The position numbers were made by a program, and so were the translations under genes. DNA of 64,000 bases from positions 65,638 to 129,637 of the forward strand of contig PLZD01000002.1 of assembly GCA_003151975.1 (NCBI GenBank), given 5' to 3'. The notes under the pieces were generated by a model. It saw nothing but the letters and a program-made list of their open reading frames with translations. It searched no databases and had not been told where the DNA came from. The DNA comes from Elusimicrobiota bacterium. Lineage in GTDB: Bacteria; Elusimicrobiota; Elusimicrobia; UBA1565; UBA9628. Below, piece by piece: positions 1-64,000 of this stretch. Numbering within the stretch: position 1 is the first letter of the stretch; each line of letters opens with the position of its first letter.

Positions 1-268
1 CCGCCAGCATCAAAGGCGTGTAGCCGTCGCGGTCCTTGGAGTTGACGTCGCAGCCGCCGTCGAGCAGGGCCGCGATCGCCTCGACCTTATTTCGCGCGGC
101 GGCCTCCCGCAGCGCCGCGCCGCAATGACGGCGGTCTCCGGGCAACAGCGAGCGGATGGCGTCGGCGCGTCCTTGCTTGGCCGCATCGACGAGGGCCGAT
201 GAGCACGCGGAGAGAACCAGGGGCGCCGCCACGAGAAGGATTGAGATTTTTGGCGCGGAATTGCGCAT
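1..268 (-). CDS. Ankyrin-repeat lipoprotein, partial (C-terminus beyond left edge)
   Basis: Reading the complement from the ATG at 266-268 gives 89 residues that run off the window. Residues 1-22 form a lipoprotein signal ending in the lipobox L-S-A-C, so the mature protein should be lipid-anchored at Cys22. Residues about 26-58 read as a first ankyrin-like helix pair. Residues about 74-89 carry the typical ankyrin turn (DVNSKDRDGYTPLMLA), so at least one further repeat must lie outside. There is no clear Shine-Dalgarno sequence, but a promoter (TTGAGC, 18 nt, TAAAAT) ends 9 nt before the ATG, so the leader would be only about 3 nt. The gene is divergent from the response regulator at 389. 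Ankyrin repeats mediate protein-protein contacts; the partner is unknown. Confidence 0.8.
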   Translation of the reverse strand, partial: MRNSAPKISILLVAAPLVLSACSSALVDAAKQGRADAIRSLLPGDRRHCGAALREAAARNKVEAIAALLDGGCDVNSKDRDGYTPLMLA

Positions 269-277
269 GAGCGTTTC

Positions 278-307
278 ATTTTAGCATGGCCCGCGCTTGC
301 CGCTCAA
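278..307 (-). promoter_or_regulatory. Promoter of the ankyrin lipoprotein gene
   Basis: On the minus strand, TTGAGC (302-307) and TAAAAT (278-283) are separated by 18 nt. The predicted start of transcription lies 2-3 nt upstream of the ATG at 268, so the mRNA would be nearly leaderless. Confidence 0.5.
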
Positions 308-388
308 AAAATATTGCGATATGAAGTGCAAGCTCTCCGATATTTTGTATATTAGAAAGGCGTTGGAAAAAGAGAACGGGGGATAAGA

Positions 389-1057
389 GTGGCCAAGAAA
401 AAGATCACCGTCGTGATCGCGGACGATCAGACTTTATTTCGCGAGGGCATCAAGGACCTGCTCGAGAATGAAAAAACGATCGAGGTCATCGGCGAGGCCG
501 CCGACGGACAAGAGGCCCTGCGCTTGGTCAAGAAGCTCAAGCCCAACGTCATCCTTCTCGACATCAAGCTCCCCCACATGGACGGCATCGAGGCCACGCG
601 GCAGATCCACAAGGACTGCCCCACGACGAACGTCTTGATCTTGTCCTCCTACGAAGACGAATCGCACGTCATGGAAGCGATCCAGGCCGGCGCCAACGGC
701 TATCTCTCGAAGATGCTGCCGGCCGCCGAGCTCGTCAACGCGCTCAAGGCGTTCGCCAATCAAGGCGTCATGATTCCTCAGCCGGTCATGAGCAAGCTCA
801 TCGACGGCCTTCGGCAAATGGGCAGCGCCTCGGCCGAGGCGTCGCTCGTCGCGCTGACCAAGACCGAGATCAAGGTGCTCGCACTCCTCGGTCGCGGGCA
901 CTCGAACAAGGAAATCGCGGCGCAGCTCGAGTGCAGCGTAAAGACGATCAAGAACCATCTCAACAGCATGTTCCAAAAACTTGACGTCTCCAATCGCACC
1001 GAGGCCGTCGTTAAAGGCATAGACCTCGGCCTTATTTCGGCTGAAAAGTCGGATTAA
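389..1057 (+). CDS. NarL/FixJ-family response regulator
   Basis: A 222-residue two-component response regulator. The receiver domain (residues about 5-122) has the acidic pair near residues 12-13, the phospho-acceptor Asp58 in LLDIKLPHMDG, and the conserved Lys108 in the YLSK motif. A LuxR/GerE helix-turn-helix follows at about 155-215 (LTKTEIKVLALLGRGHSNKE). The start is GTG with a G-rich Shine-Dalgarno sequence (GGGGGA) about 6 nt upstream. No histidine kinase is adjacent, so the partner is unknown. The next gene downstream, a secreted subtilase, has an inverted repeat in its promoter and is an obvious candidate target, but nothing here proves that link. Confidence 0.9.
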   Translation: MAKKKITVVIADDQTLFREGIKDLLENEKTIEVIGEAADGQEALRLVKKLKPNVILLDIKLPHMDGIEATRQIHKDCPTTNVLILSSYEDESHVMEAIQAGANGYLSKMLPAAELVNALKAFANQGVMIPQPVMSKLIDGLRQMGSASAEASLVALTKTEIKVLALLGRGHSNKEIAAQLECSVKTIKNHLNSMFQKLDVSNRTEAVVKGIDLGLISAEKSD

Positions 1058-1062
1058 TCCTT

Positions 1063-1082
1063 AGAAAAACAGCCGTTTTTCT
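1063..1082 (+). terminator. AT-rich hairpin after the response regulator
   Basis: AGAAAAAC, 4-nt loop, GTTTTTCT is a perfect 8-bp stem starting 5 nt after the stop codon. The 3' arm carries the T-run. It could act as a weak intrinsic terminator; the stem is poor in GC. Confidence 0.35.
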
Positions 1083-1097
1083 GAAACATCCCGGTCA

Positions 1098-1126
1098 TTG
1101 AATTCCCCCCGTAGGGGAATTACAAT
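1098..1126 (+). promoter_or_regulatory. Promoter of the subtilase gene with an inverted repeat in the spacer
   Basis: TTGAAT (1098-1103), a 17-nt spacer and TACAAT (1121-1126) make a near-consensus sigma-70 promoter. AATTCCCC-N5-GGGGAATT (1101-1121) fills the spacer almost exactly, a placement typical of an operator. The binding protein is unknown; the NarL-type regulator just upstream is one candidate. Confidence 0.6.
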
Positions 1127-1152
1127 TCCTTAAGAGTATCGACACCGGGATA

Positions 1153-4100
1153 ATGCGCCAAAATCGACGCCTGCTTTTTCTTTTTGTCCTGTCGCTCTTA
1201 TCTCTTTTCTTCCTGCCACGAGCGGCTTGCGCGCAGAACGCGCCGGTCAAGAAAAGCAAGCTCGGCCATCATCTGCACGCGATGCGCTTCGCTTCCCGGA
1301 AAAAACTGCGCGGGATGAAGCGCTTCCTGGGCGTCGATCCCGAGGCCGCCGACCCTACGGCCGACGTCTTGGTCCAACTCAAGCCCGGCTCGCACATCAA
1401 CGATCTGCGTCAGAAATATCCGCACTCGCGCTTCCACAGCGAGATCGCCGACGTCGTCACGGCCGTCGTGCCGATCAAAGAGCTCGACCTCTTCGAGTCC
1501 GACGACTCGGTGGCGAGAGTTGAATCCAGCCGCAAATCGAAGCCGAACTTGAACGTCGTCAAATCGGTCTCGGTCTCGGGCGGGCTTTATCTGGGCGTTC
1601 TCGAGACCTCCGCCGACCTCGCCAACGTGAACGGCTCGGGCGTGATCGTCGGCGTCATCGACACGGGCGTCGACTACACCCACGCCGACTTCAACAAGAC
1701 ACGCGGTCAGCCTTTCTTTGGGGCGCCCTACGACACGCGCCTGCTGACCATCTGGGACCAACAGTCAGCGGGCACGCCGCCCGGCGGCAGCTTCAACGGG
1801 AGCAGTTTTAATTACGGCAACGAGTGCAACACGAACGGCACCGGCGGCAGGCAGTCCATCAACAGCGGCGCCTGCACGGAGACCGACACCGACGGCCACG
1901 GGACCAACGTCATGGGCATCGCGGCGGGCAACGGACGCGCCTTCAAGGACGCGGGCAACACGACCGGACGGTACGCCGGCATCGCCGGCGGCGCGGACCT
2001 GATCATGGTCGCCTCGGATCTGGGCGACGCGCACGTGCTCGACGGGATGAACTACCTGGTCAACACGGCCAACAATCTCGGCAAGAAGCTCGTGATCAAC
2101 ATGAGTTTCGGCGGCCAGGCCGACGGCCACGACGGGACCGACCTCTACGAAAGGACCATCGCCGGCATCGCCGCCAACGTCCCGATCACGACGGCGATGG
2201 GCAACGACAACACCGATTCGCCGCATTCGAATTTCGTCGTCGGCGCCGGAGCGTCGGTGACTTCCACGGTGAACACGGTGACCACCTCAGGCAGCAATCA
2301 GTACTCGGAGTTCATCGACACCGAGTATTGGTATCCCGGCGCCGACGATTACGAGATAACGGTCACGGTCAACGGCAGCGGAGTGGGCGGAAGCATCAGC
2401 ACCCCCCATGGCGTGGATATCAATCCGCCCCAAGCCGTGGGCAGCGGCGGCGTCACGGTCCAGGTCGTCCACGGAAACAACAGCCCCTTCGGATCCGACG
2501 GTCAGATCTTCGTCGAGGTCGACGACGCCTCCTTGACCGGGAACATCACTTCCGTGAACTACACCCTGACCCGCACCGTGCATGGCGTGGGCGGCACCGG
2601 CGTCGTGGACGGCTACACCCAGCCTGCGATCCTCGGGACGAGCTTTGCCAACAACGTGGCCGGTTTCGGCACGCTGTGCCGCCCGGCCACGGCCAACAAC
2701 GTCTTCGCGGTGGCGGCTTACAACACGAAGAACAGCTGGACTCTCGACGGCTCCTCGCTCTTCGATCCCTCGTCCTACTGCGGCACGGGAACGACCACGT
2801 ACGGCGCGCCCATCCCGGTGCTCGGACAGATCGCGGACTTCAGCGCCGTGGGCCCGCGGCGCAACGGCTCGAGCGGCGTCTTGAGCAACGGAATCAACGG
2901 CGCCAAGCCCGACATCGCGGCGCCTGGCCAAGGGACGGCCTCGGCTCTCTCCAACGGAGTGGTCGCTCCGAGCGGCCCCTCCTTCAATCCGACCGGCGGC
3001 GTGGGTACCTGCTTCGTGGTCGAGGACGGCGTGCACTTCATCGACCAAGGCACGAGCCAGGCCACGCCCGTGGCGACCGGCGTCATCGCGACCATGCTCG
3101 GCGTCAATCCGGCGCTGACCGTGGCGCAGATTCGCGCGGCCCTGCAAACGACGGCGAGAGTCGACGGGGCCGCCGGCGTCGTGCCGAACAACAATTGGGG
3201 GCCGGGCAAGATCGTCGGAGCCCCGACGCGGGTCCGGGGCGCGCCGTCGCCGGTTTCTTCGACGGTCATGGGGATCAGCTCCATCACCTTCACTTGGACC
3301 GGGGGCCTCGGGACCAACGCGACGAGTTACAACCTTTACGATGCCTTCCAGACGCCGCCGGCCGGCTACATGGGCGCGTTTCTCGCGACTTCGGACACGC
3401 TGCTCGCCCTCTCACCGAACACCCTTTATGGCGTGCAGGCGCGGGGCGTCAACGGCTACGGCGAGGGACCGGGCGCCACTTTGTTTGTCGCCGCGACGCT
3501 GGCCAACCAGGCGACCCTTTTCGGGGCGGGGATGCAGGCGTTCGCTTCCAGCATCACCGTCACTTTCGCGGCGGGCGTGGGCGGAGCCGCGAGCTACGCG
3601 CTCTACGGCTCGACTTCCGCCAACACTTATACCGGCACCATTTTCTCCAGCACGACGAACAGCGGCGTATCACCTCAGACGCTGACGCTGACGGGCCTGG
3701 CGTCCAGCACGAATTACTGTCTGCGCTTGGCCGCGCTCAACCGGAGCGGCATTCACACCGACAATCCCGTCGGCTGCGTCTCAACGACCAACCCATATGT
3801 CGCGCCGCCGATCGTCCAGACGCCCGCCGTCCTCTCGCAGACTCAGCTCCAATTCTTTTGGACGCCCGGAGCCAACCCCCCTTCCGTGAATTATTTCGCG
3901 CAAATTTCGCCGGATCCGACCTTCGCCACCCAAGACACGACCTTCCAAGGGATCGACCAATTCACGACGGTGTTCAGCGGTCTCGCCGCGGACACGAGCT
4001 ACTACCTCGAGGTCAGGGCCAACAGCGGTCCTTTCTCGAGCACCGGCCCGTACGCGACCTTGGCGGGACTCCCCGTGACGGCCGCGCCCGCTTTCACCGG

Positions 4101-5961
4101 CATCGGCGCGGCCTCGCTCGTCGCGAACTGGGGCTACGGCCCCAATCCCAACGACGCGCTGTTCCTCGTGCAGGCGTCCACGGATCCGACTCCGGCTTTT
4201 TATCCGGTGGTCGCCTCGTCGCAGACGAGGAATAACTTCGGCCTCCTCATCGGGCTCAACGCGAACACGACGTACTACGCTCGCGTACAGACGATCGGCA
4301 GGACCGGCGTGGCTACGGCCTTCGTCGCTCTGGGCGCCGCGTCGACCTTGGGTGCTCCTCCGGTACCGACGCTCTTCAGCAATCAAACCGTGACCGGCTT
4401 CACCGCCAATTACACCAACGGCGGCAACGGACCGGGAACGGTCTTCCTCGCTCAGATCTCCGTCGATCCGACCGCAGCCTTCTCACCGGTGGCCGCCGCG
4501 TCGCAGACGCTCAACACCTTCGCGGCGTTCTCCGGCCTCGTGCCGAACAAGCAATATTTCTTCAGGGCCGGCGCCGTCAACAACGCGGGCGGCACGAACT
4601 TCAATATTTTCGCTCAAGAGATTTCGACCTTCACGGCTCCGGTGCCGCCCGTCACAGCTGCGCCCGGAGCCGCAAGTCAGACTACGTCGAGCATTCTTTT
4701 TAATTGGGGCTCGGGCGCCAACGCGGCAGGGACTCAGTTCACCGCGCGCGACTGCACCGACGCCACCTGCGTCGGAGTTGTCCAGACCATCGCGAGTATC
4801 GCGGGAAACTCGCAACTCTTCAACGCGGGGCTCTCCGCCAATACGACCTACTTTCTGCAAGTGCAGGCGCTGCATCAAGGCCCTCTAAATCCCGACAGCG
4901 CATTTGTCACGCTCGCGGCGGCGGCGACTCTCGCGGTTGCCCCGACGGCGCCCTCCGTCCTGCCCGTGGATTTCACGAGCTTCACGATCACCTTCCCATC
5001 GCTGCTGGCCGCGCCGCAAAGCGCGACTTGCGAAGGTTATCGCGTGCAGGCGGCGCTCGATCCGGCCTTCGCGTCGATCGTCTTCACGACCGACCTGCCC
5101 GGCTTCGCGGCGAACACGACGCTGATCACGGGTCTCGTCCCGGCCACCACGTATTACGTGCGCGTCGGCGCGCTCAATTGGAACGGGCTACCGGATTATT
5201 CCGCCAGCGCCTCGACCATGACGCTGCAGCCGATCCAAAGTTCGGGGACCGTCTCCGGTTCGGGCCTGAGCTTGACCGTCACGCCCGTCGGCGCTCCGGT
5301 GACCTCGATACAGCTATTGGTTCCTCCCGCGACCCTTCCCCCGGGAACGCCGGTCACCATCAATACCAGCGTGGCCTATGAACTCCCGACCGCGGTCAGC
5401 AATGAGGCTGCGCTCATTCCATTGTCCTCCGGATTTGGTTTCTCGATCGAGGCTGCAGGAATGCAGCCGCAGGGCAACGTCAGCGTCATCATGACGTACA
5501 ATCCCCTCCTCCTGCCGCCAGGGGCCTTCGCTCAAAACATCCAACTGGCCCGCTATGATGGGACGGCGAGGCAATGGACTTTACTTCCGACGACGGTCGA
5601 TGTGACGCAAAATGTCATCGTCGGCAGAATCAACCACTTCTCGCTCTACGCGCCGTTCCTCGTCACGGCGGGAGGCGATCTGTCTCAGATCAACATCTTC
5701 CCCACTCCGTGGGAGCCGCTCTCCAATAACACCGTGCTCAACGCCCCGGTGCTGACTTTTACAAACATGCCGGCCAACGCCTCGATCCGGATCATGGCGG
5801 TGAGCGGAGCGTTGATGTGGTCCGGTGAGGCCGGCTCGAACGGGACGCTGACGTGGGACGGAACGAACAGGTTCGGCCGGGTGATCGGTTCGGGAACATA
5901 TCTGGCCATCATCGGCAGCCAAGGCAAAACAACCGTCAAACGGCTGGTGATCATTAGATGA
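1153..5961 (+). CDS. Secreted subtilisin-like (S8) serine protease with FN3-like repeats and FlgD/Ig-type C-terminal domain
   Basis: A 1602-residue secreted protein. Residues 1-28 are a signal peptide ending A-C-A-Q. An inhibitor-I9-like propeptide region follows, then an S8 peptidase with the full catalytic triad: Asp170 (GVIDTGVD), His249 (DTDGHGT) and Ser635 (GTSQATP), plus an oxyanion-type Asn in the GNDN segment. The span from His249 to Ser635 is much longer than usual, so a beta-rich domain seems inserted between GNDN and the Ser. About eight FN3-like repeats occupy roughly 690-1400. The C-terminus (about 1510-1602) resembles the FlgD/Ig-like domain found at the end of secreted proteins in PorV-bearing bacteria. 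The stop codon overlaps the start of the PorV-like gene (ATGA), so the two are translationally coupled. Confidence 0.88.
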   Translation: MRQNRRLLFLFVLSLLSLFFLPRAACAQNAPVKKSKLGHHLHAMRFASRKKLRGMKRFLGVDPEAADPTADVLVQLKPGSHINDLRQKYPHSRFHSEIADVVTAVVPIKELDLFESDDSVARVESSRKSKPNLNVVKSVSVSGGLYLGVLETSADLANVNGSGVIVGVIDTGVDYTHADFNKTRGQPFFGAPYDTRLLTIWDQQSAGTPPGGSFNGSSFNYGNECNTNGTGGRQSINSGACTETDTDGHGTNVMGIAAGNGRAFKDAGNTTGRYAGIAGGADLIMVASDLGDAHVLDGMNYLVNTANNLGKKLVINMSFGGQADGHDGTDLYERTIAGIAANVPITTAMGNDNTDSPHSNFVVGAGASVTSTVNTVTTSGSNQYSEFIDTEYWYPGADDYEITVTVNGSGVGGSISTPHGVDINPPQAVGSGGVTVQVVHGNNSPFGSDGQIFVEVDDASLTGNITSVNYTLTRTVHGVGGTGVVDGYTQPAILGTSFANNVAGFGTLCRPATANNVFAVAAYNTKNSWTLDGSSLFDPSSYCGTGTTTYGAPIPVLGQIADFSAVGPRRNGSSGVLSNGINGAKPDIAAPGQGTASALSNGVVAPSGPSFNPTGGVGTCFVVEDGVHFIDQGTSQATPVATGVIATMLGVNPALTVAQIRAALQTTARVDGAAGVVPNNNWGPGKIVGAPTRVRGAPSPVSSTVMGISSITFTWTGGLGTNATSYNLYDAFQTPPAGYMGAFLATSDTLLALSPNTLYGVQARGVNGYGEGPGATLFVAATLANQATLFGAGMQAFASSITVTFAAGVGGAASYALYGSTSANTYTGTIFSSTTNSGVSPQTLTLTGLASSTNYCLRLAALNRSGIHTDNPVGCVSTTNPYVAPPIVQTPAVLSQTQLQFFWTPGANPPSVNYFAQISPDPTFATQDTTFQGIDQFTTVFSGLAADTSYYLEVRANSGPFSSTGPYATLAGLPVTAAPAFTGIGAASLVANWGYGPNPNDALFLVQASTDPTPAFYPVVASSQTRNNFGLLIGLNANTTYYARVQTIGRTGVATAFVALGAASTLGAPPVPTLFSNQTVTGFTANYTNGGNGPGTVFLAQISVDPTAAFSPVAAASQTLNTFAAFSGLVPNKQYFFRAGAVNNAGGTNFNIFAQEISTFTAPVPPVTAAPGAASQTTSSILFNWGSGANAAGTQFTARDCTDATCVGVVQTIASIAGNSQLFNAGLSANTTYFLQVQALHQGPLNPDSAFVTLAAAATLAVAPTAPSVLPVDFTSFTITFPSLLAAPQSATCEGYRVQAALDPAFASIVFTTDLPGFAANTTLITGLVPATTYYVRVGALNWNGLPDYSASASTMTLQPIQSSGTVSGSGLSLTVTPVGAPVTSIQLLVPPATLPPGTPVTINTSVAYELPTAVSNEAALIPLSSGFGFSIEAAGMQPQGNVSVIMTYNPLLLPPGAFAQNIQLARYDGTARQWTLLPTTVDVTQNVIVGRINHFSLYAPFLVTAGGDLSQINIFPTPWEPLSNNTVLNAPVLTFTNMPANASIRIMAVSGALMWSGEAGSNGTLTWDGTNRFGRVIGSGTYLAIIGSQGKTTVKRLVIIR

Positions 5962-7001
5962 CGAGGACGAGGGCGAGTCTTTTGTTTCTCGTCCTGGCCC
6001 TCGCGCCAGCGCCGTATGCGCTGGCGTCTCAAACGAATGCCGGCGTGGACACCTCGCAATTCTTGCTGCTCGGCGCGGGCGCCCGGTCTCTCGGCATGGG
6101 CGAGGCCTTCGGCCCCATCGCCGAGGGCCCCGAAGCGCTCTATTGGAATCCCGCCGGACTCGCGCAAACGCGGAGCGCCGAGAGCTCGTATACGCACATG
6201 GAGGTTTTCTCCGTCTTCCATTACGATTACATCGCGCACGCTCAGCCGGTAGCATGGCTGGGCGGCACTTTGGGTTTCTCCTACGCGCGGCTCGCGCAAG
6301 ACCCGATCACGGTGGTCTCCAACGCTAACGTTCCCATCACGCAATTCACGCCGCAGAGCAACGCGTTCTCGGTGGGCTACGCGCACTCCTTCAGCCTGGA
6401 GGGCGGTGAGGACAAGGATCGCGACTATTTCCGGGAGGCTTGGGAGGCCCCCGGGTCCCCGCACGCGTTCCAGCAGCAGCGCGAGCCGTGGGCCGGGACC
6501 TTCATGGTGGGGTTGGCCCTGAAGGGCATCAGCGAGAGCCTCTACGACCACACAGCCAACGCCGTCGCGCTGGACGGCGGTATTCTCTTTAGGCCGGCGT
6601 CGTTTCAGCAGTTGTCTCTTAGCGCCGCGTTCCAAAACGCGTTCGGTCAGGAGAAGTTCGACCAGGAGAATTTCCTGCTGCCCGTCCAATTCAGCGTCGG
6701 CGCCGCGTACGATCAGCGCTGGTGGCAATCCCGCCTGCTGCCGGCCGTCGAGCTGGTCATGCCCTACTTCGGCAATCCCTACGCCAAGGTCGGCATCGAG
6801 TACTCGAAACCGGTGACTAGGGATGTGGTCGTCGCGATGCGCGCCGGCTTCAAGACTTTGACGGTCTCGGATCTCAACGCGTTCTCGGGCGTTACCTGCG
6901 GCCTCGGCCTGCAGTACCGCAAGCTCAGCGTGGACTTCGGCTTCGAGCCGATGGCCGACTTGGGAGAGATGTACCGGTTTACGGCAGGCTGGAAATGGTG
7001 A
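5958..7001 (+). CDS. PorV/PorQ-family outer-membrane beta-barrel protein
   Basis: A 347-residue protein with a signal peptide (residues 1-24). It has the PorV/PorQ (UPF0164) N-terminal pattern: FLLLGAGARSLGMGEAF, then EALYWNPAGLA at about 54-64. Alternating beta strands run to the end. The last residue is Trp (GWKW), as expected for an outer-membrane barrel. In Bacteroidota, PorV shuttles type IX secretion cargo; PorQ-like relatives occur in phyla without a complete system. Coupling to a subtilase with a sorting-like C-terminal domain suggests it handles that protease. No other type IX component is in the window. Confidence 0.8.
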   Translation: MTRTRASLLFLVLALAPAPYALASQTNAGVDTSQFLLLGAGARSLGMGEAFGPIAEGPEALYWNPAGLAQTRSAESSYTHMEVFSVFHYDYIAHAQPVAWLGGTLGFSYARLAQDPITVVSNANVPITQFTPQSNAFSVGYAHSFSLEGGEDKDRDYFREAWEAPGSPHAFQQQREPWAGTFMVGLALKGISESLYDHTANAVALDGGILFRPASFQQLSLSAAFQNAFGQEKFDQENFLLPVQFSVGAAYDQRWWQSRLLPAVELVMPYFGNPYAKVGIEYSKPVTRDVVVAMRAGFKTLTVSDLNAFSGVTCGLGLQYRKLSVDFGFEPMADLGEMYRFTAGWKW

Positions 7002-7011
7002 GCTACAGCAA

Positions 7012-9450
7012 CTACTTCTTCGGCTCGATGCCGGCCCGGATTTTCGCGATCGCTTCCTCGGCGTAGACGCGTACTCGCGAGTTGGGGCTGCTCTTGAGCT
7101 TCTCCAGCGTGGGCAGGGCCCGTCTGTCCTCGAGCCGGCCCAGGGCGCTGACGGCCTGAAGGTTGAGGCGCTCGTCGGCCTCGGCCGTCAGCTCGCAAAT
7201 CCACGGCACGACGTCGGGCGAGAAGCCCGCGTAGTCGGCCAGATTCCTGATGGCCTCGCTGCGGCGGCCGAATGAAAACGGGGCGAGGCTCGACTTTTTG
7301 AGGAGTTCCAGCGACGCGCGATCGCGGCGCGCGGCCAGCCCCGCCAGCGCACCCGCGCTGACGATGTCGCGATAGCTCGTCTTGGCCAGAGCTTTCTTCA
7401 ACAGTCCGGACCGCTTTTCGCCGTCGAGCCAGCCGAGCAGGCGGCAGGCCTCGGCCTCGATGCGGGCGCTTGGATCGGTTCGCGCGATTTTGGCGATCAC
7501 GGGCGCGGTCTCGGGGCGGTTCTGCTGAGCCAAAGCCGAGAGTACGGCGCACCGGACTTTCGGGTGCTTGATGTTGATCAGACCCTTGAGCGCCTTGAGC
7601 GCCGATTCCGAGCGAATCGAGCCGAGCGCCCGGGCCATCTCGCAGGCCGCGCCCCAGAACTTCTCGGTCTTGACCGCCTTGGCGAGCAGTTCCGCCGACT
7701 CATCGCTGCCCCAATACGCCACGGGGTCGGCTGCGGCCAGGCGCGAGCGCGAGCGCTTGGCCTTCACGAGCTGATGGCGCCACATCGCCTGAGGCTTCTT
7801 GATCGAAGCGGTCTTGAGAAGCTTGTACTCGGGATCGAACTCGAAATCGAGAGGCTCGGAGGCCAAGCGATAGACGAACTTGTGCTCGCGTTCGGTGATC
7901 TCCTCGGTGTGATTCTTGACCCAGCCGCGGCCAGTCAAGCGGAAGTCGACTTTGACCTTGAAGAAGGGATTCTCATCGGAAACGTCCTGCGTCTGCAGGA
8001 TCCAAATCGTCGCCGTGCGCGTCTTCTCGTGCCATTCGTATTGAACGCGGAACTGCGGGTAGCCGGCCTTGAAGACCCACTGGTCGAAGAAGGGCTTCAT
8101 GTTGCGGCCCGTGATCTCCTCGATCGCGAGGATCAAGTCCGAGGTCTCGACGCTCTGGTCGCGGTGCTTCCGCAAATAGTGCCCGATGCACTTCCACCAG
8201 GTCTCATCGCCGAGCTCGTGGCGCAGCATGTGCAGGACCCAACAGCCCTTCTCGTAGAGATGGCGGTCGAAGAGAATCCAGGGATATTTGTAGGTCGAGC
8301 ACACGATGGGCCGGCGGTACCGCTTTTGATCCTCATCGAAGTACACGCGGGCGTTGCCCAGCAGCTCGTAATCGGCCTCGTCGATTCCCTTGTCGTGCTC
8401 CTGGAAGAGCACCTCAAAATAAGTCGCGAAGCCCTCGTTGAGCCAGGCGTGCGACCAGTCGCGGCATGTGACGAGGTCGCCGAACCATTGGTGCGCGAGC
8501 TCGTGGGCCATGAGCAGGTCCATGTCGTTATCGAGAAAGGCGCGCTTGTCGATCAAAATCGCGTCGGTCTGGGTCGTGCAGCTGGTGTGCTCCATGCCGC
8601 CGGGATACTCGGCCACGGCGACCTGGGCGTATTTGGCGTACGGGTAGCGCACGCCGGTTTTCTCGGAAAAGAATTTGACGGCTTTGGGCGTCTTGCCCAT
8701 GCCCCGGCGCGCGTCGGCCTCGCGGCCCTTCTCGCAGTAGTAAGTGATGGGAATGCCGTCCCAATCGTCGACGATCTCCGAAAAGCGACCGGCCGCGATC
8801 GAGATCAGGTAGATCGAGTGCGGCTTGTCCATCTTCCAATGATAGGTCGAAGTGGCGCCGCGGTGCTTGGTCTCCACCAAGGCGCCATTGGATATCGCGC
8901 GGAAACCCTTGGGGACCGTGATCTTGATCTCGTTGGTCGTCTTCTGGTGCGGCGCGTCGTGGCAGGGAAACCAGTAGCGCGCGTCCTCGGGCTGGCTTTG
9001 CGACCAGACTTGGACCGGGTTCTTGGGGTTGTGCGGACCGGGATAGACGAAGTGCAGGCCGGACTTGGGCTTGACCACTCGGTAGCGCACGACGACCTCG
9101 GCCTCTTGGCCGGCCTCGAGCGCTTTGCGCAGCATCAAAGTTAGTTTTCCTTTTTTGTTGGTGTGGCGCACGCGCTGGCCGTCGACCGTCGTGCCGGAGA
9201 CCTGAAGGTCGACGGCGTCGAACTCGAGCTGCCTGAGCTTGTCCTTGTAGGCGCGGATGGTGGTCCGGCAAGTGGAGTCGGCCGCGTGGCGCCGGAAGTC
9301 GATCTTGATGTCGAGCGCGATGTGGAGAGTATCGAAGGCGCGGTCGGGCGCGTAGCGCTGCGTTTTACCAAGCAAGACGCCCTTGATGTTCGGGCCTAGG
9401 GAGAGCCCTGAATAGGCATGACCGCAGCGCAGGAATTCTTTGTCAGCCAT
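7012..9450 (-). CDS. M1-family metallopeptidase (aminopeptidase N-like) with C-terminal HEAT repeats
   Basis: An 812-residue M1 zinc peptidase. The zinc site is HELAH at 316-320, with the third ligand Glu339 in WLNEGF. The substrate-recognition motif is GGMEH (284-288) in place of the common GAMEN, a variant seen in some bacterial M1 proteins. An N-terminal beta-saddle precedes it. The region after about residue 560 is a series of helical repeats resembling HEAT/PBS-lyase repeats (for example AVLSALAQQNRP and LNLQAVSALGRLEDRR). No signal peptide is visible, so it is probably cytoplasmic. It is the last gene of the long minus-strand run and converges on the PorV-like gene 10 nt away. Confidence 0.9.
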   Translation of the reverse strand: MADKEFLRCGHAYSGLSLGPNIKGVLLGKTQRYAPDRAFDTLHIALDIKIDFRRHAADSTCRTTIRAYKDKLRQLEFDAVDLQVSGTTVDGQRVRHTNKKGKLTLMLRKALEAGQEAEVVVRYRVVKPKSGLHFVYPGPHNPKNPVQVWSQSQPEDARYWFPCHDAPHQKTTNEIKITVPKGFRAISNGALVETKHRGATSTYHWKMDKPHSIYLISIAAGRFSEIVDDWDGIPITYYCEKGREADARRGMGKTPKAVKFFSEKTGVRYPYAKYAQVAVAEYPGGMEHTSCTTQTDAILIDKRAFLDNDMDLLMAHELAHQWFGDLVTCRDWSHAWLNEGFATYFEVLFQEHDKGIDEADYELLGNARVYFDEDQKRYRRPIVCSTYKYPWILFDRHLYEKGCWVLHMLRHELGDETWWKCIGHYLRKHRDQSVETSDLILAIEEITGRNMKPFFDQWVFKAGYPQFRVQYEWHEKTRTATIWILQTQDVSDENPFFKVKVDFRLTGRGWVKNHTEEITEREHKFVYRLASEPLDFEFDPEYKLLKTASIKKPQAMWRHQLVKAKRSRSRLAAADPVAYWGSDESAELLAKAVKTEKFWGAACEMARALGSIRSESALKALKGLINIKHPKVRCAVLSALAQQNRPETAPVIAKIARTDPSARIEAEACRLLGWLDGEKRSGLLKKALAKTSYRDIVSAGALAGLAARRDRASLELLKKSSLAPFSFGRRSEAIRNLADYAGFSPDVVPWICELTAEADERLNLQAVSALGRLEDRRALPTLEKLKSSPNSRVRVYAEEAIAKIRAGIEPKK

Positions 9451-9465
9451 ACGGCCGACATTCTA

Positions 9466-9966
9466 CTAAATCAGGTGGAAGAATAGGCCCAGCTGGCCGA
9501 GGCCGACCAGCGCGCCGATCAGGCGGAATAGTTTCTGCTTTCGCACGGCGATCCGCGCGGAAACGACGATCTGGCCGACGATGTCCTCGTGATAGGGCGT
9601 GGCCGTGATGCCGCCGCCGAGGTACTTGTCGTAGCGGTGGATGAGCTCGCTATGCGTGTATCTGGCGATGTCTGCGGCCGCGATCATGCAGTCGTCGATG
9701 GTGTGGGTCTCCTTTAGAGTCCCTATAAAAGGAAGCCAGTTGGGCTTGCCGCTCAGGGGCATGAAGGCGAAGACGCCCAGCGGGAGCGCTACGGCCAGCA
9801 CGAAGGCGACAAATCCTCCGGGGCGGAAGAAGGCGAGCTCCGCGGCGGCGAAAACGGTGAGCGCGGCAATTTTGCGGTCGTTGGATTCGACCGCTTGGCG
9901 CATGTTTTCGAGGATGATCCAGAGCCGGCGCTCGGGTTCAGGCGTTAAGTGCGAGGATATGCTCAT
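9466..9966 (-). CDS. Small membrane protein resembling the Pycsar effector family (DUF5706/PycTM-like)
   Basis: A 166-residue protein with hydrophobic segments at about 35-50 and 52-72 and a C-terminal one at about 145-165. The order resembles DUF5706/PycTM proteins: an N-terminal helix ending in a charged turn before membrane segment 1 (NDRKIAALTVF), a central soluble stretch, and a C-terminal basic helix leading into the last membrane segment (ARIAVRKQKLFRLIGAL). In Pycsar systems such proteins are membrane effectors switched by cyclic pyrimidines made by a neighbouring cyclase. No cyclase is adjacent here; the neighbours are an acyl-CoA dehydrogenase and an aminopeptidase. It may therefore be a standalone homologue with another role, or a chance resemblance. 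Confidence 0.55.
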   Translation of the reverse strand: MSISSHLTPEPERRLWIILENMRQAVESNDRKIAALTVFAAAELAFFRPGGFVAFVLAVALPLGVFAFMPLSGKPNWLPFIGTLKETHTIDDCMIAAADIARYTHSELIHRYDKYLGGGITATPYHEDIVGQIVVSARIAVRKQKLFRLIGALVGLGQLGLFFHLI

Positions 9967-9981
9967 TATTTATGGAAGGCC

Positions 9982-11226
9982 CTAGGCCGCGACGGCTTCT
10001 TTCTGCTTGGAGGCCGCTTCCTTGATCATCATCATGCCGATCTCGTTGCGCTGAATCTGGTTGGTGCCCTCGTAGATCTGCGTGATCTTGGCATCCCGAA
10101 AGAACTTCTCGACCGGGAAGTCGCGCATGTAGCCGATGCCGCCGCACATCTGGATGCAGTCAGTGGTGACCTTCATCGCGGTGTCCGAGCAGATGACTTT
10201 GCACATGGCCGATTCCTTGGTCCAGCGCTTGGTCTCGAGGTTCTTCATCTCGTCGAAGATGATCGTGTTGTTCTTGACGCCCGCCGAGATTGCGGGGGCC
10301 ATCGCCTTGTCCATCGCCAGCGAGGTCGCGTAGAGCAGAGCGCGGGAGGCTTCGATGGCCGTGCCGGCGTCGGCGAGCATGTGCTGGATAGCCTGAAAAC
10401 TCGAAACAGGTTGGCCGAACTGCTTGCGCACGCGAGTGTAAGCCAGCGTCTCGTCGAGCGCGCCTTGCGCCATGCCGAGAGCCTGCGCGCCGACGCAGGG
10501 CCGAGAGCAGTCGAAGGTGTTCTGCGCGACGAAGAGGCCGTAGCCCTCTTTGTAAAGGAGGTTCTTCTTCGGGACGCGGCAGTTGTTGAAGACGAGGTCG
10601 TAAGTCGGCGACGCGCGAATGCCCATCTTGTGCTCTTTCTTGCCGAAAGTGAATCCCGGCGTCCCCTTTTCGACGATGAAGGCGGAGATGCCGCGCGCGC
10701 CGCGGTTGGGATTGGTCGTAGCGAATAAGCAGTAAAGCTCCGCGGCTTCGCCATTGGAGCAGAAGTTCTTCGTGCCATTCAGAATGTAGTGATCGCCGTC
10801 GAGCTTGGCCGAGCACTTCGTGGCCGTGGCGTCGGAACCCGCGCCGGGCTCGGTGATCGTGAACGCCCCGAGGCGCTTGCCCGAGGCCAAGTCGGGAAGC
10901 CACTGCTGCCGCTGCTCGGGAGTGCCGAACAGCAGCACCGGGATGCCGCAAAGGCCCGAGGCCGCCATCGCCAGCGCCATGCCGCCGCAGGCGCGCGCGA
11001 TTTGCTCGATGACGAGCACGATTTCCGTCGTGGAGCCGCCCAAGCCGCCGTAGGCTTCGGGCAGATAAACTGAGAAGAGATCCGACTTTTTAAATTCTTC
11101 GATGATCTCCCAGGGATACTCCTCGCTCTGGTCGTACTTCTCTCGCACGGGTTTGATCTTCTTCTGGCCGAGCTCGTAGGCCAGGTCCCTGATCTCTTCC
11201 TGCTGTTCGCTTAAACCGTAGTCCAT
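9982..11226 (-). CDS. Acyl-CoA dehydrogenase
   Basis: A 414-residue FAD-dependent acyl-CoA dehydrogenase of the short/medium-chain type. It shows the N-terminal helical domain, the middle-domain signatures (FTITEPGAGSDA and GTKNFCSNG) and the C-terminal motif YEGTNQIQRNEIG, whose Glu is the usual catalytic base. The start ATG is 4 nt from the rnc stop codon. Its place after the fatty-acid synthesis genes suggests a role in lipid turnover or in reducing/oxidising acyl chains. The electron acceptor, normally ETF, is not in the window. Confidence 0.9.
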   Translation of the reverse strand: MDYGLSEQQEEIRDLAYELGQKKIKPVREKYDQSEEYPWEIIEEFKKSDLFSVYLPEAYGGLGGSTTEIVLVIEQIARACGGMALAMAASGLCGIPVLLFGTPEQRQQWLPDLASGKRLGAFTITEPGAGSDATATKCSAKLDGDHYILNGTKNFCSNGEAAELYCLFATTNPNRGARGISAFIVEKGTPGFTFGKKEHKMGIRASPTYDLVFNNCRVPKKNLLYKEGYGLFVAQNTFDCSRPCVGAQALGMAQGALDETLAYTRVRKQFGQPVSSFQAIQHMLADAGTAIEASRALLYATSLAMDKAMAPAISAGVKNNTIIFDEMKNLETKRWTKESAMCKVICSDTAMKVTTDCIQMCGGIGYMRDFPVEKFFRDAKITQIYEGTNQIQRNEIGMMMIKEAASKQKEAVAA

Positions 11227-11230
11227 GGGA

Positions 11231-11905
11231 TTACCCCTCCGAAGATTCCATCGCGATCAGCGCGTTGCGCGCGGCCGCTTGCTCGGCTTCTTTCTTGGTC
11301 TTGCCCTCGCCGTGGCCGAGCTCGTTCTTGCCTAGTCGCACGAGGACGCGGAAGGTCTTGTCGTGATCGGGGCCCTCGGCCTCGGTCATTTCGTAGGAAG
11401 GCGGGACCTTGAACTTCTTTTGGATGACTTCCTGCAGCTTGCTTTTGTAGTCGACCTCGGCCAGGCTGCCGTGGTTTTCGATGCACCAGCGCCGGATGAA
11501 CCTCTCGGCGGCGGAATATCCCCCGTCGAGGTAGATCGCGCCGATGAGCGCCTCCAGCGCGTTGCTCAGCAGGCTGTGGCGTTCGCGCCCGCCGGAGTTT
11601 TCTTCTCCAACGCCGAGAAAGAGATAGGCGCCGAGATTGAGTTCCCCCGCCCACACCGCGAGGCTTGGGCGCGAGACGAGCTGGGCTTTTTTCTTGGAGA
11701 GGCTGCCCTCGTCCTCTTTGGGATAGTCCTGGTAGAGCTGATGGGCCACGACGGCGGCGAGGATGCTGTCGCCCAGGAACTCCAACCGCTCATTATAAAT
11801 CCCGGACTTGCTCTCGGAGGCGAACGACTTGTGCGACAACGCCTCCTTGAGCAAGTCCGGGTTCTTGAAACGGTACCCCGTTATGTCTTCGAGCGGCTTA
11901 AGCAC
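11231..11905 (-). CDS. rnc: Ribonuclease III
   Basis: A 224-residue double-strand-specific endoribonuclease. The RNase III signature NERLEFLGDSIL lies at about 38-49, and the second acidic cluster NALEALIGAIYLDGG at about 115-129. A C-terminal double-stranded RNA-binding domain (about 155-222) ends KTKKEAEQAAARNAL. The length is normal for the family. It processes rRNA and other structured RNAs. The position directly after acpP is the classic bacterial order plsX-fab-acpP-rnc. Confidence 0.95.
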   Translation of the reverse strand: MLKPLEDITGYRFKNPDLLKEALSHKSFASESKSGIYNERLEFLGDSILAAVVAHQLYQDYPKEDEGSLSKKKAQLVSRPSLAVWAGELNLGAYLFLGVGEENSGGRERHSLLSNALEALIGAIYLDGGYSAAERFIRRWCIENHGSLAEVDYKSKLQEVIQKKFKVPPSYEMTEAEGPDHDKTFRVLVRLGKNELGHGEGKTKKEAEQAAARNALIAMESSEG

Positions 11906-11914
11906 CGCTGAAAA

Positions 11915-12160
11915 CTACTTCTTCGCGTGGGCCGTGATGTAGTCGATGGCTTGGCCGACGGTCTGGATCTTCTCGGCCTGCTCATCGGGGATCTCGGTGT
12001 CGAACTCTTCCTCGAGAGCCATCACGAGCTCGACGGTGTCGAGCGAGTCGGCGCCGAGGTCGTTGACGAAGTGGGCCGCGGGTGTGACTTCTGCGGCGTC
12101 GACGCCCAGCTGCTCCACGATGATCTGCTTCACACGATCTGCAACGTTCGCTTCGGCCAT
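11915..12160 (-). CDS. acpP: Acyl carrier protein
   Basis: An 81-residue acidic protein carrying the phosphopantetheine site Ser39 in the motif [15 protein letters not shown]. It holds growing acyl chains for fatty-acid and phospholipid synthesis. The ATG at 12160 has GGAG 9 nt upstream and gives the usual ACP length. An in-frame ATG at 12175 would add five residues (MEKTT) and has GGAAAG upstream, so the start is not fully settled. The gene sits 26 nt after fabG and 9 nt before rnc. Confidence 0.95.
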
Positions 12161-12186
12161 GGTTGTTTTCTCCATTGTCTTTCCGG

Positions 12187-12969
12187 TCACATGTACCCGC
12201 CGCCATTGACTTTGAGCACAACACCGGTGATGTAAGACGCTTCGTCTGACGCCAAAAAGAGGACGGCTTTCGCGATATCGAGCGGCTCGCCCATGCGGCC
12301 GACCAAAATCTTTTGAAGCAGCTTCTGCTTGTCCGCCTCGGGGATCGCTTCCGTCAGACGGGTGCGAATGAATCCAGGAGCGACTGCGTTGCAGAGGATG
12401 TTGCGCGAGGCGAATTCGCGCGCGGTGGACTTCGTGAGACCGATGAGTCCGGCCTTCGAAGCGGAATAATTCGCCTGGCCGGCATTGCCCTCTTCGCCGA
12501 CGATGGAGGAGATGTTGACGATGCGGCCGTAGTGGGCCTTGAGCATCGGGCGGGAGACGGCCTTGATGAAATTGAAAGCGCCTTTCAGATTCACGTTCAT
12601 GACCAGGTCCCAATCGGCGTCGGACATGCGCATGAGAAGGTTGTCCTTCGTGATGCCGGCGTTGTTAACGAGGATGTCGATCTTGCCCCATTTCTCCATC
12701 GCGGCCTTGGCGACGGCTTCGCAGTCGGGGAACTTCGTGACGTCGGCCTTGAGACCCAGGGTCTGCGTTCCGTGCTCGGTGATCTTCTGGGCGGACTTGG
12801 CGACGAGGTCGGCGTCGACGTCGACGAGGACGACGTGGGCTCCTTCCTGCGCGAAAAGCTCCGCGGTCGCAAGGCCGATGCCCTGCGCCGAACCCGTGAT
12901 GATCGCGACTTTGTCTTTGAGTCTCATGGCGCCGCTAGCGCGCGTCTGAACCGCCGTCTCCGTGGACAT
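12187..12969 (-). CDS. fabG: 3-oxoacyl-[acyl-carrier-protein] reductase
   Basis: A 260-residue short-chain dehydrogenase. It has the nucleotide-binding motif [12 protein letters not shown], the catalytic Ser in NISS and the YxxxK pair in ANYSASKAG. FabG reduces 3-oxoacyl-ACP with NADPH in fatty-acid elongation. The ATG at 12969 has AGAGGA at good spacing. It adds about 14 residues before the usual FabG start ([12 protein letters not shown]), which has no Shine-Dalgarno sequence of its own. It lies between plsX and acpP as expected. Confidence 0.93.
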
Positions 12970-12986
12970 CGCAAATTCCTCTCAAA

Positions 12987-14003
12987 TTACAAATTGACCC
13001 TGCTAGTTTCCAAATTTTGCTTGACCTCGTCAACTGATTTCCTGATGAGATCGCCGATATTATTCTCGGCCATCACGCTGGCCGTCCGCAACGACTCGGC
13101 CACGTTTTTCCCCGCGGCATCATACCGGCAGGTCACCACGACGCCGTTGACGCCGAGAAGAGGGCTGCCCGTTCCGTCCAGTCCGCGTTGGCGGGATGCC
13201 GCGACCCGTAGCAAGCGCGCCCGCGCGCCGCCGAACAAGCCGCTGGCGGATTTTTTCTCGAGCGACTCGACGGCCGCGACGGCCGATGCCTCTGCGGTGG
13301 CCAGAGCGATTTCCCCCACGAAGCCGTCGCAGACGATGACTTCCGCCGCGCCTTTGAGCGCCTCGCGCGGGTCGATGGCGCCGATGAATTGGAGGCCGCT
13401 GAACTTGAGCAGCGGCAGGGCTTCGCGGACGAGCTCGTTGCCCTTCGTCTCTGAGCGGCCCGTCGAGAGCATCGCTATCCTTGGATTTGGCCGCTTGAGG
13501 ATGTGCGTGGAGTAAACCGCGCCCATGACCGCGAATTGGAGCAGATGCCACGGCTTGCAGTCCTGGTTTGCTCCGGCATCTAGGATCAGCGACGCTCCAA
13601 CGCGCGTCGGCAGGAGCGCCGCCAGGGCGGGACGCAGAACGCCCGGCATCCGCTTGAGGTGCCAGAGCGAGGCGGCCAGCGCGGCGCCGGGATTGCCGGG
13701 ACTCACTAGGCCGGCGAGCTTGGCATCCGCAAGCAGCTCGCAGGCCTTCATGATCGAGCAGTTCGGCTTGCCTCGGACGGCGGCGGAGCCGTCCTCATCT
13801 TTCGAGACGGCCTCGGGGGCGTCGGCGATCTCGAAACGAGAATCTCCGTCCTTGATTCCGCGGCGGGCCAGCTCGTCCTTCAAGACCGAGGCCGGGCCGA
13901 CGAGAACCAGCTCGATGCCCAGGGCTTTGACGGCCTCGACGGCCCCCGCGACGTTGGCGCCGGGGCCGGCGTCACCCGCGGCGGCGTCTAGTACTAGCCT
14001 CAT
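12987..14003 (-). CDS. plsX: Phosphate acyltransferase PlsX
   Basis: A 338-residue protein with the PlsX order: the N-terminal MRLVLDAAAGD, a glycine-rich SPGNPGAALAAS stretch, and ILDAGAN near residue 147. PlsX converts acyl-ACP to acyl-phosphate for PlsY in phospholipid synthesis. The N-terminus differs from the common DAMGGD signature (DAAAGD here). It lies between rpmF and fabG, the typical location. fabH and fabD, which often follow plsX, are missing. Confidence 0.9.
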   Translation of the reverse strand: MRLVLDAAAGDAGPGANVAGAVEAVKALGIELVLVGPASVLKDELARRGIKDGDSRFEIADAPEAVSKDEDGSAAVRGKPNCSIMKACELLADAKLAGLVSPGNPGAALAASLWHLKRMPGVLRPALAALLPTRVGASLILDAGANQDCKPWHLLQFAVMGAVYSTHILKRPNPRIAMLSTGRSETKGNELVREALPLLKFSGLQFIGAIDPREALKGAAEVIVCDGFVGEIALATAEASAVAAVESLEKKSASGLFGGARARLLRVAASRQRGLDGTGSPLLGVNGVVVTCRYDAAGKNVAESLRTASVMAENNIGDLIRKSVDEVKQNLETSRVNL

Positions 14004-14046
14004 GGTTTTCTTCCTATATCCTTAGGAATCAAACCATTCCCTTCGG

Positions 14047-14271
14047 TCAGCCTTTTTGCTCTCCGCCCTCGGCCTTGTCCTTCTTGTGCTTGGGAGCCAC
14101 GGCGATGCGGCCGTTGTAGAAGCCGCAGTGCGGGCAGACCGTGTGCGGCAGGCGAAGCCGTCCGCAATCGGGATTGGGGCAGGCGTTCAAGGCGGCGCGG
14201 TCGAGCTTCCAGTTGGCGGAGCGGCGGCTGTCGCGGCGCGAGCGGGTGTGCTTTCTTTTTGGGTTGGGCAT
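14047..14271 (-). CDS. rpmF: 50S ribosomal protein L32
   Basis: A 74-residue basic protein beginning MPNPKRKHTRSRRDSRR, the L32 signature, with a four-cysteine zinc knuckle (CPNPDC and CPHC). It is part of the large ribosomal subunit. The order yceD-rpmF-plsX matches many bacteria. A short Lys/Glu-rich tail after the zinc site is an extension. Confidence 0.95.
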   Translation of the reverse strand: MPNPKRKHTRSRRDSRRSANWKLDRAALNACPNPDCGRLRLPHTVCPHCGFYNGRIAVAPKHKKDKAEGGEQKG

Positions 14272-14294
14272 TTCGTTCTCCTTCTTAGATTATC

Positions 14295-14726
14295 TCAGTT
14301 ATATCCGGTCTTGCAGCCGCAGTCGCCCTTGTTGCGGTCGTTCTTGCAGCTCGGGCACAAACCTTTACAGTCGGGACGGCACACGATTTTCGAGGGGATC
14401 GCCAGCACCAACGCTTGGCGGACCTCCTCGGCGGCGTCGACCGCCGAGCCCGACGACTCCAAAACCGAGTCCACTGGGGCGATGTAGCCGGTCCGAACCG
14501 GGGCCAGGCACCGCCCACACTCCATCTCCCACTCGCCTCGGACCTCGCCCTGCACTCCGATCTTCCCGTCTTTAACGAAGAGGTCCAGCTCGACGCGCAA
14601 CGGCCCGGTCAGCCGCCCGGCGTTTCCCAGGCAATCCGGGAACTCCGACTCGGGCACCGTCTCATCCACCGTGAGGTTGCCGGTTTCCTTGATCTTTCCG
14701 ACCGAGATCGTCAGAGGACTCTTCAT
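14295..14726 (-). CDS. yceD: DUF177/YceD-family protein
   Basis: A 143-residue protein of the YceD family, which is linked to 23S rRNA accumulation and almost always precedes rpmF, as here. Cysteine pairs occur at CGRC (about residue 72) and in a C-terminal cluster CRPDCKGLCPSC followed by CGC, matching the usual metal-binding pattern of the family. No clear Shine-Dalgarno sequence precedes the ATG. Confidence 0.88.
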   Translation of the reverse strand: MKSPLTISVGKIKETGNLTVDETVPESEFPDCLGNAGRLTGPLRVELDLFVKDGKIGVQGEVRGEWEMECGRCLAPVRTGYIAPVDSVLESSGSAVDAAEEVRQALVLAIPSKIVCRPDCKGLCPSCKNDRNKGDCGCKTGYN

Positions 14727-14749
14727 TTTATTCTATTGCGGCCGTTCCG

Positions 14750-15712
14750 TCAATCGAAGCCCGCGGTCTCGCGGACGAAATAGGTCGGCTTGTCCTTGAT
14801 GTCGAAGTAAACGCGCACGAGAATCTCCGCCAGCAAGCCCAGCAGGATCAGCTGAAAGCCGACCAGCGCGAAGAAAATGGATATTTGGAAGAGCGGCTGG
14901 TCCTTGACGAAGATGCCCAGATAGAATTTCTTGTAGAGCGTGACGGCGGCCATCAGCGCGCCGAGGCTCCCCATGACGACGCCGCCTCCGCCGAAAAGAT
15001 AGATGGGCTTGGCGAGGTAGGCGTCCATGAACTTGACGGTTAGAAGGTCGAGGATCACCTTGAAGGTGCGGGTGATGCCGTACTTGGAGGTGCCCTTCGT
15101 GCGGGGACGGTGGTTGACGGGCATCTCCGTGATCCGGGCGCCGAGAAAACCGGCGAAGGCCGGCACAAAGCGGTGCATTTCTCCGTAAAGCCGGACGGGC
15201 TTGAGATACTTCGCGCGGTAGAGCTTCAAGGTGCAGCCGTAGTCGTGCAGATGGACGCCGGTGATCCACGAAATGAGGCTGTTGGCGATCATGGACGGAA
15301 GCTTGCGGTTGATGAAGGCGTCTTTGCGGTCCTTGCGCCAGCCGCTGACGACGTCGTAGCCCTCGTTGAGCTTGTCGATGAGCTTGGCGATGTCGCGCGC
15401 GTCGTTCTGCATGTCGGCGTCGAGGCAGACGAGGAGCTCGCCGGAGGCGTGCTTGATGGCCGCCGACAGCGCCGCCGTCTGACCCGCGTTGCGGCCCAGG
15501 CGCACGGCCTTGAAGCCCGGGTACTTCTTGACGAGCCTCTCAAGTTCGGCGTAGGAGCCGTCGGTCGAGCCGTCGTCGACGAGGATGACCTCGGAGGTCA
15601 TGTCGAGGGCTTTGAGGACGTTCGAGACTTCTTCCCCGAGATCGGGAAGATTTTCCTCCTCGTTGTAAACGGGGATTAGGACGCTGAGATACGGCAAGTC
15701 TGTCTTGTTCAT
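14750..15712 (-). CDS. Family 2 glycosyltransferase (polyprenyl-phosphate sugar transferase type)
   Basis: A 320-residue protein. The catalytic GT-A domain (residues about 1-225) has the signatures SVLIPVYNEEENL, DDGSTDGS and the DxD-type CLDADMQND. The C-terminal part has two membrane helices (about 232-260 and 268-300), as in dolichyl- or undecaprenyl-phosphate glycosyltransferases of the DPM1/ArnC type. It likely transfers a sugar to a polyprenyl phosphate at the inner membrane, for use by GT39-like enzymes such as those at 19431 and 29800. It is the first gene of the run through yceD and the fatty-acid genes, separated from yceD by 23 nt. Confidence 0.88.
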   Translation of the reverse strand: MNKTDLPYLSVLIPVYNEEENLPDLGEEVSNVLKALDMTSEVILVDDGSTDGSYAELERLVKKYPGFKAVRLGRNAGQTAALSAAIKHASGELLVCLDADMQNDARDIAKLIDKLNEGYDVVSGWRKDRKDAFINRKLPSMIANSLISWITGVHLHDYGCTLKLYRAKYLKPVRLYGEMHRFVPAFAGFLGARITEMPVNHRPRTKGTSKYGITRTFKVILDLLTVKFMDAYLAKPIYLFGGGGVVMGSLGALMAAVTLYKKFYLGIFVKDQPLFQISIFFALVGFQLILLGLLAEILVRVYFDIKDKPTYFVRETAGFD

Positions 15713-15723
15713 TTAGAAACGGT

Positions 15724-15775
15724 GCGCGCGGGGGCTTGACCCCCGCGCGCAACCGCGCGACCTTCGGTCGCGCGG
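15724..15775 (-). terminator. Two tandem GC-rich hairpins between icd and the glycosyltransferase
   Basis: Perfect stems of 11 bp (15724-15734 with 15740-15750, 5-nt loop) and 10 bp (15753-15762 with 15766-15775, 3-nt loop) lie in the only spacer between icd and the next gene. No U-run follows on the minus strand, so termination would not be of the simple intrinsic kind. They may instead protect the icd mRNA 3' end. Confidence 0.5.
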
Positions 15776-15797
15776 CAGTTTTGAATCTCGTTTTTTC

Positions 15798-17162
15798 TTA
15801 AGCCGCGACCGCCTTCCCCGCCCCCATGTTCTTGACGATCTCGGCGCCGAACTCGGAGCACTTGATCTTCTTGGCTCCGGGCATCTGCCGCTCGAAGTCG
15901 TAGGTGACGGTCTTGTTCTGGATCGTCTTCTCGAGGCCCTTGATGACGAGGTCCGCGGCTTCCTGCCAGCCCATGTGCTCGAGCATCATGACGCCGGAGA
16001 GGATCAGCGAACCGGGGTTGACCTGGTCCTTGTTGGTGTACTTCGGGGCCGTACCGTGCGTCGCCTCGAAGATGGCCACGCCTTCGCCGATGTTGGCGCC
16101 GGGCCCGATGCCGAGGCCGCCGACCTGCGCGACCGCCGCGTCGGAGAGATAATCGCCGTTCAAGTTCGGCGTGGCGATGACGGAGTACTCGTCCGGCCTG
16201 AGCAGCAGTTGCTGGAAGGTCTGGTCGGCGATGCGATCTTTGATCAGAATCTTTCCGGCGGGCATCTTGCCGTTGAGATCGTCCCAGAGCTCGGCTTCGG
16301 TGACGATCTGGTCGCGGAACTCGGCTTTGGCCACTTCATAGCCCCAATCGCGGAACGCGCCTTCAGTGAACTTCTGGATGTTGCCCTTGTGCACGATCGT
16401 GACGGAGGGCCGCTTGTGGTCGATCGCGTACTTGATGGCCATGCGGATGAGCCGCTGACTCCCAGTCTTTGATATCGGCTTGATGCCGATGCCGGAGTCG
16501 GGGAAGGGAATCTTCTTGCCCATCTTCTTAGTGATGAACTCGTAGACTTCCTTGCACTCCGGCGTGCCCATCTCGAATTCGATGCCGGCGTAGATGTCCT
16601 CGGTGTTCTCGCGGAAGATGACGATGTCGAGCTTCTCCGGCGACTTGACGGGGCACGGCACGCCGGTGAACCAGCGCACGGGCCGCACGCAGGCGTAGAG
16701 GTCGAGGGCCTGGCGGATGCCGACGTTGACCGAGCGGAAGCGCGGCGTGATCCATTCCGACGAGCACTTCGGGCACTTGGCCGGGCGGTCGTTGAGCTCG
16801 GCGGCGCAGTCGAGGCAGACGAACTTGAACTGGCCGGCGGGGGTCGTCAGCGGGCCCTTGATGCCGACGCGGAATTCCTTGAACGCCTCGAGCGTCTCCT
16901 GAGGCAGGACGGTGTCCTTATCGAAAGCTTTCAAAGCGGTGAGCCCGGCGTAAACTTCCATCCAGACGAGCTTGCGCTTGCCGTCATAAGCCTTCTCGAC
17001 GGCGCCCTCGAGCACGACCTTGGTGGCTTTCCAGATGTCGGGGCCGGTGCCGTCGCCCGCGAAGAAAGGGATGATGGGGTTGTCGGGGACGACGAGCTTG
17101 CCGTTCTTGAACTCGATCTTCTTTCCGTCGGCGGGGACCTTGATCTTCTTGTACTGACCCAT
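15798..17162 (-). CDS. icd: Isocitrate dehydrogenase with an inserted zinc ribbon
   Basis: A 454-residue isocitrate dehydrogenase of the NADP-type bacterial family: [55 protein letters not shown] and HGTAPKY all match. It oxidises isocitrate to 2-oxoglutarate in the TCA cycle. Between GPLTTPAG and RSVN lies an extra stretch (about 111-142) with CLDC (Cys116, Cys119) and CPKC (Cys130, Cys133), a four-cysteine zinc ribbon. It sits just before Ser144, the equivalent of the regulatory Ser113 of the E. coli enzyme. The second ATG (17162) is preferred because GGAG lies 6 nt upstream; an ATG at 17174 would add MEII. Confidence 0.93.
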
Positions 17163-17235
17163 GATTATCTCCATGTTGATGCAATAACTATTTAAATTTC
17201 ATCCAATATACTAATTTCTGAGGGACCCGTAAAGG

Positions 17236-18429
17236 ATGAACAAGCTCGCGCTCGTCAGCTGTCTGATCGCCTTCGCAACATTTCGTCCCGCCATCGCGCG
17301 GGCCGATCCCCTTTCCTTGGACACCGACGATAAGGAAAATCGGGTACAGATCAGGAAGGAGAAAGCACAGGAAGCAAACCCGAACCCGCCTGTCGATGCC
17401 TCCGACTACAACCGCCCCCATCGCGCGCCTCCGCGCTATAAGTCGACGACTTGGGAGTTTATCCAGAACCCTGATCGATACCCATCGATATTATTGCAGG
17501 AAAACGCGCTCCAGACTGTCGAAGGTCACCAAGACACCGTCTCGATAGCCAATAACAACGATTTGCAGCACGGCCAGAATCTATTTCAGCAGACCGCCGT
17601 GCTCAGCGGCATTTTGCCTCTGGCCGAGTGGTTCAGCTTGACCGTGGCTGGCGGAATCACCCTCAACGAAATTTCGAGCGCCAAGACGCAGCAATTCAAT
17701 GCCACCGTTAATGATAATAGCATCGGGTTATACCTGGTCGGTTTCCGCTTCTACTTGGTCGGCTCCGCTCCGTTCTGGGAGGCGGAGAAGAACCCGGATC
17801 GGTGGCCATCCATCGGCGTGACCGGCCAAGGCTCTACCAGCATGGCCTACGAAGTCGCCAATTCCCAGACGGATTCCCTCACGACCGCTTTTCAGGCGGT
17901 CAACACGCAGACGTGGCGCATCGACCTCGACAACCACCTTCCTTTGTGCGATTGGTATACGGCGGTCCCGGACATTTACGGCCTTTATCAGATGTCGACC
18001 TCGCCGAGAGTCATCGAAAACGCGACAACCGGCATCGACGCCAGCACTTCCCACTTGCGCTTCTTGGGAGGAACTCTCGAGCAGCGCTTTTACCTCGTTG
18101 GGAAGAATCTGCTGTTCGACGATAAGGGGCTTAATCCGGACCGTTGGTCGAGTTTCTATACGATCTTGGGAGGGCAGTCGGCCCTCTCGGGCGACAACTC
18201 GTTCACGGGCGTCGACGCCAACGCGCATAGCCGCGGGAATGATTCAAAGTCCTTGTTCGCCGATTTCGGCTTCCGCCTGCCGATGACCTCCCACGCGACT
18301 TTGCGCCTGGAGGCCGACCTCACCTACACGGACAACTTTTCTTCGGAGGTTCCGGGCTTCCGTGCGAGCAGCCGAGTTCGGGAGACTCAGCTCGGCGGAT
18401 TGGCCCAGTTCCGCTACTACTTCTTCTAG
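17236..18429 (+). CDS. Exported beta-barrel-like protein with a repeated NPDR-W motif
   Basis: A 397-residue protein of unknown function. Residues 1-23 are a signal peptide (cleavage near ARA-DP). After a charged segment (about 25-70) the sequence alternates hydrophobic and polar residues, and it ends RYYFF, as in an outer-membrane barrel with a terminal Phe. The motif NPDR followed by aromatic-P/S-S occurs three times (NPDRYPSI, NPDRWPSI, NPDRWSSF), each after a strand-like region. This suggests three related loops or periplasmic turns. The stop codon overlaps that of the opposing gene within CTAG. The short gap to icd (73 bp) holds a TATACT box about 24 nt before the ATG. Confidence 0.7.
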   Translation: MNKLALVSCLIAFATFRPAIARADPLSLDTDDKENRVQIRKEKAQEANPNPPVDASDYNRPHRAPPRYKSTTWEFIQNPDRYPSILLQENALQTVEGHQDTVSIANNNDLQHGQNLFQQTAVLSGILPLAEWFSLTVAGGITLNEISSAKTQQFNATVNDNSIGLYLVGFRFYLVGSAPFWEAEKNPDRWPSIGVTGQGSTSMAYEVANSQTDSLTTAFQAVNTQTWRIDLDNHLPLCDWYTAVPDIYGLYQMSTSPRVIENATTGIDASTSHLRFLGGTLEQRFYLVGKNLLFDDKGLNPDRWSSFYTILGGQSALSGDNSFTGVDANAHSRGNDSKSLFADFGFRLPMTSHATLRLEADLTYTDNFSSEVPGFRASSRVRETQLGGLAQFRYYFF

Positions 18430-19406
18430 AACAGCAGGGTCAGTGTGCCGGTGTAGAGGTCGGTGCCCGAGCCGCCCTGGATCGTGTGGTCCCATTTCCC
18501 CCGGACGCTGACGCGGCCTGCGACGGTCGTCTTGAAAGCGAGTTCCTGCGAAATCGCCCAAGTGTTGTCGGTCGCCGATTGCGCCGCACCCAGCGAGCCG
18601 TGCAGGCGGCAGTGCCACGGGAGCTTTACATCGAGGGCCGCGGTCCCGTCGTTCTTGAACAGACCACCGGCGGTCGAGCTCATGCCGCTGGCGCCTGTCC
18701 CGAATCGCGGAGCGCCCGCGCGCGACTCGATGACCCCGGGATCCCCCGAGTAAAAGTAATGGCCGATCTCGAGGGAAGGCACTACGATCTGGCCGAAGAG
18801 CGGTTTTTCGACCGTGAAATTGGGATGCCATTGGGACAAATTGTCGGCGGCCAATCCCGCCGGGACCTTGACGGGCTTCTTGCCCTTCACTTTGATCGTT
18901 TGAGCGGCCGTTGTCTCTGGGATGTGGTAAAAAAAGAGATCGTTGTCGAAGGAAAACCCAAGGAATTCCTTCGGCGGCGGGGGCGCTTCGTCCTTGTCCT
19001 CATTGGAGATGCTCTCATTCATGGGCGGCGGAGCGTCGCTGTGAGTCGGAGCCTCATTGATATAGTATGAAACTCCCCAGCTGGGCCCAAAGTAGCGCGT
19101 GTCGAGGATGTAATCACGCCAACCGGTGAGCGTGCCGCGGTAGCTCCAGTTGTCGTCTGGCGTATGCTCGAAGCCCAAAGCGACCTGCTTGGAGAGAGTT
19201 TCTTGGCTGCCATGGTCGTGGGTCCAGCTGAAACTGCCGTTAAGCGACCAGTCAGGACGATCACCGAAATCGACCCGGCCTTTCCCATCCCAGGCGCGAT
19301 ACCCGTTGCCGGTCGTCCCATCCGAGGTGATCGAGATGTCGGGCATCTCCGCCGCCGCCCAGGCGGGCGCCGCCAAGGCGGCCGCGATTAGAAGCGTCAA
19401 GCGCAT
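18426..19406 (-). CDS. Exported beta-barrel-like protein
   Basis: A protein of about 326 residues with a signal peptide ending AWA-AAEM. Strands rich in aromatic residues and the C-terminus TLTLLF fit an outer-membrane barrel. A proline-rich acidic loop (DAPPPMNESISNEDKDEAPPPP) interrupts the strands at about residues 125-147. The start at 19406 (MRLTLLI) is preferred over the ATG at 19415: a TATAAT box (19414-19419) overlaps the upper ATG and ends 7 nt before the lower one, so a transcript would begin at or one base before the lower ATG. It faces the 17236 gene tail to tail. Function unknown. Confidence 0.68.
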   Translation of the reverse strand: MRLTLLIAAALAAPAWAAAEMPDISITSDGTTGNGYRAWDGKGRVDFGDRPDWSLNGSFSWTHDHGSQETLSKQVALGFEHTPDDNWSYRGTLTGWRDYILDTRYFGPSWGVSYYINEAPTHSDAPPPMNESISNEDKDEAPPPPKEFLGFSFDNDLFFYHIPETTAAQTIKVKGKKPVKVPAGLAADNLSQWHPNFTVEKPLFGQIVVPSLEIGHYFYSGDPGVIESRAGAPRFGTGASGMSSTAGGLFKNDGTAALDVKLPWHCRLHGSLGAAQSATDNTWAISQELAFKTTVAGRVSVRGKWDHTIQGGSGTDLYTGTLTLLF

Positions 19407-19430
19407 CGGGATCATTATACGAATTGAATA

Positions 19431-21002
19431 TTAATTTCTCGTTTCCCGGAGCTCGAAGAGCAGCAGGCTGGATTCATCGGCCCAATCGGGAGGGCCCGCC
19501 GCCGGAACGAGGCTCGGCTTCTGATCGAAACCGGAGCTCACTGTTGAGAAGCCGATGAAGCGGTAGCGCTTCAAGAGAAGGGCGCGAATTCCATCGCGGA
19601 ACCGTTCTCCGAGCCTTGAAGAGACCAAGGTCGAGCCGGACTGCGTTGAGTAAACGACGAATTTCGGCGCCGACGCCTCGATCTTCGCCAGCTCCTCGTC
19701 CCCCTCTCTGGGTCGTGGGTACATCGTGAGCGGAAGGATGGTGATGTGCTCGGTGGCTGCGCGGCGGCCGGCGTAGACGTAAAGCTGGGGCTCGGAGCCG
19801 AAGACGTACATGGCGTCCGACGGCTCCGAATGCGTTCTGATGTAGTCGGCGATGGGGTAGCTTTCGTACAGCGGGTTAGGGAACATCAGCTCTTTGGCGA
19901 CGGCTTCCGGCGGATCGCGGAAGTAGATGCCGGCAAAAACAAGCCCCGGATAGAGACTCGCGGCGAAAACCAGGCCCAAGCCGAGGCTCCGGCGGGACTT
20001 CGTCAGGCGCTCCACACCCATGCCGCAGGCCAGGCAGAAGGGAGGCAGAGCCTGCAGAAAATAATGCGGGAAGAACAAGAAGCCCGCCATCAGCCCCGCG
20101 AGCGCCGTTCCCAGCCAGACGACGACCAAAGTCTCGAAACGGTGTTTCCGATCGACGGAGATGCCGGGCAGTCCCGCCGCCGCCAGGGCGCAGAACGGCC
20201 AACTTCCTTTTATAAGAAGCGGCAAAAGAATATGCGCGAGCCAGGATGCCTGGGAGCTCAGGCCGCCCCCGGATGCCGCCGCGCGGGCGTAGTCCATGTT
20301 GCGCCGGAAGACATCATCCCAGAAGACGCCGAAACTGCCATGTGCGGCGAAATAGACCGCGAAAGCGCATGGCGCCAAGGCGCTCCCTAGGGTGAACCAG
20401 AAGAAGCGCTCTAGCCTTCGATTCGCGGCTCCCCAGACCGCGAGCGATCCAAAGGCGACGGCGCTCCACAAGCAGGTCGGCTTGCTCATGAGCGCGGCGC
20501 CGCATGCGGCGCCCGCGAGAAAGTTCCAGGCGACTGGCTTTGTCGCGCTCCAAGAGCGCAAAATGGCGAATACCGCAGCCGTCATGAAAACGGCGACGAG
20601 AAGCTCCGTGTTGGCGGCAAAGCCGAGACTTCCGGCGGGATAGGCGCTGAGCGTCGCGAAGGCGGCCCCCGGCGCCAGGCGCGCGGGCCAACTCCACGCC
20701 GCCGGCGACGCGATGACAAGCAGTCCCATGATCAGAAGCGAAAGGGCCGCAAACCAAGCGCGCGGCGCCTCCGGCGTATCGCTGAAGGCGTAAGCCAGGC
20801 GGTACGCCAGAAAGATCATGGGCGGCTTGGGGCTCGCGGCGTCTCGGTAGGGCAGGCCTCCCGCCGACCACTGCCGGGCTTCGTAGGAATATTCCCCCTC
20901 GTCGATGATCAAGGGAAGATTCATCCCGTGGCGCCTCAGCGCGAGATGCCACGCGCACAGACCCGCAAAGGCGATCCAGACCCAGAGCGGAGCGCGGCTC
21001 AC
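19431..21002 (-). CDS. GT39/ArnT-like membrane glycosyltransferase
   Basis: A 523-residue multi-pass membrane protein. The first loop carries the acidic pair IIDEGEYSYEARQW typical of GT-C enzymes (PMT/ArnT), about eleven hydrophobic segments follow, and a soluble C-terminal part runs from about residue 370. Such proteins move sugars from polyprenyl phosphate carriers to protein or lipid on the periplasmic side. The GTG start at 21002 overlaps the stop of the GT4 gene (GTGA), giving coupling. A longer reading from 21347 would overlap 345 nt of the GT4 gene and is not supported. Confidence 0.8.
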   Translation of the reverse strand: MSRAPLWVWIAFAGLCAWHLALRRHGMNLPLIIDEGEYSYEARQWSAGGLPYRDAASPKPPMIFLAYRLAYAFSDTPEAPRAWFAALSLLIMGLLVIASPAAWSWPARLAPGAAFATLSAYPAGSLGFAANTELLVAVFMTAAVFAILRSWSATKPVAWNFLAGAACGAALMSKPTCLWSAVAFGSLAVWGAANRRLERFFWFTLGSALAPCAFAVYFAAHGSFGVFWDDVFRRNMDYARAAASGGGLSSQASWLAHILLPLLIKGSWPFCALAAAGLPGISVDRKHRFETLVVVWLGTALAGLMAGFLFFPHYFLQALPPFCLACGMGVERLTKSRRSLGLGLVFAASLYPGLVFAGIYFRDPPEAVAKELMFPNPLYESYPIADYIRTHSEPSDAMYVFGSEPQLYVYAGRRAATEHITILPLTMYPRPREGDEELAKIEASAPKFVVYSTQSGSTLVSSRLGERFRDGIRALLLKRYRFIGFSTVSSGFDQKPSLVPAAGPPDWADESSLLLFELRETRN

Positions 21003-22195
21003 GCGGGAGGCCGTTCCTGATAGAGCCGCTCCTGCGCGCGGACCATCAGGTCGATGTCGAATTCCTCGCCGATGGAGTCCATCGCCGCGCGTCCAAGGCG
21101 CCGGCGCAGCTCCGGATCGCGGAGCAGCTCGAGCACGCGCTGGGTCAACAAGGTTAGGTTGCCCTGCGGCACGAGAAAACCGTTGACTCCGTCTTTCAAA
21201 ATGTCGGAAATCCCATCGGTGGCGTAGCAGACGCAGGGAAGTCCGGATTTCATGGCCTCCACGAGCGCGCGGGGCAGGCCCTCCCAAAGCGAGGTCATCA
21301 CGAACACTTCCGCGACGGCGAGAAGCTCCGCGGTGTCGCGCCGCCAACCGGGCATCGCCACGCGGTTGCTCATCCCTTCGGCGATGACGCGGTATTCCAG
21401 CCGCTGGCGCAGGGGCCCGTCGCCGACGAAAAGGAATGACGTCTCGGGCAGCTTCGCGCAGACCCTCTGGGCCATCGATAGAAAATCGCCCGGGTTTTTC
21501 TGAGGTTTCAAATTTCCAATGGAGAGCACGAGAGGCTTGTGCATCCCGAGACCGAGCGAGGCTTTCTTGCGTTCCTTGTCGGGCACCGGGGCCGGAAACG
21601 CGGGAAGCTTGATCCCCGAGCGAATCAGCCTATAGCGCTCGGGCCGTCCGAGGCGGTGACGGCGCGCGTAATCCTGATTGGACTTAGAGACGAACACGAT
21701 CTCGTCGCTCAGCGCGCAGCAGAGCCGCTCGGCCCAGACATAGAACGACTTGACCCAAGAGGCTTGGTGATCGTTGAAGCCGAAGCCGTGGTAGGTGTGG
21801 ACCACGCGGCGTACGCCGGCGGCCTTCGCGGCCAGGCGCCCGAGCACGCCGGCTTTGGAACTGTGGGTATGCACGACGTCGGGCTTCTCCGCCGTGAAAA
21901 ACGAAACGAGTTGGAGGAAAGCCAGCAGGTCGAGGCCCGGGTGGATGTGCCGCACCAACGACGGCAAGAACAAGGCCCTCCAGTGGGCCGTCTCCGGCAT
22001 GGTCTTGACGTCGTCGTACAGAGCGCCGCCCGGACCGCACACGAGGATCACCTCGAACCGCGAGGGGTCGAGATGCCGCACGGTGTACAGCGTGTTCTCC
22101 TGGGCGCCGCCAAGGTCGAGACGCGTGATCACGTGGACGACCTTGAGCCTGCGCGGCGGCTCCGTCGCGCCGCCGCTTACTGGCCCGGCTTCCAA
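20999..22195 (-). CDS. Family 4 glycosyltransferase
   Basis: A 398-residue GT-B enzyme. The N-terminal half has VVHVITRLDLGGAQENT and the second half VLSIGNLKPQKN, FLFVGDGP and the EX7E region SLWEGLPRALVEAMKSGLP. It probably transfers a sugar to a cell-envelope glycan. The start is TTG at 22195 with AGGA 7 nt upstream, overlapping the SpoIID-domain gene by 19 nt. It belongs to an envelope cluster running from 27558 to 19431. Confidence 0.88.
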   Translation of the reverse strand: MEAGPVSGGATEPPRRLKVVHVITRLDLGGAQENTLYTVRHLDPSRFEVILVCGPGGALYDDVKTMPETAHWRALFLPSLVRHIHPGLDLLAFLQLVSFFTAEKPDVVHTHSSKAGVLGRLAAKAAGVRRVVHTYHGFGFNDHQASWVKSFYVWAERLCCALSDEIVFVSKSNQDYARRHRLGRPERYRLIRSGIKLPAFPAPVPDKERKKASLGLGMHKPLVLSIGNLKPQKNPGDFLSMAQRVCAKLPETSFLFVGDGPLRQRLEYRVIAEGMSNRVAMPGWRRDTAELLAVAEVFVMTSLWEGLPRALVEAMKSGLPCVCYATDGISDILKDGVNGFLVPQGNLTLLTQRVLELLRDPELRRRLGRAAMDSIGEEFDIDLMVRAQERLYQERPPA

Positions 22196-24354
22196 TGCGG
22201 GTTCCTGGGCCGGCTCTTGTTCTTCGCGGAGCGCGCGGGCGTCGCGGGCTCCTTGGCTTTCGCCCTATGCGGATGAAGGTCGTCCGGCGTAAGGTTCGGG
22301 AAATAGGTCGCGAGGATCGTCTTCCAATCGCGGCCGAGGCTCGCTTGGCCGATGGCGCCGGCGCGGCACATGCCGATTCCGTGCCCGGTCCCCGCGCCCC
22401 ACAGGATGAACCGCGAAGGCAGCGTCCCGCTCTTGGTCAGCGGTTGGACGGAGAACAGCGTCGAGCGCAGCGAGCCCGGAGAGAGAAAGTCGGAGATGGC
22501 TTGAGCGCCCTCCAAATTTATGGAGCCGCGCGAGCCGACGACCTCGAGGGCCAGCGCGCGGCCCGTCGAGCTGCGCTTGGAGACGCGCAGGTGTTTGATG
22601 TCCCCGATATACTGCGTGCGCTCGGCGCGGGCCTTCAGGACGCTGGCGTCCAGGATGCGCACCCAGCGCGATTCCGACGGAGGCGTGACTCCCCCCGCCT
22701 CGCAGAAGCTGGTGCGCGGAGGAAATTCGTGGACCCAGCGCTCGAACTCGAGGGGCGTCCGGGGCCGAGGCGCCGGGCGCGCGGCGTCCTCGACGGAGGC
22801 CAGGCCCGCGAGCGTCGGGTCGCCGGAGTCGGCGCCGCTCTCGGTGCGGCCGCCGCAATTCTCGTGTTCCATCACGCGGCCCAGCCTGCCGTCGGCAGCG
22901 AGCAGAACCTGGCCGACCGTGTCGCGCACGGCGCGGCGCGTTTCCTTGGACTCGCCGTTGACGCCGATGTAGCGCTGGCAGCGGGCGGAATCGCAAAGGT
23001 CGGTGCGCTCGACGTTGGGCAGCGCCTGCGACTTGAACCAAAGCGTCAGAGTGCGGCTCAAGACGGCCTGGGCCTTGTAGGCTTCCTCGGGGCTCTTGTC
23101 GGGCATGGCGGCGCCGACGGCGCCCGCGAGGTAGTTCTCGAGATCGAGTTCGTTGACCATGCGCAAGCCGCCGGGCACCGGGACGACCTCGACGGCGCCC
23201 CGAACCTCGCGGTCGCCCTGGTCGAACCCGTAATTTTGGGGGAACGACGGGCTCTTGATGAGCACGCTGCCTTGGGCGGCCGAAGGCAGGATCTGGAACG
23301 GCTGTTTGGCCGTATACTGAATGTTACGCGCGGTGTCGCGGACCTCGACGACGTTATTCTCGGGGCGGAATTCCACCTCCCATTGATCGTAGCCTTTTCC
23401 GTTCTCGTTGACCGCCTCGCCCGCGTTGGTGATCTTGAAGTCGGAATTCGCCATGAAGTAAAAATGCGTCGCGGTCTCGGGCTTGCCCTCCGGGCCGGTG
23501 TAAAGCGCCACGCGCACGGTGACGCTTGATTTCGGCAGGGACGCGTCGGCCGCGTCCGGAGCCAGGAGCGGCCGCGGCAGGCGCCGCAGCGGCAGCGAGT
23601 CGATCGGATTGCCCGGGATGAATTCGGCCAGCTTCTTGGAGCGCTCCAGCGCCTCGGAATCCTTCGGATCGAGCGCCAAGAGCCGGTTGTAGAGCCTCCA
23701 GGCCGAGCGGTTCTGCCCGATCTTGTCGTCGAGCCGAGCGAGTTCGCGGATCGATTCGAGATTGGAGTCGTCGAGCTCGACGCTTTGGCCCAGGTACGCC
23801 ATCGCGGCGGGCTTGTCTCTCACGCCGAGCGCCGTGAGTCCCGTGATGAACGAGGCGACGGGAAGGATGTAGGGTCCCTGGACCAGCGCGTTGCGCAGCG
23901 GGATCATGCCCGCTTTGGGTTGGGAATCCGCCAGAGCCGCGAAGCCGAGGCCCAAGTTGGCCTCGGCCTGCATCGCGGTCGTCGAGGACCGATCGACGGC
24001 CTTCATGAATGATTCCTTGGCCTCCTGCGGGCGGCCTTCGGAAAGGTAGGACCAGCCGCGCTGATCCCAGATGAATCCGTCGGACTCCTCGAGCAGCGAT
24101 GCCTTCACCCAGAGAGGCAGGGCTTCATCCGCATCCCCGCGGTCCCGCGCCAGCAGAGCGAGATTGGCGTCGGGCTCGGGGACCGAGAGTCCCAAGGTCG
24201 CCAGATACCGGTAGCCTCTGAACGCGTCGTCGAGCCTGCCTTCTTGAAAAGACTTGAACGCCGATTCCACCGTCTCCTGGATCTCGGCGCTCCAAACGAC
24301 GACGGCCGACGCGCCGAGAAGGAAAATTATCGCGGCGGCCTTGAGCGATCTCAT
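22177..24354 (-). CDS. SpoIID/LytB-domain protein with N-terminal TPR repeats
   Basis: A 725-residue exported protein. A signal peptide (residues 1-23) is followed by TPR-like helices (about 25-240: ATLGLSVPEPDANLALLARDRG and later repeats). A beta-rich middle comes next, then a SpoIID/LytB domain (about 390-690) with the cysteine pair DLCDSARCQRYIG and the C-terminal signature GAGTGHGIGMCRAGA. SpoIID proteins are lytic transglycosylases or peptidoglycan-binding proteins. Fusion to TPR repeats suggests assembly on an envelope complex. The ATG overlaps the previous stop (ATGA). Confidence 0.85.
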   Translation of the reverse strand: MRSLKAAAIIFLLGASAVVVWSAEIQETVESAFKSFQEGRLDDAFRGYRYLATLGLSVPEPDANLALLARDRGDADEALPLWVKASLLEESDGFIWDQRGWSYLSEGRPQEAKESFMKAVDRSSTTAMQAEANLGLGFAALADSQPKAGMIPLRNALVQGPYILPVASFITGLTALGVRDKPAAMAYLGQSVELDDSNLESIRELARLDDKIGQNRSAWRLYNRLLALDPKDSEALERSKKLAEFIPGNPIDSLPLRRLPRPLLAPDAADASLPKSSVTVRVALYTGPEGKPETATHFYFMANSDFKITNAGEAVNENGKGYDQWEVEFRPENNVVEVRDTARNIQYTAKQPFQILPSAAQGSVLIKSPSFPQNYGFDQGDREVRGAVEVVPVPGGLRMVNELDLENYLAGAVGAAMPDKSPEEAYKAQAVLSRTLTLWFKSQALPNVERTDLCDSARCQRYIGVNGESKETRRAVRDTVGQVLLAADGRLGRVMEHENCGGRTESGADSGDPTLAGLASVEDAARPAPRPRTPLEFERWVHEFPPRTSFCEAGGVTPPSESRWVRILDASVLKARAERTQYIGDIKHLRVSKRSSTGRALALEVVGSRGSINLEGAQAISDFLSPGSLRSTLFSVQPLTKSGTLPSRFILWGAGTGHGIGMCRAGAIGQASLGRDWKTILATYFPNLTPDDLHPHRAKAKEPATPARSAKNKSRPRNPHWKPGQ

Positions 24355-24881
24355 GAGTGCCGCCTCGGCTTCGACTTGGGCCTCTTCTTGACCGAATCCG
24401 TCGCCGCTTTGGTCTTCGTGGTAGCGGCGGTGGCCGGCGGAGCGTCATCGTCCTCGTCCATCGTGTCCTTGGGGGCCGGCCCGTTAATCGGTATGTACTG
24501 AACCTTCTTGCGCGGAATGACCATCTCAAGCTCGGTCAGCGTCTGCATGGCGGCCGGACGCCGGCCCGGAAAGTTGTTTCTCAGAGCTTCATTGGCCTTC
24601 CACCTCAAGGCATCGACGTTGTAGCCGAGTTCCTTGGCGTCTTCGATGAGTCCTGTGACTCGGCGGTATTGAGAAAGGATCTTCTCCGCCTCGCGCTGCT
24701 CGAGCAACTGTCGGATGTCGTCGTCGCCGGCGGAACTCGCTCTGACCGGCGGGTAAACGGCTTTCATGTAGGCGCCATACGCCGTGCGCGCGGATGCGAC
24801 GGCGAAAGGCACGGAGGCCGCGATCACCCCGGCGAACACGAGGTTGCGGACCGTCGCGTACCGAAGGAGAAAATCCAGCAT
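24351..24881 (-). CDS. Membrane-anchored protein of unknown function with charged tail
   Basis: A 176-residue protein: one membrane helix (about 10-35), a helical coil (about 55-110) with an NxxALRWKANEAL-like segment, then an acidic run followed by a Lys/Arg-rich tail (KKRPKSKPRRHS). The ATG at 24881 lies 5 nt after the stop of the preceding gene. A longer reading to 25088 lies inside that gene and is rejected. It is coupled by ATGA to the SpoIID-domain gene, which suggests a shared envelope role. Confidence 0.7.
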   Translation of the reverse strand: MLDFLLRYATVRNLVFAGVIAASVPFAVASARTAYGAYMKAVYPPVRASSAGDDDIRQLLEQREAEKILSQYRRVTGLIEDAKELGYNVDALRWKANEALRNNFPGRRPAAMQTLTELEMVIPRKKVQYIPINGPAPKDTMDEDDDAPPATAATTKTKAATDSVKKRPKSKPRRHS

Positions 24882-24886
24882 GGGAC

Positions 24887-25435
24887 CTACTTCGGAGGAA
24901 TGACTGCCGTGCTCGCAGGATTGACGGGCGTGCCCGTAGGATTGAGGGGCGTGCTGATCTTGATGACCACCTTGTTGGCCACCGTCGGCAGGGACTGAGC
25001 TTTCTGCGACATCTGCTCGACTTCCTGGATGAGATACCAGGCCTCGATCTTGTGGTCGGCCTCGCGGATGTGAGAGTGCGCGAGGCAAGCGTGGTCGTGC
25101 AGCGTCCTTAAGGCTTTGCTGACGCGGTCCGCGATGCGCATGACGGCCTGAGCGGGGCGTATCGAGACTTCCTCGAAGAAGGCGGCGCGTTCGATGCCGC
25201 CTATGAGGTTCGGCAGCGCGCCGATCTCGTGGCTGAAGGTCCGGATCTCCTTCCGGAAATTCTGAAGGTCGTAGCCGAACATGCTGTCGTTCGACTTGAT
25301 CTTGTTCTTCTCGTTGGCCGCGATGCGCTGGGCCCGGAAAAGCAGGTCCTCGAGCTTGGCGTGCAGGGTCGTGATCCTGTCGTTGATGAGGGACAGCTTC
25401 CCCTCGGTCATCTTGAGGGCGCTCGCTTGTTCCAT
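24887..25435 (-). CDS. Helical protein of unknown function
   Basis: A 182-residue, mostly helical protein without signal or membrane segments. The first 65 residues look like a coiled coil (MTEGKLSLINDRITTLHAKL). The C-terminal 25 residues are Thr/Pro-rich and low in complexity (PTGTPVNPAST). GGAG lies about 11 nt upstream of the ATG. It is cotranscribed with the envelope cluster downstream. I recognise no family. Confidence 0.65.
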   Translation of the reverse strand: MEQASALKMTEGKLSLINDRITTLHAKLEDLLFRAQRIAANEKNKIKSNDSMFGYDLQNFRKEIRTFSHEIGALPNLIGGIERAAFFEEVSIRPAQAVMRIADRVSKALRTLHDHACLAHSHIREADHKIEAWYLIQEVEQMSQKAQSLPTVANKVVIKISTPLNPTGTPVNPASTAVIPPK

Positions 25436-25512
25436 GGGCTTTGTTCTCCAGTGCCCGGCATGCCTTCCTTAGAAATGTATCACTTTTCCGGCAACCAGGG
25501 AAGCCGAAGGTG

Positions 25513-27558
25513 TCAGGGTTTTAAGAGATCATCCAGCAGCTCCGCGTCCGCGGGCTTGCCGGCGGTCTTGCCGCTCTTCTTTGCGGGCTTAGGCGCCGGC
25601 TTGGCGGCGGGTTCCTCATCGTCAGCCGAGGGAGAGGCCGCCGGCTCTTGTATGTCGCCGCCGGAGCTGGAACCGGGAACGAGAAGATCGTCAAGGCTTT
25701 CATCCTTCTTTGGGGCCGCGGCGGGCTTGGAGGGTGACCCCGTCGCCCCTCCTAGCAGATCGTCGACTTCCTTGTTGACGTTGCGCGGCTTGGATTTCTT
25801 CCCGGCTTTGGCGGGCGCGGCGGATTGATCATCGGCCCCGGACTCGTCGTCGGCCGGCACGGACAGGAGATCCTGCAGGATGCCCTTGCTCCTTTCCTTG
25901 CCCGTACGCTTGGCCGCCGCGCCCTTGGGCTTGATCTTGGGCTTGTTGACTTTCTTTTCCTTGGGCGTCAAGATCGACGCGGCGGGCTCGTTGTGGGCGA
26001 TGACTTTCTTCGCGGCCAAGTCCGCCTGAAACTCAAAGGTCGTGCCGGCGCCGGGCTTCGGATAGTAATTAACCTGGAAAAGATCGTCTTTGATGGGCTC
26101 GGCCATCCATGAACTCAGCGCGGAAGGGGCATCGGCCCGACCTTCGAGGACCTGGCCCAGAGTCTGTAGGCCTCCCGGCACGGGCCAAGCTCGGACGAGC
26201 TCGATGGCTTCTTTTTTGTGCTGGTCGGCGATCTCCTCGGGCGTCGGCGGCTTCGGCGCCGCGGGCACCGGCGGCGGGGGCGGCAACGGCTTGACCTCGA
26301 CGACCGGCGCCGCCTTCTTGCCCCCGATCAGGCCTTTCTTGAAGGCGAACGCGCCGCCGAGAGCGACGATTACGACCGCGGCCAGCACGGGTTTGGGAAT
26401 CCCGCCTTTCTTGGGCGGCGCGGTGGCGGCCGGCGTCGCTACGGGCGCCGGAGTGACTGCGCCTGCCGGCGCGAAGGGAGCCGGGCCGGATGGCGTGTCG
26501 AGGCCGAACGGAGACGGCGAGGACAAAGGGCTGAAAGGGAGCGGTGCTGGTGCGGGCGAGGGCATGCCCAGGCCGGAAACAGGTGGCGGCGGGGGCGCGG
26601 AGAGGCTCGACGGCGCCGGCTCTCCCAGCATCTGCAAAGGCTTGGCTTCGGCCTTCGGCTCCATCAGCGGCGTCAGCTTTTCTCCGGCCGCGGGCTGGAG
26701 GCCTTCGAGTCCCAGCGGAGTCGGAGCGCCGAAAGGCGAGGGCTCGGACTTCGGCGAAAAGGGAGTCGGGTCGCTCTTCGGCGCGAACGGCGAAGGTTCC
26801 GGAGAAAGCGGCGTCGGAGCGTCCATCGAGCGTTTCGCCGCGGGAGGCGCGGGAGCCTCGGGAGCTGGGCGGTTCTTGAGCTCCTCGAGCTGTGTCCGAA
26901 GCTCACCGATCTCGCCTTCCTTGGCCTTGAGCTCGGCGCTTTCGGTTTTGAGCTGGTCGCTCTCGGTGCGAAGCTGGGCGCTCTCCGTCTGAAGAACTTG
27001 AATCTGCGCGGTCAGCTCGGCGATGGTCTGGCTTTGCTTGTTGAGCGTCCCTTCGAGCTCCTGTTCCGCGGCGGCGGTCTTGTCGAGGCTCGATTGCATG
27101 GTGTTGATCGCCGAGAGCCGTTCCTCGAGCTGTCCGAGTTTGATGGCGAGCTCCCCGGCCTGACGCGTCTTTTCCTCGAGCTCGCGATGAACGCAGAGGA
27201 GGTCGTTTTCCTTAAGATGCAGATTTTCCTGGAGCTGCGAAATCGTGCCGTCCAAAAGAGACACTCTTTCCTGAAGACTGCCGAGTTGGGCGAGATCCTT
27301 GAGCGTCGGCTCGGGCGGAAGCCCAGGGTAGAAACCGCCGGCCCCCTTGCCGACCGATGCGACCGCGAGCTGCGAGGCCTTGAGCAAGGCGACCGAGAGC
27401 TCGGGAATCATGCTGGCTCGCTGCCAGTCCCCCATGTTGGTCCCTTTGCGTCCTTCGGAGCAGACCAACGCCTCCGCCGAAAAGCCCGGGACTTGCGAAA
27501 GATCGTCGACGTCGAAGGGTCCTTTGACCTGGTTGTTTTGGAACATCCAATACTTCAT
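25513..27558 (-). CDS. GYF-like domain, coiled-coil, single-membrane-pass protein with DLL motifs
   Basis: A protein of about 681 residues. Residues 1-55 resemble a GYF_2 domain (MKYWMFQNNQVKGPF to WQRASMIPEL). Residues about 75-215 form a long coiled coil, followed by a Pro/Ser-rich linker to about 380. One membrane helix lies at about 386-408 (PVLAAVVIVALGGAFAF). The C-terminal part is Lys/Pro/Asp-rich with four DLL motifs (ILQDLL, VDDLL, LDDLL, LLDDLL). GYF domains bind proline-rich peptides. The start at 27558 is preferred because a TATACT box (27566-27571) lies 7 nt upstream; an upstream ATG at 27594 has no Shine-Dalgarno sequence and lies upstream of that box. Confidence 0.7.
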   Translation of the reverse strand: MKYWMFQNNQVKGPFDVDDLSQVPGFSAEALVCSEGRKGTNMGDWQRASMIPELSVALLKASQLAVASVGKGAGGFYPGLPPEPTLKDLAQLGSLQERVSLLDGTISQLQENLHLKENDLLCVHRELEEKTRQAGELAIKLGQLEERLSAINTMQSSLDKTAAAEQELEGTLNKQSQTIAELTAQIQVLQTESAQLRTESDQLKTESAELKAKEGEIGELRTQLEELKNRPAPEAPAPPAAKRSMDAPTPLSPEPSPFAPKSDPTPFSPKSEPSPFGAPTPLGLEGLQPAAGEKLTPLMEPKAEAKPLQMLGEPAPSSLSAPPPPPVSGLGMPSPAPAPLPFSPLSSPSPFGLDTPSGPAPFAPAGAVTPAPVATPAATAPPKKGGIPKPVLAAVVIVALGGAFAFKKGLIGGKKAAPVVEVKPLPPPPPVPAAPKPPTPEEIADQHKKEAIELVRAWPVPGGLQTLGQVLEGRADAPSALSSWMAEPIKDDLFQVNYYPKPGAGTTFEFQADLAAKKVIAHNEPAASILTPKEKKVNKPKIKPKGAAAKRTGKERSKGILQDLLSVPADDESGADDQSAAPAKAGKKSKPRNVNKEVDDLLGGATGSPSKPAAAPKKDESLDDLLVPGSSSGGDIQEPAASPSADDEEPAAKPAPKPAKKSGKTAGKPADAELLDDLLKP

Positions 27559-27619
27559 TCCTCGGAGTATAGTGGATGCTCTCGAAATTTCCATGACAAA
27601 TTTGTTAACGGCTTGCGCG

Positions 27620-27648
27620 TTGGCTTTATTCCGAATATTTTGTATAAT
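27620..27648 (+). promoter_or_regulatory. Promoter of tRNA-Lys
   Basis: TTGGCT (27620-27625), 17-nt spacer, TATAAT (27643-27648), ending 8 nt before the tRNA. It is divergent from the GYF-domain gene. Confidence 0.75.
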
Positions 27649-27656
27649 GTGCCGCT

Positions 27657-27730
27657 GGACGATTAGCTCAACTGGTTAGAGCAGGACCCTCTTAAGGTCA
27701 AGGTTCTCGGTTCGAGTCCGAGATCGTCCA
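27657..27730 (+). tRNA. tRNA-Lys(CTT)
   Basis: Cloverleaf: acceptor GGACGAT with ATCGTCC, D-stem GCTC/GAGC, anticodon loop CTCTTAA (anticodon CTT), T-arm CTCGG-TTCGAGT-CCGAG, discriminator A. The first anticodon-stem pair (27-43) is a G-A mismatch. CCA is not encoded. Length 74 nt. Confidence 0.93.
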
Positions 27731-27752
27731 CTCGATTTTATCGCCGCTCCCT

Positions 27753-27780
27753 AAAAGTGCCTCGTCGGGCACTTTTTTGT
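27753..27780 (+). terminator. Intrinsic terminator after tRNA-Lys
   Basis: AAAAGTGCC (27753-27761), 6-nt loop, GGCACTTTT with a T-run to 27778. Classic stem plus T-tract. It separates tRNA-Lys from tRNA-Leu. Confidence 0.8.
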
Positions 27781-27794
27781 TTGAAAGACGACCC

Positions 27795-27878
27795 GGGCGG
27801 GTGGCGGAACTGGCAGACGCGCACGGCTTAGGACCGTGAGGCCGAAAGGCCGTAGGGGTTCAAGTCCCCTCCCGCCCA
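27795..27878 (+). tRNA. tRNA-Leu(TAG), island integration target
   Basis: Class II tRNA of 84 nt: acceptor GGGCGGG with CCCGCCC, anticodon stem CACGG/CCGTG with loop CTTAGGA (anticodon TAG), long variable arm AGGCCGAAAGGCCGT, T-arm AGGGG-TTCAAGT-CCCCT, discriminator A. The block from the anticodon loop onward recurs in diverged form at 32550-32600, so the 3' half here may have been supplied by the inserted island. Confidence 0.93.
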
Positions 27879-27918
27879 CGATTCGTTCGCTAGGAAAAAT
27901 AAGCGTAATTGGCTAAGG

Positions 27919-27951
27919 GGCCTCGGGATGGCACCGAGGCCATTTTCTTTT
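27919..27951 (+). terminator. Intrinsic terminator after tRNA-Leu
   Basis: GGCCTCGG (27919-27926), 7-nt loop, CCGAGGCC (27934-27941), then ATTTTCTTTT. Strong stem with T-tract. Confidence 0.82.
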
Positions 27952-28094
27952 CTACTTGGTGCGTTCCCCCCACTTCTGGCGACAAATGCGGCGCACTGTC
28001 TGTGACGTGGTGCGCTATGCAATCCTCGACGAGAGGATATTCTCCATTCTTCCTTTTGGGTGGAAGATGGGGGCGCAATGACTTACGGCTTCCG

Positions 28095-29570
28095 CTACGC
28101 GGGACCGCTTTTCGGAACCACGAGCCGCGCTTCTCCGGGGTCCTTGAAGGCGTTGGCCTCGTCCAGCCCGCGCCGCGCGGACGCGAAATCCGAGAAATCG
28201 ATGCTCGCCGAAAATAGCTGAGCCTGGTCGATCATCCGAAGATAGGCAGCCGGCTCGCCGCGTCGGCTCAGTGCCCGTAGCGCACCCATATAATCGTCAC
28301 GAAACACCGTCGGGATGATGAGCCGCCTCAAGCCGCCGGCAACAAGCTCGGCGTTCATCATGACCCGAGCGATGCGGCCGTTGCCGTCATTGAAGGGATG
28401 GACCTCCGAGATCAGAAACATCATGAACGCCGCCTTCGCTGAGGGCGCGTCGAGCACTTTGTAAAACTCAAAACCCTTTGCCAGCGTTCCGCGCACAAGC
28501 TCGGGAGCGACGAAGACCGTGTCTCCGGCGCGGTTGATCTCGGCTTTGAGCTCGCCCGGTCGGGTGTCGGGCCTTGCATTGAGAATGGCTTCATGCCGGG
28601 TCGAAAGCAGCGCCCAGAGTTTGTCCGCATCCCGAGGGAGCTTGCGCAACTCGGAGAGATTGGAGACCACGCGGTAAGTGCCCAGGACATCATGCGCGTC
28701 CTCGGGCCGCGCGCTCGGGATCTTCCCTTCAAAGATGATCTCTCTCGCCTCGTCGACCTCGAAGCGGGTGCCTTCGATGTAGTTCGAGAAATAGGCCTCG
28801 AAGAACGCGAGCGTACGCAGCGACTCCGAGCGGACCAGCGTCTCGGCGGTCTCGCGCAAAGGCGTTTTCCTCAATGCGGAGAACAGCGCCTCGAAAAGCC
28901 TGAGCCGCTCGGGGTCAAAGGCTTCTCCCGCGGCTCGGGCCTTGGCCAGCGAGGATTTGAGTCCCGAGGCCGGCTCGGTCTTGAGCATGGCGCCGATGAT
29001 TTTGTCGAGCGCCGTGAACTCTTTGGTCAGGCGCAGGTCCTTGGCTGCGCGCCGAGCGTCATCGCGCAAGCCGTTGAGCGCTTTCTCGCCGCGAAGGCGC
29101 AATATCCTTTCGAGGCGTTCTTCGAGCTCCTTGCGAGGGACAGCCTTGGACGCCGCCGCGCCGCTCCGTGTGCGCTGGATATTTTCTAAAAAAGCCCGAG
29201 GCTGCGACGCGATGAAGAGAGCTCCCATGAAGGGCTTGTCGGCGGCTCCGGCCGGAGGGCCTTTGAGAAGCCTGACGGTAAGCCCCGGCAATCGAACCGT
29301 CCGAGCATAGGAAGTCGTCAGGAATATTTCCCATTTGGCCGTGGGTTTGCCTTCCAACGCGGTCCGGTGGCTGAGGGTCGCCTTGGGAAAAAGACCTCCG
29401 AGAATCTCGTAGAGGTTGTCTTGGACGACCTTTGCGGGCGGGTCGGAGAGATTGGTCGTATAAAGGCGGGGCGCGATCTTCCGAGCCTTTCCCCCTCGCA
29501 ACAGGCGGCGCAGGCGCTTGGCCTCCTTGTTGGCCGAGGTCCCGAAGATGATCTCCGATAGGGGTGTCAT
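28095..29570 (-). CDS. Fic-domain protein with AbiEi-like N-terminal region
   Basis: A 491-residue protein. The Fic core motif HPFNDGNGRIARV (about residues 395-407) is complete, including the catalytic His, so AMP or another nucleotide-derived group could be transferred to a target. A likely inhibitory helix precedes it (SNYIEGT, matching the S/TxxxEG/N pattern). The first 130 residues look like the winged-helix/AbiEi antitoxin type: a short leading helix, GGKARKIAPRLYTTN, then FPKATLSHRTALEG. The ATG at 29570 has AAGGA upstream; a TTG at 29594 would add eight residues. It lies in the tRNA-Leu island and may be a self-contained toxin-antitoxin-like or defence gene. The Fic call is firm; the AbiEi-like call is by eye. 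Confidence 0.85.
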   Translation of the reverse strand: MTPLSEIIFGTSANKEAKRLRRLLRGGKARKIAPRLYTTNLSDPPAKVVQDNLYEILGGLFPKATLSHRTALEGKPTAKWEIFLTTSYARTVRLPGLTVRLLKGPPAGAADKPFMGALFIASQPRAFLENIQRTRSGAAASKAVPRKELEERLERILRLRGEKALNGLRDDARRAAKDLRLTKEFTALDKIIGAMLKTEPASGLKSSLAKARAAGEAFDPERLRLFEALFSALRKTPLRETAETLVRSESLRTLAFFEAYFSNYIEGTRFEVDEAREIIFEGKIPSARPEDAHDVLGTYRVVSNLSELRKLPRDADKLWALLSTRHEAILNARPDTRPGELKAEINRAGDTVFVAPELVRGTLAKGFEFYKVLDAPSAKAAFMMFLISEVHPFNDGNGRIARVMMNAELVAGGLRRLIIPTVFRDDYMGALRALSRRGEPAAYLRMIDQAQLFSASIDFSDFASARRGLDEANAFKDPGEARLVVPKSGPA

Positions 29571-29604
29571 TTTTTCCTTTATATAAGCCGCCAAGCGGCG
29601 TGAT

Positions 29605-29651
29605 GGCCTATATTTTCATACTAATATAGCAGAGGAGGCCTATTTTTTCAA
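29605..29651 (-). promoter_or_regulatory. Fic gene promoter with paired direct repeats
   Basis: On the minus strand, TTGAAA (29646-29651), 17 nt and TATATT (29623-29628) form a strong promoter. On the plus strand, GGCCTATATTTTCATA (29605-29620) and GGCCTATTTTTTCAAT (29637-29652) are direct repeats exactly 32 nt apart. One covers the -35 box and the other the transcription start. This looks like an autoregulatory operator. Confidence 0.6.
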
Positions 29652-29799
29652 TGCTATTTATTCCGACCTTAGGGCCGGGCCTGTCCTCCCCGTAGAAGCC
29701 CCTCTCTCCTAAGCACGATCTGCACCGCCCGACGCAGAGTCATAAGCAGGAAAAAATAGATAATATAGTTACTCCGGTGCGAAACACCATCCCGTAGAG

Positions 29800-31917
29800 A
29801 TGTCGCCAAAAGACAAGAAGAGCACCAAAGAAATCGTGCGCCTGGACCCGCTTGTCCTGGGACGACTGTCGCCGATCTATATCTTGGTGCTCATGATCGG
29901 CTGGTGGGCGTTCATGGTCTACGCTTATTATCGAAGGCCCGGCCTGCTATTCGATATCCCGTCGCTGGTTCGATTCCTCTCCCCTGAAACGAATTTGTCT
30001 TTTGGCTGGTTCTGGGGCAACCTGAAGCTTGCTGGCATCTTCTCCTGGTTCATTTTCCTCGGATTAGGCCTCGGCAGCTTACTGCTCACTGTTCTCAAAA
30101 TTCCCCTGGAAAACAGGCTGGAGTGGGCGGGAATGAGCGTGGGATTGGGCTGGGGAATACTGGGCATGGCCTTTGCCGGTCTCGGATTTTTGAACCTATG
30201 GTCTCCATACCCGGTCTATGTCTCCCTCGCGGTACTGAGCGTGGGGCTAGCCGTCGCGATGATGAGGAGGAAAATAGGCGCCGGATTCTCAGGGGAGACA
30301 AGACTCTGGTCTTCAATTGAAAAGGTCATGGTCGACCTGATAATCCTGGTGATGGTCTTGGATTTGATTGGGGCGATGATGCCGGAAATCTTTTATGACG
30401 CCCAGGTCTATCATCTGGCTATGCCAGAGTTGTATTGGATCAAAGGCGGAATCTTCCCGACTCCGTTTAACCTCTATTCAGGTTTTCCCCAACTCATGGA
30501 GATGCTCTATGGCCTGGCGCTCCCTTTTGGAGACAGGCTTTGCCATTTTATCCACTGGGGCTTCGGAACACTGACCGCGCTTCTGATTTGCGGCTTTTGC
30601 CTGCGGCTGCGTCGGCCAGTTGCGGGGCTCATGGGCGCGTTGTTGTTTTATTCCTCGCCGCTGGTCGGGCTCTTATCCTGCAAGTCAGGTGTCGAGTTGG
30701 GCCAAACATATTTCCAGTTTCTGGCAATCTATGCCTTGGCCGTCGGCTTGAACGACCAGGGCTATAAGAATCGCTGGCTCTTTCTATCCGGGATCGCCAT
30801 GGGGTTGGCCATGGGGACCAAATACACAGCGTGGCCCCTGTTGGGACTCATGGCGCTGGTCCTGCTTCTTCACTCTGTGAAGGAAAAGTTGGAATGGAAA
30901 ATGACGTTGAAGAATATATCGTTTTGCGTCGTGCCTGCCGCGCTTCTTGGCGCTCCGTGGCTCGTGCGAAACCTAGTCTTTTATCACAATCCCATTTACC
31001 CATTCTTCCAGAAATTCTTTGTTCCCAATGGGCCGGAAGTTCTTTGGCAAGCGATGGCGGCGGAGGGACGCTCTCGAAATCTACAGTCCCTGTTTACTTC
31101 TTGGGAAGGAATTAAGGATTTCCTGCTTAGCCCGTGGCTTATCGACACTCAAGTCTATGAAATGAATTGTCTGGGCCCCATCCTAATTTTGGGTTTGCCC
31201 TTTCTGATCCTTTTCCGATATCAAGGCCGAGTGCTTCGAACGTTCATTGGAATTGCATTGGGGTTCTTTTGGTTGCTGAGTGTTTTGACGACGATGCCTC
31301 GATTTTTCCTTCCGGTTATTCCCTTCCTGGCGCTGGCCTACGCCGTCGCTCTTGAGGAGGGATTGCAGGGCTTTGGGAAATTCGCTGCACGCATTTTCTT
31401 CTTCGGAATCGTCGCCATCAACTTCCTCACGACGGCGTCCTATTTGGGCAGTTACGACGCGCAGAAAGCCATTTGGGGAGCAGAATCAGAAGAGTCCTAC
31501 TTGAGCCGTCAGCATCCGTCATATCCATTGGTCTATTATTCGGCTGCGAGTTATATTCGAAGCTATTTACCTAAAAATGCGCGCGTCCTGGTCCTGGGAG
31601 GAGGCCGGGGATATGGAATAGGACGCGATTACGTGGCGTCGCCGCAATTTAACGAATCGTTTCTTTCGCAGTGCTTAAAGAAATCCGAGACGCCGGAGAC
31701 GCTTCGCGATTGCATTAAAGGTGCCGGGTTCACGCACATTCTCTTTAACCTTGGGGAAATGGCATATCGACGAGATCTCTGGGTACAAGAAATCCAATCG
31801 AAATCCGACGTGTACAATGGCTTCGCCCGACGTTATGTTCGCCCCGTGTTCGGGACAGGAACTCCCCAAAGTTTCGGACAGACAGGCGTCTGGTGCAGCG
31901 TCGGCGAGATAGAATAG
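29800..31917 (+). CDS. GT39-like membrane glycosyltransferase, lower GC than its surroundings
   Basis: A 705-residue protein with about twelve membrane segments. A short Lys-rich N-terminus is followed by a long membrane domain. The acidic motif DAQVYHLAMPELYW near residue 200 matches the GT-C pattern of PMT-like sugar transferases, and a soluble tail begins near residue 580. Base composition is visibly nearer 50% GC, with codon use unlike the flanking genes, which supports transfer with the island. No good Shine-Dalgarno sequence is visible; an AT-rich stretch TAGATAATATAG ends near 29768. The donor lipid and the acceptor are unknown. Confidence 0.75.
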   Translation: MSPKDKKSTKEIVRLDPLVLGRLSPIYILVLMIGWWAFMVYAYYRRPGLLFDIPSLVRFLSPETNLSFGWFWGNLKLAGIFSWFIFLGLGLGSLLLTVLKIPLENRLEWAGMSVGLGWGILGMAFAGLGFLNLWSPYPVYVSLAVLSVGLAVAMMRRKIGAGFSGETRLWSSIEKVMVDLIILVMVLDLIGAMMPEIFYDAQVYHLAMPELYWIKGGIFPTPFNLYSGFPQLMEMLYGLALPFGDRLCHFIHWGFGTLTALLICGFCLRLRRPVAGLMGALLFYSSPLVGLLSCKSGVELGQTYFQFLAIYALAVGLNDQGYKNRWLFLSGIAMGLAMGTKYTAWPLLGLMALVLLLHSVKEKLEWKMTLKNISFCVVPAALLGAPWLVRNLVFYHNPIYPFFQKFFVPNGPEVLWQAMAAEGRSRNLQSLFTSWEGIKDFLLSPWLIDTQVYEMNCLGPILILGLPFLILFRYQGRVLRTFIGIALGFFWLLSVLTTMPRFFLPVIPFLALAYAVALEEGLQGFGKFAARIFFFGIVAINFLTTASYLGSYDAQKAIWGAESEESYLSRQHPSYPLVYYSAASYIRSYLPKNARVLVLGGGRGYGIGRDYVASPQFNESFLSQCLKKSETPETLRDCIKGAGFTHILFNLGEMAYRRDLWVQEIQSKSDVYNGFARRYVRPVFGTGTPQSFGQTGVWCSVGEIE

Positions 31918-31929
31918 AACTGAGGCTGG

Positions 31930-32142
31930 TCAATCTATTTCGACGGACAGCTTGCGTTGGCGCCGCCCCGGCTGCTCGGACTTCGCGATCCACTCATCGA
32001 CGCTAGCCTGACGGAATCTCAAGAGAGCACCGAGCTTGATCACGGGGATATACTCCTCTTGGACCCATTGATAGATGGTCCGCGGTTTCACCTGCAGCCA
32101 GCCGGCCAGCTGCTCGACGGTCAAGAGCCGTTCTGATTCCAT
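31930..32142 (-). CDS. Excisionase-family helix-turn-helix protein
   Basis: A 70-residue DNA-binding protein with the helix_turn_helix_17/excisionase pattern: LLTVEQLAGWLQVKPRTIYQWVQEE, then IPVIKLGALLRF and a DEWI end. Such proteins direct excision or regulate mobile elements. It has GAGG 7 nt before the ATG. Its presence near the right end of the tRNA-Leu island supports the mobile origin. The partner integrase is absent. Confidence 0.85.
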   Translation of the reverse strand: MESERLLTVEQLAGWLQVKPRTIYQWVQEEYIPVIKLGALLRFRQASVDEWIAKSEQPGRRQRKLSVEID

Positions 32143-32549
32143 ATTATGGCCTCGGCGATGAGCCCCTCAACCTCTCCTCGGCTTTTCCCGCTGACGCCGA
32201 ACAGTGTCCATTGCTAAATGAAACATTTTCCACCCGAATAATATTCGCACTTTTCGGCCCCGTCTTGCGATCAAACAGACTCGCTGCAAGCACGGCCCGA
32301 AACGAGACTTGCATCAATTTGCTGTAGTTCGAAGTTCTTCAAGTCCCTGTCGAAATTTGGTTTAATACCATGTTGCCGCATTTGGAATTGTTCCAGAAGC
32401 GGAAATTCGGCTCCCCGGACGAGCCGTTGAAACGTTGGGTGGACTGTGGGGGGAACGCAGTGAAACCGGGCATACCCCAGAGACAAGGCGGACGGGTCTC
32501 CTCGACGAGCGACTTCGGCGCGTAACGCTCTCGACGAGGAAAAATCCGA
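32143..32549. other. Non-coding right arm of the island
   Basis: About 400 nt without a convincing gene. It is AT-richer near 32210-32240 (AATAATATTC). It holds GTGGGGGGAACGCA at 32446-32459, the exact reverse complement of 27960-27973 near the other end of the island. The open minus-strand reading through here continues into antisense of the tRNA fragment and is not credible as a protein. Confidence 0.5.
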
Positions 32550-32600
32550 CTTAGGACCGTGTGCCGCAAGGCTTGGGGGTTCAAGTCCCCCCCCCGCCCA
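32550..32600 (+). pseudogene. Displaced 3' half of tRNA-Leu
   Basis: It starts exactly in the anticodon loop (CTTAGGA), then CCGTG, a variable arm TGCCGCAAGGCTT, T-arm GGGGG-TTCAAGT-CCCCC and acceptor strand CCCGCCC-A. The preceding bases (ATCCGA) cannot pair with CCGTG, and there is no D-arm, so no cloverleaf forms. One extra C separates T-stem and acceptor. It is read as the original chromosomal half left by integration at 27827. Confidence 0.8.
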
Positions 32601-32627
32601 CGCTATATTAAAGAAGCAGGAGGATCG

Positions 32628-33893
32628 ATGGGCCTTTTCTCGACCGCGGACAAGCTGAAATTCAAGAAGGTGAAGGAAGAAGACTGCGTCGTGACCTTTT
32701 CCGTCGAGGTCCCCTTCCAGGAATACAACGACCAGACCCAGACTTTGCTCATGCGCTTCCAGCAGCGCGCCAAGGTCCCGGGCTTCCGCCCCGGCAAGGC
32801 GCCGCTCGACATGATCAAGAAGCAGTTCAGCGGCCACATGAAGGAAGAGGCTTTCGACGCGTTGATTCGCAAGCATGTTCCTGAAGCGATGAAAGAGCTC
32901 AACATCCAGCCCGTGGCCGTTCCTTCCGTGGAAGATGTCGCTTACGAAGAAGGCAAGCCCATCAAGTTCTCGGTCCGCGCCGAGGTCATGCCCGCGTTCT
33001 CGCCGAAGGACTACACCAAGATCAAGGTCACGCGCAAGAATTACGCCGTCTCGCCCGATGAACTCAAGAAGCGCATTGACGACCTGCGCGAGGCCAACGC
33101 CCGCCTCGAGAAGGTCGGCGACGAGGCCATCACCAAGACCCACTACGTCGTCATCAATTACGAAGGCTACCAGGACGGCAAGCCGATGCCGAAAGCCAAG
33201 GGTGAGAACGAGCTCGTCGACATGTCCTCCGACCAGACCCTCGAGGGCCTGCCCGAGGCGCTCGTCGGCATGAAGCGCGGCGAAACCAAGGACGTCCCGG
33301 TCAAGCTCGGCGGCAAGGACACGATTCTCAAGACGACCGTCACCGAGATCAAGAGCAAGATCCTTCCCCCGGTCGACGCCGAGTTCGCCAAGGACATGGG
33401 CTTTGAGACCGTGGCCGATCTCGAGGCCAAGCTCAAGTCCGTCATGGAAGACGAGAACAAGCACAAGACCGAGCGCGAAGTCTCCCAGCAGATCGAGGAA
33501 GCGCTCATCAAGGCCAACAAGATTCCTCTGCCGCCTTCCGTCGTCGAGGCCCAGCTCGAGCACATGCTCGGCCGCCTGAAGAACCAGCTCGGCTTGAAGG
33601 AGCTCACGGAAGCCCAGCTCACGGACATCAAGCCCAAGATGCTGCCGCGCGCCGAGGACGAAGTGCGCATCTCTTATCTTCTGCCGGCCATCGCCGAGCG
33701 TGAGAAGATCAAAGCTCTCGATGAGGATTTTAAGATCGAGCTCGAGAAAAATCTCGAGGCCGCCGAGACCGAAGCCAAGAAGACCGAGCTTAAGAACATG
33801 TTCGACGAGCGCAAGGACTCGATCCTCGCGATGATCCGCGATCGCAAGACGCTGGCCTTCATCCGCGAGAAGGCCGTCATCACCGAAGCGTAG
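32628..33893 (+). CDS. tig: Trigger factor
   Basis: A 421-residue ribosome-associated chaperone. The N-terminal ribosome-binding domain has the family signature GFRPGKAPLDMIKKQF near residues 45-60. A PPIase (FKBP-like) domain occupies about 150-245 and a long helical C-terminal domain the rest. The ATG at 32628 follows a strong AGGAGG. A longer reading from 32559 would translate the tRNA fragment and is rejected. Here tig is separated from clpP by 3.2 kb carrying a tRNA and unrelated genes, and clpX is not present. Confidence 0.93.
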   Translation: MGLFSTADKLKFKKVKEEDCVVTFSVEVPFQEYNDQTQTLLMRFQQRAKVPGFRPGKAPLDMIKKQFSGHMKEEAFDALIRKHVPEAMKELNIQPVAVPSVEDVAYEEGKPIKFSVRAEVMPAFSPKDYTKIKVTRKNYAVSPDELKKRIDDLREANARLEKVGDEAITKTHYVVINYEGYQDGKPMPKAKGENELVDMSSDQTLEGLPEALVGMKRGETKDVPVKLGGKDTILKTTVTEIKSKILPPVDAEFAKDMGFETVADLEAKLKSVMEDENKHKTEREVSQQIEEALIKANKIPLPPSVVEAQLEHMLGRLKNQLGLKELTEAQLTDIKPKMLPRAEDEVRISYLLPAIAEREKIKALDEDFKIELEKNLEAAETEAKKTELKNMFDERKDSILAMIRDRKTLAFIREKAVITEA

Positions 33894-33949
33894 ACTTTAT
33901 CCGCGCCAGCGCGGATATGTTCGCGACCGACTGTGCCCGAGCACAGTTG

Positions 33950-33980
33950 AAAGCCCTCCGAAAGGAGGGCTTTTCTTTTT
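33950..33980 (+). terminator. Intrinsic terminator after tig
   Basis: AAAGCCCTCC-GAAA-GGAGGGCTTT (33950-33973) followed by TCTTTTT. It is preceded by two more hairpins (33899-33916 and about 33929-33948). Confidence 0.88.
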
Positions 33981-33984
33981 GGGC

Positions 33985-34440
33985 CTACTTTTTGGGTTTA
34001 CCTTTGGCAGACGGATACTGACTCAGAGTGATTCCAATATTGAGCTCGCCGGCTAACCGCACAAGCTCCGCTGGAAAACTGTCGCATTGAACGGGAACAT
34101 CTCGCGACGCTATACCGAAGTCGAGCTCGATGGTCTCGACACCGCGGAATTTTGAAAGTATCGCCAGCTCTTTACGATTCCTTTTCAGAAAACGGATCGC
34201 GTCCTTGATCTGCTTCCCTAAATCAGAAAAATCAGCGCGGCTAGCGTCGATCTTGAAGCCAGAATAACCCAGATTCGTATCCCGACTTCGAACGGGATGA
34301 GGAAGTCCTTTGCGCAAAACCTGATACGGTCTAAGACGCGACTTCAGGAGGAATCGATCCACAAGGAAGGTTTTCCCGTGAGCTCGGAATACGCAGGGCA
34401 TATGGCAATTATAAGTTTTTCTCGACGGAGAGTGGAACAT
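33985..34440 (-). CDS. Hypothetical protein
   Basis: A 151-residue protein without a recognised family. The N-terminus is basic and the middle (about 65-125) is helical and strand-like (DFSDLGKQIKDAIRFLKRNRKEL, then ETIELDFGI). The end is basic (KGKPKK). There is no signal peptide. The start at 34440 is chosen because GAGGGGGT sits 5 nt upstream. Readings from further up (34500) would overlap tRNA-Asp. It lies head to head with that tRNA and tail to tail with tig. Confidence 0.6.
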   Translation of the reverse strand: MFHSPSRKTYNCHMPCVFRAHGKTFLVDRFLLKSRLRPYQVLRKGLPHPVRSRDTNLGYSGFKIDASRADFSDLGKQIKDAIRFLKRNRKELAILSKFRGVETIELDFGIASRDVPVQCDSFPAELVRLAGELNIGITLSQYPSAKGKPKK

Positions 34441-34469
34441 TTTGACCCCCTCAATCGTATGTATATTAA

Positions 34470-34541
34470 TGGGGGATCGTTTAATTGGTAAGACCCGCAC
34501 CTGTCAAGTGCGTGATCCCGGTTCAAGCCCGGGTCCCCCAG
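34470..34541 (+). tRNA. tRNA-Asp(GTC)
   Basis: Cloverleaf: acceptor TGGGGGA with TCCCCCA, D-stem GTTT/AGAC, anticodon stem CGCAC/GTGCG with loop CTGTCAA (anticodon GTC), T-arm CCCGG-TTCAAGC-CCGGG, discriminator G. The first pair is T1-A72, which is unusual for tRNA-Asp and more typical of tRNA-Gln. CCA is not encoded. Confidence 0.9.
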
Positions 34542-34555
34542 GCCGCGACGGGACC

Positions 34556-34584
34556 TTGACAATATCCGGAGGTCGCGCTATCCT
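34556..34584 (+). promoter_or_regulatory. Promoter of mepA
   Basis: TTGACA (34556-34561), 17-nt spacer, TATCCT (34579-34584). Transcription should start near 34591, giving a leader of about 70 nt. Its first 14 nt are complementary to the tRNA-Asp anticodon arm. Confidence 0.7.
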
Positions 34585-34606
34585 TAGATTACTTGACAGG
34601 TGCGCG

Positions 34607-34634
34607 AGAGGCTCCGGGGCGACTCGGGGCCTCT
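34607..34634 (+). promoter_or_regulatory. Leader hairpin upstream of mepA
   Basis: AGAGGCTCCG (34607-34616), 8-nt loop, CGGGGCCTCT (34625-34634): a 10-bp stem with one G-U pair, inside the predicted mRNA leader and 27 nt before the ATG. No T-run follows, so it is more likely a structural or regulatory element than a terminator. Confidence 0.45.
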
Positions 34635-34661
34635 TAGTCTTGAGACGCACTCTGTGCTAAA

Positions 34662-35627
34662 ATGAACACGATGCGAAAGTTTCTGATCGTTGCGGCCGGG
34701 CTTTTCATCGTCACCTTCGCGCTGCCCGAAGTTCGCGCTCACGACGAAGGCGGCGTTTCGCTCGGAGACGTCGGATCGGTCCTGGACAACGCGCGCGACA
34801 GCGCCTCTGCGATCCCCTCGGCCTCCGCGGCGCCCATCACGCCGGACGATCCGTGGAAGCGCGTGAAGCTCCCGACGCGCTCAGGTCCCGAGGCGATCGG
34901 CGGCTACTCGGCGGGCTGCGTGCGCGGGGCTCTCGCGCTCGAGATCACCGGCAACGGCTTCCAGGTCATGCGCCTCTCGCGCCGGCGCTGGTTCGGCCAC
35001 CCGAAGCTGCTGAACTTCATCCGCGGCTTTGCCTCGACGACGCGAACTGACGGGCTTGGCAGCCTGCTGATCGGCGACATGGCCCAGCCGCGCGGCGGGC
35101 CGACTTTGAGCGGCCACGCCAGCCACCAAACCGGCCTCGACGTCGACATCTGGTACCTCATGACGACGCCGGGAAAGATTCTCTCGCCCGAGGAGCGCGA
35201 GAAGCTCTCGTCGCCCTCCCTCGTCAAAGGCGACTTCGACAGCCTCACGAAGAATTGGTCTCCCAAAGTCATGGACTTGCTGCGCGACGCCTCCACGCAG
35301 CCCAATGTCGAGCGCATATTCGTCAACCCGGCGATCAAGAAGGAGATTTGCGCGCGCCACGGCGGAGAGCCCTGGCTCGGCAAGCTACGCCCTTGGTGGG
35401 GCCACGCCGATCACTTCCACGTGCGCCTGCATTGCCCGTCGGGAGACTCGCAGTGCCGCGATCAGGAAGATGTTCCCGCGGGAGACGGGTGCGGCTCGGA
35501 TCTTGCCAGCTGGTTTACACCGGCGCGCCGCGAGGAAGCCAAGCGCATGAAGCAGAACCCGTCTCCGCCGACGATGCCGACCTTGCCGCCGCTCTGCGCG
35601 CAGGTCCTGCAAGAACCGCCGCTCTGA
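34662..35627 (+). CDS. mepA: Penicillin-insensitive murein endopeptidase (M74)
   Basis: A 321-residue exported peptidase with a signal peptide (to about residue 27, VRA-HD). The MepA/LAS-type metal site is present: GGPTLSGHASHQTGLDVDIWY (about residues 146-166) and PWWGHADHFHVRLHCP (about 246-261). MepA cleaves D-Ala-mDAP cross-links in peptidoglycan. The length is slightly above the E. coli enzyme. An ATG at 34671 (MRKFLIV) is an alternative start. It converges on the TPR gene, with stop codons adjacent. Confidence 0.92.
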   Translation: MNTMRKFLIVAAGLFIVTFALPEVRAHDEGGVSLGDVGSVLDNARDSASAIPSASAAPITPDDPWKRVKLPTRSGPEAIGGYSAGCVRGALALEITGNGFQVMRLSRRRWFGHPKLLNFIRGFASTTRTDGLGSLLIGDMAQPRGGPTLSGHASHQTGLDVDIWYLMTTPGKILSPEEREKLSSPSLVKGDFDSLTKNWSPKVMDLLRDASTQPNVERIFVNPAIKKEICARHGGEPWLGKLRPWWGHADHFHVRLHCPSGDSQCRDQEDVPAGDGCGSDLASWFTPARREEAKRMKQNPSPPTMPTLPPLCAQVLQEPPL

Positions 35628-37064
35628 TCAGCGCTTGCGCGTCGCGCGCTTTTTCCCCTTCGGTTTGATCTTCGGCTTGGGCGGCTCGATCCTCTGCTCG
35701 GCGAAGGTCCCGTTCTCCCACTTGAGCTCCGGCAGCACGAAGCCTTTGGAATCGCCCCGAACTTCGACCTGCCTCTTGCTGCCCTTGACGATGCCGCTGA
35801 TGGAGACGTCAGGGGTCGAGGTCGAAAAAGAAACCGCGCCGCCGTCAAAAGCCGTTTTCAATTGCGCCCGGACGGCGTCGGCCGCGGGATTGTCGGCGAC
35901 GAGCTCATCGACGCTCATGTCGAACTTTCTCGTCGCCTGATACTTCGCGAGTTCCAGCGCGCCCAGAGTCGCCAGAGCCTCGCGCCCGCGCCGCAAACCC
36001 AACGAGATCAGCGGCTCGAAGTTGTCGTTGTTGAGCATCCCCACGGGGCCGAGCCGATCGGGCTTGAGCGTGGGCGCGAGCTCCATCGCGCGGCGCAAGT
36101 CGGCCTGGCCCTGCTCCTTCGGGCCGATCATGACGGCGACCATCGCGCGATTGAGATAGGCCGGGGCCGTCGTGGAACTCAGGGAGAGTACGGCGGTGTA
36201 CTCCGCTTGCGCTCCGAGATAATCTCCCATCGAGAATTTCGCGGAGGCCATGCGCGACCGAACGACGAGCAAGAGCCCGCCTTTCTCGGCGGGGATTTTC
36301 GATTGAGCCAGGGCGCATTCAGTCAGAGCCTTCTCCCAGTTTTTCCCGCCCTCGTACGCGACGCAGCGCGCGACCAGGGCGACGACGAGGTCGGGCTGGC
36401 GCCTGAGAGCGGCGTCGGCATCATCCAAGGCGAGCAGAAGCTTGCCCCCGAGGGCGCGCGCGTAGGCGCGCTGGGCCAAAAGATCGGGCGACTTGTCCGC
36501 GAGTCCCAAGGAGATGAGTCCGTCGATGGCCGCTTCGGCCGACTTGTAGTCGCCCGTTCGAAAACCGTGGGCGGCCTTGTCGCCGAAAGATCTGATCTTG
36601 GCCGAGGTCGCGAAGCGAAGATAGTAGAGCGGAGCCAGCGTCAGGATGAGGCCCGCCCACATGATGGCGAATTCCGGCGAAGTCTTCCAGGAGCCCAAGT
36701 TCTTCGCGACCAGCGCGCGCTCCTCCGGGGTTTTCCTTGACGTGACGGCCTCGAGACGGTTGCGCAAATATCGGTCCCGGCAAAGGACGGACAGAGGAAG
36801 AGCCCAAAGGAGGCTGAGCAAGCGCCCCGTGTCTCCGAGCGCGAGAGGCCGATGCGTGATCGTGTAGCCGACCCAGCCCACCAGCGCGAGGCCAGGCGCC
36901 AGCAGAACCAGGAACACCGTTCTCAGCCATGGCGCGATGGGATAGACGACCTTGGCTTTGCAGCGAGGGCAGGTGAACTGCTTGACGCCTCCCGGCGCCA
37001 TGCTCGGCACGGCCTCGAAATCCATGCCGCAGCTCGTGCACACGACCGGCATGGGATCAGCCAT
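35628..37064 (-). CDS. Zinc-ribbon, membrane and TPR protein
   Basis: A 478-residue protein. The N-terminal zinc ribbon has CTSCG and CPRC (MJ0042-type). Membrane segments lie at about 47-70, 78-97 and 133-152. TPR-like helices fill about 165-345 (GDYKSAEAAIDGLISLG, GDYLGAQAEYTAVLSLS). The C-terminal 100 residues are strand-rich and end in a Lys/Arg tail (KPKGKKRATRKR). Function unknown; the zinc ribbon suggests contact with a cytoplasmic protein or nucleic acid. No clear Shine-Dalgarno sequence precedes the ATG. Confidence 0.75.
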   Translation of the reverse strand: MADPMPVVCTSCGMDFEAVPSMAPGGVKQFTCPRCKAKVVYPIAPWLRTVFLVLLAPGLALVGWVGYTITHRPLALGDTGRLLSLLWALPLSVLCRDRYLRNRLEAVTSRKTPEERALVAKNLGSWKTSPEFAIMWAGLILTLAPLYYLRFATSAKIRSFGDKAAHGFRTGDYKSAEAAIDGLISLGLADKSPDLLAQRAYARALGGKLLLALDDADAALRRQPDLVVALVARCVAYEGGKNWEKALTECALAQSKIPAEKGGLLLVVRSRMASAKFSMGDYLGAQAEYTAVLSLSSTTAPAYLNRAMVAVMIGPKEQGQADLRRAMELAPTLKPDRLGPVGMLNNDNFEPLISLGLRRGREALATLGALELAKYQATRKFDMSVDELVADNPAADAVRAQLKTAFDGGAVSFSTSTPDVSISGIVKGSKRQVEVRGDSKGFVLPELKWENGTFAEQRIEPPKPKIKPKGKKRATRKR

Positions 37065-37120
37065 GTTGGAGAGTCAAGCATTTCCTGGGCGTGACTTGAA
37101 AATAGGCTGAGCCCAGGTGC

Positions 37121-37149
37121 TGGACGCCCGCCTTTCAAAACCCTATAAT
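37121..37149 (+). promoter_or_regulatory. Promoter of clpP, placed for a leaderless mRNA
   Basis: TGGACG (37121-37126), 17 nt, TATAAT (37144-37149), then exactly 6 nt to the ATG at 37156. Transcription should start at the A of the start codon. No Shine-Dalgarno sequence is present. Confidence 0.65.
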
Positions 37150-37155
37150 GTCCGC

Positions 37156-37758
37156 ATGATAGTCCCTACGATTCTTGAACGCTGGAACCAAGGCTCGGCC
37201 ATCGGCTACGACATCTTTTCCCGCCTATTAAAGGAAAGGATCATCTTCGCCGGCGGCTACGAAGGGGTGGTCAGCACGGACTCGGCCAACCTCATCATCT
37301 CGCAGCTCCTCTACCTCGACGCCGAGGACCCGGGCAAGGACATCAATCTCTACATCAACTCCCCCGGCGGCATGGTCACGGCGGGACTGGCGATCTACGA
37401 CACGATGCAGTACATCAAGTCGCCCATCTCGACGATGTGCTTCGGGATGGCGATGTCGTTTGGCGCCGTGCTGCTCGCGTGCGGGACCAAGGGCAAGCGC
37501 TACATGCTGCCGCACTCGCGCGTCATGATCCACCAGCCTCTGATCCGCGGCGGATTGGGCGGCCAGGCGACCGACATCATCATCGAGGCCGCCGAGATGG
37601 AGAAAACCAAGGAACGCCTGACCTCGATACTCTCGCTGCACACGGGCCAAAGCATGGAGCGCCTCACCAAGGACATGGAACGCAACTACTACATGTCGGC
37701 CGAGGAGGCGAAGACTTACGGGATCATCGACGTCGTGCTGCCGATGGGAAAACCGTGA
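37156..37758 (+). CDS. clpP: ATP-dependent Clp protease proteolytic subunit
   Basis: A 200-residue serine protease. The catalytic Ser is in [15 protein letters not shown] (about residue 101), His in [12 protein letters not shown] (about 126), and Asp lies further on near EKTKERL or [13 protein letters not shown] is the substrate-side motif. It degrades unfolded or tagged proteins with a Clp ATPase, which is not in the window. The ATG at 37156 gives the usual ClpP start. Its predicted transcript has no leader. The stop codon overlaps the GTG of lon (GTGA). Confidence 0.95.
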
Positions 37759-40181
37759 GCCAGGTCAAAACCTTCGCCCGGCCGGATAAGCTTCCGCTTC
37801 TGGCGGTTAGGGACGTCGTGGTCTTGCCGCACATGGTCCTGCCTTTGTCGGTCGGACGCGCGAAGTCGGTGGCGGCGCTTGAAGCCGCGATGAAGGACAC
37901 GGGCAAGCTTCTGTGCGTCGTCGCTCAGAAGGAAATCCAGCTCGAGGACCCCCAGCCCGGCGACCTCTACAAGGCGGGCGTGCTTGCCGAAGTCGTCCAG
38001 TTCTTGAAGATGCCCGACGGCACGCTCAAGGTTTTCCTGCAGGGGCTGACGCGCGTCGTCGCCAAGGGCCCCGTCCTGTCGTCCGGCAAGAATTTCTGGG
38101 AGACCGAGCTCGAGTATCCCGCGGAGACTTCCGTCGACAATCCCGAGCTCAAGGCCCTCATGCGCCACTGCATCGAGGTCTTCGACGAGCATTCCAAGCT
38201 CGCGCGCCGCTCGACCTCGGAGATCCTGCCGGCTCTCCAGCGCATGGAGGACGCCTCCCAGCTCGCCGACACGATCGCCGCGACCGGCCTCACGAAGGCC
38301 GTCGACCGTCAGGGCGTGCTCGAGGAGCTCGACGTGCCCAAGCGCCTCGAGAAGCTCGTCGGCATGCTCAAGACCGACATCGAGATCATGACGCTTGAGC
38401 GCAAGATTCACACGCGTGTCAAGACGCAGATCGAGAAGACGCAGAAAGAATATTACCTGACGGAGCAGATGAAGGCGATTCAGAAAGAGCTTCGCCAAAA
38501 GGACGATTTCGCGCAGGAGATCGAGGATCTCAGGAAGGCGATCAAGGACGCCAAAATGCCGAAGGCCGCCTTGGAGGCCGCCACCAAGGAGCTCGGCCGC
38601 CTCGAGAAGATGATGCCGTACTCGCCCGAGTCGACGGTCGCGCGGACCTACCTCGATTGGATGATCCACGTGCCGTGGTCTAAGCGCACGCGCGACAACC
38701 TCGACGTCAAGCGCGCCGAGGACATTCTCAACGCCGACCACTACGATTTGAAGAAGGTCAAGGAACGCATTCTCGAGTACTTGGCCGTCACCAAGCTGAC
38801 CAAGGGGCTCAAGGGGCCCATCCTCTGCTTCGTCGGCCCCCCCGGCGTCGGCAAAACTTCGCTGGGCAAGTCGATCGCCCGCTCGCTGGGCCGCAAGTTC
38901 GTCCGCATGTCTCTGGGCGGCGTGCGTGACGAGGCCGAGATCCGCGGCCATCGCCGGACCTACATCGGCTCCCTGCCGGGCCGCATCATTCAATCTCTGC
39001 GCAAGGCCGGCAGCAAGAACCCGCTTTTTCTGTTGGACGAAATCGACAAGATGGGCATGGACTGGCGCGGCGACCCCGCCGCCGCCCTGCTCGAGGTTCT
39101 CGATCCCGAGCAGAATGCGACCTTCCTCGACCACTACCTCGACACCGAGTTCGACCTCTCGCAGGTCATGTTCGTCTGCACGGCGAATACCCTCGAGGGC
39201 ATACCGATCAGCCTCCAGGACCGGCTCGAGATCCTGCGCTTCGCGGGCTACACGCACGAAGAGAAAAAGCTCATCGGCACGAAATTCCTCCTGCCCAAAC
39301 AGCTCAAAGAGCACGGCCTCAAGCCGGAGCAGGTCTCGGTCTCGGAGGACGCCATCGACCGCGCCATCGAGGAATACACCCGCGAGGCCGGCGTGCGCAA
39401 TTTGGATCGCGAAATGGCGTCCTTGGCGCGCAAGTCGGCCATGAAGCTGGTCTCCGGCGCGGAGAAAGTCATCTCGGTCACCGCCGCGAATATTCAGCAA
39501 TTCCTCGGCGTGCCGAAGTTCTTCAAGGAGCGCAATTCCTTCAATGGCGTCGGCGTCTCGACGGGCCTGGCTTGGACCGAGGTCGGCGGAGTCACGATGG
39601 CCATCGAGGTCGTCTCCATGGCCGGCAAGGGCGAGCTCAAGCTGACCGGCAAGCTGGGCCAAGTCATGAGCGAGTCCGCCTCGGCCGCCTTCTCCTATTT
39701 GAAGTCCGTCTCGAAGGAGCTCGGCATCAACATCGAGCACCTCAAGGACCTCGACATCCACGTCCACGTCCCGGAAGGCGCCACGCCCAAGGACGGGCCG
39801 TCGGCGGGCATCGCGATCGCCACCGCCGTGGCTTCCCTGCTCAGCGGTCGGGCAGTGCTGCCCGGCATCGCCATGACCGGCGAGATCACTCTGCGCGGCC
39901 GCGTGCTCCCGATCGGCGGACTCAAAGAGAAGGTGCTGGCCGCGCACCGCGAGGGCATCAAGACCGTCCTTTTCCCCGAGCAGAACCAAAAGGACCTCGA
40001 GGACATCCCGGCGGAGATTCTCTCCGTCGTGAAGATGATCCCGGTCAAGAATTTCAAGGAAGTCATTGACATCGCCCTGGCTCCCGCCGCCGACGGCGAG
40101 GCCAAGACGACGCCGCACGCCCAGCGCTGGACCGCGCCGACCGCGCGCCCGGCCAATCCCCCGACAGGAGGCCTCTCATGA
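37755..40181 (+). CDS. lon: ATP-dependent protease Lon
   Basis: An 808-residue Lon protease. The N-terminal substrate domain begins [19 protein letters not shown]. The AAA+ module has Walker [10 protein letters not shown] and Walker [11 protein letters not shown]. The protease domain has the catalytic Ser in [10 protein letters not shown] and Lys in [10 protein letters not shown]. Length is typical. The GTG start at 37755 overlaps the clpP stop, so clpP and lon are coupled. A longer reading to 37437 lies inside clpP. The stop overlaps the start of the aminotransferase (ATGA). Confidence 0.96.
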
Positions 40182-41269
40182 GCGCCAACAAAGCCATCAT
40201 GCTGACCCCCGGACCCACGCCGCTTCCGCCCTCGGTTTCAAACGCCATGGCGCGCCCGATCCTGCACCACCGCACCAAGGAGTTCGGCGAGCTTTTCGAT
40301 TACATGATCCGCGAGATGCAATATGTCTACCGTACCAAGAACAGCGTGCTTATGATGACGACCTCCGGCACCGGCGCGATGGAGTCGGCCGTCGTCAATC
40401 TGCTCTCCCCCGGCGACAAGGCCATCGTGCATTCCACCGGCGCCTTCGGCGACCGCTTCGTCAAGATCATCGAGACCTATGGCCTCAAGCCCGTTGTGAT
40501 CAAGGAAGAATGGGGCCACGCCGCCGATGTCAAAAAGCTGATCAAAGCTCTCGAGGAAAACAAGGACGTAAAAGCCGTCTTCTTTCAGCACACCGATACT
40601 TCGACCGGTGTCGTAAATGACGTGAAAGCGCTCGCGCACGCAGTGCGCGAGCACTCGGCGGCGGTAGTGGTTCTCGACACGGTCTCGGCCCTAGCCGCCG
40701 AGCCGCTTGAGACGGATGCCTGGGACGTCGACGTTGCTGTCACCGGTTCTCAAAAAGGTCTTATGAACGCCCCCGGGCTGGCGTTCGCGGCGGTCTCAGA
40801 GAGAGCCTGGAAAGTCGTCGAGACCGCGAAGCTCCCCAAGTTCTACTTCGACTGGCGCACGATGCGCAAATCCCTGAAGGACAGCGAGACGCCCTACACT
40901 CCCGGCGTGACGCTCGTCATGGGCCAGGCCGAGGCTCTGCGGCTGATCCGGCAAGAAGGTATTGAAAACGTCTGGAAGCGCACGGCCGAGCTTTCCGATT
41001 ACACCAGGGCTTGGGCCAAGGAGCAGGGCTTGGCGCTGTTCGCCAAGGACCCCGCGCACATTCTCACCGCGCTCAAGCTTCCCGAAGGCGTGGACGGCCA
41101 GGCCTTGATCGAAGAGATTCTTCGCGAAGAGGGGATCTCGATCGCGGGCGGACAGGTCCACCTCAAGGGCAAGATCATCCGCATCGCGCACCTGGGCTTC
41201 ATCTCGAAGTCCGACCTCGACGCGGGTTTCGCGGCGCTCGAGAAGCGCCTCTCGCGCGTCAGGGCTTAA
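40178..41269 (+). CDS. Class V aminotransferase (alanine-glyoxylate / serine-pyruvate type)
   Basis: A 363-residue PLP enzyme of the AGXT/PucG type. The start region MLTPGPTPLPPSV is typical, as is the PLP lysine in TGSQKGLMNAPG (about residue 192) and the Asp in VLDTVSALAAEP. Family members move amino groups between serine or alanine and glyoxylate or hydroxypyruvate. In lineages without SerC, such an enzyme paired with SerA can make phosphoserine; serA is 5.5 kb downstream. It is coupled to lon by ATGA. Confidence 0.88.
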   Translation: MSANKAIMLTPGPTPLPPSVSNAMARPILHHRTKEFGELFDYMIREMQYVYRTKNSVLMMTTSGTGAMESAVVNLLSPGDKAIVHSTGAFGDRFVKIIETYGLKPVVIKEEWGHAADVKKLIKALEENKDVKAVFFQHTDTSTGVVNDVKALAHAVREHSAAVVVLDTVSALAAEPLETDAWDVDVAVTGSQKGLMNAPGLAFAAVSERAWKVVETAKLPKFYFDWRTMRKSLKDSETPYTPGVTLVMGQAEALRLIRQEGIENVWKRTAELSDYTRAWAKEQGLALFAKDPAHILTALKLPEGVDGQALIEEILREEGISIAGGQVHLKGKIIRIAHLGFISKSDLDAGFAALEKRLSRVRA

Positions 41270-41936
41270 AAAGAACTTTCAGTTCCGTGATTTGCTTGAC
41301 GGCGCGCGGGTGGTCGTTTTGCTCGCGCTCGTCGTCGAGGATGATTTCCCAAAGCGCCAGCGACTTGCGGTAGTCCCCCCGCTTCTTGTAGATGTTGGCC
41401 AGCAGCGGCCGCATCATCAGCGGCGCGCGGGGATCGTCCAGGGTCGATTCCAAGACGCCGAGCATGCGCTCCGGGTCGCCTTTCTTCTGGAAGGTCAGCG
41501 CCGCGAGGTAAAGCGGGCAAAGCTTCTCGCCGGGATCGCGGACGAGGCATTCCTGCAGCACCTCGGCGGCCTGCTCCGGCCGATTGACCCCCGGCTCCCA
41601 GCCCAGAATGCTCGCCCCGTAGAGATACGCGCGATGAAACCGCGGATCGAGACTCACGACCCGCATCGTCAGCTTCTGCAGCGACGGCGAGACCGGGCCG
41701 CCGGCTTCGGGCAGCTCCGGCAGGCCGTGTCCCGCGTACTCGAGGAGCTGGATCCACGCGATGTCGGCGGCGCCCGCACGTAGGCCCGCGCTGGCAAGTG
41801 AAGCGTCCTGCACCGCGAACGGCGTCGATGGCAGCTGCGATAGCGGCGGGAAGGTTGCGGCCTGCCGCGACAGCGGGACATCGGCGCCAATCGCGAGCGC
41901 GGCTCCGAGCGCCGCAGCCACCAGCGGGCGGCTCAT
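41259..41936 (-). CDS. TPR-type protein of the ABC export cassette
   Basis: A 225-residue protein with a signal-like N-terminus (MSRPLVAAALGAALAIGA) and TPR-like helices (RPEQAAEVLQECLVRDPGEKLCPLYLAALTFQKKGDPERM). The ATG at 41936 has GGAG 8 nt upstream and follows the permease stop by 2 nt. It overlaps the convergent aminotransferase by 11 nt. It probably acts outside the inner membrane with the ABC proteins; no specific function is recognised. Confidence 0.7.
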   Translation of the reverse strand: MSRPLVAAALGAALAIGADVPLSRQAATFPPLSQLPSTPFAVQDASLASAGLRAGAADIAWIQLLEYAGHGLPELPEAGGPVSPSLQKLTMRVVSLDPRFHRAYLYGASILGWEPGVNRPEQAAEVLQECLVRDPGEKLCPLYLAALTFQKKGDPERMLGVLESTLDDPRAPLMMRPLLANIYKKRGDYRKSLALWEIILDDEREQNDHPRAVKQITELKVLFKP

Positions 41937-41938
41937 AA

Positions 41939-42703
41939 TTAAAACTCCTTCTGCTCGAAGATTTGCACGGAGAGCGCCAAGCACGCCGCGCAATAGCCGA
42001 CGACGTAGAGCAGCGCGGCCGCCATCCAGCGGTGACCGGGGAGGCCTGCCGCGGCGGCGTCGCGGTAGTTGAGGTGCGCGAAATCGGGCGCCGCGCGCGA
42101 GAAAGCCAGTATCGCCGCGCGCATGAACGAGCTTCCCGATTTCTCGGCGATGTAATTCATTTCCGAGGAAAAATGGCCGAGGATCCAGAAAAAGACCGAG
42201 AACGCCATCGCGGCGGCCTCCGAGGTGAGCGCAAGCGACAGAAGCAGCGCGAGCGCGCCCATGACCGCGGTCTTGCCCAGCGAGCAGCTCCAGGCCAGCA
42301 GGTAAGAACCTTCGCCCGTCCAGCCCAGCGCGAACAGGATCAGCCAGTGGAACAGGCCCATCGCGGCCAGGCCCAAGCCGACCGCGGCCAGCGTGCCGAG
42401 AAAGCGCCCTAGAAGGTAATGCCACCGCCGCACGGGATGCGTCAGGATCAGGAAGATCGCGCGCGACTCGACCTCCTGCAGGATCAAGTGCACCGTCAAG
42501 AACACGACCGAGATCATGGCGATCGCCTCGTTGGCGGCGAGGCCCAAGTCGAGCAGCATGCGCGCGCGCTCGTCCTGCGCGAGCGCCGAGGCCACCAAGC
42601 CTCCGGCGATCAGGATCAGGCCGAAGAGCGCCGCGCTCAGCCAGACCTTGTGGCGGACGTGCTCGCGGAAGGTGTAGTCGAAAACCGCCTTGACCGTGTT
42701 CAC
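41939..42703 (-). CDS. ABC transporter permease (ABC-2 type)
   Basis: A 254-residue protein with six membrane segments (about 22-42, 58-76, 105-125, 135-152, 160-180, 225-245). The start VNTVKAVFDYTFREHVRHK is like ABC-2 permeases. It pairs with the ATPase gene just upstream. The GTG start at 42703 overlaps the ATPase stop (GTGA). The substrate is unknown. Confidence 0.8.
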   Translation of the reverse strand: MNTVKAVFDYTFREHVRHKVWLSAALFGLILIAGGLVASALAQDERARMLLDLGLAANEAIAMISVVFLTVHLILQEVESRAIFLILTHPVRRWHYLLGRFLGTLAAVGLGLAAMGLFHWLILFALGWTGEGSYLLAWSCSLGKTAVMGALALLLSLALTSEAAAMAFSVFFWILGHFSSEMNYIAEKSGSSFMRAAILAFSRAAPDFAHLNYRDAAAAGLPGHRWMAAALLYVVGYCAACLALSVQIFEQKEF

Positions 42704-43464
42704 TTGAGCTTGATCTCCCCGACGCCGTCGGTCCGCTTGACCGATTCCGCGAAGGCATTTTCTAAGGCGTCGGGCTTGCCGCGCCACTGCGCCTGCGTCA
42801 TCGTTTTCGCGAGCCTGCCGCCGCTCAAAATGCCGATGCGGTCGCAGACCTTCTCGACTTCCGAGATATCGTGCGAGGAAAAGAGAACCGTCGTTCCTTT
42901 AGCCTTGAGCCACAGGATCACCGCGCGCATCTCCTTGATGGCCAGCGGATCGAGGCCGGTGACGGGCTCATCCAGAATCACGAGCTCGGGCTCGTGGATC
43001 AGCGCTTGGGCGAGGCTCGCGCGCTGGAGCATGCCCTTCGAATAAGCAGAGAGCCTCATGTCGACGGCGCGGCCGAGACCCACCTGTTCGAGGATGGCGC
43101 CCACCCGCGCGGCGCGCCGGGACGCGGGAATGCCCGAGAGCGCCGCGTAGAGGCTCATCGTCTCGCGGCCCGTCAAAGAACGATTGAGGTAGGCGGCTTC
43201 CGGCGCGTAGCCGATGCGCGCGAGCACTTCGACGTCGGGCATGCGGCGGCCGAGGACTTCGACCTCGCCCGTCGTGGGCAGGTGCAGGCCCATGAGCAAC
43301 TTAATGGCCGTCGTCTTGCCCGAGCCGTTCAAGCCCAGCAAGCCGAAGACCTCGCCTTTCTCGATTTCGAGCTCTAAGTTCTGGAGGCCCACAACCTCGG
43401 TGACGCGGCCCAAATGCGAGCTCCTGTAAATCTTCGAGGCCTTGCGGAACGCGAGGGCTTTCAT
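42700..43464 (-). CDS. ABC transporter ATP-binding protein
   Basis: A 254-residue ATPase: Walker A GLNGSGKTT, signature YSKGMLQRASLAQAL (YSKGM in place of LSGGQ, as in ABC-2 exporter ATPases), Walker B LVILDEP and the switch His in SSHD. It drives the permease encoded next to it. The ATG overlaps the stop of the preceding membrane protein (ATGA). A longer reading to 43938 lies within that gene. Confidence 0.92.
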   Translation of the reverse strand: MKALAFRKASKIYRSSHLGRVTEVVGLQNLELEIEKGEVFGLLGLNGSGKTTAIKLLMGLHLPTTGEVEVLGRRMPDVEVLARIGYAPEAAYLNRSLTGRETMSLYAALSGIPASRRAARVGAILEQVGLGRAVDMRLSAYSKGMLQRASLAQALIHEPELVILDEPVTGLDPLAIKEMRAVILWLKAKGTTVLFSSHDISEVEKVCDRIGILSGGRLAKTMTQAQWRGKPDALENAFAESVKRTDGVGEIKLK

Positions 43465-44555
43465 GCGCGTTTGAACAATTCCCCGCAAAGTCCGCACGCC
43501 GCCACGATGAGCAGGACGGTCGCGGCGAGCCTGCGCCGGCGCTCGAACAGCGTCGCGGCGCCCGATTCGGATGCCCGACGCGAGCGGTTGCGCTCGAGCG
43601 TGACCGCGAGCAGGCCGGCGATCAACGCCAGGGCCGCGGCCAGCGCCGCGCCGATGCCGCAGCCCAGCCGCTCCAAGACGCCGGGCGCGGCGCGCGGGAG
43701 CCAGAAATTCGCGTCCCCCGCCCAAGCAGCGCCCAGCAGGGCCAAAGCCCCTGCCTCGAGCCAAGGAGAGGTCCCCTCGCCCGTCCAGCGTCCCGCCGAG
43801 AGCGTGGCCGCAACGCCCGCGGTCCAGGCCGGAATCGCGGGTGCTGCCGCCGGCCATGCGAGGCCCGCCAACAGCGCGATAAAAGCGGGCGTGCTGCGTG
43901 CGCTCAGCGAGAGGGCGAGGCCCGCCAGCGCGGCCCACCCTTCCATAAAGAAGAGAACTCGTCTCGCGCCCATCGCCGCGCTCTCAATGAAGCGCCGGAT
44001 TGGGCCGCTCCTGGCCTGAGCGACAGGGACTTTGAAATCAAAATCCCCGGGCTTGAGCTCAAACGGCGCGGAGCTGCTGCCCGCGATCTTGAGCCGCGTG
44101 CGGAAATCCATGATCGGCAGGATCGGCTCCTTGGCCTCGAGGCGCTCCCGGCGGTAGTCCTCGAAAAAATCCGCCGCGCCGGAGAGAACGGAGGCATCCC
44201 AAGCCGAGGAATAGGCCATGCGCAGGCGCACTTCCCCTTGCTCGTTGACCTGCCACGGCCGCTGGACATATTCGGCCCAGACGAGCTTTCCGGCCAAAGG
44301 TCGGCCATCGGCGGCCAGCCGCAAATGCTCGTTAGTATATTTTTCCGCGCGCGCCAATTCCTCGGATTTCCAGCCCGCCGGACTCAGCGATTCATTGCCT
44401 ACGACTTCCTCGATCCAATAGATCGAGTCGCTCCGGATGTCGGCGACGACGCGGTCGGGCTCGACGCGCACGGTCACGCCGACGGGCTTGATGGGATAGT
44501 CGTGGGCCCAAAGCCCGGAGGCCGCCGCCGTCAAAAGGAGGGCCAGGACGTTCAT
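43461..44555 (-). CDS. Exported/membrane protein of the ABC cassette, HupE-like layout
   Basis: A 364-residue protein. A signal peptide (about 1-17, GLWA-HD) precedes a strand-rich periplasmic domain (about 20-185). Five or six hydrophobic helices follow (about 200-364). The order of an extracytoplasmic domain followed by a block of membrane helices recalls HupE/UreJ-type proteins, but no motif proves this. It is the first gene of the four-gene cassette and is coupled to the ATPase. The ATG at 44555 is preferred over a TTG at 44591. Confidence 0.65.
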   Translation of the reverse strand: MNVLALLLTAAASGLWAHDYPIKPVGVTVRVEPDRVVADIRSDSIYWIEEVVGNESLSPAGWKSEELARAEKYTNEHLRLAADGRPLAGKLVWAEYVQRPWQVNEQGEVRLRMAYSSAWDASVLSGAADFFEDYRRERLEAKEPILPIMDFRTRLKIAGSSSAPFELKPGDFDFKVPVAQARSGPIRRFIESAAMGARRVLFFMEGWAALAGLALSLSARSTPAFIALLAGLAWPAAAPAIPAWTAGVAATLSAGRWTGEGTSPWLEAGALALLGAAWAGDANFWLPRAAPGVLERLGCGIGAALAAALALIAGLLAVTLERNRSRRASESGAATLFERRRRLAATVLLIVAACGLCGELFKRA

Positions 44556-44602
44556 CCCGGTGATTTTCGCACTATTTTTACTTTCGCGCAACAGGCCAGC
44601 GC

Positions 44603-44631
44603 TTGAAAATCGACGACCCGCGGCCTATCCT
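44603..44631 (+). promoter_or_regulatory. Promoter of the 44655 lipoprotein gene
   Basis: TTGAAA (44603-44608), 17 nt, TATCCT (44626-44631). An overlapping TATACT (44631-44636) is a second possible -10 box. GGAGG lies before the ATG at 44655. Confidence 0.6.
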
Positions 44632-44654
44632 ATACTCGACGCACGGAGGCGCCG

Positions 44655-45293
44655 ATGACCAAGCGTGCTGCCGCAGCGACGTTTATTCTTCTGCTCGTGT
44701 CGGCTTGCGCCGGCCACAAAAAGCCGGAACCTCCTCCGCCGGCGCCCGTAGCAGCCGTTCCTGCTCCGACCGTGCTGCCGGATTCCAAGACGCTCGCGGA
44801 CGACCTGAGGAAGATTCGCGCAATGGAGGTCGAACTATCCGAGCCCATCGGCTGTCCGCTGTATGCCGGCAACAACCGCCCGGACCATGACGCTCAAGAC
44901 CTAAAATGTCTCGTCGAATGGATGCGCGGCGCGCACGACTATCTCGCGCACGGCGGCAAGCCGACGAAGTACACAAACGCTGGCGCGTTCCGCAAAAACC
45001 GGCGCTACGCGCTCCAGTTGATCAATCGTCTGGCCAAGTACGCCGCGTCCGAGAGCTGGGATGGACGCAGACCGGCGGATGCAGGTCTCGCCGCGCGGCC
45101 GCCGGAGCGCAGGGATGTTTCTTCGGATCGGCTTCAGCAGTCGATGCAGCATTACCTTTCAGGCATGATCTACTTCCAAAAGCAAGAATATGAGAAAGCC
45201 AGGGATGAGTGGAATTTGGCAATTCAGCTTAACCCGAAGAACGACGACGCCAGGGCGGGCCTTGAGCGAGTCGAAAAGCTTTACGGACTATAG
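44655..45293 (+). CDS. Lipoprotein with a TPR-like C-terminus
   Basis: A 212-residue lipoprotein: signal peptide with lipobox L-V-S-A-C (Cys18), then a Pro-rich linker, a helical middle with two cysteines (GCPLY and LKC), and a C-terminal TPR-like repeat (YLSGMIYFQKQEYEKARDEW, LNPKNDDARAGLERV). The TPR end resembles those of gliding or envelope assembly lipoproteins. GGAGG precedes the ATG. Function unknown. Confidence 0.75.
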   Translation: MTKRAAAATFILLLVSACAGHKKPEPPPPAPVAAVPAPTVLPDSKTLADDLRKIRAMEVELSEPIGCPLYAGNNRPDHDAQDLKCLVEWMRGAHDYLAHGGKPTKYTNAGAFRKNRRYALQLINRLAKYAASESWDGRRPADAGLAARPPERRDVSSDRLQQSMQHYLSGMIYFQKQEYEKARDEWNLAIQLNPKNDDARAGLERVEKLYGL

Positions 45294-45305
45294 CGTCGAA
45301 TGGGC

Positions 45306-45334
45306 TTGCGCCGCGGGGCCGACGCGATTATAAT
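45306..45334 (+). promoter_or_regulatory. Promoter of the 45341 gene, placed for a leaderless mRNA
   Basis: TTGCGC (45306-45311), 17 nt, TATAAT (45329-45334), then exactly 6 nt to the ATG at 45341. Confidence 0.65.
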
Positions 45335-45340
45335 CAGGGC

Positions 45341-46684
45341 ATGAAAGAGTTCCCCCTGACACTCGCGTGCCTGATCGCCTCCGCCGTCGTCTCCGCGGAA
45401 ACCCTGCCCGGAGCGCAGTGGCGTTGTCCGGAGGCGCCGCCCGCGGGGCCGGTCTCCACCGTCGAAGTGTCTGTCGATTTTCGCGCGCCCTCGCCCGTGT
45501 CGCACAGCATGGTTGGTTTCGTCCACGGCGCCGACGCCGACACTCCTGGCAAAGACCTTCTCGAGCCTCTGGCGCCCTCGCTGTGGCGCTCGGGAAAGTG
45601 GGACGACCGCATGCACGACAGGGTCAGGTCCATGAGCGCGCGGGAGATCATGGTGATGTCGGATGGCTGGGGCTATCCGCCGCGCGGAAGGCACAAATGG
45701 CCTTACGAGGATCCCGGCGGCTGGTCGAAGTTCGTCGAGACGATCGTGCGCCGGCCCAAGCAGAAGGACTATCTCTGGGAGGTTTGGAACGAACCGGACC
45801 ACAGGGCCTTTTGGGGCGCGCCCGACTCGCCCGAGATGCGCAAGAAGCTCTTCGAGACCTATGTCTCGGCGTTTAAGTCCGCGCGGCGCGTTAATCCCGC
45901 GGCCCAGGTCGGCGGACCCGCGATCACGCACTTCCAGCCGAAATACCTCGAGGAATTCCTGCAGTACGCCGAGGATCACGGCGCCGAAGTCAATTTCCTG
46001 ACTTGGCACGACGCCGGCGTCGAGGACGTGCCGGGCATGCCCTCCCGCGTGCGCGCCGCGCGCGCGATGGTGGAGAAGCACCCGGCGCTGCGGACCCGCG
46101 CGATCTTCGCCGACGAGGCCATCTCGAAATGCGCCGCGTATTGGCCCGGCGACACCGTCGGCTTCTTCTATTACGCGGAGAAGAGCGGCGTCGACGGCAC
46201 CGCGCGCACCTGCTGGGGCGAGCCCGGGGTCAATCCCGACAACTGCTACAACAACACGCTCGAGGGTTTGCTGGAGCCCAAGACCTTTAAGAAGCGCTCC
46301 GTGTGGTGGGCCTACAAAGCCTACGCCGACGGCTGGCGCTCGCGCGTGGCGTCCGAGGTCCAAGACGAGCAGTCCGAGGCCGCTCGGCGCGTGGGAGTGC
46401 TCGCGTCGGCGAGCCAAGTCGTCATCGGGTACATGGAGTATCGGTCCTCTCCGGCCACGACGAACGTCGCGCTGACGCTTAAGGGAGTGGCGGCCGACGC
46501 GGGCTATCGGCTTGAGCGCATTCCGCTGGAGGATCCCGAGCGCAAGCCCTTTGGAGCCATGGAGGCCGTCCGTCAGGGCAAGCTCGATCCGGGGCCCGAC
46601 GGCACGGCGAAGCTGTCCATCGACGGCATCAAGCTTCACGACGCCTATGTGCTGACTTTGGTGCCGGGAAGCTCGCTCAAATAG
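45341..46684 (+). CDS. Secreted clan-A glycoside hydrolase-like protein (GH39-like)
   Basis: A 447-residue protein with a signal peptide (to about residue 19). The TIM-barrel region has the acid/base motif VWNEPDH (Glu151) and a probable nucleophile in IFADEAIS (Glu259), the spacing seen in GH39 and related clan-A enzymes. A beta-sandwich-like C-terminal region runs from about 350. It could cleave beta-linked sugars outside the cytoplasm; substrate unknown. No Shine-Dalgarno sequence is present, and the promoter predicts a leaderless transcript. Confidence 0.72.
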   Translation: MKEFPLTLACLIASAVVSAETLPGAQWRCPEAPPAGPVSTVEVSVDFRAPSPVSHSMVGFVHGADADTPGKDLLEPLAPSLWRSGKWDDRMHDRVRSMSAREIMVMSDGWGYPPRGRHKWPYEDPGGWSKFVETIVRRPKQKDYLWEVWNEPDHRAFWGAPDSPEMRKKLFETYVSAFKSARRVNPAAQVGGPAITHFQPKYLEEFLQYAEDHGAEVNFLTWHDAGVEDVPGMPSRVRAARAMVEKHPALRTRAIFADEAISKCAAYWPGDTVGFFYYAEKSGVDGTARTCWGEPGVNPDNCYNNTLEGLLEPKTFKKRSVWWAYKAYADGWRSRVASEVQDEQSEAARRVGVLASASQVVIGYMEYRSSPATTNVALTLKGVAADAGYRLERIPLEDPERKPFGAMEAVRQGKLDPGPDGTAKLSIDGIKLHDAYVLTLVPGSSLK

Positions 46685-46729
46685 GCCGCGCGGCTTTCCG
46701 GCCCCGCCCAAAATTGGTTAAATATCATA

Positions 46730-48328
46730 GTGGAAAAACTAAAAGTCCTCGTCACCGACGCGATCGATAAGGAAGGCCTTCAATCCCTGCGCGACCACCC
46801 TGGGATCGACCTGCATTACGAGCTGGCTCCCGCCCCGGAACAGCTCGAGAAGACTCTCAAGGGCGTGGGCGCGTGGCTCGTGCGCTCGGAGACCAAGGTC
46901 ACCAAGGACTGGATCGGGAAAGCCCCCGACCTGCGCCTCATCGGGCGGGCCGGCGTCGGCGTCGACAACATCGACATCGAAGCCGCCACGCTGCGCGGCA
47001 TCGCGGTCGTCAACGCGCCCGCGGCCAACACGATCGCGGCCTGCGAGCACACCTTCGGCCTCATGATTTCGCTCTCGCGCAACATCCCTCAGGCCGACGC
47101 CGACGTCAAGGCGGGCCAATGGAAGCGCGCCAAGTGGATGGGGTCCGAGCTGCAGGGAAAGACTTTGGGCGTCGCCGGCCTCGGGCGCATCGGCCGCGAG
47201 GTCGCCAAGCGCGCGATCGCCTTCGGCATGAAGGTCGTCGCGATGGACCCGTTCGTCTCCATCGAGCAGGCCAAGGAGCTTGGGGTCACGAAGGTGGAGG
47301 GCTTGAAGGAACTCGTGGCCGAGGCCGATTTCGTGACGCTGCACGTGCCGGGCTCCGAGAAGACCAAGCACCTCATCAACAAGGAAAGCCTCGCGTGGTT
47401 CAAGAAAGGCGCGCGGCTGATCAACTGCGCGCGCGGCGAGCTCATCGATGACGCGGCGCTTGCCGACGCCGTCAGGTCCGGGCATCTGTCGGGCGCGGCA
47501 CTCGACGTCTTCTCCAAGGAACCCCTGCCCGCCGAGAGCCCGCTGCGCGGACTGCCGCAGATCATTCTGACCCCCCACTTGGGAGCGTCGACGAATGAGG
47601 CGCAAAGCAAGGTCGCCTCGGAACTTGCCGCCAGCGTCCTGGCCTTCCACGACAAGGGCATCGCGCTCAACGCGCTCAATCTTCCCGGCTTCGACGCGGA
47701 GACGCTCAAGTCTCTCGGAGCGTGGCTTGAGCTCTCCGAAACGCTCGGGCGCTTTCTCGGCCAGATGATCGACGCGGGCGTCAAGGAGGTCTCCTGCGAG
47801 TTCGAGGGCGAGTTCAAGGCCGCCCAGCGCCGGCCGCTTTCGGTCGCGGCGCTCAAAGGCTTGCTCTCGACCATGCTCGCGCAGGGCGTGACCTACGTCA
47901 GCGCTCCGGCGCTCGCCGCAGACCGCGGCATCAAGACCTCCGAGTCCATCGAGCCCACGATGCGCGCGGGCTACCGCCAGCTCCTAACCGTCAAGGCCAA
48001 GACCGACAAGGGCGAGATTTCCGTCGGCGGCGCCTTCATCGGCCCCAACGAGCCGCGCATCGTGCGCTTCGGCGAGCTGGGCATCGAAGTTCGACCGCAA
48101 GGCAAGATGATCGTACTGTCCAACCAAGACCGCCCCGGCATGATCGGCCGCGTGGGCGTGCTGCTCGGAGAGAGCAAGGTCAACATCGCCGACATGCGCG
48201 TCGGCCGCCGCTCGCCCAAGGGCGAGGCCGTGATGGTCCTGACGGTCGACGAGGAAATCCCGGCCTCGGTGCGCGCCAAGCTCGAGGACATCGACGGCAT
48301 CACCGGCGTGAGGTGGGTCAAGCTCTAG
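46730..48328 (+). CDS. serA: D-3-phosphoglycerate dehydrogenase
   Basis: A 532-residue long-form SerA. The NAD domain has GLGRIGREVA. The catalytic residues are in NCARGELIDD (Arg), further on Glu, and His in LTPHLGAS. An intervening domain and a C-terminal ACT-type domain (about 455-532, MIVLSNQDRPGMIGRVG) follow, where serine usually inhibits. It starts serine synthesis. The GTG start has no Shine-Dalgarno sequence; a weak box TTAAAT ends exactly 6 nt upstream, so this gene may also be leaderless. The aminotransferase at 40178 may supply the next step. Confidence 0.94.
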   Translation: MEKLKVLVTDAIDKEGLQSLRDHPGIDLHYELAPAPEQLEKTLKGVGAWLVRSETKVTKDWIGKAPDLRLIGRAGVGVDNIDIEAATLRGIAVVNAPAANTIAACEHTFGLMISLSRNIPQADADVKAGQWKRAKWMGSELQGKTLGVAGLGRIGREVAKRAIAFGMKVVAMDPFVSIEQAKELGVTKVEGLKELVAEADFVTLHVPGSEKTKHLINKESLAWFKKGARLINCARGELIDDAALADAVRSGHLSGAALDVFSKEPLPAESPLRGLPQIILTPHLGASTNEAQSKVASELAASVLAFHDKGIALNALNLPGFDAETLKSLGAWLELSETLGRFLGQMIDAGVKEVSCEFEGEFKAAQRRPLSVAALKGLLSTMLAQGVTYVSAPALAADRGIKTSESIEPTMRAGYRQLLTVKAKTDKGEISVGGAFIGPNEPRIVRFGELGIEVRPQGKMIVLSNQDRPGMIGRVGVLLGESKVNIADMRVGRRSPKGEAVMVLTVDEEIPASVRAKLEDIDGITGVRWVKL

Positions 48329-48329
48329 C

Positions 48330-49067
48330 ATGATGTGTCCCGCCTGCGGCAAGGAGAACAAGGACGGCGCCCGAGGCTGCTTGTTTTGCCCGGAGTCCTT
48401 CGAATACGAGGACGATCCCGATCGGCCTAAGCAGAAGTTCAACAACTATTCTCCCTCAAACTGGCCCCTCACCGTCTGGTTCGGCGCGCTGGCGGTCGCG
48501 GGCTTCGGGGCCTGGAAGGTTTTGAACGGCGTCATGAATCTCGGAGAATCCGGCGCCAAGAATCCGATCAGCAGACTGATGAGTTTCCAAACCACGATTC
48601 CGAATTTCGATCCGACCAAGGTTCCCGGAACCGGCACGCCGGGGGCGGCAAGGGTCGAGATGCAGCTCAAGAAAGGCGACGACGCGGCGGCGGCGCATCC
48701 CGACTACTGGCACATGACGGGCACGGTGCGCGACCTCGCCACGCTGAGTCCCGTCGCCGGAGTCGCAATGGCCTTCCAGGGCGGAGACAACCGCGCCGAG
48801 GCCGTGACCGACGAGCAGGGGAAGTATTCGGTCGCGGCACCCCCGCTGGACCACAGCGGCTACAAAGTCGTCATCAAGAAGGAAGGGTACGCCAGCAGCT
48901 ACCTCAATCCGTCAGCCGACAGCGTGCCGAAGATGGACGCCGCGGACCGCCAAGGCTTGGCGCACGATCTCGCGCAGTCCAACGACGGACCTTACGAGGT
49001 GCAGCCCACCTCGCCGGACCCTTTCACGACGGATTTCTTCATCGCGCCGCTGCCGCCGAAAAACTAG
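48330..49067 (+). CDS. Zinc-ribbon membrane protein with carboxypeptidase-regulatory-like domain
   Basis: A 245-residue protein. The N-terminus is a zinc ribbon (CPACG, CLFC). One membrane helix lies at about 47-66. The C-terminal region (about 125-190) resembles a carboxypeptidase-regulatory-like or Ig-type fold (VAGVAMAFQGGDNRAEAVTDEQGKYS is the typical turn). The ATG is 1 nt after the serA stop, so cotranscription is likely. The zinc ribbon at the cytoplasmic end and the beta domain outside echo the layout at 35628. Function unknown. Confidence 0.72.
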   Translation: MMCPACGKENKDGARGCLFCPESFEYEDDPDRPKQKFNNYSPSNWPLTVWFGALAVAGFGAWKVLNGVMNLGESGAKNPISRLMSFQTTIPNFDPTKVPGTGTPGAARVEMQLKKGDDAAAAHPDYWHMTGTVRDLATLSPVAGVAMAFQGGDNRAEAVTDEQGKYSVAAPPLDHSGYKVVIKKEGYASSYLNPSADSVPKMDAADRQGLAHDLAQSNDGPYEVQPTSPDPFTTDFFIAPLPPKN

Positions 49068-49070
49068 CGG

Positions 49071-50186
49071 CTAGGCGAGCATGCCCGCGAGTTCCGCGGG
49101 CTTCTGCCCCGCCGACTGCGCGACCGCCAGGCAGGTCACCTTCCCCTTGTAGACGTTGACGCCCTTCTTGAGCGCTTCGTCCTGCTTGACCGCTTCCTCG
49201 AGCCCCAGCCGCGCGATGGCACGCGCGTATTTCAGCGTGACGTTCGTGAGGGCATACGTGGAGGTATTAGAGACGGAACCGGGGATGTTGGGCACGGCGT
49301 AGTGCAGCACCCCGTGCTTGACGATAACGGGCTTGTCGTGCGAGGTCACCTCGGCGGTCTCGATGCAGCCGCCCTGGTCGACGGCGACGTCGACGATGAC
49401 GGAACCCGGCTTCATCGTCTTCACCATCTCCTCGGTGACTAGCGAGGGAGCCTTGGCTCCCGGGATCAGCACGGCGCCGATCAAGAGATCGGCGGTCTTC
49501 ACGGATTTCGTGATGTTTTCCTCGTGGCTCATCAGCGTCGTGGCCGAATTGCCGAAAACGTCGTCGAGGTAGGCCAGCCTTGGAGCCGAGACGTCGAGTA
49601 TGTTGACCCGCGCGCCCATGCCGACGGCAATTTTGGCGGCGTTAATCCCCACCACTCCTCCGCCAATAATTGTGACGACGCCGCGGTTGACGCCGGGAAC
49701 GCCGCCGAGCAGCACGCCGCGCCCGCCGTAGTGCTTCTCGAGAAACTGCGCGCCGATCTGCACGCTCATCTTGCCTGCGACCTCGGACATGGGCGTCAGC
49801 AGAGGCAGGCTGCCGTCCTTGAGCTGGATCGTCTCGTAGGCGACGGCCTTGAGCTTCTTCTTCTGCAGAAATTCGGTCAGCTTCGGGGCGGCGGCCAGAT
49901 GCAGGTACGTGTAGAGGATCTGGTCCTCGTGAAAATGCTTGTACTCCTCCTCGAGCGGCTCCTTGACCTTGACGATCATGTCGGAGTCGTCGAAGAGCTT
50001 CTGCTTGTCGGAGACGAGCGTGGCGCCGGCCGTCTTGTACTCCTCGTCGGTGATGCCCGAGCCGAGGCCCGCGCCCTTCTCGATGAGAACCTTGTTTCCG
50101 TCTTTAACGAGGGCCCTGACGCCGCCGGGCACGAGGCCCACGCGGTGCTCTCTGTTCTTGATCTCTTTGGGAACTCCGATCTTCAT
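49071..50186 (-). CDS. ald: Alanine dehydrogenase
   Basis: A 371-residue enzyme with the family start [17 protein letters not shown], the NAD motif [12 protein letters not shown] and [13 protein letters not shown]. It interconverts alanine and pyruvate with NAD. TTAGGAGA lies before the ATG at proper spacing. It is the last gene of a run that starts at the TauE-type gene (52285) and follows a thioredoxin-like gene by 15 nt. Why these would be cotranscribed is not clear. Confidence 0.94.
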
Positions 50187-50201
50187 AATTATTCTCCTAA
50201 A

Positions 50202-50708
50202 TTAGGGCAATCCAAGCAGCGCGGCGAAAGTCGGACCGTCGGGGATGTCTTGCGGCACGCCGGCCTGATCGCGCAGAAGATGCCCCGCCTTGTCCGTCAC
50301 GAAAAAATGAGGCACGCCGCCCGAAGCGAGCTCGCCCTTCTCGTCCAGGATGGTGTCGGGGCCAAAGATCTTCGCGTATTGGGCCAGCGCCTTCGGCTGG
50401 TCCAGGCCCACGATGATGTTCGTGTGCACGTTGTTCTTATTGAGGAAATCGCGCATCGTCAGGATGGCCGGCGTCGCGTCGCGGCAGTGCGGGCACCACG
50501 GCGCCACGTAGACGGTCAGGCACTTGGGCGTCGGGCAGGCGGCGAGCGCCGCGGGCGCGGCCGAGGGCTCCGTGAGGCCGCTCCAAAAGCCGGCGTACTG
50601 CCCGGAGCCGCTTTTGCTGTGGCGGCCGATCATCATGCCGACCGCCAATAAGGCGGCACCGGCGGCCAGCGCCTTGGGCCATGGCGAACGAGGCGGAAGA
50701 TCAGCCAT
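50202..50708 (-). CDS. Membrane-anchored thioredoxin-fold protein
   Basis: A 168-residue protein: one N-terminal membrane helix (about 13-28), then a thioredoxin fold with CPHC in VAPWCPHCRDATP (about 70-82) and a cis-Pro motif GGVPHFFV near 129. Another cysteine pair lies just before the fold (CPTPKC). It probably works as an extracytoplasmic disulfide reductase or isomerase. It is 6 nt after the outer-membrane gene and 15 nt before ald, in the same run. Confidence 0.82.
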   Translation of the reverse strand: MADLPPRSPWPKALAAGAALLAVGMMIGRHSKSGSGQYAGFWSGLTEPSAAPAALAACPTPKCLTVYVAPWCPHCRDATPAILTMRDFLNKNNVHTNIIVGLDQPKALAQYAKIFGPDTILDEKGELASGGVPHFFVTDKAGHLLRDQAGVPQDIPDGPTFAALLGLP

Positions 50709-50714
50709 GACTCA

Positions 50715-51926
50715 CTATATCAATTTGACGCGCAGCCAGGCCATCAGCGAGAGCGGCGTATGGCCGTAGGCCGAGGTCAGGGATGCCGGCAGCAAATCGG
50801 CGGTGCCCATGAGACCGGCCCCGAGCTTGGCGTGCTCGAACTTCCAGAAGTCATAAAGGTAGCCGAGGCTCAGCGCGTTGACCGTGAACGCGGTGCCGGG
50901 CGGGAACTCCCCCGCCTGGAAGAGTTCGTCCTTGTCGACTCGCTCGGCGCGTGCCAGCAGCGAGTGATTCTTCCGGTACTCCACCGCCGCCTCGAGCAGG
51001 AAGGCGTCCAGGACATTGCCGGGGATGTTCATGTTCCTGCCCCAGGCGAAGGTCGTCTGCCACGGAAGGTCGCGCCAACGGCCGCTCCACATCGCCGACG
51101 CCGTCACGCGGTCCTGGTCGACTTCGGGTTCGAGCTGCTCGGGACTGTGAATGTGCCCGTAGCTGGCTTGCAAGGCCCAGTCGCGCGTTGGATTCCACGA
51201 GAGGCGGAAGGCGGGCGAGTCGAGGTTGGGTTTTTCGACGTCCCAGCGAAATTTGTCGGGCTCCCGGCCCCGGAACCCCGAGGCCTCCGCCTTCCAATTC
51301 TTCCAGACATAGCCGAGCGTCGCGGCCCCCTCGGAGACGTGCGTGGAGTCCATCCAGTGGTGCGTGATGGGCGCCGAAGGAATCTCCTCGCCGGACCAGC
51401 GGTGCATGAAGACGGGCGGGCCTAATGCGGGTTCGCCGGGCAGCCCGAAGTAGCCGAACACCGAACTCTCCTCATCAATCGCGTAAGCGTATGAAATAGA
51501 AAGTTCCATGATGAAATCGTGCGGATGCTGGCGGTCGACGAGCGGCTGGGTCCCGTTGGCGGTCTCGCCGGTCTGCAGGAGCAGCGGATACCCGTTCGGG
51601 CCCATGGCCGGATCAAACGAGAACATCGTCCGCGCGGAAAAAGTTCCGGGCCCGAGTTCTCGCTGGGCCATGCCCATCAGCATGCTCGAGCTGAAGATCT
51701 TTTCTCCTCCGCGATGGCCTCCCTGCTGGTCGAAGGTCAGGTCGGCCCAGCCGTGGGCCATGAGCATCCAGTCGTCCTTCATGATGTGAAGCCCTTCATG
51801 CGGCGTTGAATCGGGCTGCCAACTCGTGCCCGAGGCCGAGCGCGTCATTGGATAAGGCCCGAGCGCCCCGTTCATCTCCTGCGCTCCGGCGGAGGCCGCG
51901 AGCAGGACGATGAGAACGCTCGTCAC
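50715..51926 (-). CDS. Conserved outer-membrane barrel-like protein
   Basis: A 403-residue protein with a signal peptide ending AGA-QE. It has motifs of a widespread uncharacterised family often found near metal-resistance genes: GYPLLLQTGE, VDRQHPHDFIMELS, GLPGEPALGP, APITHHWMDSTHVSEG. Alternating strands to the end fit a beta barrel. The GTG start at 51926 overlaps the stop of the TauE-type gene (GTGA). A longer reading to 52103 lies inside that gene. The His-rich motifs suggest metal contact; this is inference. Confidence 0.75.
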   Translation of the reverse strand: MTSVLIVLLAASAGAQEMNGALGPYPMTRSASGTSWQPDSTPHEGLHIMKDDWMLMAHGWADLTFDQQGGHRGGEKIFSSSMLMGMAQRELGPGTFSARTMFSFDPAMGPNGYPLLLQTGETANGTQPLVDRQHPHDFIMELSISYAYAIDEESSVFGYFGLPGEPALGPPVFMHRWSGEEIPSAPITHHWMDSTHVSEGAATLGYVWKNWKAEASGFRGREPDKFRWDVEKPNLDSPAFRLSWNPTRDWALQASYGHIHSPEQLEPEVDQDRVTASAMWSGRWRDLPWQTTFAWGRNMNIPGNVLDAFLLEAAVEYRKNHSLLARAERVDKDELFQAGEFPPGTAFTVNALSLGYLYDFWKFEHAKLGAGLMGTADLLPASLTSAYGHTPLSLMAWLRVKLI

Positions 51927-52285
51927 TTGCCGAGAATCATCTTCAGCGAGATCAGAAGCAAGGCGCCGCCGAAGACCTTGCGAAGAACGTGTTCCGAGAG
52001 CCCGACGGCGAACTTGGAGCCGATAAGGCCTCCCAGCACGAAGCCCACGCAGATCAAGCCCGCGATCTTGACGTCGACGAAGCCCTGCTTGTAGTAAGTC
52101 CACGCGGCGAGTATGCCGATCGGCGGCACGAGCAGGGCCAAGGTCGTGCCTTGCGCCTGCTGTTGGGATAGCCCGAAGAGGAAGACCAAGCAGGGAACGA
52201 TGACGACTCCGCCGCCGATGCCGATGAGGCCGCTGACGGCGCCGGAAAAGAGTCCGAGCGCGATGTAGGCGATGGCGAGCTGCAT
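51923..52285 (-). CDS. Half-length TauE/SafE (DUF81) membrane protein
   Basis: A 120-residue protein with about four membrane helices and the DUF81 signature GLFSGAVSGLIGIGGGVVIVP near the N-terminus. Typical TauE/SafE transporters have about 240-270 residues in two similar halves, so this protein should act as a dimer. It probably exports an anion such as sulfite or sulfonate. A TAGAAT box (52293-52298) ends 7 nt before the ATG, just after the terminator of the upstream gene. Confidence 0.85.
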   Translation of the reverse strand: MQLAIAYIALGLFSGAVSGLIGIGGGVVIVPCLVFLFGLSQQQAQGTTLALLVPPIGILAAWTYYKQGFVDVKIAGLICVGFVLGGLIGSKFAVGLSEHVLRKVFGGALLLISLKMILGK

Positions 52286-52300
52286 GGTCGAAATTCTACC

Positions 52301-52333
52301 AAAAAGAAAAGCCCCCGCTCGCGCGGGGGCTTT
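52301..52333 (-). terminator. Intrinsic terminator after the 52348 gene
   Basis: On the minus strand AAAGCCCCCGC, 4-nt loop, GCGGGGGCTTT (52333 to 52308), followed by TCTTTTT. Strong stem with T-tract. Confidence 0.88.
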
Positions 52334-52347
52334 GTCGGACGGCGTCC

Positions 52348-52629
52348 TTATTTCTTGAACGCTTCGGGATGCGCGTTGGCCCAGTTGCGGGCTTCGCGGA
52401 CTTCCGCGAGGGCCTGGTTGGTCAGCTCGAGCGCCTTGGCGCGGTGGCCGCCGCAATCGTGGGCCGCCTCTTCCAGGGCCGTCTTGGCCTGGCCGAGCGT
52501 GTTCTCGGCCCTCTGCAGCTTCTTGTGGCCCGGCCACTCGACCTTGCCGCCCGCGAAAACGGCGCTGGCTCCGATGACGACTCCGACGGTTCCGGCGACC
52601 AAGGCTCCCTGCAGCTTCTTCATATTCAT
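52348..52629 (-). CDS. Small exported helical protein
   Basis: A 93-residue protein: signal peptide (about 1-26, VFA-GG) and then one long amphipathic helix (LQRAENTLGQAKTALEEAAHDCGGHRAKALELTNQAL) with one cysteine. GGAGGAG sits at good spacing before the ATG. It has its own terminator downstream. Short exported helical proteins of this layout are often periplasmic; function unknown. Confidence 0.75.
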   Translation of the reverse strand: MNMKKLQGALVAGTVGVVIGASAVFAGGKVEWPGHKKLQRAENTLGQAKTALEEAAHDCGGHRAKALELTNQALAEVREARNWANAHPEAFKK

Positions 52630-52719
52630 TGTGCTCCTCCTTAAATGTTTTCTGATCCTGACCGCAGCCTCGGGATGCTATCATTGAGTCGGAATCTTTG
52701 GCAAGAGGCCTGGTGGGTC

Positions 52720-52748
52720 TTGAGCCTCGAATCATTTATTTATATTCT
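52720..52748 (+). promoter_or_regulatory. Promoter of the EIIA-like gene, placed for a leaderless mRNA
   Basis: TTGAGC (52720-52725), 17 nt, TATTCT (52743-52748), then exactly 6 nt to the ATG at 52755. Confidence 0.6.
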
Positions 52749-52754
52749 GCTGGA

Positions 52755-53267
52755 ATGCTCGCCATACTCGACGCCGTTTGGAAGGGGCGCACCATCCATC
52801 TTCTCGACGACAAGGACCAGGCCTTGACTCAGCTCGCGCAGGAGATCGCGGCCGTGGCCTTGGAGGACGGCGGCAAGATCATCTCCGAAATCCTCGCGCG
52901 TGAGCGCGGGCACAACTGCAGCATCGGCCTCGGCGTCGCCTGCCCGCACGCGCGGGCCCCGGGCCGCGGCGAGCTGGTCTGCGCGGTCGGCTGGAACGGG
53001 CTTGGGATCGACTACGGCGCCTGCAACGGCCAGCCGGTGCATCTGGTCATCATGTACCGCATCCCGGAGGACAAGCGCGCGGCCTACCTCGAGGAAATGG
53101 CCGCGATCTCGCGCGCGCTCAAGGCCATCGGCGAAAAGCCCGTGACCAATGAGAAGGAGCGCACGGCGTTCATCAACGCGCTCATCGAGCAGACGAAAGG
53201 AGCGGCGCAGCCCGCGGCCTCGTTCCGCCCCGGCAAGGCGCTGGCCGCGAAACTCAAGAAGGTTTAG
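52755..53267 (+). CDS. PTS EIIA-type (PtsN-like) domain protein
   Basis: A 170-residue protein with the EIIA-2 fold pattern: DKDQALTQLAQEIA, a turn, and the phosphorylation His65 in GVACPHARAPG, where PtsN has PHG. A PtsN-like regulatory role fits better than sugar transport because no EIIB or EIIC is near. HPr and EI are not in the window. The ATG at 52755 is preferred over 52698: the upstream part is not conserved-looking, and the promoter gives a leaderless start here. Confidence 0.75.
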   Translation: MLAILDAVWKGRTIHLLDDKDQALTQLAQEIAAVALEDGGKIISEILARERGHNCSIGLGVACPHARAPGRGELVCAVGWNGLGIDYGACNGQPVHLVIMYRIPEDKRAAYLEEMAAISRALKAIGEKPVTNEKERTAFINALIEQTKGAAQPAASFRPGKALAAKLKKV

Positions 53268-53302
53268 GCGGCCGCGGATTCCGCGCGCAATCGCGGTTCC
53301 AG

Positions 53303-53331
53303 TTGACAATTGCGGCCAGCCGTGTTAGCAT
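53303..53331 (+). promoter_or_regulatory. Promoter of the 53338 gene, placed for a leaderless mRNA
   Basis: TTGACA (53303-53308), 17 nt, TAGCAT (53326-53331), then exactly 6 nt to the GTG at 53338. Confidence 0.68.
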
Positions 53332-53337
53332 CCCTGC

Positions 53338-54645
53338 GTGCGGCGCTCACGAATACCGATCTTGCTTGCCTTAGCGCTCTTGGGGTCACGGGCGAACGCC
53401 GAGGACGCCGTCTCACCTCGCTACAACGTCCACTTCCAATCCACGGTCATCGATCAAGGGCACTTCAAGTTTCATTCCCAGTATTTCGGGACCAATAGCT
53501 TGAGGCCGGAGACCGAGACGGCGACCTCCATCACGTCGACTTTCTTCTTTGGTCTGAGGATCGTGCCCGGAACCGAGTTGTATCTGGACCCCGAACTATC
53601 CGGCGGCCGCGGCATCAGTGGCGCACTCGGGGCGGCGGGGTTCCCCAACGGCGAGACCTTCCGTATCGGCGATGCCCGGCCGGTAGTCTCGACCGCGCGC
53701 CTATTCCTTAAGCAGGTGTTCGGCTTCGGCAACGAGACCGAGAGCGTGGCGGACGGCCAGAACCAACTTGCCGGGACCGCCTCGGCGCGGCGCCTGACCG
53801 TCGTGGCCGGGAAGTACGGCCTCGCCGATTACTTCGATGGGAACGCTTACGCCCATGACCCGCGCTCCCAGTTCATGAACTGGACCTTGATGGACGCGGG
53901 CGCGTGGGACTACCCCGCGGACACGCGGGGCTACACGTGGGGCGTCATGACCGAGTATCACGCCCCCGACTGGGCTGTGCGCGGCGCCGCGGCGACCGAG
54001 CCTAAAGTCGCCAACCAGATGGACATCGATCGCCGCATCGGGCGGTCCCACGGCTTCGTCATCGAGGGAGAACACGCCCTGCGTTTGGGCGAGCGCAAAG
54101 GCACGGCGCGCGCGCTCGCGTTCCTCAATGAGGCCCCGATGGGAAATTACGATGAGACCGTGGCCAACGCGGCATTCGGGATGGACGTCTCGCGCAACCG
54201 CGCCTACGGACGCACCAAGTACGGCTTCTCGACGAGCAACGATCTCGAGTTGTCGCCCCACCTTGGCGCCTTCGTGCGCCTCAGCTGGAGCGACGGGCGC
54301 AACGAGGCGTGGGCCTTTACGCCCGTCGATGCCTCGCAATCCGCGGGCCTCGATTGGAAGCCTGCGGCGTGGGGGCGCCCCAAGGACGATTGGGGCGGCG
54401 CGTTCGTCATGAACGAGCTGGACAACCCCGCGCGGCGGTATCTTTCTTCGGGCGGCAGCACTTTCATCATCGGCGATGGCGGCCTCCATTACGGCCCGGA
54501 GACGATCTTCGAGACTTACTATCGGTTTCAAGCCAAGGATTGGCTCGCCGTGAGCCCTGACGCCCAGATGCTTTTCAACCCCGCCTACAATCGCAGCCGC
54601 GGACCGGTCCCGGTCTGGGCCCTGCGCGTCCACATCGAGCTCTGA
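53338..54645 (+). CDS. Exported outer-membrane-like protein (carbohydrate porin-like)
   Basis: A 435-residue protein with a signal peptide (residues 1-20, ANA-ED). Aromatic-rich alternating strands run throughout, with the barrel-like end ALRVHIEL. Segments such as NWTLMDAGAWDYPADTRGYTWG and RYLSSGGSTFIIGDGGLHYGPE resemble OprB/carbohydrate-selective porins. The start is GTG, exactly 6 nt from the -10 box and without a Shine-Dalgarno sequence, so the mRNA should be leaderless. It lies 70 nt after the EIIA-like gene but has its own strong promoter. Confidence 0.72.
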   Translation: MRRSRIPILLALALLGSRANAEDAVSPRYNVHFQSTVIDQGHFKFHSQYFGTNSLRPETETATSITSTFFFGLRIVPGTELYLDPELSGGRGISGALGAAGFPNGETFRIGDARPVVSTARLFLKQVFGFGNETESVADGQNQLAGTASARRLTVVAGKYGLADYFDGNAYAHDPRSQFMNWTLMDAGAWDYPADTRGYTWGVMTEYHAPDWAVRGAAATEPKVANQMDIDRRIGRSHGFVIEGEHALRLGERKGTARALAFLNEAPMGNYDETVANAAFGMDVSRNRAYGRTKYGFSTSNDLELSPHLGAFVRLSWSDGRNEAWAFTPVDASQSAGLDWKPAAWGRPKDDWGGAFVMNELDNPARRYLSSGGSTFIIGDGGLHYGPETIFETYYRFQAKDWLAVSPDAQMLFNPAYNRSRGPVPVWALRVHIEL

Positions 54646-54710
54646 GGTTTGCGGCCGCTCTCCCCTCCCCCCCTCACAAAACTGTTCCAAACTCCAATAG
54701 AATTTGGCCC

Positions 54711-54739
54711 TTGACAGCTTTCGGGGCCGGGGATACACT
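54711..54739 (+). promoter_or_regulatory. Promoter of the 46-residue gene, placed for a leaderless mRNA
   Basis: TTGACA (54711-54716), 17 nt, TACACT (54734-54739), then exactly 6 nt to the ATG at 54746. The best -35 box of the leaderless set. Confidence 0.7.
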
Positions 54740-54745
54740 CGGAAT

Positions 54746-54886
54746 ATGAGGAAGCGAAACACCGTTAAGCCGAGACGGATGCGCAAGCCGCCCCGCGGGC
54801 AGCAGGAAAAGCCGTTGGAACTCGCCCCGCTGAGCAGGCCCGCGCGCCAGCTCCCGGACATCAAATACCGCCGGCTTTGGCCCTGA
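54746..54886 (+). CDS. 46-residue basic protein
   Basis: A short open frame of 46 residues, very basic and Pro-rich in the first half (MRKRNTVKPRRMRKPPRGQQ), with a tail LPDIKYRRLWP. A near-perfect promoter ends exactly 6 nt before its ATG. That is the main reason to call it a gene and to start at 54746 instead of the upstream 54704. The charge suggests nucleic-acid or ribosome binding; there is no membrane helix. It is convergent with the 54890 gene, 3 nt away. I know no homologue. Confidence 0.55.
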   Translation: MRKRNTVKPRRMRKPPRGQQEKPLELAPLSRPARQLPDIKYRRLWP

Positions 54887-54889
54887 AGT

Positions 54890-56017
54890 CTAGGCCTTAG
54901 CCGCTTCCGGTTCCCGGCCTTTCAGGTGGACCCATAAGCCCGCCAGGGCCGTGGCGATGAGCATGCATCCCACGAAGGACGTGGCGTGCGCCCAGGCGTT
55001 GTAGTGCTTCAAAATACCCAGCGACGCGGCCAAGGTCATGCCGTCGTTCTTGATGCAGCCGCCGAAGGTGTTCATGTCGGGCGAGCCGGGAGCCGCCCAG
55101 TGGCCGCCGATGCTCAGCAGGCTTTGCCCCAGCCAAAATAACGCCGCCTGCCCCATCACCGGCCGATCACGCAGCCAGAAATGGACGAGCACCGCCGCCG
55201 GGGCCAAGGCCTGCAGGGCGAGCGCCCCGATCATCGCGCTTCCCTCGTCGCCCATCAGGCCGAACAGCAAGTGCCCTGCGAAGTGAAACGGATAATCGAC
55301 CAAGTCGAAGGGCGAAAACACGGTCAGCGCTAAGTCTCCGGCCAATGACAACACCAAGCCGGCGGCCGCGGCGACGGCCATCGTCATCGGATCGTTGAAC
55401 GCCTCGAACATAGGCAAAGACGGAGCGGGCGCCGGCGGGAGAGTCCCGGCCGCCGCCATCGAGACGGGCAGTTGTGTCGCCCGGCTGGAAAAGGCCGGAG
55501 ACAGCGTCCGCGTGGCTCCGACGACGGGGATCGCCTCGAGCAGGTCGAGCGGCTCGGGCAGGCCGCTGAAGTATTCGATGCCCAAGTTGATGAACGCGCA
55601 GGCCTGAGCGCCGTGGCTGTGGGTGAAGACCGGGCGAGTCACGAAGATCCTGCCGGGCGGCGTGACTTCCTGCATCAAGGAAAGCAACTTGGCGTCCTTG
55701 TCCGGCACGGGCCCGCCGGCCGAGCCGTTGCTTGCGTGGACGGTCAGGCGGACGCAGGCCTGCTTCTCATCGGGCTTGCCGCGATTGTAGTCCGCAAAGC
55801 GCGCCTGCGCGGCCAGGGCGCAAGCGACGGCGGACGGCGCCTTATCGAAGGCCATGAGGCAGAAACCTCCGGCCGACGGAACGAGCCGGCCTTCGTGCTT
55901 CTTGGCGAGCCCCTCGAGTATGATGACCGGCATGCTCGCCATCTCCGGTCCGCCGGTCTCGCTTTTGACGGGCTTGCCGGTTCCGTCGCTGATGCCGGCG
56001 AGCAGCAGCGCCGGCAC
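54890..56017 (-). CDS. Membrane protein with a degenerate class III cyclase-like domain
   Basis: A 375-residue protein. Residues about 1-165 follow the class III nucleotidyl-cyclase/CHD layout: an ISDGTG segment in the place of the metal-binding FADIVGFT, then LVPSAGGFCLMAFDKAPSAVACALAAQ in the place of the second metal motif, and a late strand-rich part. The second Asp (normally GDG) is replaced by AGG, so catalysis is unlikely. The C-terminal half has five or six membrane helices, including a PFHFAGHLLFG motif. The GTG at 56017 comes 1 nt after the kinase stop. It may act as a sensor or scaffold in the signalling operon. Confidence 0.6.
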   Translation of the reverse strand: MPALLLAGISDGTGKPVKSETGGPEMASMPVIILEGLAKKHEGRLVPSAGGFCLMAFDKAPSAVACALAAQARFADYNRGKPDEKQACVRLTVHASNGSAGGPVPDKDAKLLSLMQEVTPPGRIFVTRPVFTHSHGAQACAFINLGIEYFSGLPEPLDLLEAIPVVGATRTLSPAFSSRATQLPVSMAAAGTLPPAPAPSLPMFEAFNDPMTMAVAAAAGLVLSLAGDLALTVFSPFDLVDYPFHFAGHLLFGLMGDEGSAMIGALALQALAPAAVLVHFWLRDRPVMGQAALFWLGQSLLSIGGHWAAPGSPDMNTFGGCIKNDGMTLAASLGILKHYNAWAHATSFVGCMLIATALAGLWVHLKGREPEAAKA

Positions 56018-56018
56018 C

Positions 56019-57308
56019 TTAGGCGACCCCCACGGATTTGGCGAAGTCGCCGATGGTCTGAAAACGCTGGTTGGGATCGAACTCAAGGCAGCGCTCGACG
56101 GCGGCGGCGATTTCGCCCGGCGTGTCGGGTGCGACCTCGAGCAGGCGGCGGTAATCCTTCTTCTCTTTTTGGAGATAAAAGTTCGGACCTCGGAAAGGGA
56201 GCTCTCCGCTGAGCAGCTCGTAGACCGTGGCGCCCAAAGCGAAAATGTCGCAGCGCATGTCTCCCTTGCCGAGCTCCTGCTCCGGCGCCATGTAGGGCAT
56301 CGTTCCGGAGGTGTCGAGGCGGCTCGTGCGGGAGGCGGTGTCCTTGAAGGCGCGCGCGATGCCGAAATCCATGACCTTCGCGTAGCCCTGCTTGTTGATC
56401 ATGATGTTCGAGGGCTTGAGATCCCGGTGGGCGTAGCGCTCGGAGTGCGCGTAGGCCAGAGCCTCGCAGATGCACTTGAGCAGGGGCCGGAGCTCCTTCG
56501 CGTCAAAGGGCCCTTTTTCGTCCAGGCGCTCTTGCAATGTCTTCCCATCGACGTACTCGAAGACGAGAAAAATCTCGGGGCCCTCATCGAGGATCGAGTA
56601 GATGTCGACGATGAAGGGATGGTGCAGGGCGGCCGAGGTCTTGGCCTCCTTCAGGAACAGCGTCTTGTCGCGACCCGACATCGCCACCTCGGGGCGCATG
56701 CGCTTGACGGCGACGAGACGATCGAGGCTGGTGTCTTTCCCCTCGTAGACGAGCCCCATGCCGCCGCTTCCGATGTGCTTGAGAATCTCGTACTTGCCGC
56801 CCAGCACTTTCCCGATGAGCTCGCCGTCGGGCTTGCCCGGCATCGTGGCCATCTCGGAGACCGGGGCCGCCTGTCTTGTCACGACCTGGAGCGCGGGAAG
56901 ACCGAGATTCTCGCGCTGAGAGTTGAGCGCCGCGATCCACTCGTCGCGCTCGGCGAGCCGCTCGGGGCGCGCCCGGGTCCAGCCCGCGTCGCGGAAGTAG
57001 AGCACGAGCTTGGCGAGGCCCTTGCCCGGTTCGCGCAAGTCGAATTCGATGTGGGGCTCGGCGCCGTCTCCGCTGGGGCGCATGGCCTCGACGGCCGAGA
57101 CGGGGAACTCGTGGACGACGGGCCCGATCCCCTTCTCCGTGGCTTTGAGAAAATCGTAGAAGGACTCGCAGAGGACCATCCGCGAGTTCGTCAGGAACGG
57201 GTGGCACAGGCGCCCCAGAAGCGAGGCGTCGGGGCGCACGAAGTGATGGTCCGCCGATTCCTTGATGAGCGTCTCCTTCTCGGCGAGCGGGAATCCCGGT
57301 TCTACCAT
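56019..57308 (-). CDS. Ser/Thr protein kinase with N-terminal PH/GRAM-like domain
   Basis: A 429-residue protein. The N-terminal 150 residues look like a PH/GRAM-type lipid or peptide-binding domain. The kinase domain (about 165-429) is complete: glycine loop GSGGMGLVYEG, Lys in VAVKRM, HRDLKPSN catalytic loop, DFGIA and MAPEQ. It phosphorylates Ser/Thr, probably in response to envelope signals. No transmembrane segment is visible. The ATG at 57308 overlaps the end of the HD-GYP gene by 7 nt. It is the third gene of the gspE signalling run. Confidence 0.9.
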   Translation of the reverse strand: MVEPGFPLAEKETLIKESADHHFVRPDASLLGRLCHPFLTNSRMVLCESFYDFLKATEKGIGPVVHEFPVSAVEAMRPSGDGAEPHIEFDLREPGKGLAKLVLYFRDAGWTRARPERLAERDEWIAALNSQRENLGLPALQVVTRQAAPVSEMATMPGKPDGELIGKVLGGKYEILKHIGSGGMGLVYEGKDTSLDRLVAVKRMRPEVAMSGRDKTLFLKEAKTSAALHHPFIVDIYSILDEGPEIFLVFEYVDGKTLQERLDEKGPFDAKELRPLLKCICEALAYAHSERYAHRDLKPSNIMINKQGYAKVMDFGIARAFKDTASRTSRLDTSGTMPYMAPEQELGKGDMRCDIFALGATVYELLSGELPFRGPNFYLQKEKKDYRRLLEVAPDTPGEIAAAVERCLEFDPNQRFQTIGDFAKSVGVA

Positions 57309-58408
57309 GCGGTGGTCTGCACCTTGACCAGCGGGATGAAGGCCTCGACCACTCTCGGATCGAAGCTCGTCCCGGAGCCGGCCTTGGCCTCCTGGACGGC
57401 TTTGGCATGCAGATCGTAGCCGCGCAGCCCCACCATGCGCAGCTCCTCCACGCATTCGACGAGATGCAGGATGCGCGCGCCGAGCGGGATCTTCTCGGCC
57501 TTGAGCTTATCGGGGTAGCCCTGGCCGTCGAAGCGCTCATGGTGATGGAGGACCATCGGGATCGCGCCTTCGATCATCTTAATACCGTCCAGCAGCTTCG
57601 CGGAGAGGACGGGGTGCAGTTCTTCGCCGGCCTTGAGCACGCCCATGTCGGCCAAGGTCTCGGGGCTGTTGAAGGCGACGTAGCCGACGTCGTGGAGCAG
57701 TCCGGCGTAATAAAGCATGCGGTACTCGAAGTCATCGACGCCGAGCGCGCGGCCGAGCGCGCAGGCGAGCTTGGCCGAGCGCATGCAGTGGCCTTCCATG
57801 CCGGGCTTGGCGGTCTCCGCGGCGAGGCACAGGAGCTCCAGAATATGCGAGAAGAAGTTCTTTTGGTCCGAGATCGTGCGCGTGTTGGCCACCGCCGCGG
57901 ACGCGAAAGAGGCCAAGGTCGAGAGCAAGGCCACGTGCTCTTCCTTGAAACCGCCTTGCCTCTTGTTGAGCACCTCGACGACGCCGATGAGCTCGCCGCG
58001 GAACTCCATCGGCACCGCCAGCACCGAGCGCGTCACAAATCCCGAGGCCTTGTCGAACTGGACGGCAAAGCGCGGGTCCGACTGCGCGTCGTTGACGACC
58101 TCGGGCTGGCGCGTCTTGGCGACCGAACCCGCGATGCCCTCACCGATCGGCAAAGTCAGCGCCTTGACCGCCCCGCCTTTGTCTCCGCCCGCCGTTTTAA
58201 AGAACAGGCGCTTGCCGTCCTCGGTGGTCAGCATGATCGCGCTGGCCTCGGCGTCGAGCAGCTGTTCGGCCGCGGACCCAAGCTTCTGCAGAAGAAAATC
58301 GAGGTCCATCGCCGAGTTGAGCCCCCCGGCCAACGAGAAGAGCTCAAGGGCGGTCTTGAGATCGATGATCCCGGTCGGACTCGCCCCGTTTGTCGGTATC
58401 TTCGCCAT
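57302..58408 (-). CDS. GAF and HD-GYP domain protein
   Basis: A 368-residue protein with an N-terminal GAF domain (about 25-180) and an HD-GYP phosphodiesterase (about 195-368). It keeps LLHDVGY and the HD-GYP motif HHHERFDGQGYP. HD-GYP proteins degrade cyclic di-GMP. A GAF domain would bind a small ligand and control activity. The ATG is 1 nt downstream of the gspE stop, and the 3' end overlaps the kinase start. No GGDEF cyclase is in the window. Confidence 0.93.
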   Translation of the reverse strand: MAKIPTNGASPTGIIDLKTALELFSLAGGLNSAMDLDFLLQKLGSAAEQLLDAEASAIMLTTEDGKRLFFKTAGGDKGGAVKALTLPIGEGIAGSVAKTRQPEVVNDAQSDPRFAVQFDKASGFVTRSVLAVPMEFRGELIGVVEVLNKRQGGFKEEHVALLSTLASFASAAVANTRTISDQKNFFSHILELLCLAAETAKPGMEGHCMRSAKLACALGRALGVDDFEYRMLYYAGLLHDVGYVAFNSPETLADMGVLKAGEELHPVLSAKLLDGIKMIEGAIPMVLHHHERFDGQGYPDKLKAEKIPLGARILHLVECVEELRMVGLRGYDLHAKAVQEAKAGSGTSFDPRVVEAFIPLVKVQTTAW

Positions 58409-58409
58409 G

Positions 58410-60212
58410 TCAGTCGGTGCCGCCCAGGACCTCGCGCACCGTGGTGATGCCCTGCTTGACCTTCTCGAAGCCGTCCTGGGCGATCAGGCGCATGCCGCGC
58501 TTCTGCGCCGCGGCTCGGATCATGTCGACGGCCGAGGTGTGCAGGCAGACCGCGCGCACGTCGTCGTCCATGACGAGCAGCTCATGAAGGCCGACGCGGC
58601 CGCGAAATCCAATGCCTTTGCAGTCGGGACAACCTCCCTCCTTCGGCGGGCCGAAGATCTTGGTCCCGGCGGGAAGATCGACTTTATTTTCCTTGAAAAG
58701 CTTGATCTCCTCCGGCAGAGGATCGTGCGCGACCTTGCACTTCTCGCAAAGCCGTCGTGAAAGGCGCTGGGCGAGGATGGCCTTGACCGTGGTGGCGACC
58801 ATGAAGGCGGGCAGGCCCATCTCGGAGAGCCGCGAGACGGCCGATGGAGCGTCGTTGGTGTGGATCGTCGAGAAGACGAGATGTCCCGTCATGGCGGCTT
58901 CCATGGCAATGTGGGCGGTCTCCTTGTCGCGGATCTCGCCGACCATGATCACGTCGGGGTCGAAACGCAAAAACGAGCGCAGGGCCATCGAGAAGTCGAA
59001 CTTCTTGTCCTCGCCGAGCTTGAGGTCGGGGTTGACCGGGATCTGCACGATGCCGTCGAGGTTGTACTCGACGGGATTTTCGGCGGTCAGGATCTTGATC
59101 TCCGGCTTGTTGATGTGGTTGAGCGCGCCGTAGAGCGTCGTCGACTTGCCCGAACCCGTGGGCCCGCAGACGAGGATCAAGCCGAAGTTCTTCTTGCCGC
59201 CGATGCCCCTAAGCAGGGCCAGCAGGCGCTCGAGCGTGTCGGGCATGAAGCCCATCTTGAGTATGTCCACCTTCACCGAGGCGCGGTCGAGTATGCGCAT
59301 GACGCAGGCCTCGCCGTAGACCGTCGGCAGCATCTCGACGCGAAACTCGACGGGGTTTCCCTTGTTGAGCACCTGTATGCGCCCGGATTGAGGGATCCTG
59401 CGCTCGGTGATGTTCATCGAGTTGGTCATGATCTTGATCTTTGCGGCGATCGCCTGGCGGTAGGCCCACGGAATTTTCGCGGGCCCGGCGACGAGCACGC
59501 CGTCGACGCGGTAGCGCAGAAGAATCCTCGAGTTCTTGCCGGTGGGATCCTCGAACGGCTCGATATGGATGTCGGAGGCCTTCATCGCAAGCGCGCTCAG
59601 GATGATCGAGTTGACGATCTTCTCGATGACGGGCGCCGAGGCGTCGAGCTTGGCGATGTCGGCCTTGGTGTCTTCTTTGACGACCTCCAGGCCCGAATCC
59701 TTGGGGATGCCCCAATCCTCCATCGGGGGCGCCTCTTCCTCGATGGCTTTGATGAGCGCGCCGCCGCCCTTGCCCCAGGCGGCGTCGAGCGTCGCGAGGA
59801 TGTCGGCCGGCATCGCGAGAGAGCCCTTGATCTCGAGGCCCGTGCGCAGCTGCAGGTCCTCGAGAATGAAGAGGTCGCGCGGGTCGGCCATCGCGAACGA
59901 AATCTTATTCTCCTCCTTCGCGAAGGACACCGCCAGGTGCTTGCGCGCGACCTTCTCCGGAAGAATCTTCGCGATGTCGGCGCTGACGTCCATGTCGATG
60001 ATGTTGATCTCCTCGACCTGCCAATCCTCGGAAAGCGCCTTGAGCATGGCCTGCTTGGTCATGAACTTCTTATCGACGACGACCTGCTGGAGGGATTTGT
60101 TCTCGGAGAGCGCCTCGGCCTCGGCTTGATTGAGCTGCTCCTCGGGCAATGCTTTGCGCTCGAGAAGAATCTCTTTGACGGTTTTGTGGCGTTGGAGGCC
60201 TTTGACCGCCAT
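58410..60212 (-). CDS. GspE/PilB-type secretion or pilus ATPase
   Basis: A 600-residue protein. An N-terminal MshEN-like domain (residues about 1-150) is followed by the ATPase: Walker A VCGPTGSGKSTT, Walker B VIMVGEIRD and the His box SRLSEMG region. The tetracysteine zinc motif CEKC then CPDC lies near 480-520. It powers type IV pilus or type II secretion assembly. Because the next genes make a GAF-HD-GYP protein and a kinase, the ATPase could be regulated by c-di-GMP, which binds MshEN domains in related proteins. The promoter at 60251 and AAGGAAGG precede the ATG. Confidence 0.93.
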   Translation of the reverse strand: MAVKGLQRHKTVKEILLERKALPEEQLNQAEAEALSENKSLQQVVVDKKFMTKQAMLKALSEDWQVEEINIIDMDVSADIAKILPEKVARKHLAVSFAKEENKISFAMADPRDLFILEDLQLRTGLEIKGSLAMPADILATLDAAWGKGGGALIKAIEEEAPPMEDWGIPKDSGLEVVKEDTKADIAKLDASAPVIEKIVNSIILSALAMKASDIHIEPFEDPTGKNSRILLRYRVDGVLVAGPAKIPWAYRQAIAAKIKIMTNSMNITERRIPQSGRIQVLNKGNPVEFRVEMLPTVYGEACVMRILDRASVKVDILKMGFMPDTLERLLALLRGIGGKKNFGLILVCGPTGSGKSTTLYGALNHINKPEIKILTAENPVEYNLDGIVQIPVNPDLKLGEDKKFDFSMALRSFLRFDPDVIMVGEIRDKETAHIAMEAAMTGHLVFSTIHTNDAPSAVSRLSEMGLPAFMVATTVKAILAQRLSRRLCEKCKVAHDPLPEEIKLFKENKVDLPAGTKIFGPPKEGGCPDCKGIGFRGRVGLHELLVMDDDVRAVCLHTSAVDMIRAAAQKRGMRLIAQDGFEKVKQGITTVREVLGGTD

Positions 60213-60250
60213 TTCTAGGGCGCCTTCCTTATTATAGTCACGGCAGGGGA

Positions 60251-60279
60251 AGTTTAGCCCCCCTCCGAAGGAATGTCAA
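60251..60279 (-). promoter_or_regulatory. Promoter of the gspE signalling operon
   Basis: On the minus strand TTGACA (60274-60279), 17 nt, TAAACT (60251-60256). A second TATAAT lies closer to the gene. The leader of about 32 nt contains the Shine-Dalgarno sequence. Confidence 0.65.
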
Positions 60280-60308
60280 GGCTGACGGTCAGGCGGATGG
60301 GAGAGGCG

Positions 60309-60800
60309 CTACTTGGTCCACCACTGTTTGAGCTTGGCCGTGCGGCAGATCTCGGCGAACTGAGGGCCCAGCTCCGGGAACTCCGCTTCCATCATCTTCA
60401 TGATGTTGGAGCGCACCGCCGGCCCGGTCATCAAGGTCACGTCGGCAATGCCTTCCAAGATCCAGCCGGTGAAGGACTTGGCGTCGATGGCGAGCTCGGG
60501 AGCCGCGCCGGGCAGCATCTTGAGCAGGAATCGAGAGGTCAGAGGCACGTCCTGGCCGATCTCCGCGATGCCGCGCATGGTCCCGCGCGCGACGCGGCGG
60601 ACGATCATCCTGTGCTCCTTCTTATCCTTGGCGGCCTTGAGCCAAGTCTCGGCGGTCTCCTTGGCGAGCTCCGCGGCTTGCGACGGGCCGTCTTCGGCGC
60701 TCTTGAGGCGGCTCGAGACGATCTTGGTGTAGGCGCTGAACTCAGGATCCTTCTCGTCCGGGTTGTCCGGCTTCACGCCCCACTGCCATCGGTTGGTCAT
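60309..60800 (-). CDS. Hypothetical protein with PCP-reductase-like charge pattern
   Basis: A 163-residue, mostly helical protein without signal or membrane segments. It starts MTNRWQWGVKPDNPDEKDPEF and has a basic helix KDKKEHRMIVRRVARG and a C-terminal RTAKLKQWWTK. I recognise no family. The ATG at 60800 is preferred over 60818: TTGACG (60834-60839), 18 nt and TATTCT (60810-60815) place the transcript start only 2-3 nt before it. It lies head to tail with the gspE run. Confidence 0.65.
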   Translation of the reverse strand: MTNRWQWGVKPDNPDEKDPEFSAYTKIVSSRLKSAEDGPSQAAELAKETAETWLKAAKDKKEHRMIVRRVARGTMRGIAEIGQDVPLTSRFLLKMLPGAAPELAIDAKSFTGWILEGIADVTLMTGPAVRSNIMKMMEAEFPELGPQFAEICRTAKLKQWWTK

Positions 60801-60862
60801 GTTGGTTTGAGAATACATCTAGCGGCGCCCCCGCGTCAAGTCTCGACGCGGTCCAGATTGCG

Positions 60863-61423
60863 TCAGTACACGAAGGGGATCAGCGCCTTGGTCCGGCGCT
60901 TGTACTCGGCGAACTCCGCGCCGAACTCGGAGCCCAGCATCGTCTCTTCCATTTTGATCTTGCGCGCGAAGGCGGTCAGCGTGGCCGCGATGATCAGCGC
61001 TCCGCGCGCCTCGCCCAAGGTCAGCGCGCTGCCGACGATCGCCAGCAGAAAACCGGTGTAGATGGGATTGCGCACGAAGGAGTACGGCCCGCTCTCGATG
61101 AGGCGGTGGCCTTGCTTGATCTGGACCTCGCCGCTCCAGAAGCGGCCTAGATGCACGCGCGCCCAGACAGCGAAAAGCAGGCCCGCGCAAGTCATGCCGA
61201 CTCCGGCGCACTCCAGCGCGCGGCTCTCAGGGATGACGCGCGTGCCGAGATATCCGAATTTGAACAGCGGAGAAAAAAGCAGCAGGAAGGCGGCGGCCAG
61301 CAGGCCCATGTGGACCGCGCGCGAGCCGCGCGATTCCGTCCTCGCGGGCTTGTGGACTCCAAGGCTGGCGAGCCACCAATAGAAAAACCAGGCGCCCCAC
61401 AGACCGCCGATGATCCGCATCAT
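60863..61423 (-). CDS. Isoprenylcysteine carboxyl methyltransferase (ICMT/PEMT)-family protein
   Basis: A 186-residue membrane protein with about five hydrophobic segments. The family signature ESGPYSFVRNPIYTG (about 108-122) and a C-terminal Glu/Tyr motif (FAEYKRRTKALIP) match the SAM-binding part of ICMT and phospholipid methyltransferases. Bacterial members methylate small lipids or unknown acceptors. It lies 18 nt after the GH15-like gene and is probably cotranscribed with it. Confidence 0.85.
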   Translation of the reverse strand: MMRIIGGLWGAWFFYWWLASLGVHKPARTESRGSRAVHMGLLAAAFLLLFSPLFKFGYLGTRVIPESRALECAGVGMTCAGLLFAVWARVHLGRFWSGEVQIKQGHRLIESGPYSFVRNPIYTGFLLAIVGSALTLGEARGALIIAATLTAFARKIKMEETMLGSEFGAEFAEYKRRTKALIPFVY

Positions 61424-61441
61424 GCGTAGGATTGAAGCAAT

Positions 61442-62995
61442 TTAACGCGGCTTGGGCGAAGACAGCGCGTCGCGGGCCTGCGCGGCGGTCAGCAGGCTCG
61501 CGTAGTTCCAGGTCAGGTCGCGCGCCGAGGTCATCGTCCCTGAATTCTTGTCGATCTGCTCGGAGAGCGAGCCGTCGGGATTGGCGTGCGCGCGCACGAC
61601 GCCGAGGTAATCGTCTCCCCCCGCCTTGAGTCCCGCGATGATCTTGGAGAACAGCGGATCGCCCGAGGAGACCACGGTCCCGGGCTTCAACGAGTCATCC
61701 TTTAGGATGCCGCGGAAGAAATTCAAGTCCTCGGCTTCTACGCGGATCGCGCCGTCTGAGATGAAGCGCGCGGCGGCGTCGTAATAGAGCTCGGCGAAGG
61801 CGTTGGTGTTGAGCACCCAAGGATTGCCGCCGAAGTATTTGTCTTCCGGGTAGCGGCCGATCGCGGTGCCCGGGCCCTGCTTTTGGTTGAGCGGGTACTC
61901 CGCATGGAACGCGTCCGCGATCGCCTGGGCCGTGGCCAGGACGCGCGGATCCGTCGGGCCGAAGAAATCGAGCTGCGCGCGCGTCATCACGGCCGCGTCG
62001 ACGGGCTGGACGTGGATGACGCCGAGGATCACGGCCGAGTCGAGGCCGCTGGATTTGTAATCGAGGCCGCCGTCGCGCCCCAGCGCCGCCACGATGTAGC
62101 CTCGGGCCGAATCCCAGTGACGCTCGATGGCGGCTTCGAGCCCCTGAGACTGCTCGCGGTACCACGACGCCGCGCCGGGATCGCCCAGCGAGTCGGCGAG
62201 CCACGCGCCCTCGAGCAGCGCCCGTCGCTGGGCCATCTCCGTGTCGAAGTGATGCGCCTTGACCTCTTCCCAAACGTCGAAGCTCGTCTGACCCCAGCGG
62301 TGAGAGACGTACTCGAGATCTCCTTTAATTCCGGCGCCGAAGTCGCCGTAGAGGGCGCGCGCGCCGTCCTTGTCGCCCTGCGAAAGCCTCTCGCGCGCGA
62401 GCGCGATCAAAGTCCCGGCTTCCTCGGCGGGACCGTCGTCCTGCGGCCGGCCCCAGGGGCCCGTGAACACGCTGCCGTCCATGTTCCCTTTAGGTTCGCC
62501 GATGCCGGCCTGGCTTGGCGCCGTCTGTTCGCGGCGCGCGAAGGCAGCGTAATCGTTGAGTTTCTTGAGGTAGTCCTGCTTGGCCGGGCCCGAGGACGAC
62601 TGATAGAGGCGGACGAGCTCGGACATCGTGAGCGCGGCGTCGCGCTTCCAGTTGTACCAGTAATCGGGATCCTGCTTCGAAGGGCTCGCGGCCACCGAGC
62701 CGGGAGCGGCGCCGGCCGGCGAGACGTTGGCGAGCATCTTCTGGAGCGCGACGCTCCGCTCGGAGACGAGCCACGCGTCGAGGCTTTCCGATTTGGCGCG
62801 CGGGACTACGACGACGGCGTCCTTTCCGGTGCCGAGGGGCTTTGTTCCGTCGAAAAGCGCGTCGAGGCTTGCGGGCGAGAGGGACTGGGGTTTCGGCGCG
62901 GCCAGAGGACCGCAAGCCAAGGGCGCCGAGAAGATCAGGCCGCAAGCAAGGGCCAAGGCCGCGTCGCGCATCCGGCGAATGCTCTGATCAAGCAC
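61442..62995 (-). CDS. Secreted GH15 (glucoamylase)-like protein
   Basis: A 517-residue protein with an N-terminal signal and a lipobox-like segment (APLACG). The (alpha/alpha)6-barrel repeats are visible, with the GH15 signatures YWYNWKRDAALTM and NPWVLNTNAFAELYYDAAA and a late ARDLTWNYASLL. It probably releases glucose from alpha-glucans. The GTG at 62995 has an extended -10 box (TGCTATAAT ending at 63004) 8 nt upstream and no Shine-Dalgarno sequence. An ATG at 62971 is an alternative. Confidence 0.88.
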   Translation of the reverse strand: MLDQSIRRMRDAALALACGLIFSAPLACGPLAAPKPQSLSPASLDALFDGTKPLGTGKDAVVVVPRAKSESLDAWLVSERSVALQKMLANVSPAGAAPGSVAASPSKQDPDYWYNWKRDAALTMSELVRLYQSSSGPAKQDYLKKLNDYAAFARREQTAPSQAGIGEPKGNMDGSVFTGPWGRPQDDGPAEEAGTLIALARERLSQGDKDGARALYGDFGAGIKGDLEYVSHRWGQTSFDVWEEVKAHHFDTEMAQRRALLEGAWLADSLGDPGAASWYREQSQGLEAAIERHWDSARGYIVAALGRDGGLDYKSSGLDSAVILGVIHVQPVDAAVMTRAQLDFFGPTDPRVLATAQAIADAFHAEYPLNQKQGPGTAIGRYPEDKYFGGNPWVLNTNAFAELYYDAAARFISDGAIRVEAEDLNFFRGILKDDSLKPGTVVSSGDPLFSKIIAGLKAGGDDYLGVVRAHANPDGSLSEQIDKNSGTMTSARDLTWNYASLLTAAQARDALSSPKPR

Positions 62996-63003
62996 CGTAC
63001 GCT

Positions 63004-63012
63004 ATTATAGCA
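63004..63012 (-). promoter_or_regulatory. Extended -10 promoter of the GH15-like gene
   Basis: TGCTATAAT (extended -10) on the minus strand ends 8 nt before the GTG at 62995. No good -35 box is present. Confidence 0.5.
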
Positions 63013-63055
63013 ATTAGACCTAGCCCGCGCATAGGCCTTTCGGTCCGAGGCGCTA

Positions 63056-63084
63056 TTGCGGCGCCGGGGAACTTCTGTTAGACT
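63056..63084 (+). promoter_or_regulatory. Promoter of the 63105 gene
   Basis: TTGCGG (63056-63061), 17 nt, TAGACT (63079-63084). Transcription should start near 63091, before the Shine-Dalgarno AGGAGGGA. Confidence 0.6.
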
Positions 63085-63104
63085 TCGAGGAGGGAGCCCT
63101 GCCA

Positions 63105-64000
63105 GTGAAATTCCGGAACGCCGAGCCCTTACTTCTTATCACCGTCGCGTGCCTGGTTCTCGCGGCGCCAGCCCGGCCGCAGGACGACGGCTCGGGCCCC
63201 CAAGTCTACCGCATGGAACCGGCGACGAGGTTCGGCGAGAAGGAGTGGCGCGAATTTCAGGAACGGCACGAACGCGAGTTCGCCCGCGTCCGGCGGATGA
63301 ACGAAAGGTACGCCGAGCAGGCGACCCCGCCTCCCATCGAGCCGATCTACAACGCACCAGGGCCGCGGCGCCCCCCGCGTCCGATAGGACCCAGCCACCC
63401 GCCGGTCATGCGCGATTTCAGGGACGATTTCGCGGCCGCCGTGAAGGATTACGTCGATTCCCACTCGAAAGGGGGAGCCTTCGCGATCGACGACGCGCTG
63501 ACAGGCCGGCGCTACGAGCTTAAGCTCTCGCACATCCATACGGAGAAAATTCGCACTTTAAGCTCGGATGAGGTCTCCGGCGACGCCGGCTTCGACACGA
63601 CTGGCGGCCCCAAGGGCGCCGTCGACCTCGACTTCTTCCTTCATAGGGGCGACAACTGGTCTTGGGCGGTGGAAAAGGTCCTGGTGCGGGCCGTCAATGG
63701 GAGACAGCGCTACGCTTACGACCCCGACAATCGCATCGTCGCGGTCGCAACACCCCAGACGGCGCCGCGCGTCATCCCGAAGCCGACGGCCCCCGCGCAT
63801 CTTTCTGCGGAAGTCTCCTTCAGCGCTCCCGGGCAGACGGGAATCCTCGAGGGCGGCGAAACCGGCACGCTCCAGATCAAGGTCGACAACGCGGGTCCCG
63901 GTCCCGCTTACGCGATAAGCCTGTCCTTGGACCCTCGCGACACCGTCGGCGTCTCCGTTCCCGCCGAGGTGGAACTAGGCGATCTCCCGGCGGGGAAATC
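63105..64000 (+). CDS. Exported protein with a C-terminal Ig/CARDB-like domain, partial at right edge
   Basis: An open frame from the GTG at 63105 runs to the window end (298 complete codons, no stop). It starts with a signal peptide (VKFRNAEPLLLITVACLVLAA), then a charged Pro-rich stretch, a beta-rich middle, and a C-terminal part (about 238 onward: LEGGETGTLQIKVDNAGPGPA) resembling CARDB or NEW3 Ig-type domains common in secreted envelope proteins. AGGAGGGA is 10 nt upstream. Function unknown. Confidence 0.72.
   Translation, partial: MKFRNAEPLLLITVACLVLAAPARPQDDGSGPQVYRMEPATRFGEKEWREFQERHEREFARVRRMNERYAEQATPPPIEPIYNAPGPRRPPRPIGPSHPPVMRDFRDDFAAAVKDYVDSHSKGGAFAIDDALTGRRYELKLSHIHTEKIRTLSSDEVSGDAGFDTTGGPKGAVDLDFFLHRGDNWSWAVEKVLVRAVNGRQRYAYDPDNRIVAVATPQTAPRVIPKPTAPAHLSAEVSFSAPGQTGILEGGETGTLQIKVDNAGPGPAYAISLSLDPRDTVGVSVPAEVELGDLPAGK

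Follow-up and report, generated by a model that had tools for sequence, protein, structure and literature searches.

The window, a stretch of 64,000 nucleotides from an Elusimicrobiota bacterium, contains four open reading frames packed on the minus strand from 54890 to 60212, with 1-nt gaps and one 7-nt overlap between them. The genes and features are as follows.

58410-60212, minus strand: gspE/pilB-type ATPase, 600 aa, with a degenerate MshEN N-terminus; scores under both the PilB and the GspE cut-off of NCBIfam
57302-58408, minus strand: GAF-HD (HD-GYP-derived) protein, 368 aa, with HDVGY for HDxGK and VECVEE for ADxxDA
56019-57308, minus strand: predicted PH-like domain plus Ser/Thr kinase, 429 aa, with VAVK, HRDLKPSN, DFG, and APE intact
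56832-57308, minus strand: predicted PH-like domain at the kinase N-terminus (modelled residues 1-159)
56058-56792, minus strand: protein kinase domain, residues 173-417 (PF00069, E=5e-52)
54890-56017, minus strand: predicted pseudo-cyclase and membrane protein, 375 aa, GTG start at 56017
55514-56017, minus strand: predicted class III cyclase-homology domain, residues 1-168, lacking the metal Asp, Asn, and Arg
54908-55396, minus strand: degenerate copy of the HEAGH...HDW membrane family, residues 208-370, with HFAGH and NDG here
60251-60279, minus strand: sigma-70-type promoter-like site TTGACA-17-TAAACT, a consensus match only

The gspE stop is separated by 1 nt from the GAF-HD gene, whose stop is overlapped by 7 nt by the kinase gene (ATG at 57308); a 478-aa form of the kinase reading frame starts further upstream than the 429-aa form. 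Another 1-nt gap separates the kinase stop from the GTG start of the pseudo-cyclase gene. About 40 nt separate the promoter-like site from the gspE ATG downstream of it, and three such sites were found between 54600 and 60900, where shuffled sequences gave 0.7. The 169-aa reading frame further upstream (60309-60818) had no Pfam or NCBIfam match and no counterpart in the other 79 HD loci. Because G082, a genome from another family, clusters the same four genes, their adjacency is not due to chance; an artefactual reading frame was rejected as well, since the frames are intact and the cluster recurs. The four-gene operon is real, as the earlier note had described it, with every gene at its position on the minus strand, and its picture of closely spaced signalling genes grouped around a GspE/PilB-type ATPase is supported. 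The counts given below refer to sets of 196 or 235 genomes of the class and 340 of the phylum, many of which are incomplete.

GspE/PilB ATPases are the motors of pili and secretion systems. The window GspE has T2SSE and MshEN domains (Pfam) and resembles the extension ATPases of this family in its near full-length homology, its ATPase motifs, and its CxxC pairs. GPTGSGKS, IMVGEIRD, GHLVFSTIHTND, and two CxxC are intact, as are the Walker A, Walker B/Asp, and His boxes expected of a PilB equivalog, and the pair GspE aligns with a solved PilB over residues 14-599 (phmmer, E 5e-112). It differs from PilB/GspE in scoring below both NCBIfam cut-offs (PilB TIGR02538, 521.9 bits vs. 675.65; GspE TIGR02533, 474.5 bits vs. 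630.25), in falling into a separate clade, in having lost the MshEN residues, and in the lack of a platform gene near the 80 HD places of the class. The genome's own PilB, on contig C26, scored 675.8 bits, just over the PilB cut-off. In a tree of 44 rows, the 35 GspEs encoded next to an HD gene (pair GspEs) grouped in a single clade (100/99) that excluded the genome's PilB and its other GspEs; the window GspE is a paralogue inside this clade, sister to that of G082 (100/97). A pilB-pilT-pilC-like set is present elsewhere in the genome, its pilC-like (C26) and gspF-like (C23) proteins scoring below the NCBIfam cut-offs, and we therefore regard the window ATPase as an accessory GspE-type ATPase. 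The suggestion that the operon controls one motor was thus not upheld.

The N-terminal domain of this ATPase had been proposed to bind c-di-GMP. Binding MshEN domains are described as having two RLGxx...LxxxLxxQ half-motifs (PMC5013675). In each of the half-motifs, the window GspE matched 4 of the 11 key positions, with Arg1, Gly3, and Gln24 absent, and it reached 22.3 bits with the MshE-related NCBIfam motif, for which 38 are needed. The Arg, Gly, and Gln were gone from both half-motifs in all 34 alignable pair GspEs (the one of the 35 that had no readable N-terminus was omitted), which speaks against the proposed binding.

The second protein contains GAF and HD_5 domains (Pfam). Like the HD-GYP phosphodiesterases PmGH and RpfG it belongs to the HD_5 family and keeps HHE and GYP, and all six His/Asp metal-ligand positions of an active HD-GYP that we checked are retained: H207, H239, D240, H265, H289, and H290, corresponding to PmGH H189, H221, D222, H250, H276, and H277. 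Unlike in those enzymes, however, the Lys of HDxGK is replaced by Tyr, and the equivalents of PmGH D305 and D308 are Glu. Ala at the Lys or at the structural Asp of PmGH is reported to impair activity about as much as loss of a metal ligand, D305A has reduced activity, and RpfG also lacks two of the PmGH ligands (PMC4159591). Because the six ligands are kept and RpfG is itself short of two PmGH ligands, residual phosphodiesterase activity is possible. Across the class, the Lys was missing from 77 of 80 HD proteins (Tyr in 63); the three that had it were without an adjacent gspE and had lost other ligands. Genus g4 belongs to the same family, and HD metal ligands were lost at 16 of its 16 places. 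The HD domain descends from HD-GYP, and we conclude from these residues that it is probably impaired as a c-di-GMP phosphodiesterase, so that the enzymatic assignment first given to it is not supported as it stood. In a tree of 39 hand-picked rows out of the 80, the window, G082, and G109 copies formed one clade (100/99).

These results bear on a reading in which an active HD-GYP protein lowers c-di-GMP near a c-di-GMP-binding GspE, with the kinase and the cyclase-like sensor as further inputs. Consistent with it are the six retained ligands, the presence of GGDEF proteins throughout the class (196 of 196 genomes, with 10 matches in the window genome), a REC-GGDEF gene directly upstream of the gspE-HD pair at two f7 loci (L099 and L100), a PilZ-like gene, with a GAF gene, downstream of it at a third (L096), and the report that Myxococcus xanthus PilB signals and bears c-di-GMP-binding motifs (PMC5544727). 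The altered Lys and Asp positions and the eroded MshEN motifs argue against it, as do the g4 copies, which have lost metal ligands yet still stand in an operon for methylmalonyl-CoA mutase. We consider this reading unlikely; the evidence points only weakly to c-di-GMP control of the window unit. That the motifs degenerated because makers of c-di-GMP are absent was rejected on account of the ubiquitous GGDEF proteins.

The third protein has a Pkinase domain (Pfam) and carries the VAVK Lys, HRD, DFG, and APE of Hanks-type Ser/Thr kinases; its N-terminus had no Pfam domain over the cut-off. A model of the N-terminus, built from 4 sequences only, gave a beta barrel with a C-terminal helix (pLDDT 80.1). 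A fold search with it returned 27 PDB matches at E<=0.001, the best at 9e-5 (Trio and Sac2), and TM by query against solved PH domains was 0.44-0.55. The N-terminus is therefore predicted to be a member of the PH-like superfamily, and the original guess of a PH/GRAM domain is supported at the fold level.

The protein encoded at 54890 had no Pfam match at E<=1. The AlphaFold2 model of its cyclase domain had a pLDDT of 86.7, and Foldseek gave 172 PDB matches at E<=0.001, of which the 50 listed were all nucleotidyl cyclases; the model leans towards a cyclase fold because the alignment behind it includes true cyclases. The predicted fold is shared with the class III cyclases Ma1120, Rv1900c, and 3mr7 (Foldseek E 9e-12, TM by target about 0.8; phmmer E 0.0033 with 3mr7). 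In contrast to those enzymes, the window domain lacks, by alignment, both metal Asp, the transition-state Asn, and the Arg of a cyclase. The earlier note had read AGG for GDG as loss of the second metal Asp; that loss stands, but the first is gone too, and loss of one metal Asp only was rejected. Both were likewise lost in 3 of 3 kinase-linked cyclase domains. The N-terminus is thus predicted to have a class III cyclase fold without the active-site residues; the cyclase-like fold claimed for it agrees with both the model and the fold search. The membrane half of this protein and of three relatives had no Pfam or NCBIfam match over the cut-off. Zinc-ribbon matches below the cut-off were seen in two of the relatives.

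The complete four-gene set was found in two genomes. G082 has all four genes in the order kinase-cyclase-gspE-HD, vs. gspE-HD-kinase-cyclase in the window, with 72% identity for GspE and 52% for the kinase; its reading frames are open as far as sequenced, the copy ends at a contig end, and its cyclase is also without the metal Asp. In G109 there is only a remnant, fused or misassembled, with neither gspE nor cyclase. In the window genome itself, a kinase-cyclase pair stands without gspE-HD on contig C36, which had no T2SSE or HD_5 match; the PH-kinase and the dead cyclase are a separate pair. The kinase N-terminus occurred in 3 of 340 phylum genomes, and three of its four copies were clustered with GAF-HD; the same 3 genomes were found among the 235 class genomes, so that 3/235 and 3/340 are not independent counts. 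The gene set thus recurs in a relative, in line with the earlier note, but it is not a conserved foursome, and conservation of a four-gene unit across the phylum was rejected.

The operon could also be a decaying duplicate, a paralogue that is losing function and whose gene linkage has no functional meaning. Catalytic-type residues are indeed missing from the HD, cyclase, and membrane domains, and the full set is confined to two genomes. The four frames are nevertheless intact and tightly packed, the GspE and kinase active sites are preserved, the diverged G082 copy remains open with its cyclase in the same state, and both gene pairs stay together despite the change in order. We regard decay as very unlikely.

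What is conserved is the other pair. Among the 80 HD places of the class, which lie in 75 of its 196 genomes, 74 had gspE directly upstream in the same orientation. The six places without gspE within 1.2 kb were three divergent HD copies (L104, L291, and L292), a fused reading frame (L110), a contig end (L271), and one with gspE 1.3 kb upstream (L281). The conserved unit is GspE plus GAF-HD only.

The commonest home of this pair was a methylmalonyl-CoA mutase operon (46 of 80 places), and at 9 further places the pair stood directly before pccB. The mutase neighbourhood lies beyond the window and so could not have informed the earlier note. The labels mcmL, mcmS, meaB, mce, pccB, and mdh come from a reading of the L045 and L105 proteins, plus tblastn to these. 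A different role can be proposed from these neighbourhoods, namely that the pair serves the mutase or propionate metabolism (in assembly, reactivation, or metabolic signalling) and not a filament, the window copy being repurposed and kinase-controlled. HD was directly upstream of the mutase small subunit in 42 of the 57 class genomes having that subunit, and at a contig end in three more (G060, G018, and G020). The order mcmL-gspE-HD-mcmS-meaB, with overlaps or short gaps, was common, and at 35 of 80 places both mutase subunits flanked the pair. Elsewhere it stood near malic enzyme and fumarase, NadA, a CoA-transferase, or malate dehydrogenase (L103). No gene for the platform protein PilC/GspF was found in the flanks examined at the 80 class places, the window included. 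Weighing against such a role, the pair GspE retains the ATPase motifs of filament motors and aligns with PilB over most of its length, and the pair is flanked by two PilT-like ATPase genes (downstream, L159), by a second PilB-like gene (upstream, L160), or, in Poribacteria (L170), by a platform gene directly after HD. On balance a mutase role is doubtful. Further neighbours of signalling or filament type are, upstream of the pair, an intact CHASE2-cyclase at L159 and a PEGA Ser/Thr kinase at L160, and, 2-3 kb downstream of it, genes for a prepilin peptidase and a pilin-like protein at L085. A more specific version, in which a filament-type secretion ATPase and its dead HD-GYP partner were captured by B12-dependent mutase metabolism and, placed between the two mutase subunits, act as a mutase-associated ATPase or metabolic sensor instead of a pilus motor, and the window duplicate was rewired under a PH-domain kinase with a pseudo-cyclase, seems to us quite unlikely. 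Among the literature matches listed, no paper joined methylmalonyl-CoA mutase with GspE or HD-GYP. One archaeal-virus paper names the mutase together with PilB.

The reading that we tentatively prefer, at a little under even chances, is that of a paralogous accessory GspE/PilB-type motor unit with a pseudo-HD-GYP partner as its gate and a kinase input added. It was built on gene composition, predicted folds, intact and lost catalytic residues, conservation, and paralogy. In its favor we counted the 74/80 pairing, the single GspE clade, the G082 set, the C36 pair, the intact kinase and ATPase motifs, and the signalling and filament neighbours at L099, L100, L096, L159, L160, L085, and L170. Against it we counted the missing platform gene, which leaves homology and a handful of neighbours as the grounds for a filament role in Elusimicrobia, the metabolic character of the commonest neighbourhood (46/80, with 9 more at pccB), the six kept HD ligands, the restriction of the four-gene set to two genomes, and the incompleteness of the G082 and G109 copies.

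The core of this accessory motor unit would be the ATPase and its cognate GAF-HD protein, the two-gene unit conserved in Elusimicrobia, with GAF-HD acting as a ligand-sensing pseudo-enzyme that gates the ATPase much as FimX acts on PilB. The GGDEF and EAL domains of FimX are degenerate. In FimX-PilZ-PilB, too, the extension motor is acted on by a multi-domain protein related to c-di-GMP enzymes, and the window unit may work similarly, by analogy with what is described there (PMC11656802). FimX, however, is a REC-PAS-GGDEF-EAL protein, whereas the window regulator is a GAF-HD protein encoded directly beside the motor gene, with a Ser/Thr kinase added. To this core the window copy would have added the second two-gene unit, an intact PH-domain kinase together with a dead cyclase that is joined to a membrane domain, this cyclase possibly serving as partner, scaffold, or anchor of the kinase. 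The kinase would phosphorylate one member of the core pair, ATPase or GAF-HD. Switching of the motor would then depend on phosphorylation and the GAF ligand, and not on c-di-GMP or cAMP that the unit itself makes or breaks down. The addition of an intact kinase and a dead cyclase suggests that the window ATPase is controlled by phosphorylation and not by a second messenger. The filament on which it would work is of type IV, with its platform gene at another locus. Acinetobacter baylyi type IV pili are likewise reported to have two extension motors in one cell (PMC8213720); the title and first lines of that abstract name no partners of the kind encoded with the window ATPase (kinase, GAF-HD protein, and cyclase-like protein).

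That a conserved couple of GspE and pseudo-HD-GYP should stand between the two methylmalonyl-CoA mutase subunits is unexpected. It may reflect a link between propionate metabolism and a filament motor, or an entirely new job for the GspE family, and either is directly testable. The window shows such a pair duplicated and provided with a kinase input, in a setting where several signalling enzymes appear to have been reduced to non-catalytic domains.

The four genes were compared with those of other Elusimicrobia MAGs; the source genome (G000) comprises 4.64 Mb in 68 contigs, and the window spans positions 65638-129637 of its contig C2. The features of the operon, together with a related locus on contig C17 of the same genome, are as follows.

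60279-60251, minus strand: promoter-like site, TTGACA-17-TAAACT, upstream of gspE (sequence match)
58410-60212, minus strand: gspE, 600 aa; Pfam T2SSE (4e-111) and MshEN
57302-58408, minus strand: GAF-HD, 368 aa; Pfam GAF and HD_5 (9e-20)
56019-57308, minus strand: kinase, 429 aa; Pfam Pkinase (5e-52)
54890-56017, minus strand: pseudo-cyclase/membrane protein, 375 aa, GTG start
54908-55396, minus strand: membrane half of that protein; relatives at loci L007-L034
G000:C17:171136-174045 (L045, L105): GspE-GAF/HD pair between the methylmalonyl-CoA mutase large and small subunits

The tight packing described in the earlier note was confirmed, the spacings in gene order being a 1-nt gap, a 7-nt overlap, and a 1-nt gap. 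The 169-aa protein encoded 5′ of the operon (60309-60818) had no Pfam or NCBIfam match and was not found at the other 79 HD loci.

A profile search with the HD protein (E≤1e-60) identified 80 places, which are spread over 75 of the 196 class genomes. Flanks were read at all 80, window included, and neighbors were identified by tblastn. The HD gene lies in a methylmalonyl-CoA mutase operon at 46 places, directly before pccB at 9, and with the PH-kinase at 3; the other 22 had none of these. Conservation of the four genes as one set was not upheld: the core is gspE, directly upstream of HD at 74 of 80 places, plus HD, and the PH-kinase accompanies HD at only those 3. Both mutase subunits flank the pair at 35 places, and the commonest order is mcmL-gspE-HD-mcmS-meaB-mce-pccB-mdh. 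The mutase small subunit was present in 57 of 235 class genomes (E≤1e-25), with HD directly upstream in 42. Among the remaining 15, HD adjoins a contig end in three (G060, G018, and G020), lies on a separate contig and not at its end in G026, and gave no match in G141; the small subunit of the other ten is more distant (45–66% identity). A standard copy also exists on C17 of the source genome (GspE 69% and HD 63% identical to those of the window), which makes the window copy a paralogue.

Other neighbors of the pair were varied. A REC-GGDEF gene lies directly upstream at two loci from other Elusimicrobia (L099 and L100); at L096 the downstream genes are PilZ-like (E 0.0003, 21.5 of 22.5 bits) and GAF. 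At L159 the pair is preceded, at a distance of about 40 nt, by a CHASE2-cyclase gene (5455-7218) that retains its Asp motifs, and is followed by two PilT-like ATPase genes; a CHASE2-class III cyclase gene likewise adjoins a GAF-HD gene in an Aegiribacteria MAG (L174:8956-12238). At L160:1931-10388 five genes stand in a row, encoding a PEGA Ser/Thr kinase, a PilB-like ATPase, the GspE and GAF-HD of the pair, and a REC protein; the pair thus has a kinase link here that is separate from the one in the window. At L085, genes for a prepilin peptidase and a pilin-like protein follow 2–3 kb downstream, and metabolic neighbors in other lineages included malic enzyme with fumarase, NadA, and CoA-transferase. 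On a Poribacteria contig (L170), PilC/GspF directly follows a GAF-HD with HDIGI.

Queries that recovered the platform genes beside pilB and the C23 gspE of the source genome picked up none in the flanks fetched for the 80 class places. That PilB, on contig C26 with PilT and a PilC-like protein, only just attains the NCBIfam cut-off, and the GspE/PilB-like and GspF-like pair on C23 scores below the cut-offs. The genome contains 21 T2SSE-family matches, several within open frames of 600–870 aa.

In the window GspE the Walker A, Walker B/Asp, and His boxes are all present, as are two CxxC pairs. Its MshEN domain has not fared as well: by the c-di-GMP-binding half-motifs given in PMC5013675, Arg1, Gly3, and Gln24 are missing in all 34 alignable pair GspEs; Gln24 is kept in both half-motifs of the genome's own PilB. 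By tblastn the pair gspE is split in two pieces at L262 and L107 (G115 and the G082:C1 copy), possibly by frameshifts, insertions, or sequencing errors. The window HD has Tyr at the Lys position of HDxGK and Glu at two Asp positions. According to PMC4159591, replacing this Lys or the structural residue D308 of PmGH with Ala was about as harmful as metal-ligand mutations, and D305A reduced activity without abolishing it. Across the 80 class proteins the Lys position holds Tyr (63), Phe (6), Leu (3), Met (3), Arg (2), or Lys (3), the last being divergent copies with no adjoining gspE. In genus g4 the His/Asp ligands are also lost (16 of 16) and the mutase-operon location is retained. The source genome's other two canonical GAF-HD proteins keep HDIGK. 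The c-di-GMP circuit proposed earlier for control of the motor is possible; however, it requires a phosphodiesterase Lys, replaced by Tyr, and the MshEN motif, from which Arg1, Gly3, and Gln24 are gone.

The 54890 protein had no Pfam match, and phmmer alone gave 3mr7 (E 0.0033) for its N-terminus. Residues 1–180, modeled from 21 aligned sequences (pLDDT 86.7, pTM 0.83), gave the adenylyl cyclases Ma1120 and Rv1900c as best Foldseek matches in the PDB (E 9e-12, TM by target ~0.8), so the predicted structure supports the suggested cyclase fold. The second metal Asp is absent as reported, but so are the first, the transition-state Asn, and the Arg; the other two kinase-linked relatives (G082 and G000:C36) lack both Asp and retain the Arg. 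The second half (~208–370) belongs to a membrane-protein family of ~175–250 aa with HEAGH and HDW motifs and no named family in Pfam or NCBIfam. Because HFAGH and NDG replace these motifs, the window membrane half is degenerate too. Several family members carry an N-terminal zinc-ribbon-like stretch. Either half was matched in 66 of 196 class genomes.

The window kinase has VAVK, HRDLKPSN, DFG, and APE. Its N-terminal domain, modeled from 4 sequences (pLDDT 80.1), resembles PH domains in the prediction (27 matches reached E≤0.001, led by Trio and Sac2 with 9e-5; TM by query 0.44–0.55). Three genomes carry this domain, whether the 235 of the class or the 340 of the phylum are searched, and they hold four copies: two in G000 and one each in G082 (same order, different family) and G109 (genus of G082). 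Three (window, G082, and the fused copy of G109) are clustered with GAF-HD, two of them also with gspE; at G000:C36 the kinase-cyclase pair lacks gspE-HD. A long protein 3′ of that lone pair (L225:1-2796) appears by eye to have SEL1-like repeats, then a kinase domain.

All four genes recur in G082, as the earlier note would predict, but in permuted order (kinase-cyclase-gspE-HD, with HD cut by the contig end). In G109 (L110:236-2188) an in-frame fusion joins the kinase to HD and the latter half of GAF, through deletion or misassembly of such a locus. The window and G082 copies grouped in the GspE tree (100/97), as did the window, G082, and G109 copies in the HD tree (100/99); the pccB-linked pairs that G082 and G109 also carry lay outside this clade, with their own family. 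These trees and the gene orders (G082, G109, and C36) thus suggest that two modules of two genes each came together and have stayed linked since, despite reordering.

Most simply, the operon would encode an accessory motor of the GspE/PilB type together with a GAF-HD partner that is dedicated to it and probably nonenzymatic; the active-looking PH-kinase and its dead-cyclase partner would be additions to this unit. Parts of this scheme have precedents in three papers: FimX acting on PilB (PMC11656802), PilB as a signaling protein (PMC5544727), and a cell reported to have two extension motors (PMC8213720). The mutase-operon location of the pair is the strongest observation without an explanation, and no account of it appeared among the papers listed in a literature search. 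Either propionate metabolism feeds information to a filament motor, or the ATPase has abandoned filaments.
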